Shown here: piece by piece, positions 1 through 64,000 of the stretch
How the letters are laid out: each line of letters begins with the position of its first letter
How positions within the stretch are numbered: position 1 is the stretch's first letter
Assembly: GCA_007693855.1 (NCBI GenBank)
Contig: RECU01000034.1
Location: 1-64,000 of the forward strand
Direction: 5' to 3'
DNA length: 64,000 nt
From: Gammaproteobacteria bacterium
GTDB lineage: Bacteria > Pseudomonadota > Gammaproteobacteria > Steroidobacterales > PWYM01
Made by a program: the position numbers and the translations under genes
Notes under the pieces: generated by a model
Told to the model about the DNA's origin: nothing
The model's input: only the letters and a program-made list of their open reading frames with translations
The model's database searches: none

Positions 1-100
1 GCATCAACCACGGGACCGGCAGCGGGGCGGTCAGCTCGGAGTTCTTCTACGGGACAGGCCGTGCCCGTTACAAGCAGCTCCGCCGCTCAGGCTCAAGCGT
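1..100 (+). repeat. Direct repeat in RHS core, copy 1
   Basis: Positions 1-100 align without gaps to 1892-1991; I count 14 mismatches in 100 bases. Many differences are at third codon positions and both copies read as the same RHS peptide. The repeat may extend to the left beyond the window. Confidence 0.9.
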
Positions 101-1268
101 GATCTCCACGATCTACTACGTCGGCAGCCTGTAAGAGCGCGAAACCGCAGGCTCCACCACCACCCACCGCCATCACCTCTACGCGGGCGGCCAGGCCATC
201 GGGCAGCTCAAGCGCACCCAGGCGGGCGCCAACAGCTTCGAGTACTTCCACCGCGACCACCAGGGCTCGGTGACCAAGGTGACCAACGGCTCGGGCACGG
301 TCGTCCAGTCGCTGAGCTTTGATGCGTTCGGCAAACGCAGGAATGCCGACTGGAGTGCCGACACCGCCGGCAACCGGTTCAACGACACCCACTTCACCAA
401 GCAGGGCTACACCGGGCACGAGCACCTGGACAACGTGCGCCTGATCCACATGAACGGGCGGGTGCAGGATCCCACGCTGGGGCGGTTCATTAGCCCCGAT
501 CCGTTCGTGCCCGATCCAAGGCGATCCCAGGCGTTCGACCGGTTCGGCTACGTCTACAACAATCCATTGGCTCACACCGACTCCAGCGGTTACTTTCCCG
601 AGCCGCTACGCCGACACTTTGACTCTTTCGAGTTCTTTGATCGATTCGGCGGCTTCGACCCTGGAAGAACAGGCGAGATCGTGGTGACCCGGCGACGGCC
701 TGGGCCGTATCAGGGATTCGCCGATCTGCCTCTCGGGTTCGAGCGTTTCGTGGACATGACTTCCGGGATCGAAGTCTACACGCGACCGCCCAACGACGAT
801 GAGGTAAGCACCAGACCAGTCTCTGCATCCCGCGATGGGCTGGTCGTGAGGCCCGCTACTCATCGGGCATTGCCAAATCGTCGGGCATCGCTCAATCGTC
901 GGGCCAGTCACTTTGCTCCGCGTATGCTCGGTAGCGGTGCTGACTTCTACTATACTGAGAACTGGCGCTCCGTTCCCGCGGAACTCCGAGATCGTTCAGA
1001 CCGAGAGGCACTAGTCGCCGTCGTATACGCGTCCGGAGTCCCTGTCGCCATTGGGGCTGTGGGTCAGGCGTTTGCGGTTCCCGCGATTCGGCAAGTTGCG
1101 TTCGAGCTCACGATTGAGCTCGCCGGTGTTGTTCTGTCGGCAACACAACCGATGCCGGACGCGCTGATTCGTCCGCATGCCGCCACACCACCTGTCATGG
1201 ACCCTCGAAGGTACAGTATGCCCCTCAGAAACATGCCGATTCCCCCAAAGGGAGTGGCTGTACCCTGA
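3..1268 (+). pseudogene. RHS-repeat polymorphic toxin, C-terminal part, interrupted by an in-frame stop
   Basis: Frame 3 enters from the window edge and encodes the end of an RHS/YD-repeat protein, a class of large exported toxins with a variable C-terminal effector. The RHS-associated core signature is clear downstream of 270 (NGRVQDPTLGRFISPDP, then YVYNNPLAHTDSSGYF). The frame is closed by TAA at 132-134, where the flanking residues (GSL*ERETAG) suggest an original Tyr; after it the same frame stays open to 1268. Homology is therefore continuous across the stop, which argues for a nonsense mutation rather than two genes. An ATG at 270 could in principle start a 332-residue orphan fragment, but I see no good ribosome site for it. 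The 5' part of the gene lies outside the window. Confidence 0.85.
606..1265 (+). other. Variable C-terminal tip of the RHS protein, candidate toxin domain of unknown type
   Basis: After the conserved DSSGYFPEP junction the protein stops looking like RHS and continues for about 220 residues that I do not recognise. The first part is Arg-, Phe- and Pro-rich with EIVVTRRRPG near its start; a short internal duplication (NRRAS, twice) lies around 875-910. The last third holds about 45 mostly small and hydrophobic residues (roughly 1008-1142) rich in Val and Ala, followed by a Pro/Met-rich tail. No nuclease, deaminase or ADP-ribosyltransferase motif is visible. By position this is where RHS proteins carry their effector; a membrane-acting toxin is an inference from the hydrophobic stretch and from the membrane protein encoded next door. 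Confidence 0.5.
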
Positions 1269-1288
1269 TACCCAACAAAGAGGGGTCC

Positions 1289-1615
1289 GTGAGAGCTCGC
1301 CCGAGGCCCCGTCATTGGAGCGCAATTTTGAGTCGTTCGGATTCGACCAGACCGTGGTGGTATCGTCTCCCTACCTGGGAATGGCAGGAAGGTCTGAAGA
1401 TTCACGGCAATATGTTCTTGAGTTGTTTTCTGTTGTGGCTTTTTTCTGCATGGTTCGTTTTCGATTTTTCGTGGACCCCGCTGATGTGGGGGTTAACGAT
1501 AGTCTTGGGAGCGGGTTCACTGTACGCGTTATGGTTGGCCGTGATTGCATTTGCGGCGGTACTCTTGCATCACCGCGACCGTCGTCAAGGGTCGTATCGG
1601 GAGTTCTGGGACTAG
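1289..1615 (+). CDS. Small two-helix membrane protein, putative immunity protein for the RHS tip
   Basis: A 108-residue protein begins at a GTG 20 bp after the RHS stop, with AGAGGGG just upstream as ribosome site. The N-terminal 40 residues are basic and Trp-rich (five Trp). Two hydrophobic segments follow at about residues 41-60 and 65-93, and the tail is charged, so it is probably an inner-membrane protein. I do not recognise the family. Small genes placed directly behind an RHS tip usually encode the cognate immunity protein, and membrane immunity proteins usually accompany membrane-acting toxins; both points are inference from position. By hand count 1381-1500 is about 45% GC, far below the roughly 70% of nearby genes, as expected for exchanged cargo. 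Confidence 0.5.
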   Translation: MRARPRPRHWSAILSRSDSTRPWWYRLPTWEWQEGLKIHGNMFLSCFLLWLFSAWFVFDFSWTPLMWGLTIVLGAGSLYALWLAVIAFAAVLLHHRDRRQGSYREFWD

Positions 1616-1725
1616 CGTCGCGCGGGCTCTGGCCTGTGGGAGGAGCGCAACCATGATCGGGCGAGCGGCCATCTGGTCCGGGCGGTGGTGGGCACCAGCG
1701 CGCGCGGCGCCCAGCGGAAGCCGGG

Positions 1726-2115
1726 CGCATCACCTCCAAGTCCGATGTGGGCAGCTACACCTACGGCAACGGTGCCAAGCCCTATGCGGTGACCGCCGCA
1801 GGCGGCACCAGCTACGCCTATGACGCCAATGGGCGGATGACCAGCCGCGGCGGGGCTGCGATCACCTGGTACAGCTACGATCTGCCCCGGCGCATCAACT
1901 ACGGCTCCGGCAGCGGGGCGGTCAGCTCGGAGTTCTTCTACGGCACCGGAAGATCACGCTACAAGCAGCTGCGCCGCGCAGGCGCAAGCGTAAGCGCTGC
2001 GTATGGGGCGCCCGGGACGCAGCGCCTGCGGTTATACTGGCGAGCGATGGTTCGCCTTCGGCGGGCCAGTCCCGGCGCTAGCGCAGCTTCGATGACGAAG
2101 GTGGTCCACCTGTGA
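1726..2115 (+). pseudogene. Second, decayed RHS core fragment
   Basis: Frame 1 encodes RHS/YD-repeat sequence (SYTYGNGAKPYAVTAAGG, AYDANGRMTSRGG) that runs into a segment nearly identical to the start of the window (SGAVSSEFFYGTGR, KQLRRAGAS). The similarity stops at about 2000 and the frame then continues with unrelated Arg-rich sequence to a stop at 2113-2115. The RHS core signature and any tip are missing, so this is a truncated remnant. Such extra core pieces are typical of loci where old toxin tips have been displaced by recombination. The 110 bp before it (1616-1725) show nothing I can assign. Confidence 0.8.
1892..1991 (+). repeat. Direct repeat in RHS core, copy 2
   Basis: Partner of the repeat at 1-100. 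The two copies flank the RHS tip and putative immunity gene, so recombination between them would delete or swap that module. Confidence 0.9.
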
Positions 2116-2209
2116 CCGAACACGACCTGCCGGCTCAGCCTGGCGAACCCCTCCGGGGGACTCTGACGTCGGCGAACCTCCCCTGAGCCCCCACACGCTC
2201 GAGCGACTG

Positions 2210-3436
2210 ATGGCGCTGGACGCGCGCCTCGTCGCCGCGGTGAAAACCATTCGCGTCCTCGGCTCGCTGAGCTGGCCGCAGTCTGCCCAGGCGTCGTTCC
2301 TGCAGGCCTATCGGGCCGGCCGCCCGCGCCTGCCGGCGCCGCAGTATCGGCGCCCGGACTACCACGCCGAGGTGGCCGAGCTCGAAGCCATCATCACCGC
2401 CTGCCCGGATGATCATCCGATTGGGGCGTTTGTATCGGCGACCGCGCGCTCCTATGTCCTGGTCTGCCGCCTGCTGCAGCATGCCGGCAGCGCGCGCATG
2501 ACACCGTTTTCGATCGAGCTCTACGGCCGGCCTGGGGATCCGCTGCCCGGCGGGCGCGTCACCAACGTGGATGCGGCCCGGCACTTCATCGAGGTCAGCC
2601 GCGGCTATGTGCACGTCGCTCCCCACAGCGGCGATCCGGTGATCTCGCCAGAGGCGCTGGCGGCGGTGCTGCGCGAGCGAATGGCCGAGGTCTTCACCGG
2701 GCATGAGGTCAACGTGGTGGTCGATCCGGCGCTGGTCTCGCGGGCGGCAGCGGGAGCGACGCGCATCCGGCTGCGCGGTGGCATCGACTTCCACACCAGC
2801 GATATCGAGCAGCTGCTCCAGCATGAAGCCTTCGTGCACTGTCTCACCGCGCTCAACGGGCGCGAGCAGTCGCGGTTTCGCAGCCTGGGTCTCGGTGCGC
2901 CGCGCACCACGGGCATGCAGGAGGGGCTGGCCACCTTCGCCGAGCTGATCTCCGGGGCCATCGACCTGACGCGGCTGGAGCGCATTGCCTTGCGCATCCT
3001 CGCCATCCAGCAGGCGCTCGATGGCGCGGACTTCATCGAGATTTTCCGCTTTTTCGTCACCGCGGGGCAAAGCGAATCGGAGAGCTTCCGTTCGGCGATG
3101 CGCGTCTTCCGTGGTGCGCCGCTCACCGGCGGGTATGCCTTCACCAAGGACACCGTCTACCTGCACGGCTTGATGGAAGTGCACACCTTCCTGCGCTGGT
3201 GCCTGCGCCACCAGCGCATGAATCTGGCCCGCTACCTGCTGGCCGGGCGCATGACCATCGACGACGTGCTGCAACTCGCGCCGCTGTTCGAGGACGGTAC
3301 GCTCGATGCACCGCGCTACCTGCCGCCCTGGCTGTCGCGTGGTAGTACGCTGGCCGGCTATCTGGCCTTCGCGGTATTCGCCAACAACATCCGGCTGGCC
3401 GAGTTGCCGGCGGATCACCCGTTTCCGGGCGACTGA
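2210..3436 (+). CDS. QEGLA-motif (DUF1704/TIGR02421) metallopeptidase-like protein
   Basis: The 408-residue protein carries the signature of the family once called flavohemoglobin expression-modulating QEGLA proteins: HEAFVHCLTALNGREQ followed by MQEGLATFAE. The HExxxH helix and downstream Glu look like zinc ligands. Eukaryotic relatives (MATCAP/KIAA0895 type) are reported as tubulin carboxypeptidases, so a metallopeptidase role is plausible; the bacterial substrate is unknown. No signal peptide is seen. The start is uncertain: the ATG at 2210 has no strong ribosome site and the frame is open further upstream without another ATG or GTG. A GTG at 2112 lies in a different frame that closes at 2185. 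The gene borders the RHS remnant but has the high GC of the core genome. Confidence 0.8.
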   Translation: MALDARLVAAVKTIRVLGSLSWPQSAQASFLQAYRAGRPRLPAPQYRRPDYHAEVAELEAIITACPDDHPIGAFVSATARSYVLVCRLLQHAGSARMTPFSIELYGRPGDPLPGGRVTNVDAARHFIEVSRGYVHVAPHSGDPVISPEALAAVLRERMAEVFTGHEVNVVVDPALVSRAAAGATRIRLRGGIDFHTSDIEQLLQHEAFVHCLTALNGREQSRFRSLGLGAPRTTGMQEGLATFAELISGAIDLTRLERIALRILAIQQALDGADFIEIFRFFVTAGQSESESFRSAMRVFRGAPLTGGYAFTKDTVYLHGLMEVHTFLRWCLRHQRMNLARYLLAGRMTIDDVLQLAPLFEDGTLDAPRYLPPWLSRGSTLAGYLAFAVFANNIRLAELPADHPFPGD

Positions 3437-3552
3437 GCCCGGAACGGTAGTCATGTTTCCCAGCTGCCTCCGGGTGAAGCGCGTCCACAGCGACATGGCT
3501 CCCCCCAGGGGCCGTTCTGCGTCGGCGGTTGCAATCGGCTACACTTGAGTCC

Positions 3553-3912
3553 ATGACGATGCAACGCTCGATCCTCATCATCGCGCTGCTGGCACTGGCC
3601 GGCTGCGCGGGCAACCCCCGGCCTATCGTCGACATGCGCGGCGTGGATCAGGAAGCCTATGCGGCTGATCTTGCCGAGTGCGAGGAGCTCTCACGCGAGG
3701 TCAACGTGGCCGGCGGCACGGCCCGTGGCGCCGCGGCCGGCGCGGCCGTCGGTGGCGCGGTAGGTGCGGTACGCCGCGGCGGCAGTGTCGGCGAGAGCGC
3801 CGGCGTGGGCGCCATTTACGGCGGTGCCAGCTCGGCGACGGCCAACGAGCGCGAGCGCCAGCAGGTGGTGAAGAATTGCCTGCGCGCCCGCGGCTACACC
3901 GTCCTCAACTGA
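3553..3912 (+). CDS. Small glycine-zipper lipoprotein
   Basis: The 119-residue product starts with a lipoprotein signal (MTMQRSILIIALLALAGC), with lipobox LAGC and an expected acylated Cys. The middle is a Gly/Ala-rich zipper (GGTARGAAAGAAVGGAVGAV and a second Gly-rich block), a pattern of outer-membrane-associated lipoproteins such as the SlyB/Rick17kDa-like group. A short conserved tail (NCLRARGYTVLN) resembles the end of other glycine-zipper lipoproteins. ATG codons at 3553 and 3559 are both possible starts. Exact function is unknown; probable location is the outer membrane. Confidence 0.75.
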   Translation: MTMQRSILIIALLALAGCAGNPRPIVDMRGVDQEAYAADLAECEELSREVNVAGGTARGAAAGAAVGGAVGAVRRGGSVGESAGVGAIYGGASSATANERERQQVVKNCLRARGYTVLN

Positions 3913-3960
3913 GCCGATTCCGGCGCGTTTTCGATCCACTGCAGGAGGGAGGTTGCGACC

Positions 3961-4251
3961 ATGGCCATGCAAAAGCTCGATGACACCGAGATTACCCGTC
4001 GGCTGGACGCGCTGGCGGGCTGGAGCCTGAAGGACGGCAAGCTGCACCGCAGCTTCCGCTTCGAGGATTTCGTTACCGCCTTCGGCTTCATGACCCAGGC
4101 TGCGCTGGTGGCCGAGACCATGAACCATCACCCCGAATGGTTCAACGTCTACAACACCGTGCGGGTGGACCTGACCACGCACGACGCCGGCGGCATCAGC
4201 GAGCTGGATTTCCAGCTGGCGGAGCGTATGAACGGGCTGTTCGGCGCATAA
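3961..4251 (+). CDS. phhB: Pterin-4a-carbinolamine dehydratase
   Basis: This 96-residue protein has the dehydratase signature [16 protein letters not shown], including the paired His used to dehydrate 4a-hydroxytetrahydrobiopterin, and the usual family length. It recycles the pterin cofactor of aromatic amino acid hydroxylases; where no hydroxylase is present it is thought to serve other pterin or molybdopterin enzymes. A strong ribosome site (GGAGGGA) precedes the ATG. It converges on pepQ with a gap of only 15 bp, and no terminator is visible there. Confidence 0.95.
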
Positions 4252-4266
4252 GTCTCCGCTGACGCA

Positions 4267-5580
4267 CTAGGGCAACCACGCCCTCGTCAGGTTCTCATGC
4301 CCCCCGGCATCCGCCCGCACATTATCCTCGATGCGGATGCCGCCCCAGGGCCGCAGCCGCTCCACCACCGGCCAGTGCACTTCCGCGGCCAGCTCGTCGG
4401 CCTGCAGCTCCTCCAGCAGCAGGTCGATGAAGTAGATGCCAGGCTCGATGGTCACTACCGTGTCCTGCTCCAGCCGCCGGTTGAGCCTGAGTTTCGGATA
4501 GTCCTCCGGCGGCGGGGCAGGTGTGCCCTGCGGGTCGGCCTGTTGCCCGCCGACATCGTGCACCTGCACGCCGAGCAGGTGGCCCAGGCCGTGCGGGAAA
4601 AAGTATCGCGTGAGGCCCGCTGCGGCCGCCGCCTCGCCGTCCATGCGGATCACCCCGGCCGCCTTCAGCAGCTGGCCGATGCGCTGGTGGGCCGTGCGGT
4701 GTAGATCGCCGAAGGCGACGCCTGCGCGCACCTCGGCACACAGCCCCCGCTGCAGATCATCCATCGCACCGACCAGGTCGGCGAACTCGCCGTCGCCTGC
4801 GGTCCAGGTCCGCGTAATATCGCTCGCGTAACCGGCCACGTCGGCACCGGCATCGACCAGCAGCGTACGCCGGGGTGCCGCCTCACGCTCGCGGTGCTGG
4901 TAGTGCAGGACTGCGGCGTGTTCGTTGACCGCGACAATGCTGTGATAGGGCAGCTCGTCATCCGTGTGGCCACAGGCGCGCAGATAGGCCAGGTGAATCT
5001 CGTACTCCGGGGCACCTGCCAGGAACGCCTCGCGTGCGGCCCGGTGGGCGGGCGCGGCGCGCTCGTTGGCCGCGCGCATGCAGGCCAGTTCGTAGCCGGT
5101 TTTCACCGCCCGGTGCCAGTGCAGCACGTTGAGCGCGCGCTCGGGGTTCACCTTCGCCCCGGGCACCAGCGCCTCCACCCCCTCGCCGAGCAGCACCCTG
5201 CGCTCCGGCGGCCCGGGCAGATGCTGGCCGATCTCCGCCGGGTCCCGGATCACTCGGATGTCGAAGGCTTCCGTCCAGTAGCCTTCCGGATCCGCCGGCG
5301 GCTGGTGCCAGAAGTCCCGCGGCTGGTGATAGAGCAGCACCGGGCGCTCGCCGGGGGTGTGGATCAGCCAGCAGCCGGGATGGCGGTGCAGCGGCAGCCA
5401 GGCCTTGAACAGCGGGTTGGCGCGGAACGGATAGGTCTGGTCGTCGAGAAAAGCGTAGTGCTCCAGGCCGGCGCAGATGACCAGGTGATCGGCCTCGGCG
5501 GCGGCCAGCGCCTCGGTCGCGACGGCCTGGCAGCGGGCGACGTGTTCCGGGTAGTGCCGGGCAAGCGCGTTGGTGTCCAT
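4267..5580 (-). CDS. pepQ: Xaa-Pro dipeptidase
   Basis: The 437-residue protein follows E. coli PepQ closely at the N-terminus ([18 protein letters not shown]) and has the M24 pita-bread fold. Metal ligands are visible: D243 and D254 in [19 protein letters not shown], a His in [10 protein letters not shown], and Glu in TIEPGIYF and IRIEDNV. It hydrolyses dipeptides with C-terminal proline in the cytoplasm. The start at 5580 was chosen because it matches the family N-terminus; the frame is open further upstream but that sequence is the trpS promoter region. It is transcribed divergently from trpS. Confidence 0.93.
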
Positions 5581-5615
5581 GGGCCTCCTGCCATCATCGA
5601 AACGGTGGTCTCCAG

Positions 5616-5621
5616 TATACT
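5616..5621 (+). promoter_or_regulatory. Candidate -10 box for trpS
   Basis: TATACT lies 40 bp before the trpS start in the 80-bp divergent gap to pepQ. No convincing -35 element is seen. Confidence 0.45.
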
Positions 5622-5660
5622 CCGGGCCTCCTCGAGGCTTCCCGGATCCGCGCTTTCGCC

Positions 5661-6689
5661 ATGAGTTCGCAGACACAGGTTTCCCTGACCGGCATCACCA
5701 CCACCGGTACGCCGCACCTCGGCAATTATGCCGGCGCCATCCGCCCGGCCATCGCCGCCAGTCGGCGCGAAGACGTCGATTCGTTCTACTTCCTGGCCGA
5801 CTACCACGCCCTGGCCAAGAACCTCGATCCCGACTCGATGGCCCGCTCCACCCTGGAGATCGCCGCGACCTGGCTGGCGCTGGGGCTGGATCCCGAGCGG
5901 GTGACCTTTTACCGCCAGTCCGACATCCCCGAAATCCTCGAACTCGCCTGGATTCTCTCCGGCGTCACCGCCAAGGGGCTGATGAACCGCTCGCACGCCT
6001 ACAAGGCGGTGGTGGCCGAAAACGAAGCCGCCGGCAGCCGCGACCCCGACAAGGGCGTGAGCATGGCGCTGTTCGGCTATCCGGTGCTGATGACCGCCGA
6101 CATCCTGATGTTCCGCGCCACCCACGTGCCGGTAGGCCGTGACCAGAAGCAGCATCTCGAGATGGCCCGCGACATCGCCGCACGCTTCAACCACGTCTAC
6201 CGCGAGACTTTCGTGCTGCCGGAGCCGGTGATCGATGAGCACACCGCGGTGCTCGCGGGCCTCGACGGGCGCAAGATGAGCAAGAGCTATGGCAACACCA
6301 TCCCGCTGTTCGCGCCGGCGAAAAAACTGCGCAAGCTCATCATGAAGATCAAGACCAACTCGCTGGAGCCGGGTGAGCCGAAGGACCCGGAAGGCTGCAC
6401 GCTGTTTTCCATCTACCGCGCCTTTGCCACGCCCGAGCAGACCGCGGTACTGCGCGAGCGCTACGCCGAGGGCATCGGCTGGGGTGAGATGAAGCAGCTG
6501 CTGTTCGAACACCTCGATGCCGAACTGACCGGCCCGCGGGAGGTCTACGAAACACTGATCCAGGATCCGGCGAGGATAGAGGCCGTGCTGCGCAGCGGTG
6601 CCGAGAAGGCCCGGGCGATCAGCCGGCCTTTCCTGGCCGAGATCCGCGACGCGATCGGTGTTCGCTCACTCGCTGCCGTTCGGCCCTGA
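5661..6689 (+). CDS. trpS: Tryptophanyl-tRNA synthetase
   Basis: A class I aminoacyl-tRNA synthetase of 342 residues. The HIGH-type motif is TPHLGNY (residues 17-23) and the KMSKS loop is exact at 205-209. The segment [20 protein letters not shown] is the TrpRS tryptophan-pocket region. It charges tRNA-Trp in the cytoplasm. The start ATG at 5661 is the first residue of the family alignment. The M16 peptidase gene follows 31 bp later and may be cotranscribed. Confidence 0.97.
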
Positions 6690-6720
6690 GGGGTCGCTGC
6701 AAACATCCACGGAGGACGCC

Positions 6721-9450
6721 ATGCCGACTCTGCTGCGCCTGGCCACGTTTTGCCTGCTGATCCTCGTCACCGCCCCGCTCGCGGCGCTGACCCATGTCAC
6801 CAGCGTCGAAGGCATCGACGAGTATCGCCTCGACAATGGCCTGCGCATCCTGCTGGTCCCCGATGAGAGCCGGCCGACGACCACCATCAACATCACCTAT
6901 TTCGTCGGCTCCAAGCATGAAGGCTATGGCGAGACCGGCATGGCCCACCTGCTCGAACACATGCTGTTCTACGGCACCGAGCGCCACGGCGACATCAAGG
7001 CCGAGATCTCCGAGCGCGGCGGGTTTGCCAACGGCACGACCTGGTACGAGCGCACCAACTACTTCCAGACGCTGCCGGCCGAGGAGGCCAACCTCGAGTG
7101 GGCGATCCGCATGGAAGCCGATCGCATGGTCAATTCGCTGATCCGCGAGGAGGACCTTGCCAGCGAAATGACCGTGGTGCGCAACGAGTTCGAGATCGGC
7201 GAGAACAACCCGTTCCGGATCCTGATGCAGCGCGTGATGGCGACGGCCTACGAGTGGCATGGCTACGGTCGCGCCACCATCGGTGCGCGCTCTGACATCG
7301 AGAACGTGCCGATCGAGCGGCTGCATGCGTTCTACCGGCGCTTCTATCAGCCTGACAACGCCATGCTGATCCTCTCCGGGCGTTTCGACCGTGAGCGCGC
7401 GCTGGCGCTGGTCGACGAGCACTTTGGCGCCATCCCCGCGCCGGATCGCAGTGGTGAGAACCAGTTGTGGCCGACCTATACCCGCGAACCGACCCAGGAC
7501 GGGCCGCGCGAGATCGAGGTGCGCCGCGCGGGCAGCGTGCCCATCCTGATGGCCGGTTTCCATGTGCCGGCCACCGCCCACGAGGATTTCGCCCCGCTCG
7601 AGGCGCTGGCGCTGGTGCTGGGGGATCGGCCCTCGGGTCGCCTGCACCGACGGCTGGTCGAAGCCGGCCTGGCCAGCCAGGTCGGGGCCTTCACCTTCCG
7701 GCTGCGCGAGCCTGGCATGCTGCTGCTGTTCGCCACCTTGCCCCGCGAGGCCGATGTCGAGGCGGTACGCAGCGTGTTCCTCGAGACGCTCGACGAACTC
7801 GCGACGGCGCCCCCGGAGGAGGCCGAAGTGCGCCGCGCCGTGGCCGCGCTGACCAGCGGGATGGAGCGCTCCCTGGACGACAGCGACGAGGTGGGTATTT
7901 CGCTCTCCGAGTGGGCGGCCACGGGCGACTGGCGGCTGCTGTTCCTGCATCGCGACCGTCTCGAAGCGGTCACGGCCGAGCAGGTGCGGGCCGTTGCCGC
8001 GCGCTATCTCGTTCGCGACAACCGCACCGTCGGTCGCTTCACCCCCGAGGCCGCGCCCCAGCGCGCGGAAATCCCCGAGGCGCCTGAGCTTGCCGAGCTG
8101 CTGGCCGGTTACACCGGCCGGGACACCCGCGCGGCCGGTGAGGCCTTCGAGGCGACTCCCGAGAATATCGAGGCGCGGGTGCAGCGTTTCACGCTGCCCG
8201 GCGGGGCCGAGGTGGCCCTGCTGCCCAAGCGCACCCGCGGTGAGCGGGTGCAGGGCCGGCTGCAGATGCGCCTGGGCAGCGAGGAGACGCTGCTGGGGCT
8301 GGGTGCCGTCCCCGGGATGACCGGCGCGCTGCTCGACCGCGGCACGGAAAACTACGATCGCCAGGCCCTGCGCGACCGGCTCGATGAGCTCCAGGCGTCG
8401 CTGTCCGTCAGCGGCGGCACGGTGGTGTCGGGTCGGCTCGAAAGCCGTCGGTCGGCCTTGCCGGAGGTGCTCGGGCTGGTCGCGGAGATGCTGCAGCGCC
8501 CGGTGTTCCCGGACAGCGAACTCGAGGAACTCCGGCGCCAGATGCTGACCGGGATCGACCAGCAGTCGGACGACCCGCAGAGTGTGGCAATCCGGGAGCT
8601 CAACCGCCATTTCAATGTCCACGAGGCGGACCACCCGAACTATACGCCGAGCTTCGACGAGCAGGCCGAGCGGCTGCGGGCGGTGAGCCGTGACGGGCTG
8701 GTGGACTTCCACCGTCGCTTCTACGGTTTCGGCTCCGGCACGACGCTTGCGCTGGTGGGTGATTTCGACGCCGACGAGGTGCGTGACCTGCTGGTCGAGC
8801 TGTTCGGGGCCTTCACCCCCGAAGTGAGCTTCGCGCGCATCGAGAGCCGTCCGGCCGAGGTGGCGGCTGTCCGGCTGCAGCACCAGATCGACGACAAGGC
8901 CAATGCCTTCCTGCTGGCGCGTCACCAGTTCGCCATGCGCGACGACCACCCGGACTACCCGGCGCTGCAGCTGGCCGGGCACATGCTGGGTGGCGGCTTC
9001 CTGAACTCGCGGCTGTCGCGTCGGATCCGCGACGACGAGGGGCTGAGCTACGCCGTTGGCGCCTCCCTGTCGGCGCATCCCATCGACGAACTGGGGTCGG
9101 TGACGGCCTTTGCCGCCTTCGGTCCAGCTGATGTGGATCGCCTGGAAGCAGTGCTCTCGGAAGTGCTCGAACAGGTCGTGATGGAGGGATTCGGTGCCGA
9201 GGAACTGGACTCGGCCCGCACCGGCTGGCTGCAGCAGCAGCAACTGCTGCGCAGCGACGATGGCCGTCTGGCGGGCTCGCTGGCCGCCGGGCTGTATTTC
9301 CAGCGCGACAGCTTCCATGAGGCTGAACTGGAGGCCGCCGTCGAGGCGCTGACGCTGGCAGAGGTCAATGCCGCGATCGCCCGTTGGCTGGACCCGGCGG
9401 CGCTGACGCTGTCGCTGGCCGGAGACTTTGCGGCCCGGGAGGAAGACTGA
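6721..9450 (+). CDS. Secreted M16 (pitrilysin-family) zinc peptidase
   Basis: The 909-residue product begins with a signal peptide (about residues 1-22) and has two M16 halves. The N-terminal half carries the inverted zinc motif HLLEH (H76, E79, H80) with the third ligand probably E156 in RNEFE; the C-terminal half has the non-catalytic M16C region (DDKANAFLLARHQFAMRDDH, GGGFLNSRLSRRIRDDEGLSY). This is the arrangement of periplasmic insulinase-like peptidases. GGAGG before the ATG at 6721 decides this start over the open frame that reaches back into trpS. Substrate is unknown; likely location is the periplasm. Confidence 0.9.
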   Translation: MPTLLRLATFCLLILVTAPLAALTHVTSVEGIDEYRLDNGLRILLVPDESRPTTTINITYFVGSKHEGYGETGMAHLLEHMLFYGTERHGDIKAEISERGGFANGTTWYERTNYFQTLPAEEANLEWAIRMEADRMVNSLIREEDLASEMTVVRNEFEIGENNPFRILMQRVMATAYEWHGYGRATIGARSDIENVPIERLHAFYRRFYQPDNAMLILSGRFDRERALALVDEHFGAIPAPDRSGENQLWPTYTREPTQDGPREIEVRRAGSVPILMAGFHVPATAHEDFAPLEALALVLGDRPSGRLHRRLVEAGLASQVGAFTFRLREPGMLLLFATLPREADVEAVRSVFLETLDELATAPPEEAEVRRAVAALTSGMERSLDDSDEVGISLSEWAATGDWRLLFLHRDRLEAVTAEQVRAVAARYLVRDNRTVGRFTPEAAPQRAEIPEAPELAELLAGYTGRDTRAAGEAFEATPENIEARVQRFTLPGGAEVALLPKRTRGERVQGRLQMRLGSEETLLGLGAVPGMTGALLDRGTENYDRQALRDRLDELQASLSVSGGTVVSGRLESRRSALPEVLGLVAEMLQRPVFPDSELEELRRQMLTGIDQQSDDPQSVAIRELNRHFNVHEADHPNYTPSFDEQAERLRAVSRDGLVDFHRRFYGFGSGTTLALVGDFDADEVRDLLVELFGAFTPEVSFARIESRPAEVAAVRLQHQIDDKANAFLLARHQFAMRDDHPDYPALQLAGHMLGGGFLNSRLSRRIRDDEGLSYAVGASLSAHPIDELGSVTAFAAFGPADVDRLEAVLSEVLEQVVMEGFGAEELDSARTGWLQQQQLLRSDDGRLAGSLAAGLYFQRDSFHEAELEAAVEALTLAEVNAAIARWLDPAALTLSLAGDFAAREED

Positions 9451-9515
9451 GCCGAGCTGCTGTGCTGGCCGGTCACTGCTGTTAGCATGATCAGGACGGA
9501 CACGAGGAGTCAGTG

Positions 9516-10379
9516 GTGAGCCGGGAGCCGGGGGACAGAGCCGTATATCGCTGGGCGCCTGCAGGTCTCGGGGCCGCCGCGCTGGTTGCCCTGCTGGGCG
9601 CCCTGGTGGTGCGCGGCGAGATCTCGCTGGCGTTTTTGTCCCTGTTCGTCGTGTTGTTGCCCGCCGCGCTCGCGGCCTCGCTGCTGCGCTGGTCGCCCTG
9701 GCCGCAGCCTGACGAGCGCCGGCACGACGAGGGCCGGGTGGACTGGCGGCGCGTCCTGGTGCTGTGCGGTGCCGGCCTGCTGATCGCCGCGCTGGTGACG
9801 CTGGTGCTGGGCGTGGCCTGGTCGGGCGGTCGGCTGGGCAATGTCCTGCTGGTGGCGGGCGTGCTGCTGATGCCGCCGGCGGCCATCGTGGTGGCCCTGG
9901 GCTGGCTGCTCGGACGGGCCCACCGCCTGGCCGAGGGCCTGCGTCCCGGCGAGCGCCTGGAACTCGAGGCACGCGAGCATTGGGGCGTATTCCTGCCGGC
10001 CGCGGGTGTCCTGGGCCTCGCGCTGTTGCTGGCCCTGGGGCCGTTCGGGGTGATCGGCTACAGTGCGGCCGGCGTGCTCTACCTGCTGCTCCTGCCCGCC
10101 GCGTCGGTACGCGCGCTCGGCGCGTTTCTCAACACCGGGCTCGCGCTCACGCCGGACCACGTGCTGATCGCCCGTGGCATCTTCCGCCGTCGGACCGAGC
10201 GACTGACGCGCACCGACATCATGGCCTGCGGCGTGCAGGCAGGCTGGACAGGCCGCCTGCTCGGTTTCGGTACCCTCAACATCATCTGCGACAGCGGCCG
10301 CAGTTTCAGTGTGCGCGGGATTGCCGACCCCGACACCTTCTGCGAACGTCTCGGCGTCCTGGAACTCCACGAGGACTGA
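9516..10379 (+). CDS. Membrane protein with a C-terminal bacterial PH (bPH2-like) domain
   Basis: About six hydrophobic segments fill the first two thirds, including LAFLSLFVVLLPAALAASLL and LLIAALVTLVLGVAW. The last 90 residues look like the YdbS-type bPH domain: ALTPDHVLIARGIFRRRTE, then GRLLGFGTLNIICDSG and a closing Phe-rich helix. Function of the family is unknown. GTG codons at 9513 and 9516 are possible; GAGGAG at 9504 fits the second best. It follows the M16 peptidase at a 65-bp gap and converges on uvrA. Confidence 0.7.
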   Translation: MSREPGDRAVYRWAPAGLGAAALVALLGALVVRGEISLAFLSLFVVLLPAALAASLLRWSPWPQPDERRHDEGRVDWRRVLVLCGAGLLIAALVTLVLGVAWSGGRLGNVLLVAGVLLMPPAAIVVALGWLLGRAHRLAEGLRPGERLELEAREHWGVFLPAAGVLGLALLLALGPFGVIGYSAAGVLYLLLLPAASVRALGAFLNTGLALTPDHVLIARGIFRRRTERLTRTDIMACGVQAGWTGRLLGFGTLNIICDSGRSFSVRGIADPDTFCERLGVLELHED

Positions 10380-10413
10380 GTTCCCCCTCGCGCCGCGCAG
10401 AGGCGGCGTGCTG

Positions 10414-13275
<2,862 letters not shown>

Positions 13276-13323
13276 ATCGCGCCTCTGGATCCCGCGGGGA
13301 CGTGGCCGGGGGAACAAACCTCC

Positions 13324-13330
13324 TATAATA
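13324..13330. promoter_or_regulatory. Back-to-back -10 boxes for uvrA and the MFS gene
   Basis: TATAAT at 13324-13329 faces the MFS gene, and the overlapping complement TATTAT (13330-13325) faces uvrA. It is the only AT-rich point in the 90-bp divergent gap. No -35 consensus is obvious on either side. Confidence 0.5.
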
Positions 13331-13365
13331 CGGCTGCGGCGAGAAACGAGGCAAAGGACGGGGAC

Positions 13366-14547
13366 TTGGCGGAATCGACGGTCGAACGCGTGCCGCTCAC
13401 GGCAACCGAATGGCGCCACACCGCGCTGGTGGCGGGGGTGTTCTCGATGCGCACCTTCGGGCTGTTTCTGCTGCTGCCGGTGCTGGCGCTGTATGCCGCC
13501 GAGCTGCCGGATGCCACGCCGCTGCTCGTGGGCCTGGCGGTGGGGATCTATGGCCTGACGCAGGCATTGCTGCAGGTGCCTCTAGGCGCGCTTTCCGATC
13601 GTATCGGCCGGCGCCCGGTGGTCGCCGGCGGGCTGGTGGTGTTCGGCCTCGGCGGTGTGCTCGCGGCGCTGTCGCCGAGTATTCTCGGAATCGTCGCCGG
13701 ACGGGCCCTGCAGGGGGCCGGCGCCATCTCCGGAGCGCTCAGTGCCAGCCTGGCTGACCACACGCGCGATGAGGTGCGCACCCGGGCCATGGCCCTGCTC
13801 GGCGCGACCATGGGCCTGTCGTTCGTCGGCGCCATGGTGGTGGCGCCGCCCCTGGCGGCGGTGATCGGGATCCGCGGGCTGTTCTGGCTCTCGGCGCTGC
13901 TCGCGGCGGTGGCGGTGCTGGCGGTGCTGATTGCCCTGCCCGGGGGCGGCCCGAAAGGCGCGTCGGTGGCCCGCGGCGGCTGGCGGGTGGCGCTGGCGGA
14001 TCGTCGCCTGATGCGGCTCAACCTCGGCGCGTTCATCCTGCACATGGTGTTGACCGCGACCTTCGTGACCCTGCCGGTCGTGCTGCGTGATGAGGTCCTG
14101 TTGCCGGTCGGCCAGCATGGGCCGCTGTATCTCGGCGCGCTGGTGCTGTCGCTGGCGGTGGTCATCCCGATGGTGATTGCCAGTGATGGCCGGCGGGCGC
14201 GCCCGGAGCTGCCGATGGTCGCCTTCGGCCTGCTGGCGGCCGGGCAGTTGTGGCTGGCGGCCGGCGGGGCGACGGTGGCCGCCGTCCTCGTGGCCATGAC
14301 CATATTCTTCGCCGGGTTCAATTACCTGGAGGCACGGCTGCCGGCGCTGCTGAGCCAGCGTGCGCCGCTCGAGCTCCGTGGCGCGGCCCTCGGGGTGTTC
14401 GGTGCCGCACAGTTCCTCGGGGCGTTTTTCGGTGGTGCGCTGGGGGGCTGGCTGCAGGGGCACTGGGGATCGGAAGGGGTGTTCACGGCAGCGGCCTGCG
14501 CGGGTGCGGCCGGGGCCTTGCTCCTGCGGGAGCGCCGCCAGGGCTGA
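13366..14547 (+). CDS. MFS transporter (YajR/drug-efflux type)
   Basis: A 393-residue protein with about twelve hydrophobic helices and the MFS loop motif [13 protein letters not shown] after helix 2; [20 protein letters not shown] is the motif-C/antiporter region typical of drug exporters. The substrate cannot be read from sequence. The TTG at 13366 is preceded by GGACGGGGA, and residues before it have no homology, so the long open frame reaching back over uvrA is chance. The order uvrA, MFS, ssb is a common gammaproteobacterial neighbourhood. Confidence 0.88.
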
Positions 14548-14664
14548 ACCGCGCGGGCGCATGGCCTCGGGCGCGGATGGCGCCGCGCCTGCGTGCGCGT
14601 GCTGCGGTGGTGTTTGCAGCCTTCCCGCCTCGATTCGCCGGGTGTGTCCGGCGAGCGCCTACCG

Positions 14665-14670
14665 TACAAT
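14665..14670 (+). promoter_or_regulatory. Candidate -10 box for ssb
   Basis: TACAAT lies 64 bp before the ssb start, inside a 186-bp gap that otherwise holds no recognisable element. Confidence 0.4.
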
Positions 14671-14733
14671 GTCGGCACTTCAAACAGAGGATCGCCCGCG
14701 GCGCCGCCGCCGGGCAGCGCAGGGGAGAGGCAC

Positions 14734-15219
14734 ATGGCACGCGGAATCAACAAGGTCATCCTGGTCGGCAACCTCGGCGCGGATCCGGAAACCCGCTATA
14801 CCCCGGGCGGAGCGGCCGTCACCAACATCCGCATCGCGACCTCCGAGAGCTGGAAGGACAAGCAGACCGGCGAGCAGCAGGAGCGCACCGAATGGCACCG
14901 GGTGGTGTTCTTCGGTCGGCTGGCCGAGATTGCCGCGGAATACCTGCGCAAGGGCTCGCAGGTCTATGTCGAGGGTGCGCTGCGGACCAACAAGTGGCAG
15001 GGGCAGGACGGCCAGGACCGCTATACCACGGAGGTCATCGCCAACGAGATGCAGATGCTGGGTGGCCGTGGTGGCGGTGATATGGGCGGTGGCCGCGGTG
15101 CCCCCGCTGCGCAGTCCGAGCAGCGGGGTGGTGGCGGTCGGCGCGAACAGCAGGCCGCCGCCGGCGGCAGCGCCAGCGGGGGGTTCGACGACGGTTTTGA
15201 CGACGAGATCCCATTCTGA
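14734..15219 (+). CDS. ssb: Single-stranded DNA-binding protein
   Basis: The 161-residue product has the OB fold in residues 1-110 ([39 protein letters not shown]), a Gly/Gln-rich linker and the acidic tip [11 protein letters not shown] that recruits replication and repair partners. It coats single-stranded DNA as a tetramer. GGGGAGAGG stands before the ATG at 14734; the frame extends upstream but without homology. Nearness to uvrA is the usual arrangement. Confidence 0.97.
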
Positions 15220-15264
15220 GTCCGGCGTCGCTCGCTCGGGGGTGTTGGCGGGGCGGTACACTGG

Positions 15265-15270
15265 TATACT
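15265..15270 (+). promoter_or_regulatory. Candidate -10 box for the miaB operon
   Basis: TATACT lies 49 bp before miaB, after ssb. A second AT-rich hexamer (TACACT) ends 7 bp upstream of it. Confidence 0.4.
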
Positions 15271-15318
15271 GACAGGTTCGGAATTTCGAGGAGTGAGCGC
15301 GGCCCGGCCGCAGAGTCC

Positions 15319-16668
15319 ATGCCCAACAAGCTGTACGTGCAGACCTACGGCTGCCAGATGAACGAGTACGACTCGGGCAAGATGGCGGACGTGTTGCGTG
15401 AATCCCATGGCCTCGAGCTCACAGCCCACCCCGAGGAGGCCGATGTCCTGCTGCTGAACACCTGCTCGGTGCGCGAGAAAGCGCAGGAGAAGGTGTTCTC
15501 GCTGCTGGGCCGCTGGCGTGCATTCAAGGACGCCCGGCCCGGCACGGTGATCGGTGTCGGTGGCTGTGTGGCAAGCCAGGAGGGCGCGGCGATCCGCGAG
15601 CGTGCGCCGTTCGTCGACATGGTCTTCGGGCCGCAGACCTTGCACCGCCTGCCGGAGATGCTCGAGCAGGTCACCGACGGTCGCGGCGCCGCCATCGACA
15701 TCAGCTTTCCCGAGATCGAGAAGTTCGACCGCCTGCCGGAGCCGCGGGCCGAGGGGCCGACCGCGTTCGTGTCGATCATGGAAGGCTGCAGCAAGTACTG
15801 CTCGTTCTGTGTCGTGCCCTACACCCGCGGTGAAGAGGTCAGTCGCCCGTTCGACGACGTGATCGTCGAGGTGGTCCAGCTGGCCAGCCAGGGCGTGCGT
15901 GAAGTGACGCTGCTCGGCCAGAACGTCAACGCGTACCGCGGCCCGATGCATGACGGCACGCTGGCCGACCTGGCCACCCTGATCCACTACGTTGCCGCCA
16001 TCGACGGCATCGAACGCATCCGCTTCACCACCTCGCACCCGGTGGAGTTCACCGATGCGCTGATCCAGGCCTACGCCGAAGTGCCGAAACTGGCGAGTTT
16101 CCTGCACCTGCCGGTGCAGAGCGGTTCCGATCGTGTGCTTGCCCGGATGAAGCGGGGCCACACGGCCATCGAATACAAGCAGAAGATCCGTCGCCTGCGC
16201 GAGGCGCGGCCGGACATCTGCATTTCCTCCGATTTCATCGTCGGCTTTCCGGGCGAGACCGATGCCGACTTCGCCGCCACCATGGCGCTGATCCGCGACG
16301 TCGGCTTCGACCAGTCCTTCAGCTTCGCCTACAGCCCCCGTCCAGGGACGCCGGCCGGCGGCTTTGCCGAGCAGGTGCCCGACGCGGTGAAGAAACAGCG
16401 CCTCGGCTTGCTGCAGGCGCGGGTGACGCAGCAGGCCCAGGCCATCAGTGAGGCCATGGTCGGCAGCCACCAGCGGGTGCTGCTGGAGCGGCCGTCGAAG
16501 AAGGATCCTCGCCAGCTCGCCGGGCGCACCGAGAACATGCGCTGGGTCAACCTCGACGCTGATCCCGCCTGGCTCGGCGAGTTCGTCGACGTCCAGATCA
16601 CCGAGGCGCTGCCCAACTCGCTGCGCGGCCGTATCATCGCCCCGCCTGCCCGGCGCGATGTCGCCTGA
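15319..16668 (+). CDS. miaB: tRNA-2-methylthio-N6-dimethylallyladenosine synthase
   Basis: A radical-SAM methylthiotransferase of 449 residues that adds the ms2 group to i6A37 of tRNAs reading UNN codons. Two iron-sulfur clusters are predicted: C12, C49 and C83 in the UPF0004 domain, and C157, C161, C164 in the radical-SAM motif [16 protein letters not shown]-binding domain ends the protein ([20 protein letters not shown]). It starts the run miaB-phoH-ybeY-corC-lnt with the same order as in E. coli. Confidence 0.98.
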
Positions 16669-16681
16669 CCGGACGGCCTGC

Positions 16682-17698
16682 TTGAACGCCACCGATATCT
16701 CCCGCGATGTGCTGCTCGAACCGGCCGACAACCAGCGGCTGGCGAACGTCTGCGGCCAGTTCGACGAGCACCTGCGCCAGATCGAACGACGACTCAAGGT
16801 CAACATCAGCAACCGGGGCAACCGCTTCCGCGTCAGCGGCAGCGAGGCCGGCGCTGACACCTGTGAGCAGGTGCTGCAGCGGCTGTTCGCCCTGAGCGGT
16901 GACGAGCACATCGATCCGGAGCGCGTGCACATGTGTCTCCAGGAGGCCGGCATGGAGCCGGCACCCGAGGTCCCGAGCGCCGACGTCGACCCGGCCGTGA
17001 TCCGCACCCGCCGCCGCGCCCTGCGTGGCCGGGGACAGAACCAGGTCAATTACATCGCCAGCATCCGCAGTCGCGACCTGACGTTCGGCATCGGCCCGGC
17101 CGGGACGGGCAAGACCTATCTCGCGGTGGCCTGTGCGGTCGAGGCGCTGGAGGCGGAAGCAGTCCGTCGGATCGTGCTGGTCCGTCCGGCGGTGGAAGCC
17201 GGCGAGCGGCTCGGGTTTCTGCCCGGCGACATGTCGCAGAAGGTCGACCCCTACCTCCGGCCGATGTACGACGCGCTCTACGACACCATGGGCTTCGAAC
17301 GGGTGGGGCGGCTCATCGAGCGCAACGTCATCGAAGTCGCGCCCCTGGCGTTCATGCGCGGACGTTCGTTGAACGATGCCTTCGTCATCCTCGACGAGGC
17401 GCAGAACACCAGTATCGAGCAGATGAAGATGTTCCTGACGCGGATCGGTTTCGGTTCCCGGGCCGTGGTGACCGGCGACATCACCCAGACCGATCTGCCG
17501 CGGGGGCAGGCCTCGGGGCTCTCGCATGTGATCCGGGTGCTGGCCAACATCGACGACATCGCCTTCTGTCATTTCACCGCCCGCGATGTTGTCCGCCACC
17601 CGCTGGTGCAGACCATCGTGCAGGCCTACGACGCCTTCGCTGCCCAGGAGGCGGCGGCGCCCGCGGAGACGCCGGCGCGGCAGCGCCGCGGCAGCTAG
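16682..17698 (+). CDS. ybeZ: PhoH-like ATPase (YbeZ)
   Basis: The protein has an N-terminal KH-like segment (NQRLANVCGQFDEHLRQIE) and a P-loop ATPase/helicase core with Walker A GPAGTGKTYLA and Walker B FVILDEAQN. It is thought to act with YbeY in RNA processing. The start is open: TTG at 16682 has GGACGG 5 bp upstream (338 residues), while ATG at 16658 would overlap the miaB end by 11 bp and add eight residues without a ribosome site. ybeY follows after 5 bp. Confidence 0.93.
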   Translation: MNATDISRDVLLEPADNQRLANVCGQFDEHLRQIERRLKVNISNRGNRFRVSGSEAGADTCEQVLQRLFALSGDEHIDPERVHMCLQEAGMEPAPEVPSADVDPAVIRTRRRALRGRGQNQVNYIASIRSRDLTFGIGPAGTGKTYLAVACAVEALEAEAVRRIVLVRPAVEAGERLGFLPGDMSQKVDPYLRPMYDALYDTMGFERVGRLIERNVIEVAPLAFMRGRSLNDAFVILDEAQNTSIEQMKMFLTRIGFGSRAVVTGDITQTDLPRGQASGLSHVIRVLANIDDIAFCHFTARDVVRHPLVQTIVQAYDAFAAQEAAAPAETPARQRRGS

Positions 17699-17703
17699 TC
17701 GTC

Positions 17704-18213
17704 GTGGGTCTCGCAGTGGATATCGATGTCGCCCTGACCGCCGGGCGCAGTGGCCTGCCGGCCCGCGCGCGCTTTCGGCACTGGGTCGAGATCGCTGCGA
17801 CGGCCTGTGGTGTGGCCGAGGGCGAGGTGGCGATCCGGGTGGTCGACCGGCCCGAAGGCGCGCTGCTCAATGGCCGCTGGCGGGGGCGTGATGGCGCCAC
17901 CAACGTGCTGTCTTTCCCGGCTGGCGACATGCCTGCAGTGGCCGGCCTGACCCCCCATCTCGGGGATCTGGTGCTCTGTGCGCCCGTGGTGCGCGAGGAG
18001 GCCCGGCTCCAGGGCAAGCCGATGGCTGAGCACTGGGCTCATCTGGTAGTGCACGGGACGTTGCATCTGCTCGGTCATGACCACGAATGCGCGGTGGAGG
18101 CCGAGCGCATGGAGACCCTGGAACGGCGTCTGCTGGCCGGCCTGGGCATTGCCGATCCCTACCAGCCGCGCCAGGCCTCCCCGGCGTCGAGGAGAGCCTT
18201 GAACCATGAGTGA
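17704..18213 (+). CDS. ybeY: Endoribonuclease YbeY (rRNA maturation)
   Basis: The 169-residue protein carries the zinc-site motif HGTLHLLGHDH of the UPF0054 family plus the conserved NVLSFP segment. YbeY is a metal-dependent RNase involved in 16S rRNA 3' maturation and ribosome quality control. The start is most likely GTG at 17704 (GTG at 17716 is possible). The C-terminus overlaps the corC start by 8 bp, so the genes are translationally linked. Confidence 0.93.
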   Translation: MGLAVDIDVALTAGRSGLPARARFRHWVEIAATACGVAEGEVAIRVVDRPEGALLNGRWRGRDGATNVLSFPAGDMPAVAGLTPHLGDLVLCAPVVREEARLQGKPMAEHWAHLVVHGTLHLLGHDHECAVEAERMETLERRLLAGLGIADPYQPRQASPASRRALNHE

Positions 18214-19062
18214 CGAGCAACCTCCCAGTACCAGCGGCTCTGCAGGCCGTGGCCTGTGGGCGCGTCTCGCGCGCGCCTGGTCCGGAGAACTGCAGAGCCG
18301 CGACGACGTGCTTGCCGTGCTCAGCGAGGCGGGTGCCAAGGGCCTGCTGGACGCCGGCGAGCAGGCGATGCTGCTCGGGGTGCTGCGCGTCTCCGAGGAG
18401 CAGGTCCGGGATGTGATGGTGCCCCGCTCGCAGATGGTCGTCCTGGACCGTGACGCCGAGCCCGCCGACTGGCTGCGGATCATCATCGCCTCCGGTCACT
18501 CCCGCTTTCCCGTCATCGGTGAGGATCGCGACGAGGTGCTTGGGATCCTGTTGGCCAAGGATCTCCTGCGAATGTACGCCGACGGCGAGTCGAGCAATGC
18601 CGCGGCCCTGAAACTCATGCGCCCGGCCGTGTTCATCCCTGAAAGCAAGCGTCTGAACACCCTGCTGAACGAGTTCCGCGAGAGCCACAACCACATGGCC
18701 ATCGTGGTCGACGAATACGGCGGCGTGGCCGGCCTGCTGACCATCGAGGACGTCCTCGAGGAGATCGTCGGCGATATCGACGACGAGCATGATCCCGACG
18801 ACGATCATGACATCCAGCCGGACGACAAGGGTGGTTTCATCGTGCGCGCGTTCACCCGGGTGGAAGACTTCAACGCGCACTTCGCGGCGAACTTCTCCGA
18901 TGACGAGTGCGACACCATCGGTGGCCTGGTCATCCAGGAGCTCGGCCGCATGCCCCGCCGTGGCGATACCGTGGAACTGGAGGGCCTGAGGCTGCGGGTG
19001 CTGCGCGCAGACCGTCGTCGCATCGACAGCCTGCACGTCACCCGGCTCGCTGCCGACGGCGG

Positions 19063-19066
<4 letters not shown>
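18206..19066 (+). CDS. corC: CorC/YbeX family CBS-domain protein
   Basis: A 286-residue cytosolic protein with paired CBS domains (VMVPRSQMVVLDRDAEPADW; FRESHNHMAIVVDEYGG) and the C-terminal CorC_HlyC domain. It has no transmembrane part. The family was linked to magnesium/cobalt efflux and in E. coli YbeX has also been linked to ribosome metabolism, which fits the YbeY/YbeZ neighbours. It overlaps ybeY by 8 bp and the lnt start by 4 bp. Confidence 0.93.
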
Positions 19067-23622
<4,556 letters not shown>

Positions 23623-23644
23623 GCTGGACAGCTCGCCCCGGGCG

Positions 23645-24124
23645 ATGCTGACCGTCGGCGATCTCCAGGACCAGGGCCTGACCGAACTGCTGGCGCGGTA
23701 TCGCACCCGGCGTATCGACGTTCCTGCCGGCGCAGCCATTCCAGGCAGCTACTGGGGCGCGCCGGAAGCCGGTCTGCTCGGCGATGCGCTGGTCCTGCGC
23801 GCCGACACCCCGCTGCACTCCGCCCTGCATGAGCTTGCCCACCGCGTATGCATGGACGACGCGCGCCGGCGCCAGCTGGACACGGATGCCGGCGGCAGCG
23901 ACGAGGAGGAGTGCGCCGTGTGTTATCTGCAGCTGCTGCTGGCCGACTGTCTGCCAGGTGTCGGCCACGCCCGCCTGCTGGCCGACATGGATGCGTGGGG
24001 CTACAGCTTCCGCGAGGGCAGCGCTGCAGCCTGGGTGGCGGGCGATGGCAGGGAGGCGCGCGAGTGGCTGGTCAGGCGCGGCTTGATCGACACCCGCGGG
24101 CGTCCCACCTGGCGCCTGGCCTGA
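23645..24124 (+). CDS. Uncharacterised HExxH protein, putative zinc peptidase
   Basis: A 159-residue soluble protein containing HELAHRVCMDD, an HExxH zinc motif set after a hydrophobic helix (LHSALHELAH), and further on DEEECAVCYLQLLLADCL, an acidic/Cys helix that could supply a third ligand. The C-terminus is Trp- and Arg-rich. I do not know the family; no signal peptide or membrane helix is seen. It follows lptE by 22 bp on the same strand, so it probably belongs to the leuS-lptE transcript. Confidence 0.6.
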   Translation: MLTVGDLQDQGLTELLARYRTRRIDVPAGAAIPGSYWGAPEAGLLGDALVLRADTPLHSALHELAHRVCMDDARRRQLDTDAGGSDEEECAVCYLQLLLADCLPGVGHARLLADMDAWGYSFREGSAAAWVAGDGREAREWLVRRGLIDTRGRPTWRLA

Positions 24125-24133
24125 GTCCAGTGC

Positions 24134-24613
24134 TCAGAGCTTCGTGGGGTTGGGCTGCCCGGGGTACATCTGCGCGAATTCGAAGGCCTTGTCGGTCATC
24201 GTGAACTCGAGCTTGCGGGCGCCCTCGGCGTGGGCCTTGCCCACCGGCACCCGGCGATAGAAACACGAGCGGTAGCCGACGTGGCAGCTGATGCCGCCCT
24301 CGATCTCCACCCGCAGCCAGACGCAGTCCTGATCGTCATCGATGAGCAATTCCCGCACGTGCTGCACCAGCCCGCTGGTCTCCCCCTTGCGCCACAGGGC
24401 CTGGCGAGAGCGGCTGAAGTAATGTGCCTCGCCGGTCTCGATGGTCAGGCGCAGGGCCTCGGCGTCCATGTAGCCGACCATCAGGAGCTCGCCGGTGGCG
24501 GCATCCGTGGTGACGGCCGGGATCAGGCCGTGCTCGTCGAAGCGGGGCGCGAGTTCCGTGCCTTCCTCGACCTGTTCGACCGAGCGGCGCTCGGCAAAAG
24601 GGGTGCTGGACAT
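24134..24613 (-). CDS. hisI: Phosphoribosyl-AMP cyclohydrolase
   Basis: Opens the adenine ring of phosphoribosyl-AMP in the third step of histidine synthesis. The metal-site cysteines are in QDCVWLRV and GYRSCFYR, with [13 protein letters not shown] as substrate loop. At 159 residues the protein is the stand-alone HisI form, without the HisE domain fused in enterics, though the C-terminus (about 45 residues after the second Cys) is longer than usual. No other histidine gene is nearby. It lies antisense between two plus-strand genes. Confidence 0.93.
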
Positions 24614-24695
24614 CTGGGTGTTCCATTGAACGTCAGATCCTCGATTATACGGCCAGGCGGCCCGGGGGTCATGCCGCGGGGCTGGACAGCGTTGC

Positions 24696-24701
24696 TATAC
24701 T
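24696..24701 (+). promoter_or_regulatory. Candidate -10 box for cysS
   Basis: TATACT lies 11 bp before the cysS ATG, so the transcript would be almost leaderless. The divergent gap between hisI and cysS is 98 bp. Confidence 0.4.
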
Positions 24702-24711
24702 CGACGGCACC

Positions 24712-26085
24712 ATGGATATTGTCTTCCACAATACGCTGACGCGTCGTAAGGAACCCTTTGTTCCGCAGGACCCCTCTCGCGTGACGATGTACGTCTGCGG
24801 CCCGACGGTCTACAACTTCGCGCATATCGGTAATGCGCGCCCGGCGGTGGTGTTCGATGTGCTGGCGCGCCTGCTTCGGCTGCATTATCCGCTGGTCTAC
24901 GCCCGCAACATCACCGACGTCGATGACAAGATCAATGCGGCCGCCCGCGAGCGCGGCGAGCCGATTGGTGCCATCACGCGCCGCTACACCGCGGCCTACC
25001 ACGAGGACATGCAGGCGCTCGGGGTCCTGGCGCCGGATATCGAGCCGCGGGTCACCGATCACATCGACGACATCATCAGCATGATCGAGCGGCTGCTTGC
25101 CGCCGGCCACGCCTACGGTGCCGAGGGCCACGTGCTCTTTCACGTCGCCTCGTTTCCAGCGTACGGACGGCTTTCCGGGCGGGATCCCGAGGAGCTGCTG
25201 GCCGGTGCCCGCGTGGAGGTCGCGCCGTACAAGCGCGATCCGGGCGATTTCGTGCTCTGGAAGCCCTCCGACGACACGACCGTCGGCTGGGACAGCCCCT
25301 GGGGCCGCGGGCGGCCAGGCTGGCACATCGAGTGCTCCAGCATGATCGAGCGCCACCTTGGCGAGACGATCGATATTCACGGGGGCGGTCAGGACCTCAT
25401 TTTCCCGCATCACGAGAACGAGATCGCCCAGGGCACCTGCGCCCATGGCGGACGCACGTATTGCCGCTACTGGCTGCACAACGGCTTTCTGAACGTCGAT
25501 GCCGAGAAAATGTCGAAATCGTTGGGCAACGTGCTGCTGGTGCGCGAGCTGCTGGATGAGGCGCCAGGTGAGGTGATTCGCCTGGCCCTGCTGTCCGCCC
25601 GGTATCGCGAGCCGCTGGACTGGAACGACGCGCTGCTCGCCGACAGTCGCCGCAAGCTCGATCGCCTGTACGGGGCGCTGCGCGGCGTCACCCCGGGCGA
25701 GGCGCCGCCGGCGCCGCCCGCAGCGGTGGTGGCCGCGCTGTGCGACGACCTCAACACGCCGAAGGCGCTCGCCGCCCTGTTTGGTCTGGCGCGCCAGCTC
25801 AACAGCGCAGACGATGCCCTCGAGCGCGCGCGCCTGGCGGCTGAACTGCGTGCAGGGGCCGCGCTGCTGGGCGTCGGGCAGCAGGATCCGGAGGCCTGGT
25901 TCGCCGGCGCCGGTAGTGGCGGCGGCCCCAGCGAGCAGGAGATTGAGCATCTGCTGGCGGAACGCACGGCGGCGCGGCAGCGGCGGGATTTCGCGGCCGC
26001 CGACCGTATTCGTGATGAACTGGCTGGCGCGGGTGTGCACATCGAGGACGGGCCGGAGGGTACGCGCTGGCGTCGCGCAGGCTGA
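24712..26085 (+). CDS. cysS: Cysteinyl-tRNA synthetase
   Basis: The 457-residue class I synthetase shows FAHIGNARP as HIGH motif and EKMSKSLGN as KMSKS loop. The catalytic zinc site is recognisable: Cys in [10 protein letters not shown], Cys in GWHIECSSM and His in [10 protein letters not shown]. The C-terminal DALR domain is present ([20 protein letters not shown]). It opens a plus-strand run towards sufE-like, yidD, trm112-like and holA. Confidence 0.97.
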
Positions 26086-26151
26086 GTCGCGCGACCAGGC
26101 AATATCGCTGTGAACGCCCCGAAGTGCCCGCAGGCGTGACGATGGAGTGTC

Positions 26152-26586
26152 ATGAGTAACGAGATCGAACAGGCGCAGCGGGAATTGGTCGAGGAATTCG
26201 CGTTCCTGGAAGACTGGATGGACCGCTACCAGTACATCATCGACATGGGTCGTGAGCTGCCGGAATTCCCGGACGCCTGGCGGACCGAGGCGCATCGTGT
26301 GCACGGCTGCCAGAGCCAGGTCTGGCTGCACTCTGAGCCGCGCGATGGACGGCTGCATTTCCAGGCGACGAGCGATTCGGCGATCGTCGCCGGGCTGATT
26401 GCGCTGCTGATGCGGATCTACAGCGGGCGGCGTCCCGAAGAAGTGGTGCACACGCCGCCGGCATTCGTCAGCGAGCTTGGCCTGGACCGGCATCTGAGCC
26501 CCACCCGCAGCAACGGCTTGCGAGCCATGCTCGAGCGTATCCGTGCCCAGGCGGCGGCGATGACGGTGCCTGGTGGACACGCCTGA
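26152..26586 (+). CDS. SufE-family Fe-S assembly protein
   Basis: This 144-residue protein has the SufE/CsdE active-site loop HGCQSQVW with C53, which accepts sulfur from a SufS-type cysteine desulfurase, and the usual opening [15 protein letters not shown]. No suf or isc cluster is adjacent, so it may work like the stand-alone CsdE. A class-V aminotransferase at 41062-42294 lacks the catalytic Cys and is a poor partner candidate. Confidence 0.92.
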
Positions 26587-26593
26587 GCCGTCG

Positions 26594-26857
26594 ATGGCCC
26601 GCCCCTCACCAGGGGCGCGCCTGCTGCTGGTCCTGCTGCGCGGCTACCAGCTGGTGATCTCGCCGCTGCTGGGGGGCAACTGTCGTTACCTGCCGACCTG
26701 CTCGGAGTATGCTCGCGAGGCGGTGCTGACCCATGGCGCCCTGCGCGGCGGCTGGCTGGCCTGCAGGCGGATCATGCGCTGTCATCCCTGGGGCGGTCAC
26801 GGGTACGATCCGGTACCCGGGCGCCGCCCCGCCGACCTGACCCATGGAGATCACTGA
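26594..26857 (+). CDS. yidD: Membrane protein insertion efficiency factor YidD
   Basis: The 87-residue product has the YidD signature [20 protein letters not shown] and the tail [13 protein letters not shown]. YidD is a small membrane-bound helper of YidC-dependent insertion, usually next to rnpA and yidC; here it is displaced. ATG at 26594 gives the normal N-terminus; GTG at 26573 would overlap the SufE-like gene. The stop shares one base with the start of the next gene. Confidence 0.9.
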
Positions 26858-27126
26858 TGGCCGTCGACAGGAAATTGCTGGAAATTCTCTGCTGCCCGGT
26901 GACACACGCCGAGCTCGAGCCCGCCGCGAGCAGTCTGCTGCACATGATCAACCTCAAGATCGAGCAGGGCGGGGTGACCACCCGCGGGGGCGAGGTGCCC
27001 GAGGCGCCCTGGGAGGCGGCCCTGGTCACCCGCGACGGACGACTGGCCTACCCGGTCCGTGACAGTGTGCCTATCCTGCTGGAAAACGAGGCGCTGACCC
27101 TCGGCCAGCTGGACGCCAACGGCTGA
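26857..27126 (+). CDS. Trm112-like zinc-ribbon-family protein
   Basis: An 89-residue protein of the Trm112/UPF0434 family: LLEILCCPVTHAEL at the start and LAYPVRDSVPILL at the end are the family ends. Members typically activate methyltransferases. This version is longer than the usual 60 residues, with an insert between residues 25 and 50, and it lacks a second CxxC pair, so zinc binding is doubtful. It overlaps yidD by one base and precedes holA by 16 bp. Confidence 0.85.
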   Translation: MAVDRKLLEILCCPVTHAELEPAASSLLHMINLKIEQGGVTTRGGEVPEAPWEAALVTRDGRLAYPVRDSVPILLENEALTLGQLDANG

Positions 27127-27142
27127 GCCGCGGCCGCCACGG

Positions 27143-28195
27143 GTGAAAACCACCGTCGAGCGCATCGGACCGCAGCTCGAGCGGGCACTGCCCGCGGCCT
27201 GGCTGATTGCCGGCGACGAGCCGCTGCTGGTCGCCGAGGCGGCCGATCAGGTCCGCGCGGCGGCGCGCAGCCAGGGCTACACCCAGCGCGAGTTGCACAT
27301 CGTTGAACGGGGCTTCGACTGGGACGCGCTGCGCACCTCCTCGCAGAATCTCTCGCTGTTCGCAGAGCGGCGCATCGTCGAGTTGCGGCTGGCCAGCGCG
27401 CGGCCGGGCGAGCGGGGTGGGGCGGTGCTCGCCGGCCTCGCGGCCGAGCCTGATCCCGACCGGCTGGTGCTGGTCACTGCGCCGAAACTCGACGCGGCCG
27501 CGGCCCGTGCCCGCTGGATAAAGGCGTTCGAGAGCCACGGGGTGTTCGCCCAGGCCTGGCCGGTGGAGGCCACGGCCATGCCGGGCTGGATTGCCGCGCG
27601 CCTGCGTCGCCAGGGGCTTGCCGCCGATCGTGAGGCCATCGAACTGCTTGCCAGTCGCTGTGAGGGCAATCTGCTGGCCGCCAGTCAGGAGATCGACAAG
27701 CTGGCGCTGCTGGTGGTTGCAGGGCAGCGGATCGGTGTTGAGGAAGTGCTCGCCTGGGCCGGCGACAGTGCGCGTTTTGATGTCTTCAGGCTGGCCGACG
27801 CCGCCCTGGCCGGCGATGCCCGCCGCGCGCTGCATGTGCTCGCCGGACTGCGCCGCGAAGGGGTCGAGCCGGTTCTGATATCATGGAGCCTGATCAAGGA
27901 GTTGCGTACCCTCATCTCGCTGCGCGCGAAGCTGAGGAGTTCATCCGCCATCGATCGTGTGCTGGAGGCCGAGCGCATCTGGCCACGGCGACGGCCCCTG
28001 TTCAGGAAGGCATTGCTGAGGTTGACCCCCGACAGACTGGCCGAACTGCAGCAGCTGGCCGCCCGTACCGACCTGGCCATCAAGGGTCAGGCCCACGGTC
28101 AGCCCTGGTCGTTGCTGGGCGAGTTCATTCTGGGGTTGACGCTGGCCGACGCACCGCTGCCCCAGGCGCACGATGCCCTTCCGGCGGACGCCTGA
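27143..28195 (+). CDS. holA: DNA polymerase III subunit delta
   Basis: The 350-residue clamp-loader subunit opens the sliding clamp. Recognisable parts are the N-terminal region AAWLIAGDEPLLVAEAADQV, the degenerate AAA+ core, and the C-terminal collar with ISWSLIKELRTLISLR and GQPWSLLGEFILGL. Start is GTG at 27143. It begins the conserved run holA-nadD-rsfS-rlmH; nadD follows with no gap. Confidence 0.93.
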   Translation: MKTTVERIGPQLERALPAAWLIAGDEPLLVAEAADQVRAAARSQGYTQRELHIVERGFDWDALRTSSQNLSLFAERRIVELRLASARPGERGGAVLAGLAAEPDPDRLVLVTAPKLDAAAARARWIKAFESHGVFAQAWPVEATAMPGWIAARLRRQGLAADREAIELLASRCEGNLLAASQEIDKLALLVVAGQRIGVEEVLAWAGDSARFDVFRLADAALAGDARRALHVLAGLRREGVEPVLISWSLIKELRTLISLRAKLRSSSAIDRVLEAERIWPRRRPLFRKALLRLTPDRLAELQQLAARTDLAIKGQAHGQPWSLLGEFILGLTLADAPLPQAHDALPADA

Positions 28196-28843
28196 ATGGG
28201 TCCCATCGGCATTTTCGGCGGTACCTTCGATCCGATCCATTACGGCCACCTGCGCACCGCCTTCGAACTGCAGCAGGCCCTGCGGCTCTCGGAGATGCGC
28301 TTCATGCCCTGCGGCGATCCACCGCACCGGCACCAGCCGCTGGCTGACGCCGCGCAGCGCCTGGCGATGGTGAGGGCTGCCGTGGAGGGCCAGGAGGGGT
28401 TTCTGGTCGATGATCGCGAACTGCGCCGCGGCGGGCCGTCCTACACGGTCGATACCCTGGCGGCGCTGCGCGAGGAGTGGACCGAGGCGCCGCTATGTCT
28501 GGTGATCGGCATGGATGCGTTTCTTGGTCTGCCGCGCTGGCATCGCTGGCTGGAGATCCTGCGGCTTGCCCACGTGGTCGTCGCCCACCGGCCCGGGTGG
28601 CGGGCGCCGGATATGGGTACGCTGGGCGAGTTGCTGGCCGAACGCGGGACCTCCCGCGTGCGCGATCTGCATACGACCCGCGCCGGGGCGATCTTCGTGC
28701 ACGCGGTCACCCAGCTCGAGATCTCCTCGACCGAGGTGCGGGCGTTGATTCGTGCCGGTCGCGACCCGCGTTTTCTGATGCCGGATCCGGTGCGCCGCAT
28801 CATTCTGGATTCGGGCTGTTACGCCGCGACGGAGGACCACTGA
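28196..28843 (+). CDS. nadD: Nicotinate-nucleotide adenylyltransferase
   Basis: Converts nicotinate mononucleotide to deamido-NAD in NAD synthesis. The nucleotidyltransferase motif GTFDPIHYGH (residues 9-18) and the ISSTEVRALI motif near the end are both intact, and the length (215) is normal. It starts directly at the holA stop and is followed by rsfS after 4 bp. Confidence 0.96.
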   Translation: MGPIGIFGGTFDPIHYGHLRTAFELQQALRLSEMRFMPCGDPPHRHQPLADAAQRLAMVRAAVEGQEGFLVDDRELRRGGPSYTVDTLAALREEWTEAPLCLVIGMDAFLGLPRWHRWLEILRLAHVVVAHRPGWRAPDMGTLGELLAERGTSRVRDLHTTRAGAIFVHAVTQLEISSTEVRALIRAGRDPRFLMPDPVRRIILDSGCYAATEDH

Positions 28844-28847
28844 CCGC

Positions 28848-29231
28848 ATGCAAAGTGAAGAGATCAAGGACCTGGTGCTGGCGGCGCTGGATGACGCCAA
28901 GGGCGAACAGGTGCGCGTGCTCGACGTGCGCGAGCTGACCTCGATCACCGACTGGATGGTGGTCGTCAGCGGACGCTCAGATCGCCACGTCAAGGCGTTG
29001 TCGGACGCGGTGCTCGAGCGCGCGCGCGATATCGGTGTTCGACCGATCGGCGTCGAGGGACAGCGAGGCGGTGAATGGGTGCTGGTGGATTTCGCCGATG
29101 TGCTGGTGCATGTGATGCTGCCGCGCATCCGGGAGTTCTACAACCTGGAGAAGCTTTGGGATATTGGCAAGACGGCCGTCACCGCGTCTCCGGGCCGGCT
29201 TGAGGCACAGGGCGCGTCGCGGGAGCGCTGA
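28848..29231 (+). CDS. rsfS: Ribosome silencing factor RsfS
   Basis: This 127-residue protein of the RsfS/YbeB/iojap family binds L14 on the large subunit and blocks subunit joining when growth slows. Family signatures: ITDWMVVVSGRSDRHVKAL and EGQRGGEWVLVDFADVLVHV. The C-terminal extension (about 15 residues after WDIGK) is not conserved. The stop overlaps the rlmH start by one base. Confidence 0.95.
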   Translation: MQSEEIKDLVLAALDDAKGEQVRVLDVRELTSITDWMVVVSGRSDRHVKALSDAVLERARDIGVRPIGVEGQRGGEWVLVDFADVLVHVMLPRIREFYNLEKLWDIGKTAVTASPGRLEAQGASRER

Positions 29232-29692
29232 TGCGCTTCCGGGTGCTTGCCGTGGGCCCCAGGCAGCCGGCCTGGGTCACCGAGGGCGTCGAGGAATACC
29301 GGCGGCGGCTGCCCGGGCTGGAGGTCGTGGAGCTGCCACTTTCGCGTCGCGCGAAGGGCCAGCCGCCAGGGCCGGCGCGTGATGATGAGGGCCGACGCCT
29401 GCTGGCCCGGCTCGGGCCGCAGGACCATGTGGTGGCGCTGGAAGTCGACGGCGCGACCCACGACACCGCGGCGCTGGCGCGCCGTGTCGAGGTCTGGCTG
29501 GGCCTGGGTCGTCCCGTCAGCTTCCTGATCGGGGGGCCGGACGGGCTGTCGGCAGGGGTTCGTGCGAGGGCGGAGGAGTCCTGGTCGCTGTCGCCGCTGA
29601 CGCTGCCGCACGGGCTGGCGCGGGTGGTACTCACCGAAGCCCTGTACCGCGCCTGGAGTGTGCTCCAGGGCCACCCCTACCATCGCGACTGA
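29231..29692 (+). CDS. rlmH: 23S rRNA pseudouridine-1915 N3-methyltransferase
   Basis: The SPOUT methyltransferase of 153 residues methylates pseudouridine 1915. The knot region shows FLIGGPDGLSAGVRARA and the C-terminal signature LPHGLARVVLTEALYRA then GHPYHRD. The residue after LTE is Ala rather than the common Gln, a minor change. It ends the holA cluster; the usual mrdA/mrdB genes do not follow. Confidence 0.95.
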   Translation: MRFRVLAVGPRQPAWVTEGVEEYRRRLPGLEVVELPLSRRAKGQPPGPARDDEGRRLLARLGPQDHVVALEVDGATHDTAALARRVEVWLGLGRPVSFLIGGPDGLSAGVRARAEESWSLSPLTLPHGLARVVLTEALYRAWSVLQGHPYHRD

Positions 29693-29759
29693 GGGCTAGA
29701 ATCGACCAGGAGGTGGCGTCCACGGGGTCGCCCTTTGCCAGTTGTCAGGGAGGATCGAT

Positions 29760-30359
29760 GTGTTCCAGGGGCGTGAACTCGTGCTGGCCTCCGCCTCGCC
29801 TCGCCGCCGGGAGTTGCTGGCTGGCCTCGGTGTGGCGTTCACGGTGTGTCCGGCGGATATCGATGAGACCCCGCGTGCCGGCGAGGCCGTGGCACGGTTC
29901 GTGGCGCGGATGGCACGGGAGAAGGCCGGCACCGTGGCCGGCCGAGAGGTGGCGGGCCCGGTGCTCGCCGCCGATACAGTGGTGGTCTGCGATGAGCTGC
30001 CCTTTGGCAAACCGCGGGATCGGGAGGATGCGCTCGCCATGCTGGGGCGGCTGTCCGGGCGCTGGCACCGGGTCCTCAGTGCCGTCTGTCTTGTCGCCGG
30101 CGACGTGACCCGCGAGGTCCTGACCGAGACCGAGGTACGCTTTCGGCCGCTCGCCCGCGGCGAGGCGGCCGCTTACTGGGCCACCGGCGAACCTTGCGAC
30201 AAGGCCGGCGCCTATGCCATCCAGGGCCTCGGCGGCTGCCTCGTCCAGGAAATCCGCGGCAGCTACTCCGGGGTGGTCGGGCTGCCGCTGGCCGAGACGC
30301 TTGGCCTGTTGCGCAGCGCGGGTATCCCCTGTGGGCCGGGGGGGCTGACCGATGCGTGA
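29760..30359 (+). CDS. maf: Maf-family nucleotide pyrophosphatase (YhdE-like)
   Basis: The 199-residue product hydrolyses dTTP/UTP or modified nucleotides and is a housecleaning enzyme. Motifs: LVLASASPRRRELL at the N-terminus, LAADTVVVCDELPFGKP, and DKAGAYAIQGLGG. The GTG at 29760 sits 6 bp behind AGGGAGG, so I prefer it to a TTG at 29742. It precedes rng with an 8-bp overlap, as in E. coli yhdE-cafA. Confidence 0.93.
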   Translation: MFQGRELVLASASPRRRELLAGLGVAFTVCPADIDETPRAGEAVARFVARMAREKAGTVAGREVAGPVLAADTVVVCDELPFGKPRDREDALAMLGRLSGRWHRVLSAVCLVAGDVTREVLTETEVRFRPLARGEAAAYWATGEPCDKAGAYAIQGLGGCLVQEIRGSYSGVVGLPLAETLGLLRSAGIPCGPGGLTDA

Positions 30360-31821
30360 GGAAATCCTCATCAACGTGACACCGCGGGAAGTGCGCGCGG
30401 CGCTGGTCGAAAATGGCGTCCTGCAGGAAGTGCTGGTGGAGCGTACCAGTCGGCGCGGCCTGATCAGCAATATCTACAAGGGCAAAGTGCGGCGCGTGCT
30501 GCCGGGGATGCAGGCGGCGTTCATCGATATCGGCCTGGAGCGCACGGCGTTTCTGCATGAGTCGGACATCTCGCGTGGGCCGGATTCCGACAACGGCCCC
30601 AGCCTGCCGCCGACCGGTGGCATCCGCGATCTGCTGCGCGAAGGCGGGGATATCCTCGTGCAGGTGCTGAAGGATCCGATCGGGACCAAGGGCGCCCGGC
30701 TGACCACCTACATCACGCTGCCCTCGCGCTTCCTGGTGTTGATGCCACGTGGCCAGGGCGTCGGCGTGTCCTCGCGCATCGAGGACGACGCCGAGCGCCA
30801 GCGCCTGCGCGGCATCATGGAAACCATTGCCGACCCCGCAGGCGGTGCAGGTTTCATCGTGCGTACCGCGGCGGAGGGCGCCAGCCTGGAGGCGCTACGC
30901 GCGGACATGCTGTTTCTTCAGAAGCTCTGGGATGCGATTCAGACCCGGGCGGGTCATGTGCCGCCCGGACGCCTGGTGCACGAGGATCTGCCGCTGTCGC
31001 TGCGCATCCTGCGCGATCTCATGTCGCTGGACATGGAGCGGGTCAGGGTGGATTCCGCCGAGGCCTTCCGGCGGATGCAGGAGTTCGCCGGGATGTTTGC
31101 GCCACAACTGGTGCCCATGATCGAGCACTACGAGGGTGGCCGTCCCATCTTCGATCTGCACAACGTCGAGGACGAGATCCAGCGGGCCCTCCACCGACGC
31201 GTCCCGCTGAAGTCCGGCGGACACCTGGTGGTCGACCAGACCGAGGCGATGACCACCATCGACGTCAACACCGGCGGCTATGTCGGGCACCGGAATCTCG
31301 AGGAGACGATCTTCCGGACCAACCTGGAAGCCGCTGTTGCCATCGCCCGGCAACTTCGGCTGCGCAATCTCGGCGGCATCATCATCATCGACTTCATCGA
31401 CATGCTGGAAGTCGAACACCGCCAGCAGGTGATGCAGGCGCTTGAGCGGGCCCTGGAGCGGGATCCGGCGCGCACGCAGATCATGGAGGTCTCAGCCTTG
31501 GGTTTGGTGGAGATGACCCGCAAGCGCACGCGCGAGAGCCTGGAGCACCTGCTGTGCGAGGCCTGTCCAACTTGCGAGGGTCGCGGGTTCGTCAAGACCG
31601 CCGAAACCGTCTGCTACGAGATTTTTCGCGATATCGTGCGCCAGCATCGGCAGTTCGATTTTCAGGCGCTGATGGTCATCGCGCATCAGGATGTGGTGGA
31701 ACGGCTGCTTGATGAGGAGTCGGCGAGTCTCGCCGAGCTCGAAGAGTTCACCGGGAAACCGATCCGGTTGCAGACCGATGCGCTGTATGGCCAGGAACAG
31801 TTTGACGTGGTGCTGATATGA
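30352..31821 (+). CDS. rng: Ribonuclease G
   Basis: A 489-residue endoribonuclease of the RNase E/G family that matures 16S rRNA 5' ends. It contains an S1 domain (RGLISNIYKGKVRRVLPGMQ), the catalytic aspartates in TIDVNTGGYVG and IIIDFIDM, and the zinc-link CPTC. It lacks the long C-terminal scaffold of RNase E. It overlaps maf by 8 bp and the next gene by 4 bp. Confidence 0.96.
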   Translation: MREEILINVTPREVRAALVENGVLQEVLVERTSRRGLISNIYKGKVRRVLPGMQAAFIDIGLERTAFLHESDISRGPDSDNGPSLPPTGGIRDLLREGGDILVQVLKDPIGTKGARLTTYITLPSRFLVLMPRGQGVGVSSRIEDDAERQRLRGIMETIADPAGGAGFIVRTAAEGASLEALRADMLFLQKLWDAIQTRAGHVPPGRLVHEDLPLSLRILRDLMSLDMERVRVDSAEAFRRMQEFAGMFAPQLVPMIEHYEGGRPIFDLHNVEDEIQRALHRRVPLKSGGHLVVDQTEAMTTIDVNTGGYVGHRNLEETIFRTNLEAAVAIARQLRLRNLGGIIIIDFIDMLEVEHRQQVMQALERALERDPARTQIMEVSALGLVEMTRKRTRESLEHLLCEACPTCEGRGFVKTAETVCYEIFRDIVRQHRQFDFQALMVIAHQDVVERLLDEESASLAELEEFTGKPIRLQTDALYGQEQFDVVLI

Positions 31822-34800
31822 AGCACTGGCTACGCCGCCTGGTGCGCGGCCTGGCCGTGCTGGGCGCCAGCCTGGTCATCCTGCTGGCCTTGCTGGTAGG
31901 GCTGTTCCGCCTGCTCGTGCCGCAGGTTCCGGAGTATCAGGCCGAGCTTGAGGCCTGGGCGACAGAGGCGCTCGGGGTGCCGGTGCGGGTGGGTCGGCTG
32001 GATGCCCGCCTGACGCTGCGCGGCCCTGAACTCACGCTGCTGGATGCCACCGTAGGCGGTCAGGGCAGCGGCATGCTGCCACTGGTGGCACGCGAGGTCA
32101 GCGTGGTGGTCAGCGTGCCACGACTGGTGACGGAGCGTCAGGTCGCCGTCTCGCGGGTGCGCCTGGCCGGTGTGGTGGTCGAGCTCGCGCGCGGTGCCGA
32201 TGGGCAATGGCTGCTCCAGGGGCAGCCGCTGGAACTTGATGACCGCGATGCCCCCGCCGAGCTGCCGGAGCTGCCTGATTTCCGACTCGATTTTCTTGAT
32301 GGCGAATTGCGGCTGCAGCCGGGGCCGGAGGCACCGGTACAGGTGCTGGGCGACATCCAGCTGGCGGTCACCCGCGACGGTGGTCGCGTGAGTCTCGATC
32401 TGCGGGCGACGCCCCCTGAGGCTCTGGGCACGCGGATCGAGGTCTCTGCCGAGGCCAGCCCTGGCGAGGGTCGGCTCGACCTCGATCGTCTGGAACGCAT
32501 GCCATGGCGTGCCTTTATCGATCTTCGTGACACCGATCTCGCGGCCTGGCGCGCATGGCTACCAGGCGATTGGGCGCTGCCGGCCGCTGGTCGCGGTGGG
32601 CTGCGTCTGTGGGTGGCGGCGCTCGGACGTCAACCGCTGGAGGCCAGCGCGGAGCTCGACCTGCTTGGGTTGGCACCGCCGCCAGGCACGCTGCCCAGTC
32701 CCCTTGAGCAGGCCTATGACCGGTTGGCCGGCCGCTTCGAGTGGCGGCGCCACGAGACCGGGTGGACCGCTGCCGCAGGTCGTCTGCTGGTCGAGCGCGG
32801 CGGGCTCAGATGGCCGGAAACCGAGCTTCGCCTTGAGGTCGAGGGTGACCTGGGTGGGCGCGCCAGGGTGGCTTTCGAAGGGGGGTTCCTGCGTCTCGAG
32901 GATCTGCTTCCGGCCCTGGCGTGGGTGCCGGCAGGGGACTGGCGCGAGCGCCTGCTGGCGATGGCGCCGGCCGGCGAGGTCGAAACGCTCGAGCTGTCGC
33001 TCGACCTCGTGCCGGACGCGGAGCCGGGCTACTCGGCGAGCGGCCGGGTGCGCGCGCTGCAGCTTGCCGCGATCGAGGACTGGCCAGGGGTCAGCGGCCT
33101 GGGGGGAGGTTTCCGTGCGGATGAGACCGGCGGACGCTTCCAGGTCGCCGGCGAGGGGTTTGCCTTCGAGCGTCGGCCAAGCTTTGACGGTCTGGTGTCG
33201 CTGGGACGTGTCGAAGGCCTGGTGGTGTGGCGCCGCAGCCCGGCCGGCTGGCGCGTGGTGGGCGATGATCTCCGGGTGTCCGGGGTGGACCTCACCGCGC
33301 GCGGTGACTTTGAGCTGCTGTTCGACGAGGAGGGCGCCGAGATCGATATCCGCGCCGAGGTGATTCGTGCCGAGCTTGGGCCGGCGGCAGCCCGCTTTCT
33401 CCCGGTCGGGCACATGCCGCCGCCTGCGGTGCGCTGGCTGCGTCGGGGGTTTCCCCAGGGTGAACTTACACGCGGGCGTTTCGAACTCTCCGGCCGGCCA
33501 CGAGACTTCCCCTTTGAAGACGGCAGCGGCCACTTTCTCGCCAGCGGTGAGGTCAGTGGCGTGACGTTGGATTACGCGGATGGCTGGCCGCTGGTGACCG
33601 ACGTCTCCGGCCGGGTCCGTTTCGAACGCGAGACGCTCACCGGCGAAGTCTCCGGCGGGGTAATCTCCGCCAGCCCTCTGCTGCGTGGCGAGATGGCCAT
33701 CGACAATCTGCGCCGGCCGACACTGACCGTCACCGGCGAGGTCGACAGCAGTGTCGACCGGCTGCTCGCGTTCCTGCGCCAGTCACCCGTGGCAGAGGCA
33801 CTGGGTGAACCGGTGTTCGCCGCGCGTGGCAGCGGTGCTGCGCGCACGCAGGTGGACCTGACCCTGCCGCTGTTCGATATCCAGCAACATCGCTGGCAGG
33901 GTGAGATCGCGCTCGACAACGCCCGCGTCGGCTACGGCGATCTGCCAGCCGAGATCGTCGGTCTGCGCGGGCGGCTGCTGCTCGATACCGGTGAAGTCCG
34001 CAGCGACGACCTGGTAGGGTCGCTGTTCGGCGAAGTGTTCACGGCAGAACTCTCGCCGGCATCCGATGACGGTTACCACACCGTGCTGCGCGCACGGGGC
34101 AGGCTGGGGCCGCGCGGCCTCAATACGCTCGTCGGTGAGCCCCTGGCGGCCCGTACGCGGGGTGTGGCGGAGTGGTCGCTGTCGGGCTGGTTTCCGGAGG
34201 GCCAGCCCGATGGCACCCGGGCGCCGCTGCGATTTGCGCTGGACTCCCTGTTGACCGGGCTGGAGGTCGATCTGCCAGTGCCGGCGGGCAAGCCGGCGGG
34301 CGAGCCGCTGCCGCTCCAGCTGGTGGCCACGCTGGATCCCGCCACGGGACTGTCGCTGTCGGGGGAGCTGGGTCGCGAGGCGCGCTGGCTGCTCGAGCTC
34401 GTCGACTCGCCGGCAGGGTGGCAGCTGGCGCAGGGCAATCTGCGGCTTGGCGGGGGCACGCCGCTGCTGCCCCTGCACGAAGGGCTTGCGATCGATGGCA
34501 CGATTGGCGAGCTTCAGGTCGACGCCTGGCTCGCACTGGCCGCTACGCTGGCGCGCGAGTCGGGGAACGCTGTGCTCCAGCGGGTGGACCTCACCGCCGA
34601 GACCGCCTACGGCCTCGGCCAGGAGGTCGCCGAATTGACCCTGCTGCTCGAGCGCGGGCTCGAGGAATGGCGCTTGCGGCTGGATAGCGAGGCCGTGGCC
34701 GGTGACGTCCAGGTGCCGTTTGACCTGACCGGTGACACGGCCCTGGTCATGGACATGCAGCGGCTGCACATCGCCGGCCAGGGGCCGTTGGCCGAGCCCG

Positions 34801-35723
34801 TGGTCGATGAGGCGCTGCCGCGCCGCGCGGAGCCGGATCCCCGAACGCTGCCGGCCATGCGCATCCGCGTCGAGGAGTTCGTGCTGGCTGGCATGGCGTT
34901 CGGCGCGCTGGAGGCGCAGCTTGACAGGGCCTCCGGCGGACTGGTTGCCAGCCGCCTGCAGAGCCGCAGCCCAAGCTTCCAGGTGAATGCGGACGGCCGC
35001 TGGCTGGCCGATGACTCCGGCAGTCGAACCGAGCTGGCGTTCGTCTTCGAGAGCACGGATATCGCCGGCGCGTTGCAGGCCATGCGCTTCGAGCCTTTCA
35101 TGAGTGCCAACGCAGGCACCGTCGATGCCCGGTTGCACTGGGAGGGCGGGCCGGCCTCCGAGTCCTGGCGTGACAGCCTGGGCGGGAGCATTGCGCTCAG
35201 AGTACAGAATGGCAGGCTTAGCGAAGTCGAGCCAGGCGCCGGTCGGGTGGTCGGGTTGATGAGCCTGTCGGCGTTACCACGCCGTCTTGCGCTGGATTTT
35301 CGCGATGTCTTCGGCAAGGGTCTCGGCTTCGACCGCATCGAGGGTGATTTTCTGCTGATCGACGGCGATGCCTACACCGACAACCTGCGTCTGCGTGGCC
35401 CGACCGCAGACATCGCCCTGTTGGGGCGTACCGGGCTCGCCCGCCGCGACTATGCCCAGCAGGCGCTGGTGACCGCCGATGTCGGCATGGCCCTGCCGGC
35501 GGTGGGGGGGCTGCTTGCCGGACCGGGTGTCGCCGCGGCCATCCTCGTGTTCCAGGAACTGTTCCGCCAGCCGATGCGCGGTATCGGCCAGGCGGCCTAC
35601 TGCGTCTCGGGCCCCTGGGAGGCGCCGCAGGTCCAGCGGTTGACGCAGACCATGATCGAGGAGGGTTACGGCTGCGTCGAGCTGCCGGGGGACTGGGACC
35701 AGGCGCGCGCGCGGGGCGACTGA
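31818..35723 (+). CDS. yhdP: AsmA-like protein YhdP
   Basis: A 1301-residue inner-membrane-anchored protein with one N-terminal helix ([20 protein letters not shown]) and a long beta-rich periplasmic body. The C-terminal AsmA_2 region is recognisable ([36 protein letters not shown]). YhdP, TamB and YdbH are thought to carry phospholipids between membranes. It starts by an ATGA overlap with rng and is followed by tldD, the same order as in E. coli. Confidence 0.95.
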
Positions 35724-35827
35724 GCCGCGACAGGTACCAGTGTTGGACGCCCGGCGCCGGGTCACGGAGAATGCGGGCCTCAGGGAGTGCTCGCCGTCAG
35801 CTCGGCGCCGCGACACGACAGGAAAGG

Positions 35828-37279
35828 ATGCAAGTGTTGTCTGCACAGTCATTGACCATTGCCACCACGCGCCTGCTGGCGCCGGGCGGGCTCGATCTCG
35901 ACCGGCTCCAGGGAGCACTCGGCCAGCTCATGGCCCGTCGTCTGGACTACGCGGAGTTCTATTTCCAGAGCGCGCGGCATGAGTCCTGGAGCCTTGAGGA
36001 CGGCATCGTCAAGGAAGGCAGCCACAGCCTCGACCAGGGCGTGGGTGTGCGTGCCGTGACCGGCGAGCGCACCGGATTCGCCTATTCCGACGTCATTACC
36101 GATGATGCCCTGCGGGCGGCCGCTGGCGCCGCCGGCGCCATCGCGCGCAGTGGCGGTGAGGGGCGCGTCCAGGCCTGGCGCCAGAGCGCGCCGCAGGCGC
36201 TTTACGCCGAGGCCGACCCGCTCGCCAGTCTGCCGGACGCCGAGAAGATCGCCTGTCTGCTCGAGATCGACCAGGCCACCCGCGCCATGGACCCGCGCGT
36301 ACGCCAGGTGATGGCCAGTCTGGCTGCTGTGCACGAGGTGGTCCTGGTGGTGGCCAGTGACGGCACACTGGCCGCCGATGTGCGGCCGCTGGTGCGGTTG
36401 AATGTCTCGGTGATCGTCGAGCAGGGGGGGCGCCGCGAGCAGGCCTCGAGTGGTGGTGGCGGGCGTTTCGATCTGGTCGAGCTGATCCGCGGTGAGCGGC
36501 CGCTGACGTTCGCGCGTGAAGCGGTCCGGCAGGCCACGCTCAACCTCGAGGCGGTTCCCGCGCCTGCGGGGACCATGCCCGTGGTGCTCGGCAGTGGCTG
36601 GCCCGGGGTGCTGCTGCACGAGGCGATCGGCCATGGTCTGGAAGGCGATTTCAACCGCAAGGGTACTTCCGCATTCAGCGGGCGCGTGGGTCAGCGCGTG
36701 GCCGCGGCGGGCTGCACCGTGGTCGATGACGGCACCCTGCCACAGCGGCGCGGCTCGCTGTCCGTCGACGACGAGGGCACGCCGTCAAGCTGCACGGTAC
36801 TGATCGAGGATGGGCGCCTCGCGGGCTATATGCAGGACAAGCTCAATGCGCGGCTGATGGGTGAGCGTTGTACCGGTAACGGCCGCCGCGAGTCCTTTGC
36901 GCATCTGCCGATGCCGCGTATGACCAATACCTACATGTTGCCCGGCGACCGCGACCCCGAAGAGATCATCGCCTCGGTGCAGCGCGGCCTGTACGCCTGC
37001 AACTTCGGCGGCGGCCAGGTGGATATCACCTCCGGGAAGTTCGTGTTCTCCGCCAATGAGGCCTACCTGATCGAAAACGGACGCCTGGGTGCGCCGGTCA
37101 AGGGCGCGACGCTGATCGGTAACGGCCCCGATGTGCTCACGCGGGTGAGCATGGTGGGTAACGACCTCGCCCTGGACCAGGGGATCGGCGTCTGTGGCAA
37201 GGAGGGCCAGTCCGTCCCGGTAGGGGTCGGGCAGCCCACGCTGCGGATCGATGCGCTCACCGTCGGCGGGACCGCCTGA
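35828..37279 (+). CDS. tldD: Metalloprotease subunit TldD
   Basis: The 483-residue protein is the catalytic partner of the TldD/PmbA (TldE) protease, which trims peptides such as microcin precursors and degrades unfolded CcdA. The zinc helix [11 protein letters not shown] and the downstream Cys in GVCGKEGQS are intact, with the long family block [27 protein letters not shown] lies directly before the ATG at 35828; GTG at 35834 would have better spacing. Its partner pmbA lies 5 kb away at 42406. Confidence 0.96.
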
Positions 37280-37325
37280 GCGGCCGCGGAGGCGGTGTCG
37301 CGCAAGGCTGTGCTAGATTGCCGCC

Positions 37326-37556
37326 ATGTGGCTGTCCAAACCGGTTTACGAGGCGCTGCCTTTTTATTACCTGCTGGCCGGCGCCGCCCTGCTGGGGGCC
37401 TCGCTATACCTCGATGAGGGCGTCTGGCAGGCGGGCTGCATCGTCCTGGGCCTGATCGGTCTGCTGGCCGGACTCGTGGTGTGGCTGAAACGCCGGGACT
37501 ATCGTCGCCGGCATGTCCGGGGCCCGGGTGGACCACTGGACGACGAGATCCGCTAG
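37326..37556 (+). CDS. Small two-helix membrane protein
   Basis: A 76-residue product with two hydrophobic segments (YYLLAGAALLGASLYL and CIVLGLIGLLAGLVVWL) and a basic tail (KRRDYRRRHVRG). The ATG at 37326 is preceded by a TAGATT box only 8 bp upstream. The family is unknown to me. It sits between tldD and the convergent FHA ATPase, whose stop it overlaps by 4 bp. Confidence 0.6.
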   Translation: MWLSKPVYEALPFYYLLAGAALLGASLYLDEGVWQAGCIVLGLIGLLAGLVVWLKRRDYRRRHVRGPGGPLDDEIR

Positions 37557-38848
37557 TCGCCGCTGCCCTCGGCGGTGCGCGGCAGCGAGCTGTCCTCGTC
37601 CCCGTCAGTCTCGATCGCCTCGTCGGAAAGCAGGTCCTCGTCATCGGGCGAGCCGCCTGATCCGTTGGCGTCGCGCAGGTCCTCGTAGACCAGCGTATGT
37701 TCGCCGATCTGGATCCTGTCTCCATGGCGGAGCCGTCGCCGCTTGAGGCGGTTGCCTTCGAGATACACGCCATTGGTGCTGTTGAGATCCTCGAGCACGC
37801 TCTCGCCCTCACGCGTGAGGATCTGGGCATGGTGTCGGCTGACGAAGCGGCTCTGCAGCTGCAGTTCGTTGTCCGGCGTCCGGCCGATGATGATGCGCCC
37901 GTCCTGGAGCTCACGGATGGCGACCTGCCGGTCCTGGTGGAGGATACGCAGGCGTGACAGGGCGAAGCTGCCGGTGTCGTCGCTGCCATCATCGACGGCG
38001 CTGAGCGCCGGGCGCTTGCGGGCGCTGACGAAGGGGGGATGTTCGCGCCACTGGAGCTCGGTCAGTGCCGCCTCGATCTCTGCACTGCTCACGGCTTCGA
38101 GGTCGTCTGCAAAGGCACAGAGCATGGCGGTATCGCAGAGGGTGTTCACCAGGCGCGGGGTTCCTCGCGTCTCCCGGTAGATCAGCGCGAAGGTGTCTTC
38201 GGTGAACAGTTCGCGCTCACCCGCGCCGGCGACCGCCAGACGATGGCGGATGTATTCCCGGGTCTCGTCGCGGTTCAGCGGGCCGAGGTGGAAGCGCAGC
38301 CGCACGCGCTGCGCCAGCTGCTCGAGATTCGGTGAGTCGAGCTTGTCCTTGAGCTCGGGCTGGCCGGCCAGGATGATCCTGAGCACCTTTTCCTTCTGGG
38401 TCTCCACTCCCGAGAGCAGCCGGAGTTCCTCCAGTACCTTGGGGCTGAGATTCTGCGCCTCGTCGATGATCAGCAGCACCTTCTTGCCCGAAGCGTAGAG
38501 CTCGATCAGGTGGGTGTTGAGGGTGTCGAGCAGTTCGGCCTTCTGCATCTGGAACGGTCGGAACCCGAACTCGACGAGAATGCCCTGGAGAAATTCCACC
38601 GGGGTGACCTGGGTCTGGGCGACGTGCGCCAGGGCGACATCGGCTGGCAGGTCCGAGATGAACGACTGGATGAGCGTGGTCTTGCCGGAACCGATCTCGC
38701 CGGTGATGACCACGAAACCGTCGGTCAGCCACATGATCGAGTCCATGTAAGCCCGCGCCCTGGCATGTTGGCGGCTGGCATACAGAAACTGCGGATCCGG
38801 ACTCAGCCGGAACGGCGGTTCGTTCAGCTTGAAATGCTCGCCGTACAT
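37553..38848 (-). CDS. ExeA/GspA-type AAA ATPase with C-terminal FHA domain
   Basis: The first ~270 residues are an ExeA/MshM-like AAA ATPase: opening MYGEHFKLNEPPF, Walker A GEIGSGKTTL (residues 50-59) and Walker B LLIIDEAQN. An FHA domain follows at roughly 330-405 (IIIGRTPDNELQLQSRFVSR, then STNGVYLEGN), with the Arg, Ser and Asn expected for phosphothreonine binding. The C-terminus is acidic. ExeA proteins help place secretin complexes through peptidoglycan; no GspB, secretin or kinase gene lies nearby. There is no transmembrane helix. It is the last gene of a minus-strand run beginning at 42294. Confidence 0.88.
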   Translation of the reverse strand: MYGEHFKLNEPPFRLSPDPQFLYASRQHARARAYMDSIMWLTDGFVVITGEIGSGKTTLIQSFISDLPADVALAHVAQTQVTPVEFLQGILVEFGFRPFQMQKAELLDTLNTHLIELYASGKKVLLIIDEAQNLSPKVLEELRLLSGVETQKEKVLRIILAGQPELKDKLDSPNLEQLAQRVRLRFHLGPLNRDETREYIRHRLAVAGAGERELFTEDTFALIYRETRGTPRLVNTLCDTAMLCAFADDLEAVSSAEIEAALTELQWREHPPFVSARKRPALSAVDDGSDDTGSFALSRLRILHQDRQVAIRELQDGRIIIGRTPDNELQLQSRFVSRHHAQILTREGESVLEDLNSTNGVYLEGNRLKRRRLRHGDRIQIGEHTLVYEDLRDANGSGGSPDDEDLLSDEAIETDGDEDSSLPRTAEGSGD

Positions 38849-38930
38849 GTCCACACCGGTGACTGCCACTGACCCGGAGAGTAAACCATCCCTCGGCCGG
38901 TTTCGAGCGACCGGATCGCGACTGCGAGGC

Positions 38931-40022
38931 TCAGTCCCCGCGTCCGGCCAGGGCGCGGAGGCGCTCGAGGCGCCCGGGCAATGCCGATCGCTCGGCACAG
39001 ACCACCGTGGCATGACCGATCTTGCGGCGGGGCCGCGGGTGCTTGCCGTAGTCGTGAAAATGACAGCCCTCGATGGCGAGCACCTCGGCACGGGGCGGCA
39101 GACGTCCCAGGAAGTTGACCATCGCGGCGTACCCACGTGCCGAGGTGTCCCCCAGCGGCAGATCGAGAATACCGCGCAGGTGGTTCTCAAACTGCGAGGT
39201 GACCGCGCCCTCGAGGGTCCAGTGCCCGGAATTGTGCACCCGAGGCGCCATTTCGTTGGCCAGCAGCCGTCCGTCGACGACGAAGAACTCTACGGTCAGC
39301 ACCCCCGCGTAGTCGAAGTGCTCGAGCAGGCGATCCAGGCAGCGCTCCGCGTCCTGTTGCAGCCCTGGCCGCTCCACCGGCGCCAGGCTGTAATCGAGGA
39401 TGCCCTGCCAATGCACATTGCGTGTCAGCGGGTAATGGCGCCGTTCGCCGCGCCGGTTGCGCACACCGATCAGCGAGACTTCTTCGTCGAACGGCGCGAA
39501 CGCCTCGAGGATCATCGCCACGCCGCCGAGGGCTTCCCAGGCGGCGGCCAGCTCGTCGCGCCGGCGGATGAAGCGCTGACCGCGTCCGTCGTAGCCGAGC
39601 CGGCGGGTCTTCAGGACCGCCGGCAGACCCAGTGCCTCGGCCGCCTCAGCGAGTTGATCGAGCGTGTCGACGGTTCGCCAGGCGACGGTCTCGATCCCCA
39701 GTGCGTTGAACAGGGTCTTCTCGAGCAGCCGGTCCTGCGCCGTCGCCAGTGCATCGATGGGCGGCAGCAGTGCGGTTGTCGCCGCGACCCGTGCGGCCGC
39801 CTCCCGCGGCAGGTTCTCCACGTCGAACGTGACGACGTCGCAGCGCTGGGCGAGGGTCTCCAGCAGCGCGGGGTCGTCGATGGCGCCCAGCAGCGAGGGG
39901 GCCACCTGGGCGCCGGGGCTGTCAGCGTCGCGGTCGAGAAACAGGATCCGCTCACCCAGAGGGATGCCGGCGAGCGCCATCATCCGACCGAGTTGGCCCG
40001 CGCCGACGATGCCGACCGTCAT
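38931..40022 (-). CDS. purK: 5-(carboxyamino)imidazole ribonucleotide synthase
   Basis: This ATP-grasp enzyme of 363 residues makes N5-CAIR from AIR, ATP and bicarbonate in purine synthesis. The N-terminal [21 protein letters not shown] and the ATP-grasp segments ([31 protein letters not shown]) are intact. Its start overlaps the purE stop by 4 bp, so the two enzymes that act in sequence are coupled. Confidence 0.97.
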
Positions 40023-40510
40023 GTCCGGGCGGGATCGGGTCGCGCCAGGACCGCGTCGGTCTGCGCTTGCCGGTACGTCTCCAGGGCGTCGCGCAGTGTG
40101 TCATCCGAGAGCGCCAGGATGGCCGCCGCGAGCAGGGCGGCGTTGGTGGCACCCGCCGCGCCGATCGCAAGCGTCCCTACCGGCACGCCTGCGGGCATCT
40201 GCGCGATCGAGAGCAGGGAATCGATACCATTGAGTGCGCGGGATTTCACCGGCACCCCGAGCACCGGCAGTGAGGTCTTGGCCGCGGCCATGCCGGGCAG
40301 ATGGGCCGCCCCGCCGGCGCCGGCGATGATGACCTTGAGACCGCGTGCACTGGCCTGCTCACAGTACTCGAACAGCAGATCGGGCGTGCGGTGCGCCGAG
40401 ACCACGCGCGTTTCATGCGCAACCCCGAGACGCTCGAGCGTCTCGCTGGCATTGCGCATTGTCTCCCAGTCGGAGACCGAACCCATGATGATGCCGACCA
40501 GAGCTGTCAT
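40019..40510 (-). CDS. purE: N5-carboxyaminoimidazole ribonucleotide mutase
   Basis: The 163-residue class I PurE moves the carboxyl group of N5-CAIR to give CAIR. Signatures are [23 protein letters not shown] and [13 protein letters not shown], all normal. Length is usual. purK follows directly; purC, which uses the product, lies at 45094-46008 in its own unit. Confidence 0.97.
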
Positions 40511-40543
40511 CGTCGCAGTTTACCAGCCCACCGGGGCCTGTGC

Positions 40544-41065
40544 TCAGGCGTCGGCCGCCAGCAGGCGCCTGAGTTCCCTGAACAGCTGGCGCCGTGCGTG
40601 GCTGGCCCGGGCCGTATCCGCGCGTGCCGCCGCCCGCAGCAGTTGTCGCAGGGCCTGTGGTTCGGTGGTGGGGTGGGCTGCAATGAACTCGCCGAGCGCC
40701 GCGTCGCCTTCCTCCAGCAGCCGATCGCGCCAGCGTTCAGCCTGGTGATCCAGCGCGACGATGGCGCGGTGGGCCTGTTCCCGGGCAGCCAGGGCCGCGC
40801 GGATCGGTTCGGCATCGATGCGGCGCATCAGCTTGCCGATCAGCTGTCGTTGGCGGCGCAGTCCACCATGCGCCTGGATGCGGCGGGCGAGTGCGAGGGC
40901 CTCGCGCAGCTCCTCGGGCAGCGGCAGGGCGGCGAGCTCACCCGCCGGCAGACCGAGCAGTGATTCACCCAGCGCCTGCAGGGCCTCGGCCTCGCGTTTG
41001 GCGGCCGATTTGCTGGGACGTTCGGTGGGCTCTGCGCCCTCCGATGGCTTGTCTGCTGAACTCAT
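40544..41065 (-). CDS. darP: Ribosome biogenesis factor DarP (YjgA)
   Basis: A 173-residue, strongly charged helical protein of the DUF615/YjgA family: SKSAAKREAEALQALGESL near the start, then GGLRRQRQLIGKLMRRIDAE and RQLFRELRRLL at the end. DarP binds the late 50S particle and helps fold the peptidyl-transferase centre. In E. coli it is divergent from pmbA; here one extra gene lies between them, overlapping darP by 4 bp. Confidence 0.93.
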   Translation of the reverse strand: MSSADKPSEGAEPTERPSKSAAKREAEALQALGESLLGLPAGELAALPLPEELREALALARRIQAHGGLRRQRQLIGKLMRRIDAEPIRAALAAREQAHRAIVALDHQAERWRDRLLEEGDAALGEFIAAHPTTEPQALRQLLRAAARADTARASHARRQLFRELRRLLAADA

Positions 41066-42294
41066 CGTGTCGCCGCCAGCGTGTCGGCGAGCACATCGAG
41101 CAGGCGGTCGACCTCCTTGGCCGTCTGGCGATGGGTGAGGCTGACCCGCAGGGCGCCGGTCTGTGGGTCGACACCGCAGACGGCGAGGGTGCGGGGGGCG
41201 TAGAAGTGGCCGTGGCGGATATTGATCCGGGCCCGCCCCAGGGCCGCGACGACCTCTCCCGGTGGCGCGCCCTCCACGGTGAAGCTGACGATCGGCAGAC
41301 GCTGTGGTCCCGGTGCCGGATCTCCCAGCACACGCACGCCTGGCAGGCGGGCCAGCCCCTCCAGCAACTGCCGCGTCAGCAGGCGTTCTGCCTGAACCAC
41401 CCGCGCGAAGCCGCTGATCAGACTGCCCTCACCCAAGGACCGGAAATACGTCGGCAGACTGCGGCAGGCGTAGACCAGTTCCCCGGCCACGCCACCGGGT
41501 TCGAAGCGCGCAGGCAGCGCATCGGCGGTGTGGAATTCATGGCTGGTGTTCGGCAGGCCGGCGAGCAGACCTTCGCGCGCGTAGAGCGCCGCGCAGTGTG
41601 GACCGAATACCTTGTAGGCGCTCCAGGCGTAGAAATCGACGTCCCAGTCGTACACGGCCAGCGCCGCGTGCGGCGCATAGGCGACCCCGTCGACACAGAC
41701 CAGAGCACCGGCCGCATGCGCCAGCCGGCTGATGTCCGCGATCGGCAGTACGCTGCCGGTGACGTTGCTCGCATGGGTGACGCAGACCAGCCGCGCCGGC
41801 TGCTCGAGCATCATCGCCAGCGTGTCCAGCTGTGGCGCGCCGGTGCTGGGGTCTAGGGGCCAGGTCTCCACCCGAACGCCCTGGCGGCTCAGGCGCAGCC
41901 ATGGGGTGAGGTTCGCGACATGCTCGGCGCCGCTGACAATGATCCGCTCCCCAGGCCGCAGCGTCGGCGCCAGCGCCTGGGCGAGCACTTCCATGAGCTG
42001 GGTGGTCGAATTGCCGAGCACCAGTTCCCCGGGTCCCGGGGCGCGGCTGCCGTCCGCCTGGCAGAGCGTCGCCAGTGCCTGACGGCCCTCTGCTGCCGCC
42101 TCCGCCGCGGCGGAGGCCAGCGAATTGTGCCGGCCCGCCAGCAGCGGCCAGCGCTCCAGGTACTGGTGCTGGTCCGCGAGCACGCTTCGCAACGGTGGCG
42201 TCCCGCCGGCGTTGTCCAGCAACAGCCAGCCGCACGTCACCACCGGCGGCAGTGGCAGCGTGTTCGGGTGGGGTAAATGGGCGGTGCGGGCCAT
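41062..42294 (-). CDS. Class-V aminotransferase, cysteine-desulfurase-like
   Basis: The 410-residue PLP enzyme resembles the TIGR01976 cysteine-desulfurase-like group. The PLP lysine is in YAWSAYKVFGPH, and the cofactor Asp/His side in VCVDGVAYAPHAAL. In place of the desulfurase catalytic loop (His-His-Cys-Ala in SufS) it has GHFYAPR, with no Cys, so a true desulfurase activity is unlikely; the real substrate is unknown. It starts the minus-strand run to darP, purE, purK and the FHA ATPase, and diverges from pmbA. Confidence 0.83.
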   Translation of the reverse strand: MARTAHLPHPNTLPLPPVVTCGWLLLDNAGGTPPLRSVLADQHQYLERWPLLAGRHNSLASAAAEAAAEGRQALATLCQADGSRAPGPGELVLGNSTTQLMEVLAQALAPTLRPGERIIVSGAEHVANLTPWLRLSRQGVRVETWPLDPSTGAPQLDTLAMMLEQPARLVCVTHASNVTGSVLPIADISRLAHAAGALVCVDGVAYAPHAALAVYDWDVDFYAWSAYKVFGPHCAALYAREGLLAGLPNTSHEFHTADALPARFEPGGVAGELVYACRSLPTYFRSLGEGSLISGFARVVQAERLLTRQLLEGLARLPGVRVLGDPAPGPQRLPIVSFTVEGAPPGEVVAALGRARINIRHGHFYAPRTLAVCGVDPQTGALRVSLTHRQTAKEVDRLLDVLADTLAATR

Positions 42295-42375
42295 CGAAGT
42301 CCGGGCGTGCGTGACAGGTGCCTGTGAAGGGCGGAGGATAGCATCCGTCGGCTGCGACCCGGCGGATCGGCGGCG

Positions 42376-42381
42376 TAGAAT
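42376..42381 (+). promoter_or_regulatory. Candidate -10 box for pmbA
   Basis: TAGAAT lies 24 bp before the pmbA ATG, followed by a G4T6 run. Confidence 0.4.
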
Positions 42382-42405
42382 AGGGGTTTTTTGCCCGGGG
42401 ATACC

Positions 42406-43737
42406 ATGGATACGGAAGCGCGACTGGCGGAACTCTCGGCGGTGACGGAACAGGCCGTGACCCAGGCCCGCGCGCTTGGCGCGGACCAGGCGGAGGCCGG
42501 TGCCAGCCTGGAGCAGGGTCTCTCGGTGACGGTACGCCTCGGCGAGATCGAAACGCTCGAGCACCAGCAGGATCGCGGTCTCGGCGTAACGGTCTACTTC
42601 GGCGGGCGCAAGGGCAGCGCGTCCACCGCGGATCTGTCGTCTTCCGCCGTCAGCGAGACCGTGGCCAAGGCCTGTTCGATCGCGCGGCTGACGGCGGTGG
42701 ACGAGTTTGCGGGTCTGGCCGAGGCCGCGCTGATGGCCACGGCGTTCCCGGACCTCGGCCTCTATCATCCCTGGGGGCTGACGCCCGAGCAGGCAGCCGA
42801 GCAGGCGCTGGCCTGTGAGGCGGCAGCGCTCGGCGCCGATCCGCGCCTGAAAAACTCCGAAGGTGCCACGGTGCATACAGGCAGTGGCGTGCGGGTCTAT
42901 GCCAACAGCCACGGGTTCTGCGCCGGGATGCCGAGCAGTTATCACACGCTCTCCTGCGTGGTACTGGCCGGGGAAGGCGAGGGCATGGAGCGCGATTACT
43001 GGTATACGGCCGATCGCGACTGGCGCCGCCTGGCGAGCCCCGAGGAAGTGGGGCTGGAGGCGGCGCGGCGCACCGTACGCCGCTTAGGTGCACGTCGGGT
43101 CGACACCTGCGAGGTGCCGGTGCTGTTTGCGCCGGAGGTGGCCCAGGGTCTGTTCGGGCACCTCGTCGCCGGGCTGCGGGGCACGGCCCAGTATCGGCAA
43201 GCATCGTTTCTGCTCGACTCGGTCGGGCGGCGGGTGTTTCCGCAGTGGTTGCGCATCGAGGAGCAGCCTCATCTGGCCGGTGCCCTGGGCAGCGCCGCCT
43301 GGGACAACGAGGGCGTGGCCACCCGGCCGCGCGCCCTGGTGGAGGGCGGCGAGATCCAGGGCTATGTCCTCTCGAGCTATTCGGCCCGCAAGCTCGGGCT
43401 GCAGACCACGGCAAACGCCGGGGGGGTGCATAATCTGAGTGTCGAGCCTTCCGCCGGCGACCAGTCTGCGCTGCTCGCCAGGATGTCGCGCGGTCTGCTG
43501 GTCACGGAGCTGATGGGCCAGGGGGTGAACATCGTCACCGGTGACTATTCGCGCGGCGCCGCGGGCTTCTGGGTGGAGGATGGCGAAATTGCCTGGCCGG
43601 TGAGCGAAATCACCATTGCCGGGACGCTGCCCGAAATGTTCGCCGGTCTGCTGGCGACCGGCAATGACATCGATACCCGTGGTGTGATCCGCTGCGGCAG
43701 TGTGTTGCTGGAACGCATGACAGTGGCCGGTCACTGA
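42406..43737 (+). CDS. pmbA: Metalloprotease subunit PmbA (TldE)
   Basis: The 443-residue partner of TldD; it lacks the zinc motif and forms the heterodimer with TldD. Family blocks visible: DRGLGVTVYFGGRKGSAST, YVLSSYSARKLGLQTTANAG and TGDYSRGAAGFWVEDGEIAW. ATG at 42406 is favoured by its position behind GGGG; an in-frame start at 42391 adds five residues. Having both subunits within 7 kb makes a complete protease in the window. Confidence 0.96.
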   Translation: MDTEARLAELSAVTEQAVTQARALGADQAEAGASLEQGLSVTVRLGEIETLEHQQDRGLGVTVYFGGRKGSASTADLSSSAVSETVAKACSIARLTAVDEFAGLAEAALMATAFPDLGLYHPWGLTPEQAAEQALACEAAALGADPRLKNSEGATVHTGSGVRVYANSHGFCAGMPSSYHTLSCVVLAGEGEGMERDYWYTADRDWRRLASPEEVGLEAARRTVRRLGARRVDTCEVPVLFAPEVAQGLFGHLVAGLRGTAQYRQASFLLDSVGRRVFPQWLRIEEQPHLAGALGSAAWDNEGVATRPRALVEGGEIQGYVLSSYSARKLGLQTTANAGGVHNLSVEPSAGDQSALLARMSRGLLVTELMGQGVNIVTGDYSRGAAGFWVEDGEIAWPVSEITIAGTLPEMFAGLLATGNDIDTRGVIRCGSVLLERMTVAGH

Positions 43738-43767
43738 GCCGCCGGCGGCGGTCACGCGCGGCGAACG

Positions 43768-45087
43768 TCAGCTGATGCTGCCGCTGTCGCGTACGACCTC
43801 GGCGAGCGTGGTGTCACCGAAATGCGCGAGCACCGCGCCGTCAGCTTCCTCCCAGATCTCCAGGGCGCGCGAGGGCCAGCGGTCCCGCAGTCGCGGCAGG
43901 ACGTCGTCGCGTCCGCGCACCGCGTGCAGCACTTCGACCAGGCGGATGCTCTCCAGGGAGCGTCCCGGCATCAGGTGCCCTTCCGCAGTCTCGACCAGCA
44001 GGCCGGCCTCGCGTAATGCGGTGAGCACCGGCGCCAGGCTTTCCTGTGGCAGCCGGAAGCGCGTGGCCAGGGTGTTGGCGCGCCAGGGTTGCTCGGGTGC
44101 GAGGAAGTCGCGGGCCACCAGCAGCATGGCGGCCAGGCCGGTGTGTTCACGGGCCAGGGCGGAGAGATCGGGATGTCGTCGACCGCTACGCAGGTGTTCC
44201 GGGTGCTGCACGTAGTAGGCGAGCTGGGCGCCGAGGAGCAGGATCAGCCAGCTCACATACAGCCAGATCAGCGCCATGATGACGATGGCGAACGACGAGT
44301 AGATCGCCGAAATGCGCGTGGACTGCGCCACGATCTGGGTGAACACCGAGCTTGCAGTGACCCAGGCCACCCCTGCGAACACGCCACCAATCAGCGCCGG
44401 CAGGAGCTTTACGCGCGTGTTTGGCAGCAGCACGTAGAGAAACGTGAATACCGCGATCAGCAGTGCATAAGGTGTGGCCCGGCCGAGGACCAGCAGCATC
44501 GACCCGAACGGCTCGATCTCCATCAGCCGCTGCACCAGGGCGACGCTTGAGAGCGTCGCGATCAGGCCCAGCGCGAGCGCCATCATCAGGGGGCCGAGGA
44601 GCATGGCCGACAGGTAACCGCTGAGCTTGCGCGCCATGCTGCGCGCCGCGTCCACCTGCCAGATGTAGTTCATGCTCTCCTCGACCTTCTGCACCATCGA
44701 CACGACGACGAAAATCAGGAACACGAGACCGACGCCGCCCAGCAGCGCCCCCTGGAGGTTGTCGACGAAACCGATGAGCTCAGTGGTGAGTTCGACGCTT
44801 TTCTCCTCGCCGATCGGTGCGAGGAAATTCTGCAGCAGGGGTTCCAGCTGTCGATGTACGCCGACGCCCTTGAGCAGGGAAAAGCTGAACGCAAGCAGCG
44901 GGACCAGTGACATCAGCGTGGTGTAGACCAGGCTCATGGCGCGGAGCGTGAGCTGTCCGGTCATGATGTCGCGACCGAGCGCCTGGCAGAACCGGGCAAC
45001 GATGACCAGGATCCGGAGGGGCAGACGCTGTACCGCCTCGGGGTTCCAGACCAGCGTGCTCAGGCGACGGCGGACGGCGGACAGCAT
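43768..45087 (-). CDS. YihY/BrkB-family membrane protein with C-terminal winged-helix-like domain
   Basis: The first ~290 residues carry six hydrophobic helices and the family signatures LTLRAMSLVYTTLMSLVPLL, PNTRVKLLPALIGGVFAGV and YSSFAIVIMALIWLYVSW. The remaining 150 residues are soluble and resemble an Rrf2-type helix-turn-helix (LATRFRLPQESLAPVLTALR). The family was once mislabelled ribonuclease BN; its function remains unclear, with transport or export suggested. It follows purC at 6 bp. Confidence 0.9.
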   Translation of the reverse strand: MLSAVRRRLSTLVWNPEAVQRLPLRILVIVARFCQALGRDIMTGQLTLRAMSLVYTTLMSLVPLLAFSFSLLKGVGVHRQLEPLLQNFLAPIGEEKSVELTTELIGFVDNLQGALLGGVGLVFLIFVVVSMVQKVEESMNYIWQVDAARSMARKLSGYLSAMLLGPLMMALALGLIATLSSVALVQRLMEIEPFGSMLLVLGRATPYALLIAVFTFLYVLLPNTRVKLLPALIGGVFAGVAWVTASSVFTQIVAQSTRISAIYSSFAIVIMALIWLYVSWLILLLGAQLAYYVQHPEHLRSGRRHPDLSALAREHTGLAAMLLVARDFLAPEQPWRANTLATRFRLPQESLAPVLTALREAGLLVETAEGHLMPGRSLESIRLVEVLHAVRGRDDVLPRLRDRWPSRALEIWEEADGAVLAHFGDTTLAEVVRDSGSIS

Positions 45088-45093
45088 GGGGGT

Positions 45094-46008
45094 TCAGGCC
45101 TCGGCCCGGCCGGTGATCAGCTGCATCGCCTGGCGGTATTTCTCGGCGGTGGCGGCGATCACCTCCGCCGGCAGGCGTGGACCGGGCGGGCGCTTGTTCC
45201 AGGCGATGGCCTCCAGATGGTCGCGGACGTACTGCTTGTCGAAGCTGGGTGGCGAGATCCCGGGGCGATAGCTGTCGCGTGGCCAGAAGCGCGATGAATC
45301 GGGCGTCAGCGCCTCATCGATCAGTACCAGCCCGTCGCGGTCATCCCAGGCGAACTCGAACTTGGTGTCGGCGATGATCAGTCCGGCGGTGGCTGCGGCG
45401 GTGACCGCGAATGCATACAGCGCGGTGGCCGTCTCCCGCACCCGCTCGGCGCGCCCGCGGCCGATCAGCTCACTCATGTGTGCGAAGCTGATGTTCTCGT
45501 CGTGCTCACCCTGCGCAGCCTTCGTGGCCGGCGTGAACAGCGTCTCGGGCAGCTGGCCGGCCAACGGCAGCCCTAGGGGCAGGCGGATGCCGCAGACCGC
45601 GCCGTCCTGCTGGTACTCCTTCCAGCCCGAGCCGATCAGATAGCCGCGGACGACCGCCTCCACGGGCAGTGGCAGCAGGCGCCGCACCACCACGGCCCGG
45701 CCGGCGATCTGGCGGCGCTCCTCAGGGTCGGTGACATAGGCCTCGGGCACTTCACCGGTGAGGTGGTTGGGTACGATGTGGCGGGTGCGCTCGAACCAGT
45801 AATTCGAGATCGCCGTCAGCATGCGCCCTTTGCCGGGGATCGGGTCCGGCAGGACGACGTCGAAGGCGGAGAGCCGATCGCTGGCGACGATCAGCAAACG
45901 CTCATCGTCGATGGCGTAGAGATCGCGGACCTTGCCGCGGCCGAGCAACGGCAGGCTCTCGAGATGGGATTCGAAGACGGCATCGTCGGCCATGGCGGGT
46001 TTGTTCAT
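45094..46008 (-). CDS. purC: Phosphoribosylaminoimidazole-succinocarboxamide synthase (SAICAR synthetase)
   Basis: The 304-residue enzyme condenses CAIR with aspartate. Recognised blocks: [38 protein letters not shown] and [20 protein letters not shown]. It belongs to the longer, yeast-like PurC form. AGGG lies 6 bp before the ATG at 46008; the frame reaches further upstream without homology. PurE and PurK, earlier in the pathway, are encoded 5 kb away. Confidence 0.96.
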
Positions 46009-46026
46009 CGTTGCCCTAAACGACGC

Positions 46027-46032
46027 ATAATA
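46027..46032 (-). promoter_or_regulatory. Candidate -10 box for purC
   Basis: TATTAT on the minus strand lies 19 bp before the purC start in the 85-bp divergent gap to djlA. No PurR-type operator is recognised. Confidence 0.35.
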
Positions 46033-46093
46033 CATGTCGGCAGGGCAGCCCTCATCGGTGGATCGCGCAGGACATGGACGGAGCACTCGGCGC

Positions 46094-46879
46094 ATGAAAT
46101 GGGCTGGCAAGATCACCGGTGCGGCGCTCGGGCTTGTCGCGGGTGGGCCGGTTGGCAGTCTGGTCGGTGCGCTGATTGGGCATCAGTTCGATCGTGGCCT
46201 GTTCCGGGGGCGGGGTGAGGCGCGTCCGCGGCTGGATTCAGCGACCGAGTCGCTGCTGTTTCGGGCGGGTTTCGGCGTGATGGGCTGTCTGGCGAAGGCC
46301 GATGGCCGGGTCTCCGAGGCCGAGATCCGCGCAGCCCGAAGCATCATGCACGAGATGCAGCTGACCCCGGCGCAGATCCGCCAGGCGATCGAGCACTTCT
46401 CTGCGGGCAAGCAGCCCGGCTATCCGCTGACGAGTGTTCTCAAGGAATTGCGCCGGCGGATCGCCGGCAATCGCCAGCTGTCCAGAAGCTTTGTCGAGCT
46501 GCAGATGGGCATGCTGATCCGCGCGGGCGGCATCGGCCGGGCGCAGCGCCCGGTACTCTGGGAAATCGCGAGCTCGCTGGGTGTCGGACGGGTTGAGCTG
46601 GCGCAGCTCGAGGCCACTCTGGAGGCCCGAAGCGGACGAGGGCCACGCCGGCGCGATGCGGCCGGAGAGATTGCCGCCGCCTACGCGTCGCTGGGGGTGG
46701 CGCCGGAGGCCTCTGACGAGCAACTCAAGGTGGCCTACCGGCGGCTGATGAACCGCCATCATCCCGACAAGCTCGCTGCGCGTGGCGAATCCCCAGCCCT
46801 GCTGGAGGCCGCGAAGGAGAAGACCCGGGAGGTCAGGGCGGCATACGAGCGAATCTGCCGGCACCGCGGCATGCGCTGA
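46094..46879 (+). CDS. djlA: DjlA-type membrane co-chaperone
   Basis: The 261-residue product has an N-terminal Gly-rich helix ([22 protein letters not shown]), a TerB-like domain ([20 protein letters not shown]) and a C-terminal J domain whose HPD motif is in [11 protein letters not shown]. It stimulates DnaK at the inner membrane. ATG at 46094 matches DjlA N-termini. It is divergent from purC and convergent with crp. Confidence 0.93.
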
Positions 46880-46935
46880 GTGCTGCAGGGCGTCGCCGCA
46901 ACCGGGTCGTCGTCACCTCCCTGTGCGGCGCACGC

Positions 46936-47598
46936 CTAGACGCGTCGGCGCGGCGGTTCGCGGCGTGCGTTGTAGACCACGATGGTCTTCCCGCTGGCCG
47001 AGACCAGACCCTGTTCTCCGAGCACCTTGAGCACGCGCCCGGCCATCTCCCGGGAACACCCGACGAGGCGGCTGAGTTCCTGGCGCGATACCTTGATCTG
47101 CATCCCGTCCGGATGGGTCATCGCGTCGGGTTCGTTGCACAGATCCATGATGGCATGCGCCACCCGGCCGGTGACATCGACAAACGCGAGGTCACCGAGT
47201 TTGCGGTTGGTGCGGTCCAGCCGGACCGCCAGCTGGGTGGCGAGCTCGAACACGATCGCCGGGTGCTCCATGGCAATCTGGCGGAAGCGTGGATAGGTCA
47301 TTTCCGCGATTTCGCTTTCCGTGCGCGTGCGCACCCAGGCGCTGCGCTGGGGCTGATCATGGAACAGCCCCATCTCGCCAAAGAACTGGCCCTTGTTCAG
47401 ATACGCGAGGACCATTTCGTTGCCATCTTCGTCCTCGATCATCACCTCGACCGAACCGTCGACGATGTAATACAGCGTGTCGGGTAGGTCGCCGGCGTGA
47501 ATCATCACGGTCTTCTGCGGCACGGTGCGAATGCGGCAGTAACTGAGAAATTTGTTGATGGCGGGGACGTCGCTGAGCGGTTTGGCGGCATCTGGCAT
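46936..47598 (-). CDS. crp: Crp/Vfr-type cAMP-dependent regulator
   Basis: A 220-residue regulator with the cyclic-nucleotide-binding domain (FFGEMGLFHDQPQRSAWVRT, containing the Arg-Ser pair that holds cAMP phosphate) and helix-turn-helix SRQELSRLVGCSREMAGRVL. Both are close to E. coli CRP and Pseudomonas Vfr, so it probably binds cAMP and the TGTGA-N6-TCACA operator. No strong operator of that kind is visible upstream of it. Confidence 0.93.
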   Translation of the reverse strand: MPDAAKPLSDVPAINKFLSYCRIRTVPQKTVMIHAGDLPDTLYYIVDGSVEVMIEDEDGNEMVLAYLNKGQFFGEMGLFHDQPQRSAWVRTRTESEIAEMTYPRFRQIAMEHPAIVFELATQLAVRLDRTNRKLGDLAFVDVTGRVAHAIMDLCNEPDAMTHPDGMQIKVSRQELSRLVGCSREMAGRVLKVLGEQGLVSASGKTIVVYNARREPPRRRV

Positions 47599-47639
47599 GT
47601 TGTTATGGCCCCTGCAGTGAGTTAACAGAATGCGTTGTT

Positions 47640-47645
47640 AGTATA
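47640..47645 (-). promoter_or_regulatory. Candidate -10 box for crp
   Basis: TATACT on the minus strand lies about 41 bp before the crp start. TTGCAC stands upstream but at only 13 bp spacing, so the -35 assignment is uncertain. Confidence 0.4.
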
Positions 47646-47737
47646 ATCCTGCCCATAGTGCAAGCGCGGAGTGCACGTTCCTGCGGTTCTTGGCCGGGAA
47701 TTCTTCACGTCGCGGCGAGTGTGCGCGGACCGGAAGG

Positions 47738-48379
47738 TCAGATACGGTAGGCGGTTGCGGTCATGACCCGGGCTGCCATGCGCATGGCCCGACGTGCCGC
47801 CCATGGCAGCCGGCGGGCGCCGGCGGCGCGCGCGGCATCGCCGTGCTCGGCCTCGTCCAGCGCCATTGCCCGCAGGATCCGGCGACTGCGCTCGTCCGTC
47901 TCCGGCAGCTGTCGCATGTGCCCTTCCAGGTGTTCGACGACCTGTCGTTCGGTTTCCTCGACGAAGCCGAGACTCAACCGATCGCCGGCAGCCGCCGCCG
48001 CGGCCCCGACGGTGAAGGCCCCCAGGTACCAGAGCGGGTCGAGGCGGCTCGGACGCGCGCCGATCTCCTCAAGGCGCTCCCGGCACCAGGCGAGATGATC
48101 GCCTTCCTCGCGGGCGGCGCCCGCCAGGTATTCAGCCGTCACCTCGTCGCGGGCCAGCAGGGCCTGCCCATGGTAGAGCGCCTGTGCGGCCACTTCGCCA
48201 GCATGATTGACGCGCATCAGTCCCGCGACATGCGCGCGCTCCGCATCGTCGAGGGGTGCCTCGGGCGTGTCGGCGGCCGGATTGGCGCGCGCGGCAGTGG
48301 CGGGCACGGCGAGGGTGCGCAGCAGGTTGTCCGCGCCTGCAAGCAGGCGGTCCAGCGGCGTCAGTCGGCGCGTAGGCAT
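47738..48379 (-). CDS. coq7: 3-demethoxyubiquinol 3-hydroxylase (Coq7)
   Basis: The 213-residue di-iron enzyme hydroxylates the C6 position in the last ring hydroxylation of ubiquinone synthesis. Carboxylate ligands are visible in [38 protein letters not shown] and DEAEHGDAA. It replaces the flavoprotein UbiF of enterics. The gene overlaps nothing and is followed by crp at 139 bp on the same strand. Confidence 0.95.
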
Positions 48380-48551
48380 AAGCGGTCGATCCAGGTCGTT
48401 TGCGGGTCTTCAGGGCAGAATGTACCATCCCCGGCCTTCAGCCCGAAGCGTTGGCCATGACGCCCGCCGGAGACCGCCGCGGGATCATCACTGTGGCCCC
48501 GGGGGTGGTCTGTGTGGGGTGGTCTTCCCTGAGAGTCCGGAGTGTCCTGTG

Positions 48552-49298
48552 ATGTTCAATATGGTGTGTGCTGCGGGTCGTCCGGTGGCCGTGATCGGTG
48601 TGCTGGCCGGCGTGCTGGGTTTGGTGGGAGTTGCGAGCGCCGACGAAGAGGCGGATGACGGCGGCTGGTCAGGCAGCGCGCGCCTGGGGTATCTCTCGAC
48701 CAGCGGCAATTCGGAGACGGACAATCTGAATGCGCGCCTGACCGCAGAGTACGCTACCGGCGCCTGGCTTCACCGGGGTATCGTCGCGGGCGTCGGTGCC
48801 CGCGAGGATGGCCGGACGATTGCCGAGGCGTATGAGTTGGGTCTGCGAACAACCTATGATTTCAATGACTTCGATTTTGTCTTCGGCAGGGCTAACTGGC
48901 GAAAAGACAAATTCAGCGGTTTTGATCAGCAGTTCAGCCAGTCGCTCGGTTACGGTCGCCGGCTCATCAACCAGCCACGGCAGCACCTGAATGTGGAAAT
49001 CGGCGCCGGTGCCCGGCAGGCGCGCCAGCGTGACGGGAACCGCGTCAACGAGGCGATTCTGCGGTTTGGCAGCGATTACGAATTCCGTTTCAACGATGTT
49101 GCCGCGTTCAACTTCGATCTATCGATCGAAAGTGGTGAGGACAACACCTTCACCGAGGCCGTTGGCGCGTTCACGACCAAGTTGATGGGCCGGCTGGCCA
49201 CCGTCGTGTCGTATACTGTGCGCAACAACTCCCGGGTGCCCGAGGGGACCACCCGCACGGACACCTTCACGTCCATATCCCTCGAATACAGCTTCTAG
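48552..49298 (+). CDS. DUF481 (YdiY-like) outer-membrane beta-barrel protein
   Basis: The 248-residue protein has a signal peptide (residues 1-26) and repeated amphipathic beta-strands such as GSARLGYLSTSGNSETDNLN and WLHRGIVAGVGAREDGRT, ending in a C-terminal Phe (SLEYSF) typical of outer-membrane barrels. The STSGNSE segment is the DUF481 signature. Function is unknown; the family may respond to acid or osmotic conditions. GTG at 48549 is an alternative start. Confidence 0.85.
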   Translation: MFNMVCAAGRPVAVIGVLAGVLGLVGVASADEEADDGGWSGSARLGYLSTSGNSETDNLNARLTAEYATGAWLHRGIVAGVGAREDGRTIAEAYELGLRTTYDFNDFDFVFGRANWRKDKFSGFDQQFSQSLGYGRRLINQPRQHLNVEIGAGARQARQRDGNRVNEAILRFGSDYEFRFNDVAAFNFDLSIESGEDNTFTEAVGAFTTKLMGRLATVVSYTVRNNSRVPEGTTRTDTFTSISLEYSF

Positions 49299-49338
49299 CG
49301 GGCGCCACCGCCACAGTTGTCGGACCGGGCCGGATTGC

Positions 49339-49367
49339 TTGCGCAGCCCGGGTCAAAAAGGTATGAT
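49339..49367 (+). promoter_or_regulatory. Promoter of rplM-rpsI
   Basis: TTGCGC at 49339-49344 and TATGAT at 49362-49367 are 17 bp apart, the best-spaced promoter seen on this strand. Transcription would start near 49374. Confidence 0.65.
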
Positions 49368-49379
49368 TTCCGGCTTTTC

Positions 49380-49410
49380 GACGGGTAATATTCTTTTTCA
49401 GTGGCCCGTC
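49380..49410 (+). promoter_or_regulatory. Hairpin in the rplM leader, possible L13 autoregulatory element
   Basis: GACGGG (49380-49385) can pair with CCCGTC (49405-49410) over a 19-base AT-rich loop, starting close to the predicted transcript start and ending 20 bp before the rplM start codon. L13 represses its own mRNA in E. coli; whether this hairpin has that role is inference. Confidence 0.4.
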
Positions 49411-49429
49411 AGTCTTGAGGATCCGGCAC

Positions 49430-49858
49430 ATGAAGACCTTTTCGGCCAAGTCCCACGAGGTGCATCGCGACTGGTTTGTCGTCGATGCCAATGGCAAGAC
49501 CCTCGGGCGGCTGGCGACCCAGATTGCTACGCGGCTCAAGGGCAAGCACAAGCCCGAGTACACGCCGCACGTCGATACCGGCGATTACATCGTCGTCATC
49601 AACGCCGACAAGATCCATGTCACGGGCAACAAGCTCAAGGACAAGGTGTATTACCGTCATACCGGCTACATCGGCAACATGAAGTCGATCACGCTGGAAA
49701 AACAGCTGCAGAAGGCCCCGGAGCGGGTGCTGGAAGCTGCAGTGCAGGGCATGATGCCGAAAAACCCTCTCGGACGGCAGATGCTGAAGAAACTCCGGGT
49801 ATTCCCCGGACCGACCCATCCGCATGCGGCGCAGCAGCCCATCGCGCTAGACATCTAA
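49430..49858 (+). CDS. rplM: 50S ribosomal protein L13
   Basis: The 142-residue protein binds 23S rRNA early in assembly. It matches L13 throughout: [39 protein letters not shown] and [23 protein letters not shown] at 49430 is the family start (five upstream residues are not conserved). It is cotranscribed with rpsI, 22 bp downstream. Confidence 0.99.
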
Positions 49859-49880
49859 CGGTCACCACGGATATCTGACA

Positions 49881-50273
49881 ATGACCCAGGCAGTCCCCTA
49901 CGGCACCGGCCGGCGCAAGACCTCGACGGCAAGGGTGTTCCTTCGCCCCGGCACCGGCAACATCACAGTGAATTCCAAGCCCCTGGATGAGTTCTTCGGG
50001 CGCAAGACGGCACAGATGATCGTGCGTCAGCCGCTGGAGCTCACCGACATGACCGCAAAATTCGATGTTGCGGTGACGGTGATCGGCGGCGGCACGACCG
50101 GTCAGGCTGGTGCGATCCGACATGGCATCACCCGGGCCCTGATGGAATACGACGAAACCCTCCGGCCAAGTCTTCGCCGTGCCGGTTTCGTCACTCGCGA
50201 TGCACGTGAGGTCGAACGCAAGAAGGTGGGTCTGCGCAAGGCCCGGCGCGCCGTTCAGTTCTCCAAGCGCTGA
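49881..50273 (+). CDS. rpsI: 30S ribosomal protein S9
   Basis: A 130-residue protein whose C-terminal tail reaches the decoding site. Signatures: [20 protein letters not shown] at the start and [15 protein letters not shown] at the end, with the tail Lys-Arg that contacts tRNA. Second gene of the L13-S9 operon. A tRNA-Gln gene follows 24 bp later, ahead of a terminator, so all three may share a transcript. Confidence 0.99.
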
Positions 50274-50297
50274 TCACGCGTCGGCGCTGTCAGGTTT

Positions 50298-50371
50298 TGG
50301 GGGATCGTCTAGTGGTAGGACATCGGACTCTGACTCCGAGAACCTAGGTTCGAATCCTAGTCCCCCAGCCA
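50298..50371 (+). tRNA. tRNA-Gln (anticodon CTG), CCA encoded
   Basis: Cloverleaf by hand: acceptor TGGGGGA (50298-50304) pairs with TCCCCCA (50361-50367), D stem GTCT/GGAC, anticodon stem TCGGA/TCCGA with loop CTCTGAC and anticodon CTG, T arm with GGTTCGAATCC. The weak first pair U1-A72 is typical of tRNA-Gln, and the CCA end is encoded at 50369-50371. Confidence 0.96.
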
Positions 50372-50390
50372 GTTCCGTCTCCCAGGGCGG

Positions 50391-50424
50391 AAAAGCCCGC
50401 ACTTCCGGTCGCGGGCTTTTTTTT
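50391..50424 (+). terminator. Rho-independent terminator after rpsI and tRNA-Gln
   Basis: Ten-base stem AAAAGCCCGC/GCGGGCTTTT with a 10-base loop, followed by eight T in total. On the minus strand it also ends in TTTT, so it can serve rpiA (stop at 50436) as well. Confidence 0.9.
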
Positions 50425-50435
50425 GACTTTCCCGG

Positions 50436-51107
50436 TTACGCAGGCTTTCCGGGCTCCAGGCGCTCGACCCCTCGCGCCCCAGCGATCAGCAGCACGTCTG
50501 CTGGCCGACGGGTGAACAGCCCGACGGTGACCACTCCCGCCAGCTGATTCAGTCGGCGTTCCATCTCGGCGGCGTTCAACAGGTCCAGGCCATGGACGTC
50601 CAGGATCTCGTTGCCGTTGTCCGTGATGAAGCCCGAGCGCCATTCGGGTCTGCCGCCGAACTTCACCAGTTCCCGCGAGACGTATGCGCGGGCCATGGGG
50701 ATCACCTCTATCGGCAGCGGAAACTCCCCAAGGACCCCCCGAAGCTTGCTCTCGTCAACGATGCAGATGAAGCGCCGTGAAGCCGCAGCGATGATTTTTT
50801 CTCGGGTCAGCGCGCCGCCGCCGCCCTTGATCAGGTGACCCTGGCGGGTGGCCTCGTCGGCACCGTCTATATATAGATCGAGGTCGCCGGTCTCGTTCAG
50901 TGTCGTCGGTTCCAGGTGAATTGCTCGGAGGCGTTCCGTAGAGGCCTCCGAGCTCGAGACCACGCCGGCCAGTCGAGGCTGATGGCGGCCCAGCAGATCG
51001 ATGAAATGGTTCACGGTGGAGCCCGTGCCAATACCGAGCAGCATACCCTCGCGGATTTCTTCCAGCGCTGCGCGTGCCGCTGCCTGCTTCAGCTGATCCT
51101 GGTCCAT
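50436..51107 (-). CDS. rpiA: Ribose-5-phosphate isomerase A
   Basis: Interconverts ribose 5-phosphate and ribulose 5-phosphate in the pentose phosphate pathway. The 223-residue protein has [25 protein letters not shown] and [14 protein letters not shown] as substrate-binding motifs. AGGAC before the ATG at 51107 supports this start; longer frames upstream are not conserved. It converges on the rplM-rpsI-tRNA unit. Confidence 0.97.
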
Positions 51108-51131
51108 GGTCTGTCCTGTGTCCGTTAGAGA

Positions 51132-51158
51132 CGAAAATGCCCGCGCGGAGCGGGCATT
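51132..51158 (-). terminator. Terminator between the H1-like gene and rpiA
   Basis: Stem AATGCCCGC/GCGGGCATT with a 5-base loop; read on the minus strand it is followed by TTTT, so it ends the transcript of the lysine-rich protein. Confidence 0.7.
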
Positions 51159-51209
51159 CTCTGATGCCTCCCGGGCGCCGCACATGGCGCCCGGGGTGCG
51201 GCATCCGGT

Positions 51210-51533
51210 TCAACCTGCCGTGGTCACTTTCCTGCTGACCTTCTTGCGTGTTGCAGGTTTTTTCCTGGCTACTTTTTTCTTGCTGGCCGTTTTCTTCGAA
51301 GCCGGCTTCTTCGCCACCTTCTTTTTGGCAGCTTTCTTTTTTGAAGTCTTTTTCTTGGCGACTTTCTTTTTCGCTACTTTCTTCTTTGCAGGGGCTTTCT
51401 TGCTGACCTTTTTGGCCACTCTCTTCGCGACTTTCTTGGCGGTTTTCTTTGCCGTTGCCGCCTTGGCAGCAACTTTCTTGCTCACCTTTTTCTTGGTCGA
51501 AGTTTTTTTCTTCGAAGCAGGTTTCTTGGCCAT
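51210..51533 (-). CDS. Lysine/alanine-rich histone H1-like protein
   Basis: The 107-residue protein is built almost wholly of Lys, Ala, Val, Ser and Thr with repeated units such as AKKKVAKKK and SKKKAAKKK. This resembles the C-terminal tail of eukaryotic histone H1 and bacterial H1-like proteins (AlgP, HctB type). Such proteins bind and compact DNA; no folded domain is present. It has its own -10 box and terminator. Codons for Lys are mainly AAA and AAG mixed, making the stretch AT-richer than the surroundings. Confidence 0.75.
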   Translation of the reverse strand: MAKKPASKKKTSTKKKVSKKVAAKAATAKKTAKKVAKRVAKKVSKKAPAKKKVAKKKVAKKKTSKKKAAKKKVAKKPASKKTASKKKVARKKPATRKKVSRKVTTAG

Positions 51534-51575
51534 GGGTAGTCTCCGTGTCTGAAGTATCAGTTGTGTCCGTGGTCG

Positions 51576-51581
51576 AGTATA
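51576..51581 (-). promoter_or_regulatory. Candidate -10 box for the H1-like gene
   Basis: TATACT on the minus strand, 42 bp before the start codon, in a 178-bp AT-richer gap (51534-51711) with no other feature that I recognise. Confidence 0.45.
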
Positions 51582-51711
51582 TACCAAAAGACCTAAATTT
51601 CCAGAGACTTAAAGCCCCCAACGACTATGCCGCCAGCAGCATTGGAAGATGCTTTCAGCACACATGGGCGAGAGAACTTTCATCGGCCTGGTGCGTCGCC
51701 ATGCCGGCACT

Positions 51712-52176
51712 TTACTCGAGCGTGAGAACCAGCTTCCATTGTGCGGCAGTAACCGGCATCACCGACAGGCGATTCCCTCGTTGTACCAGCGGAAAATCCC
51801 TTAATTTATCGGTCGAAAGGGCCTTGAGCTCTTTCAGTGAGATCGTGCGATCCAGTTTTCTCTGGAACCTGATGTCGACCATGTACCAGCGTGGATTGTC
51901 CGGGTGACTCTTGGGGTCGAAGTGTTTGTCTTCCGGATCGAACGCGGTGTGATCGACATAGCCTTCACGAATGACTTCGGCGATACCGACGATGCCAGGG
52001 ATCTCGCAGTTGGAGTGATAGAAGAACACCAGGTCTCCCTTGCGCATCTGGTCGCGAAGCATGTTTCTCGCCTGGTAGTTACGTACGCCGTCCCAATGCG
52101 TACGACCACCCGGCGCCTGGGCGAGGTCGTCGATGCTGAACACTTCGGGTTCGGATTTCATGAGCCAGTAAGCCAC
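51712..52176 (-). CDS. EVE-domain protein
   Basis: A 154-residue protein with the EVE/PUA-like fold: MAYWLMKSEPEVFSIDDL, HWDGVRNYQARNMLRD and GDLVFFYHSN are the family signatures. EVE domains are thought to bind modified nucleic-acid bases, and related YTH domains read m6A in RNA. Here the gene is next to ygfA and the 6S RNA, a common gammaproteobacterial arrangement, and appears as a core gene rather than as part of a restriction cluster. Confidence 0.92.
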   Translation of the reverse strand: MAYWLMKSEPEVFSIDDLAQAPGGRTHWDGVRNYQARNMLRDQMRKGDLVFFYHSNCEIPGIVGIAEVIREGYVDHTAFDPEDKHFDPKSHPDNPRWYMVDIRFQRKLDRTISLKELKALSTDKLRDFPLVQRGNRLSVMPVTAAQWKLVLTLE

Positions 52177-52199
52177 GGTATCGTCCTCGTATCGGTTCG

Positions 52200-52781
52200 T
52201 CAGTCAAAGCGCATGATGCCGGACTCAGTCACGACTGCCGCAAGCGGCACGTCCCAAGGCGCACGTTCGAGGTGCTGGACCTCCTGAAAGCCGAACGCCA
52301 CGCCCACGAGCCGTGGACGCCGCCAGCATTTGTGGTACCGGAGATGGGCGAAATGCCGATCGAAATACCCGGCGCCCATACCCAGTCGGGTCCCGGCGCG
52401 ATCGAACGCGACCAGGGGGACAAGCACCAGGTCAAGCGCGCGGGCAGCGCGTCGCCGGGCGTTGACGCCGGGCTCGGCGATGCGATAACGGTTTCCGGCG
52501 AGCCGGTCATCGGGATGCCAGTCGACAAAACACATGTGGCCGCGGCGGCCCTCGAGTCTCGGCAGGCTGAGTGTCCGACCCCTTGCAGCCAGCTCCCGCA
52601 GCAGTGGCGTGATGTCAGCTTCACCATCGAAAGGCAGGTAAGCGCCGACAGATGCGAAGCGCGCCCTGAACAGGCGTCGGAGTTGGCGGGCCAGCGCGGC
52701 TTCCAGAGACTGGCGTGCTTGCCGGGGCAGTGCACGCCGGCGTTGGCGTAACGCGCGGCGCAGGGCGACCCGCTCACTCAT
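52200..52781 (-). CDS. ygfA: 5-formyltetrahydrofolate cyclo-ligase
   Basis: The 193-residue enzyme converts 5-formyl-THF to methenyl-THF. Motifs: R-rich N-terminus, VGAYLPFDGEADITPLL, and LVPLVAFDRAGTRLGMGAGY, which contains the conserved Gly-rich phosphate loop. It lies directly behind the 6S RNA, the same ssrS-ygfA pairing as in E. coli, where the two are cotranscribed. Confidence 0.95.
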   Translation of the reverse strand: MSERVALRRALRQRRRALPRQARQSLEAALARQLRRLFRARFASVGAYLPFDGEADITPLLRELAARGRTLSLPRLEGRRGHMCFVDWHPDDRLAGNRYRIAEPGVNARRRAARALDLVLVPLVAFDRAGTRLGMGAGYFDRHFAHLRYHKCWRRPRLVGVAFGFQEVQHLERAPWDVPLAAVVTESGIMRFD

Positions 52782-52808
52782 GAGCGCCGCCCGACCGTGA
52801 GAAAAGAA

Positions 52809-52996
52809 GGCGCCTCCCGCCTGTGCCGTCGCAGACCATCACTCTCGAACCAGAGCGGAAGGTGGGGTAAGCCGTGGCAGCGCAGGCTTGCCGCTCGAGG
52901 CGGATTTGCACAAGACTGCCGACAGGGCACAACCCCAATATCGTGAATTAGGGTCGAAAGACTTCCAGGCCTGCGTCGAACACTGCAGGAGGCGCC
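52809..52996 (-). ncRNA. ssrS: 6S RNA
   Basis: The interval between zapA and ygfA folds as 6S RNA. The ends pair perfectly (GGCGCCTCC with GGAGGCGCC). Inside the 3' strand is CTGCGACGGCAC, close to the conserved 3' segment of E. coli 6S, pairing with GTG..CGCAG on the 5' side. A single-stranded central bubble and a long apical hairpin (GGCAG/CTGCC, CTTG/CAAG, CCGC/GCGG) follow. Length is 188 bases, near the usual 185. A T-rich tail lies after the 3' end. 6S binds sigma-70 RNA polymerase as a promoter mimic in stationary phase. Ends are exact to a few bases. Confidence 0.88.
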
Positions 52997-53025
52997 AATT
53001 TGATCATGGGCCACGGCAGGAACAA

Positions 53026-53340
53026 TCAGAATTCCAGCTGTCGGCCTTTCTGCACGGCAACCTCCACGCGTTCCCGCATGGTTTTGAGCCGGTTGCCAAG
53101 GCTAAGTTCAATCTCCTCATCGCGACTGTGCGCCTTGATGAGTTCGTTGGCCATGTTGAGCGCCGCCATGACTGCGATCCGGTCCAGCCCGATAACCTTG
53201 CCGCTATCGCGGATCTCACGCATCTTGCTGTTGAGCATGGCTGCCGAATTGAGCAGATCGGTACGCGCATCCACCGGGCAGGCGATCTGGTACTCCTTCT
53301 CAAGAATCCGCACGCTGACCTGAGTCATGTTCTCGCTCAT
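53026..53340 (-). CDS. zapA: Cell division protein ZapA
   Basis: This 104-residue protein binds and bundles FtsZ at the division ring. Signatures: VSVRILEKEYQIACP and LDRIAVMAALNMANELI, followed by a C-terminal coiled coil (DEEIELSLGNRLKTMRERV). The start overlaps the stop of the upstream coiled-coil gene by 4 bp; a second ATG at 53328 is possible. Confidence 0.95.
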   Translation of the reverse strand: MSENMTQVSVRILEKEYQIACPVDARTDLLNSAAMLNSKMREIRDSGKVIGLDRIAVMAALNMANELIKAHSRDEEIELSLGNRLKTMRERVEVAVQKGRQLEF

Positions 53341-53570
53341 GAACCCTGCTCCAGTGCCTTGAGCCTTCCGATCATCGCCTCAACCCGCGCGCGGACCTGC
53401 TCATTCTTCTGCAACAGGCCTGCCCGTTCGCTGATCAGCGCTTCCTGGCGCTGGCGCAGCGAGCGGTTCTCTTCCTTGAGCTGGCCGCAGATCACCACGA
53501 GTTCATCCACCCGGCGTTCGAGACGCTCAAGCTCGATTTCGAAAGGATGTCTGGCGCGTTCGCTCCCCAT
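53337..53570 (-). CDS. ZapB-like coiled-coil protein (TIGR02449 family)
   Basis: A 77-residue, nearly all-helical protein with a heptad pattern (LERLERRVDELVVICGQLK; EENRSLRQRQEALISER). Proteins of this type lie upstream of zapA in many gammaproteobacteria and are thought to be ZapB-like partners in the division ring. Four-base overlap with zapA supports joint function. Confidence 0.85.
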   Translation of the reverse strand: MGSERARHPFEIELERLERRVDELVVICGQLKEENRSLRQRQEALISERAGLLQKNEQVRARVEAMIGRLKALEQGS

Positions 53571-53577
53571 GGCGGCG

Positions 53578-53607
53578 ACTATAGAGCCGGGCCCCGAGCA
53601 GGGTCAA
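53578..53607 (-). promoter_or_regulatory. Promoter for the zapB-like, zapA and 6S transcription unit
   Basis: On the minus strand TTGACC (53607-53602) and TATAGT (53583-53578) are 18 bp apart, 8 bp before the start codon. A TAGAAT box facing ygfB lies at 53631-53636 on the plus strand. Confidence 0.65.
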
Positions 53608-53688
53608 CAAACCGTGTCCCGGCCCGGTGCTAGAATCTGTGCTCGTCAAGGAATGCCGTGCCATGGCCGGTTGGTGAGGAAGGACTCG

Positions 53689-54276
53689 ATGGGCTACGAG
53701 GAGTTGGCGGAGGTGCTGTCTCGCGCGGGGACCGAGGCCGAGATGGCTGAGCTGCACGGCAGTCTGTGTGCGCGTCTGAGCCTGTGTGGTGAGACCGCGC
53801 TTGCGGGGTGGCTGAGTGAGGCGCTCGCCGGGGTCGATGCCGATGGTGCGGCATGGGCCGATGCCCGTCGGGAGCTGGCGGCTGTGCATCAGGCCACGTG
53901 GGCTACTCTGGTGGAGGGCGATATGGCTCTCGCCCTCCTGCTGCCGACTGATTCCGCCCCGCTGGAGGCCCGGGTAGGCGCCCTGGCGCTCTGGTCTCAG
54001 GGTTTTTTGCATGGGCTGGCGAGCTGTGGCGTGCCGGCGCCGGAGCAGCTTCGCGCCGCGCACGGCGCCGCGCACGCGGCGGAGTTCATGGAGGACCTCG
54101 TGGAGATCTCCCGCGCAGGTTTCGAGGCCGATGCTGACGAGGTTCAGCAGGAGTCTGCTGAGGCCGCGTATGCTGAACTCGTGGAGTTCCTGCGTGCGGG
54201 GGTATTGATCAGTTTCGAGGAACTCGAAGCGCTGCGGGCGGCAGTGACGCCGGAACGTCCAGCGCCGTCGCCCTGA
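53689..54276 (+). CDS. ygfB: YgfB/UPF0149 family protein
   Basis: The 195-residue protein shows the UPF0149 pattern: ELHGSLCARLSLCGE in the N-terminal helix bundle, WSQGFLHGLASCG and the acidic EFMEDLVEISRAGFEAD. In Pseudomonas YgfB modulates beta-lactam tolerance genes; the general role is unclear. GAGGAAGGA before the ATG at 53689 fixes the start. It precedes pepP by 26 bp, the normal order. Confidence 0.92.
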   Translation: MGYEELAEVLSRAGTEAEMAELHGSLCARLSLCGETALAGWLSEALAGVDADGAAWADARRELAAVHQATWATLVEGDMALALLLPTDSAPLEARVGALALWSQGFLHGLASCGVPAPEQLRAAHGAAHAAEFMEDLVEISRAGFEADADEVQQESAEAAYAELVEFLRAGVLISFEELEALRAAVTPERPAPSP

Positions 54277-54302
54277 CGATCTACGCAACTCAGGGAGTAG
54301 TG

Positions 54303-55616
54303 ATGAAGCCAACGGAATTCGCACGGCGCCGCCGCCAGCTGGCACGCATGATTGGCAAGGGCGGTGCGGCGGTACTCACGGCAGCGCCGGTGCGCATGCG
54401 CAACCGTGATACCGAGTATCCGTATCGTCAGGACAGCGACTTCTTCTACCTCACCGGCTTCAACGAGCCGGATGCGGTGGCGGTGCTGATCCCGGGTCGA
54501 CCGCAAGCCGAATACATCGTTTTCTGCCGCGAGCGCGATGCGGCACGCGAGGCCTGGGATGGTCCGCGCCTGGGGCCGGATGGGGTTGTGGCCCAGCTCG
54601 GCGCGGATGACGCCTTTCCAATCGACGACATCGACGACATCCTGCCGGGCCTGCTGGAATCCTGCGAGCGGGTCCATCATACGATGGGAGCACATCCCGA
54701 ATTCGATGCCCGGGTGATCGGCTGGGTGAATACACTCAGGGAGCGCGGACCGGACAGTCATGCCCCTCAGGAGTTCGCCTCACTCGATCACCTGCTGCAC
54801 GACATGCGTCTGTACAAGAGCCGTGCAGAGCAGGCCGCCATGCGTCGCGCGGCGCGCATCGGCGTCTCTGCACACCTGCGAGCGATGAGTGTGGTCAGAC
54901 CGGGCATGATGGAATACGAGGTCGAGGCTGAGTTTCTGCACGAATTTCGCCGACACGGTGCCGTACCCTCCTACCCGCCCATCGTGGGCGGTGGCAACAA
55001 CGCCTGCACGCTGCACTACATCGCCAACACGGCCCGACTCGAGGATGGCGAGCTGCTGTTGATAGATGCCGGCTGCGAGCTCGATCATTACGCCTGCGAC
55101 ATCACGCGTACCTTCCCGGTCAGCGGAAGATTCAGCGAGGCGCAGCGCGCGATTTATGACATCGTGCTCGAAGCCCATGACCTGGCCATTGCCGCAGTCG
55201 CCCCGGGCCGGCACTGGAACGAGCCGCATGACGCGGCCGTGCGGGCAATTACCAAGGGCCTCAGACGCCTGGGGCTGCTGAACGGCCGACTCGCCACGTT
55301 GATCAAGGAACAGGAATACCGCCGTTTCTTCATGCACAAGACCGGACACTGGCTGGGGATGGACGTCCACGACGTTGGCGACTATCGGGTGGGGGACATC
55401 GCCAGGATGCTCGAGCCCGGGATGGTCATGACCATTGAGCCGGGGATCTACATTCCGCGGGGGCTGCGCGGAGTGGCGAAACGCTGGCAGGGGATCGGTG
55501 TGCGTATCGAGGATGACGTCCTGGTGACGCGCAACGGCTGCGAGGTGTTGACATCGGGCGTGCCGGTCGAGGCCGAGGCGATCGAGGCGCTGATGGCCTC
55601 GCGGGCGGCTGCATGA
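54303..55616 (+). CDS. pepP: Xaa-Pro aminopeptidase P
   Basis: A 437-residue M24 metallopeptidase removing N-terminal residues before proline. Metal ligands appear in LLIDAGCELDHYACDITRT, HKTGHWLGMDVHDVG, TIEPGIYIPRG and VRIEDDVLVT. The N-terminal YRQDSDFFYLTGFNEPDAV is the family region. GTG at 54300 directly before the ATG could also serve. It overlaps the ubiquinone hydroxylase gene by 4 bp. Confidence 0.96.
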   Translation: MKPTEFARRRRQLARMIGKGGAAVLTAAPVRMRNRDTEYPYRQDSDFFYLTGFNEPDAVAVLIPGRPQAEYIVFCRERDAAREAWDGPRLGPDGVVAQLGADDAFPIDDIDDILPGLLESCERVHHTMGAHPEFDARVIGWVNTLRERGPDSHAPQEFASLDHLLHDMRLYKSRAEQAAMRRAARIGVSAHLRAMSVVRPGMMEYEVEAEFLHEFRRHGAVPSYPPIVGGGNNACTLHYIANTARLEDGELLLIDAGCELDHYACDITRTFPVSGRFSEAQRAIYDIVLEAHDLAIAAVAPGRHWNEPHDAAVRAITKGLRRLGLLNGRLATLIKEQEYRRFFMHKTGHWLGMDVHDVGDYRVGDIARMLEPGMVMTIEPGIYIPRGLRGVAKRWQGIGVRIEDDVLVTRNGCEVLTSGVPVEAEAIEALMASRAAA

Positions 55617-56806
55617 ACACGCCCGCCGGCGCGGCGTGGACCGCCGATGTCATCATTGTCGGTGGCGGGCCGGTGGGGCTGGCGCTCGCAGCGCTTTTGG
55701 GGCGTGCCGGGCGGCACCGGGTGCTCCTGCTGGACGCCCGCGCCGACTTCACGCGGCCTGCGGGCATAGACCCACGGGTATATGCACTCTCCCGGGCCAG
55801 TCAGCACCTGCTGGACCGCTGCGGCGCCTGGGATGCGCTGGCCGATCAGCATGCCTGGCCCTATCTGCGCATGGAGGTCTGGGATGGGGCCCGGCCACGG
55901 CATCCTGCACGGACTCTGGTATTCGATGCCGCTGAGCTCGCTCAGCCGGATCTCGGCCACATTGTCGAGAACGCACGGCTCGAGCAGGCGCTGCGTGATG
56001 CCGCCCTGGCTTGCGAGGATGTCAGGCTGCGCACCGGCACCCGGGCCGAAGCGCTCGAACTCGGGGCCTCCGGGGCCGTGATCATCACGGCCCAGGGCGA
56101 GCGTCTGCAGGCCGGTCTCGTGGTGGCGGCCGATGGCGCCGGCTCGCGACTGCGCACGCTGGCTGGCATCGATGTGCAGCAGCGCGACTACCGACAGCGT
56201 GCGATCGTGACCCATGTGGTCACGGAACAGTCCCATGCCCAGACGGCCTGGCAACGCTTTCTGGCCACCGGTCCCGTGGCCCTGCTGCCCTTGGGGGATG
56301 GCCGCTGTTCGGTGGTCTGGTCCGCCGACGATGCTCTCGCCGATGAACTGCTGGCCATGCCCGACGACACCTTCGCGGCGGCACTCGGCGAGGCGAGTGA
56401 ACATGTGCTGGGCAGGATCAGTGCTCCGGAACCGCGCATCTCGCTGCCACTTCGGCGTTTGCATGCCCGCGCCTATACGGCACGCCGCTTCGTGCTGGTC
56501 GGTGATGCCGCCCATGTGGTCCATCCGCTCGCCGGGCAGGGGGCCAATCTGGGGTTGGCCGATGCCGCCATGCTGGGCGAGTGCCTGGATGTCGGCGATG
56601 ACCCTGGCGAGCGACGTGGGCTGCGCCGTTATGAACGGGCACGCAAGGCGGATAATCTCGCCATGCTTGCTGGCCTGGAAGCCCTGCAACGGGTCTTCGC
56701 CCTGCGCAGTGAGCCGCTGGCCGGCCTGCGGGCGGACGGCGTCGGTCTTGTGCAGCGCGCCCGCCCGCTCAAGCAGCGGCTGATGCGCCGCGCCTTGGGG
56801 GTCTGA
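55613..56806 (+). CDS. UbiH/UbiI/Coq6-family FAD-dependent ubiquinone hydroxylase
   Basis: The 397-residue flavoprotein has the FAD fingerprint DVIIVGGGPVGLALAALLGR, the RVYALSRAS segment, and the second motif LVGDAAHVVHPLAGQGANLG. PYLRMEVWD and LGHIVEN resemble UbiI (VisC, C5 hydroxylase) more than UbiH. Enterics have ubiH and ubiI side by side here; only one copy is present, so it may act on more than one ring position or a second gene lies elsewhere. Confidence 0.9.
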   Translation: MNTPAGAAWTADVIIVGGGPVGLALAALLGRAGRHRVLLLDARADFTRPAGIDPRVYALSRASQHLLDRCGAWDALADQHAWPYLRMEVWDGARPRHPARTLVFDAAELAQPDLGHIVENARLEQALRDAALACEDVRLRTGTRAEALELGASGAVIITAQGERLQAGLVVAADGAGSRLRTLAGIDVQQRDYRQRAIVTHVVTEQSHAQTAWQRFLATGPVALLPLGDGRCSVVWSADDALADELLAMPDDTFAAALGEASEHVLGRISAPEPRISLPLRRLHARAYTARRFVLVGDAAHVVHPLAGQGANLGLADAAMLGECLDVGDDPGERRGLRRYERARKADNLAMLAGLEALQRVFALRSEPLAGLRADGVGLVQRARPLKQRLMRRALGV

Positions 56807-56843
56807 GGGCTGCGACCGTGCCGCGACAGGGCGCGGCGCGAGA

Positions 56844-56849
56844 TATACT
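56844..56849 (+). promoter_or_regulatory. Candidate -10 box for the transglutaminase/ATP-grasp run
   Basis: TATACT lies 29 bp before the start codon at 56879. Confidence 0.4.
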
Positions 56850-56878
56850 CCGCAGTTCCGTCACCACCTTGGTGAACC

Positions 56879-58411
56879 ATGAAGAACAGACACCTGCTGG
56901 GTCTTGTCCTGGCGCTGGCGCTGACCGGCCTGGCGGTGTTCAGCTATAAGGTCATGGTACTGGGCTTTCCGCTGGCGCAGGATCAGGTGGCGGACACCTG
57001 GACGATCGAGGCGGCTATTTCGTTCGATGGTGGTCCGGGCTCAGTGCGCGCGACTCTGTTTGTGCCCACGCTGATGCCCGGCTACGCCTTGCTGGAGGAG
57101 AATTTCATCTCCCGTGGTTTCGGCTTCAGCAGTCAGCTCGCGCCCGGTGGCCGCGAGGCCGAGTGGACGGTGCGACGGGCCCCGGGACGTCAGGTGCTCT
57201 ACTACCGGGCGGTGGTCTTTCGCGATGCATCGCGGCGGGGTGAAGACACGGCGCCAGAGTTTCCGCCGCCCCCCCTGCTGGAGGAGCCCTTTGCCACCGC
57301 GATGCGCGTGCTGATCGACGATGCGCGCGAGCGCTCAGCGGACTCGGTCAGCCTGGCTGCAGCCCTGATTCGCCGGCTGAACGAACCGGTCCCCGACCAG
57401 AGTGCCGAACTGTTCCGCAGCAGTGCCCGCAGTGACACCGAACTCGCGCAGACCATCAGCACGCTGCTCGCCGGTGCACGCATTCCCGCACGGGTGGTCC
57501 GCGGCGTGATGTTGCAGGATCAGGCGCGGGATGCCCCCATCGTGCCCTGGCTGGAACTGTACGATGGCAATGAGTGGGTGTTCCTCAATCCCCGCACTGG
57601 CGAACGCAGCCTGCCACCGAACTACCTGGCGTGGTGGCGTGGTGCCCGTCCACTGCTGCACGTCGAGGGCGGCAGCAATGCTTCGGTGAGCCTGTCGGTG
57701 CGGCGTAATCCGGTCGATGCCATGCTGCTCGCCGAGGGGCGAGCCGACCAGCGCGGGAGCCGCTTGGTGGAGTTCTCGCCTCTCGCGCTGCCAGTGCAGG
57801 CCCAGGCCGTCTACTCGATTCTGCTGCTGATTCCTGTCGGGGCCCTGGTCATCGGTATCCTGCGCAATGTGATCGGCTTCAAGACTTTCGGTACCTTCAT
57901 GCCGGTACTGATCGCACTTGCCTTCAAGGAGACGCAGCTCGTTGCCGGGCTGGTGTTGTTCACCCTGATCGTCAGCCTGGGGCTGCTGGTGAGGTTCTAT
58001 CTCGAGCACTTGCGGCTGCTGTTGGTGCCCAGGCTCTCGGCGGTACTGATCGTCGTCGTGCTGCTGATGCTGGCCATCAGCATTCTGGGCCAGCGGCTCG
58101 GTTTTGAAACCGGGCTCTCGGTCGCCCTGTTCCCGATGGTGATTCTCGCCATGACCATTGAGCGCATGTCCATTGTCTGGGAGGAACGCGGCGCTGGCGA
58201 AGCCATACAGCAGGGGCTGGGAAGTCTCGCTGTCGCGACGCTTGCCTACCTGGTGATGGGCATCGCGCTGGTGCAGCACCTGGCGTTCGTATTCCCTGAG
58301 CTGCTGCTGGTGGTGCTGGCCGCAACCTTGCTGCTCGGCCGTTACACAGGCTACCGGCTGCTGGAGCTGCGCCGCTTCCGCGCGTTCGCCGACGAGCGGC
58401 CCGGCGCATGA
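56879..58411 (+). CDS. Inactive transglutaminase fused to seven transmembrane helices
   Basis: A 510-residue inner-membrane protein. One N-terminal helix anchors a periplasmic region whose middle has transglutaminase-like sequence (TISTLLAGARIPARVVRGV, then WLELYDGNEWVFLNP) but no catalytic Cys. About seven C-terminal helices follow, starting with AVYSILLLIPVGALVIGIL and FGTFMPVLIALAFKETQL. This is the family named inactive transglutaminase with 7TM, always linked to an ATP-grasp ligase; the two genes overlap by 4 bp here. Function unknown; role in envelope peptide metabolism is a published type of prediction, not shown. Confidence 0.9.
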   Translation: MKNRHLLGLVLALALTGLAVFSYKVMVLGFPLAQDQVADTWTIEAAISFDGGPGSVRATLFVPTLMPGYALLEENFISRGFGFSSQLAPGGREAEWTVRRAPGRQVLYYRAVVFRDASRRGEDTAPEFPPPPLLEEPFATAMRVLIDDARERSADSVSLAAALIRRLNEPVPDQSAELFRSSARSDTELAQTISTLLAGARIPARVVRGVMLQDQARDAPIVPWLELYDGNEWVFLNPRTGERSLPPNYLAWWRGARPLLHVEGGSNASVSLSVRRNPVDAMLLAEGRADQRGSRLVEFSPLALPVQAQAVYSILLLIPVGALVIGILRNVIGFKTFGTFMPVLIALAFKETQLVAGLVLFTLIVSLGLLVRFYLEHLRLLLVPRLSAVLIVVVLLMLAISILGQRLGFETGLSVALFPMVILAMTIERMSIVWEERGAGEAIQQGLGSLAVATLAYLVMGIALVQHLAFVFPELLLVVLAATLLLGRYTGYRLLELRRFRAFADERPGA

Positions 58412-59370
58412 TTGGCTTGTGGCGACAGTTGCGTCGGCAGGGGGTGCTCGGACTCAATGCCCGTAACGGCGAGTTCATCCTGCCCGCGAACGAGCGTCGC
58501 CGCTACCCTCTGGTCGACGACAAACTCCGTACCAAGGCCCTGGCTGCCGCGGCGGACATGCCCGTGCCGGAGCTCTACGGCGTGATCGAAACCGAGCATG
58601 ATATCGGCCGCCTCGAGGTGATGCTCGAGCCGTATGAGACGTTCGTGATCAAGCCGGCCCAAGGCAGCGGGGGCGACGGGATCATTGTTGTGGCCGGCCG
58701 GACCCGCCGGCGTGAGAGTGCCTTTCGACAGGTGTCTGGCACACTGATCACGCTCGCTGACCTGCAGCATCACGTATCCAACATGCTCAACGGCCAGTTC
58801 AGTCTCGGGGGGCATCCGGACCGTGCCATGATCGAGTACTGCGTGCGCTTTGATCCCGTGTTCGAGAATATCAGCCATGAGGGTGTGCCCGATATTCGTG
58901 TGATCGTCTACCGTGGTGTTCCGGTGATGGCCATGGTGCGGCTGCCGACGCGCCAGTCCGGTGGCAAGGCGAACCTGCACCAGGGTGCGGTGGGCGCGGG
59001 CGTCGACATCCCCAGCGGCAGGACGCTCTCGGGCGTGATCGGTAACGAAGTCGTCGCAGAACACCCGGACACGGGCATGCCTGTTGCCGGCATCACCGTG
59101 CCGCAGTGGGACGTGATCCTGGCCTCCTCGGCCCGCGCTGCAGACATTACCGGACTGGGGTATCTTGGTGTCGACATGGTGCTGGACAGGGAGCATGGGC
59201 CCCTTATGCTGGAACTCAACGCCCGGCCTGGACTGAACATCCAGCTGGCCAACCGACGCGGCCTCAGGCGGCGACTCGTGCGGGTCGACCGGGCCCTGGC
59301 CGGTCGCGGCGATGTTGCTGCGCGGGTGGCGTTCGCGTGCGAGCATTTCGCGCACGAAAACAATGTCTGA
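58408..59370 (+). CDS. Alpha-L-glutamate-ligase-like ATP-grasp protein
   Basis: The 320-residue RimK-like protein (TIGR02291 type) shows the ATP-grasp lysine in TFVIKPAQGSGGDGIIVV and the metal-binding end GPLMLELNARPGLNIQLAN. Such ligases join amino acids or peptides by amide bonds; the substrate here is unknown. It overlaps the membrane protein before it and the next gene by 8 bp. In many genomes a retropepsin-like zinc protease gene completes the set; none is seen in the window. Confidence 0.9.
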   Translation: MIGLWRQLRRQGVLGLNARNGEFILPANERRRYPLVDDKLRTKALAAAADMPVPELYGVIETEHDIGRLEVMLEPYETFVIKPAQGSGGDGIIVVAGRTRRRESAFRQVSGTLITLADLQHHVSNMLNGQFSLGGHPDRAMIEYCVRFDPVFENISHEGVPDIRVIVYRGVPVMAMVRLPTRQSGGKANLHQGAVGAGVDIPSGRTLSGVIGNEVVAEHPDTGMPVAGITVPQWDVILASSARAADITGLGYLGVDMVLDREHGPLMLELNARPGLNIQLANRRGLRRRLVRVDRALAGRGDVAARVAFACEHFAHENNV

Positions 59371-59959
59371 GCGACGACTGCAACGGGTCTGCGTGTTCTG
59401 TGGCTCCCAGCCAGGGCGCCGGCCGGCCTATCTTGCGGCGGCGGAGGCGCTTGGGGAGCTGCTCGCCGCCAGCGGTATCGGTGTGGTGTACGGCGGCGGA
59501 CGGGTTGGCTTGATGGGCGCGCTTGCCGACAGCGCGCTGGCGGTCGGTGGCGAGGTGATCGGGGTGATTCCCCGTGGGCTGCTTGAGCGGGAGGTCGGAC
59601 ACCCGCGGCTGACACAGCTCGAGGTGGTGGACTCCATGCACCAGCGCAAGGCGCGGATGGCCGAACTCGCCGATGGTTTCATTGCCTTGCCGGGGGGGTA
59701 CGGCACCCTGGAAGAGCTGCTCGAGGCATTGACATGGTGTCAGCTGGGGATCCAGTCCAAGCCCTGCGGCCTGCTCAACATCGACGGCTATTTCGACGGT
59801 CTGAAGCTGCAGCTCGAACGCGGCGTGGCCGACGGCCTGCTGCGACCGCTGCACGCGGGTCTGCTGCTGATCGATACCGAGGTCGTGCCGCTGGTCGAGC
59901 GCCTCGAGGCGATGGAATTGCCGACGCTGCGCCGCTGGCTGGCGCCGGCGCAGACCTGA
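59363..59959 (+). CDS. LOG-family (TIGR00730) nucleotide 5'-monophosphate phosphoribohydrolase
   Basis: A 198-residue Rossmann-fold protein with VCVFCGSQPGR at the N-terminus, IGVVYGGGRVGLMGALADSA and the LOG motif PGGYGTLEELLE. Relatives hydrolyse the ribose of nucleotide monophosphates (cytokinin activation in plants, PpnN in E. coli). ATG at 59363 fits the family; upstream in-frame residues are not conserved. It ends the plus-strand run and converges on ispG. Confidence 0.92.
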   Translation: MSERRLQRVCVFCGSQPGRRPAYLAAAEALGELLAASGIGVVYGGGRVGLMGALADSALAVGGEVIGVIPRGLLEREVGHPRLTQLEVVDSMHQRKARMAELADGFIALPGGYGTLEELLEALTWCQLGIQSKPCGLLNIDGYFDGLKLQLERGVADGLLRPLHAGLLLIDTEVVPLVERLEAMELPTLRRWLAPAQT

Positions 59960-59986
59960 GTACCCGGCTGCCGGTCGCGCCGGCGT

Positions 59987-61213
59987 TCAGTTCCCCTTAC
60001 GCGAGGCGTAGTGGCTGGCCACGTACTCCTCGACCATCTGCTGGAACTCGGCGGCGATGCTGTCGCCCTTCAGGGTGAGTGCCCGTTCGCCGTCCACGTA
60101 GACGGGTGCCACCGGCCGCTCACCAGTGCCGGGCAGGCTGATGCCAATGTTCGCATGCCGACTCTCGCCCGGTCCGTTCACCACACAGCCCATCACCGCG
60201 ACGGTCATCTCCTCGACGCCGTCGTAACGTTGCCGCCACTGCGGCATCCGGTGACGGATGTGCGACTGGATCTGTTGGGCGAGTTCCTGGAAATAGCTGC
60301 TGGTGGTGCGGCCGCAGCCCGGGCAGGCGATCACCATGGGTGTGAAGGCGCGGATGCCCATGGTCTGCAGGATCTCCTGGGCGACGATGACCTCCTGGGT
60401 CCGGTCGCCGCCGGGCTCGGGTGTCAGCGAGATGCGGATGGTGTCACCGATACCCTGCTGGAGCAGCACCGCCAATGCGGCCGTCGAGGCGACGATGCCC
60501 TTGGACCCCATGCCTGCTTCGGTGAGGCCGAGATGCAGCGGATAGCGGCAGCGTTGCGCGAGGTCCGTGTAGACGCTGATCAGGTCCTGCACGCCGCTCA
60601 TCTTGCAGGAGATGACGATACGGTCCGAGGGCAGGCCCAGGGCTTCGGCGCGCGCCGCGCTGTTGAGCGCCGAGGTGATCAGTGCCTCGTGCATGACGGC
60701 ATTGACGTCGCGCGGCTGTGCAGCCTTGGCGTTCTCGTCCATCAGGGATGTCAGCAGCGCCTGGTCCAGGCTGCCCCAGTTGACACCGATGCGCACCGGT
60801 TTGTCGTAGCGGCAGGCGACCTCGATCATCGCGGCGAACTGCGGGTCCTTTTTGGACCCACGGCCGACATTGCCGGGGTTGATGCGGTACTTGGCCAGCG
60901 CCTCGGCGCAGGCGGGATGCTCGGTCAGCAGCTTGTGACCGTTGAAGTGGAAGTCGCCGACCAGCGGGACGATGACGCCCAACCCTTCGAGGTGGTCGCG
61001 GATATGCGGCACGGCGGCCGCCGCCTCGGCCGTGTTGACGGTGATCCGGACGATCTCCGAGCCGGCACGGGCGAGCTCGCGGACCTGCTGGACGGTGGAC
61101 TCGATATCCGCGGTGTCGGTGTTGGTCATGGACTGCACCACGACCGGGGCATCGCCGCCGACCGTGACCCGCCCGACACGGACCGGCAAGGATGTTCTGC
61201 GTGCTGCGATCAT
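59987..61213 (-). CDS. ispG: 4-hydroxy-3-methylbut-2-en-1-yl diphosphate synthase
   Basis: The [4Fe-4S] enzyme (408 residues) of the non-mevalonate isoprenoid pathway, which also feeds the ubiquinone tail. Cluster cysteines are in [11 protein letters not shown] and [10 protein letters not shown], and the TIM-barrel part has [14 protein letters not shown] and [10 protein letters not shown]. It overlaps the upstream DUF885 gene by 4 bp on the same strand. Confidence 0.97.
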
Positions 61214-62952
61214 GTGGAAGGTTCCCCGTGTATTTGCAGTTGCTGATCGATCCAGGTCTCGATCCTGGTGGCCAGCGTGTCTGGTGGCAGAGCTCCCCCC
61301 GAGAGTAACGCGGTGTGGAACTCACGGATGTCGAAGCGATCGCCCAGGCGTGCCTCGGCGCGGTCGCGCAGCTCGCTGAACTCGCGGGCGCCGACAGCAC
61401 AGGCCAGCGCCTGGGCGGGACGTGCGATATAGGCATCCACTCTGGCGGTCAGCGCGCCCTCAGGCAAGGGCAGGTGGTCACGCAGCAGCGCAAGGGTTTC
61501 GGCGCGGCTCCAGCCCAAGGCATGCAGGCCGGTGTCGGCGACCAGGTCTACGGCGCAGCCCAGCGCCTCCAGTTGAAAGACCCGCTGGCCGGTCGCAGCG
61601 TCGCTCAGGCCCAGGGCGTCGAGCAGGGACGTAGCATACAGCGCCCAGCCTTCGGTGAACGCGGTGACCGGATAGTGCCGCCGGAAAACCGGCAGCGTGG
61701 CGTTCTCCAGAGGGAGCGCGGTGGCCAGGTGGTGCCCGGGCACGCCATGGCGGGCAATCAGGGCCAGGACTGCGGCGTGATCGGCGGTGGGTGGTCGCGC
61801 GACATTCAGGCGGATGACGCCCGGGTGGCGGCCGTCGGCAGAGGGCGCCTGATAGCTCACCATGCCGGTATGGTCGGCGAGGGCTACCGGCAGGGGCTCG
61901 ATCCCGTAGGGCAGGCCGGGCAGCAGGGCAAACACCCGTGGCAGGGTGGCATCCATGCGCTTTGCCGTCGCCCTGAAGACGGTCAGCAGAGTCTCCGGGT
62001 CCGGCCAGTCCGTCCTGCTGTCGTACCGGTCAGAGACCGGCTCGGCAGCCCTCTCAGCTGGTGCCTGCAGCCGCGCGAGTTCGGCGAGACCCTGTCGATG
62101 GAGGATATCGGGCGTGAGGCCCGGACGGGTATGCCATTCCAGATGCCGCAGATAGCGTGCCTCGCCGTCGCGTTGTGCCCCGAGACCGGGGTCAGCCGGC
62201 GCGACCGGCAGGTATTCCTCGACCAGGAAGTCATGCAGTCGGCGATAGGCCGGCAGTATCCGGGTCTCGATCAGCACGCGGGCGTCGCTGCGCAGCGCCT
62301 CGGCGCGCACCGGATGCACGGTCGCCGGCAACTCCAGGAATGGCGCGAAAAAGCCACTGTCGTCGATGTCGTCCACCAGCAGCGCCCGCACCTGTGCCGG
62401 CACCCGCCGCATGGCTGCCTGGGGCATGACCACCCCCCGGCGCATGCCCTGGCGCATCAGTGCGATGGTCTGCTGCACGTGGCTATCCAGCGTCTCCAGC
62501 CGGCCAAGCCAGGCTTCGTAATCCTCGACGCGGGTGAACGCCAGCCGCCCGGTCAGCCCGTCGAGCAGTTGCACGCCCTCCAGGGCATGTATCGGCAGCA
62601 GATGTTCGCCGGCCCGGTAGCCTGACACCCGATGCAGCAGCAGCCGCTCGGTCAGCGCGAGGTCCAGGGCGAGCGCCCCGGGCAATGCCTCGCGATCGAG
62701 GCGCGCGATGGCGCGCAGCGCCTGACGGTCCGCCCGGTGTTCGGCCTCGAGCGCCCGGAGGGAGAGGTCGGGCCAGCGCGTGTCATGGCGCGCCATGTCG
62801 CTGCCGGGCAGCACTACCGGCGAGGCTGCCACCAGCCGATCCCAGACCTCGGCGAGCAGCTGTTCAGTCTCGGCGACAGCGTCCGCCTCCGCCGAGGCGC
62901 CCGCAGGGAGGAGCAGCAGGCCGGTAAGGAGCATCAGCCCTGGCAGGCGCAT
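61210..62952 (-). CDS. DUF885 protein with altered metallopeptidase motifs
   Basis: A 580-residue secreted protein (signal peptide about residues 1-21, [19 protein letters not shown]). It aligns with DUF885 (a gluzincin-like peptidase family) along its length, but the usual HExxPGHH appears as RHGVPGHHL, so the first His and Glu are replaced, and EGWALYxE reads EGWALYAT. It may be an inactive relative or use other ligands. AGGAGA before ATG at 62952 sets the start; 28 upstream in-frame residues are not conserved. It is followed directly by ispG. Confidence 0.85.
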
Positions 62953-63069
62953 GGTCGAGGCAGTCTCCTGGCGAGGTGGTGGAATCGGCGCACAGCGTGG
63001 ATTCTCCCGGAGCCGTCGGAGGTCGGCAAGCGGCACGCGCCCGGGGTAGAGCTCTCCGGGTGCATCGGC

Positions 63070-63075
63070 TATGAT
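63070..63075 (+). promoter_or_regulatory. Candidate -10 box for the glycine riboswitch-gcvT transcript
   Basis: TATGAT lies about 20 bp before the first aptamer, in the divergent gap to the DUF885 gene. Confidence 0.4.
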
Positions 63076-63091
63076 TGCGCGACCAATCGAC

Positions 63092-63276
63092 AGGTGACGG
63101 CCGGAGAGAGTCTGCTTCGCGCAGACCGCCGAAGGCGCAACCCGCCCGGAAACGCTCAGGCAACAGGGACGGTCGTTACAGGTTGGCTCTGGAGAGCGGC
63201 CCCATGCGGGCCCACCGAAGGGGAGCGGCGCGACGGGTTTGCGCCCAATCTCTCAGGTATCAGGACAGAGGGGCGG
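63092..63276 (+). promoter_or_regulatory. Tandem glycine riboswitch
   Basis: Two similar aptamers lie back to back. The first has CCGGAGAG (63101 on), CCGAAGG and CTCAGGCAACAGGGAC; the second has TCTGGAGAG (63188 on), CCGAAGGGG and CTCTCAGGTATCAGGACAG, the classic glycine aptamer bases. They are joined by a short linker (about 63175-63183). gcvT, the first gene of glycine cleavage, begins 56 bp later, so glycine is expected to switch it on. I see no obvious terminator hairpin; control may be at translation. Confidence 0.93.
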
Positions 63277-63331
63277 CGGACACGCACGGGGCGGGTTCGT
63301 CCACGTCTGCCAGCCTGACCGGAGCGCCGCC

Positions 63332-64000
63332 ATGTCCCAGCGTACCCCACTGTACGATCAGCATCTCGCCGACGGCGCAAAAATCGTCGACTTCAGCGGC
63401 TGGGACATGCCGCTGCATTACGGCTCCCAGATGGATGAACATCACACGGTGCGCCGGGGTGCCGGGGTGTTCGACGTCTCGCACATGTGCGTCGTCGACC
63501 TGCGTGGCGGCGGTGCCCGGTCGCTGCTCTCGCGATTGATCGCCAATGATCCCGCGAAACTTCGCAGCCCGGGTCGTGCGCTCTACACCTGCATGCTCAA
63601 CGCGCACGGCGGCGTGATCGACGATCTCATCGTCTACTACTTTGCCGATGACTGGTACCGGATGGTCGTCAACGCCGGCACGCGCGACAAGGACGTGGCC
63701 TGGCTGCGTCAGCATGCCGAGGGATGCCCTGTCGAGGTGCTCGAGCGGCGCGACCTCGCCATGCTTGCCGTGCAGGGTCCTCAGGCGCGTGAGCTCGCGG
63801 CACCACGGGTCGGGGTCGACGCAGACGCCGCGTTGGCACTCAAGCCGTTCACTGCCGCCGTGGATGGTGACTGGATGGTGGCCCGCACCGGCTATACCGG
63901 TGAGGATGGCTGGGAGCTCGTACTGCCGGCAGGGGAGGCGGTGGAGCTGTGGCAGGCGTTGCTCGCAGCGGGCGTGCGGCCCTGCGGTCTCGGCGCCCGC
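63332..64000 (+). CDS. gcvT: Aminomethyltransferase, glycine cleavage T protein (partial)
   Basis: The first 223 residues are present and the gene runs off the window. The T protein releases ammonia from the H-protein-bound aminomethyl group and transfers C1 to tetrahydrofolate. Motifs: TPLYDQHLADGAKIVDFSGW, FDVSHMCVVDLRG, LYTCMLNAHGGVIDDLIVY and ARTGYTGEDGWEL. The ATG at 63332 follows the riboswitch leader; GGAG at 63321-63324 serves as ribosome site. Confidence 0.97.
   Translation, partial: MSQRTPLYDQHLADGAKIVDFSGWDMPLHYGSQMDEHHTVRRGAGVFDVSHMCVVDLRGGGARSLLSRLIANDPAKLRSPGRALYTCMLNAHGGVIDDLIVYYFADDWYRMVVNAGTRDKDVAWLRQHAEGCPVEVLERRDLAMLAVQGPQARELAAPRVGVDADAALALKPFTAAVDGDWMVARTGYTGEDGWELVLPAGEAVELWQALLAAGVRPCGLGAR

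Follow-up and report, generated by a model that had tools for sequence, protein, structure and literature searches.

Here, we found that a 64,000-nucleotide stretch of gammaproteobacterial DNA (hereafter the window) begins with the last part of an RHS core, followed by a toxin-like tip and a gene for a small membrane protein, and that the latter two are well supported, by position and architecture, as a toxin tip/immunity pair. At a probability of about 0.5, our best reading of this pair is that of a membrane-depolarising tip with a hairpin immunity protein, which, by analogy, would act in the manner of Tse5/Tsi5 or of the CDI ionophores. The module as a whole is probably a horizontally acquired and displaced tip/immunity cassette that is in the course of decay.

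The window starts with base 1 of its contig (C87 of genome G000, an assembly of 3.28 Mb and about 100% completeness), and the contig itself starts inside the RHS core. Translation of the plus strand, on which all features described here lie, gives a 5′ part of the core (3–134), which is truncated at the contig end and runs into an in-frame TAA at 132–134, i.e. upstream of the tip frame. An open RHS frame follows from 135 to 1268, which comprises the C-terminal part of the core (135–596) and then the tip. The core end matches the Rhs_assc_core profile TIGR03696 with 48–51 bits against a cut-off of 32.5 and ends in TDSSGYF, so that the junction to the variable tip is the DSSGYF motif with its last base at 596. 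The missing N-terminus of the RHS protein may lie inside an assembly gap, and the stop at 132–134 may have arisen in sequencing or assembly. Another contig of the same genome opens with a 55-base copy of this core stretch (C2:1–55), which reads through at the position of the TAA. Thus, at least two versions of the core exist or existed in this genome, or the assembly collapsed them. The frame, the DSSGYF junction, the tip of about 220 residues, the gap of 20 bp and the 108-codon reading frame behind it, all described in an earlier note on this DNA, were reproduced by coordinates and translation; the TAA at 132–134 and the contig end at base 1 are additions to that note.

The tip spans 597–1268 (223 residues at 597–1265, with the stop extending to 1268). 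Its codon usage is atypical, as is that of the small gene, with the given frame scoring best of the three in both, clearly for the tip and by a small margin for the small gene; the GC content is 0.61 for the tip, 0.54 for the small gene and 0.65–0.70 in the surroundings. The hydrophobic stretch of about 45 residues that the earlier note had pointed out could be located at tip residues 138–182 (1008–1142), and its mean hydropathy over 45 residues was reached in none of 5,000 composition-preserving permutations. It is preceded by 137 Arg/Pro-rich residues without confident structure and followed by about 40 residues. The single-sequence AlphaFold model of the tip, in which we also looked for the five-helix bundle of CDI ionophores, has a pLDDT of only 34 and is too poor for a fold search. 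A pattern search for the glycine zipper G-x3-G-x3-G found none in the tip, and the libraries and collections searched held no homologue or fold in support of pore formation.

The small gene begins 20 bp behind the tip with a GTG at 1289, directly preceded by the purine-rich, ribosome-binding-like sequence AAAGAGGGG, and ends at 1615. Its 108-residue product carries five Trp within the first 41 residues and two membrane segments by the Kyte-Doolittle scale, which start at residues 42 and 75. Eight Lys/Arg residues lie in the N-terminal 41 residues, four in the C-terminal 15 and none in the loop, a distribution that is consistent with a hairpin with both termini inside. Single-sequence AlphaFold predicted two long helices (29–60 and 64–107) at a pLDDT of 71. 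The two membrane helices and the Trp-rich N-terminus had both been noted before. The protein is thus predicted to be small, hydrophobic, two-helical and cytoplasmic at both ends, as hairpin immunity proteins are, with 108 residues being slightly above their range of 72–100. We consider it to be probably the immunity protein against the tip toxin.

Are there relatives of either protein from which a function could be read? Neither the tip nor the small protein matched any profile in the Pfam, NCBIfam, PHROGs and PADLOC libraries (for the tip, none in Pfam or NCBIfam up to E = 10), and both had only chance matches among PDB sequences. Matches to KLH hemocyanin (E 0.04), KCNQ1 and ribosomal L4 were judged to be chance. 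In partly overlapping genome collections (59 + 369 + 396 genomes for the tip, 369 + 396 for the small protein), we obtained weak matches only and no relative. On inspection, the weak tip matches at three loci (L043, L044 and L175) turned out to be a PurL-like enzyme, a transporter region and an unrelated frame, and those of the small protein were judged chance from their E-values and inside stops. The viral contigs, plasmids and phages searched likewise held no relative of either. A scan of genome contigs returned 17 RHS cores, all with unrelated tips; a match at one locus (L011) that extended beyond the core (34% to residue 164) was put down to chance in that part. In line with the earlier note, the tip matched no nuclease class and no other profile in these libraries, and the small gene was found in the searched genomes, plasmids, phages and viral contigs neither without an RHS tip nor with one.

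Downstream of the pair lies a further RHS core fragment, which is decayed and has no tip (1690–2030, edges approximate), and in which positions 1892–1991 are 86% identical to positions 1–100. The right edge of the RHS DNA falls within 2059–2209. Two genomes of the same genus are homologous to the window from 2059 (G002) and from 2206 (G003) onwards; the former is colinear from 2059 on without RHS DNA (85.6% by blastn over 2059–2489 against locus L180). In both genomes (loci L180 and L181), the gene corresponding to 2210–3436 is preceded by a divergent SlyD/FKBP-like gene. Since their homology stops short of the RHS DNA, the latter was apparently inserted here. In the source genome, Rhs_assc_core has a single match, the one in the window, a complete RHS gene was not found in the assembly, and a lone, short and decayed RHS scrap (VIQSLSFDTFDKR) lies on a further contig (C16:1308–1353). 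PF05943 (TssC/VipB, the T6SS sheath), the one family by which T6SS machinery was probed, gave no match in this about 100% complete genome, with a positive control in E. coli. The stop at 132–134, the second broken core, the sole core match, the lack of a TssC match, the empty site in the two related genomes and the lower GC content together point to a displaced or decaying module. From the lack of a complete RHS gene and of a TssC match, we infer that this copy is no longer delivered. To speak of an active RHS effector thus goes too far, given the in-frame stop upstream, an assembly with core fragments alone and no TssC match.

Is a membrane protein behind an RHS tip a sign of a membrane-acting toxin? 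We surveyed 102 RHS tips and their respective downstream genes; most came from genomes of the same order. A relative among the other tips was found for 23 of the 102, leaving 77% without one. A multi-TM protein followed 26 tips and a soluble protein 54, where single assignments may be wrong since junctions were defined by pattern and neighbours classed by a Kyte-Doolittle rule. Pfam matched one of the 26 tips with a multi-TM neighbour and at most 8 of the 54 with a soluble one; most tips being unmatched, the lack of a match is the norm and no sign of novelty. The single match among the 26 was DUF4225, and neither Pfam nor NCBIfam placed any of them in a family of enzymatic toxins. A strong hydrophobic segment was present in 6 of 26 tips before multi-TM neighbours compared to 7 of 76 before others (odds ratio 3.0, one-sided p 0.07; rank test p 0.07), and a soluble protein follows 7 of the 13 tips that are strongly hydrophobic. 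The earlier premise that membrane immunity usually pairs with a membrane-acting toxin is thus only weakly supported by this proxy across the 102 related loci (odds ratio 2.5–3, p 0.05–0.07). Two related RHS loci (L151 and L156) have a TM-like segment about 180–200 residues into a tip of 223–244 residues and, 25–37 bp behind it, a three-helix membrane protein, and are better candidates than the window for the study of membrane-acting RHS tips. At three others (L010, L015 and L147), tips that are hydrophobic in their C-terminal half are directly followed by membrane proteins of two to four helices.

The earlier interpretation is partly supported: a pore-forming or depolarising effector remains the leading hypothesis, with a hairpin partner of the shape found in Tse5 and CDI-ionophore immunity. 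We propose that a polymorphic-toxin cassette, consisting of the RHS core end, tip and immunity gene, was gained horizontally and displaced, and that its tip would target the inner membrane of a competing bacterium, where insertion of the hydrophobic C-terminal stretch would dissipate the membrane potential. In the producer, the hairpin of 108 residues would reside in the inner membrane, both of its ends facing the cytoplasm, and would obstruct the toxin helices once these have inserted. We infer toxicity, membrane target and immunity from the order of core, tip and small gene with its 20-bp gap, the hydrophobic stretch, the two-helix partner and the charge pattern. Rather unlikely, to our judgement, is a tip that acts enzymatically or otherwise on the envelope, with a periplasmic or a lipid/cell-wall target, in which the hydrophobic stretch would serve for translocation or anchoring, and the membrane protein would shield the target or the toxin instead of plugging a pore. 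Such an action would fit the 20 of 26 tips before multi-TM neighbours that lack a strong TM-like segment, and also DUF4225, the sole family matched among those tips, which lyses from the periplasm (PMC9765294). However, the short segment behind the stretch and the Arg/Pro-rich part before it leave little room for a recognisable enzyme.

That both genes are by now non-functional, and their hydrophobic segments mere leftovers of a dead remnant, we consider unlikely, even though the in-frame stop, the two broken core pieces, the RHS scrap on C16 and the lack of a TssC match would all fit such a state, as would a tip frame whose sole start codons are internal ones (e.g. GTG 270) and the fact that no promoter-like site was found. 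Against it, the tip and the 108-residue reading frame are intact, the small gene retains its ribosome-binding-like sequence and hydrophobic pattern, and displaced RHS/CDI orphan modules elsewhere can be retained for immunity or recombination. It is very improbable that the small reading frame is not an immunity gene, or no gene at all. Its codon score is barely above that of the overlapping +2 frame (−0.183 versus −0.245) and it has no homologue, but a chance reading frame of at least 100 residues with two such TM segments at that place arose in only 0.04% of shuffles, its start is preceded by a purine-rich sequence, and its place behind the tip is that of an immunity gene.

If the depolarising reading is true, a known and very diverse kind gains a further unnamed toxin/immunity pair. 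The pair in the window is probably an unrecognised polymorphic RHS tip with membrane immunity, in a displaced and non-delivered state, of a kind that is itself already known. It is possible, albeit doubtful, that the pair is the first of a new sequence family, in which membrane-depolarising toxins are carried by RHS proteins and countered by Trp-rich hairpins, and that a genome lacking T6SS has retained it as an orphan immunity module. The calibration gained here may be of more use: most RHS tips in this bacterial order match no named family, and about a quarter of the RHS tips precede a multi-helix membrane protein, so that membrane-acting tips may be under-recognised.

In comparison with known systems, the window shares with displaced (orphan) RHS/CDI modules the arrangement of a core fragment, tip and immunity gene beside a second core fragment, and differs from them in that the assembly holds no intact main RHS gene as a source, so that displacement from one cannot be shown. 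DUF4225 toxins are tips of RHS or other polymorphic toxins, some of them beside a small TM protein, and lyse cells by an unknown mechanism that is unlike that of a membrane-disrupting control (PMC9765294); the family was found at one related survey locus, and the tip in the window does not match it. In all CDI ionophore groups of E. coli, immunity is conferred by two-helix hairpins, and these CdiI proteins have 72–100 residues, are very hydrophobic and very polymorphic in sequence, and have both termini in the cytoplasm (PMC11630599). CDI ionophores (the CdiA-CT EC93 class) are delivered by CdiA and not by RHS proteins, have a glycine zipper in common that is absent from our tip, and show no sequence match to the pair; their CdiI and the small protein share the predicted hairpin shape and the charge pattern. 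Tse5 of Pseudomonas aeruginosa is an RHS effector and pore-former whose C-terminal part (Tse5-CT) depolarises the inner membrane, and its partner Tsi5 has two predicted TM regions (PMC9637101). Whereas Tse5 is a full-length T6SS effector with a PAAR-like N-terminus that associates with VgrG4, and the module described here has a core fragment alone, no TssC match in its genome and no sequence match to Tse5, in both systems the RHS core ends in a hydrophobic tip, and the protein encoded next is small, with two membrane helices predicted.
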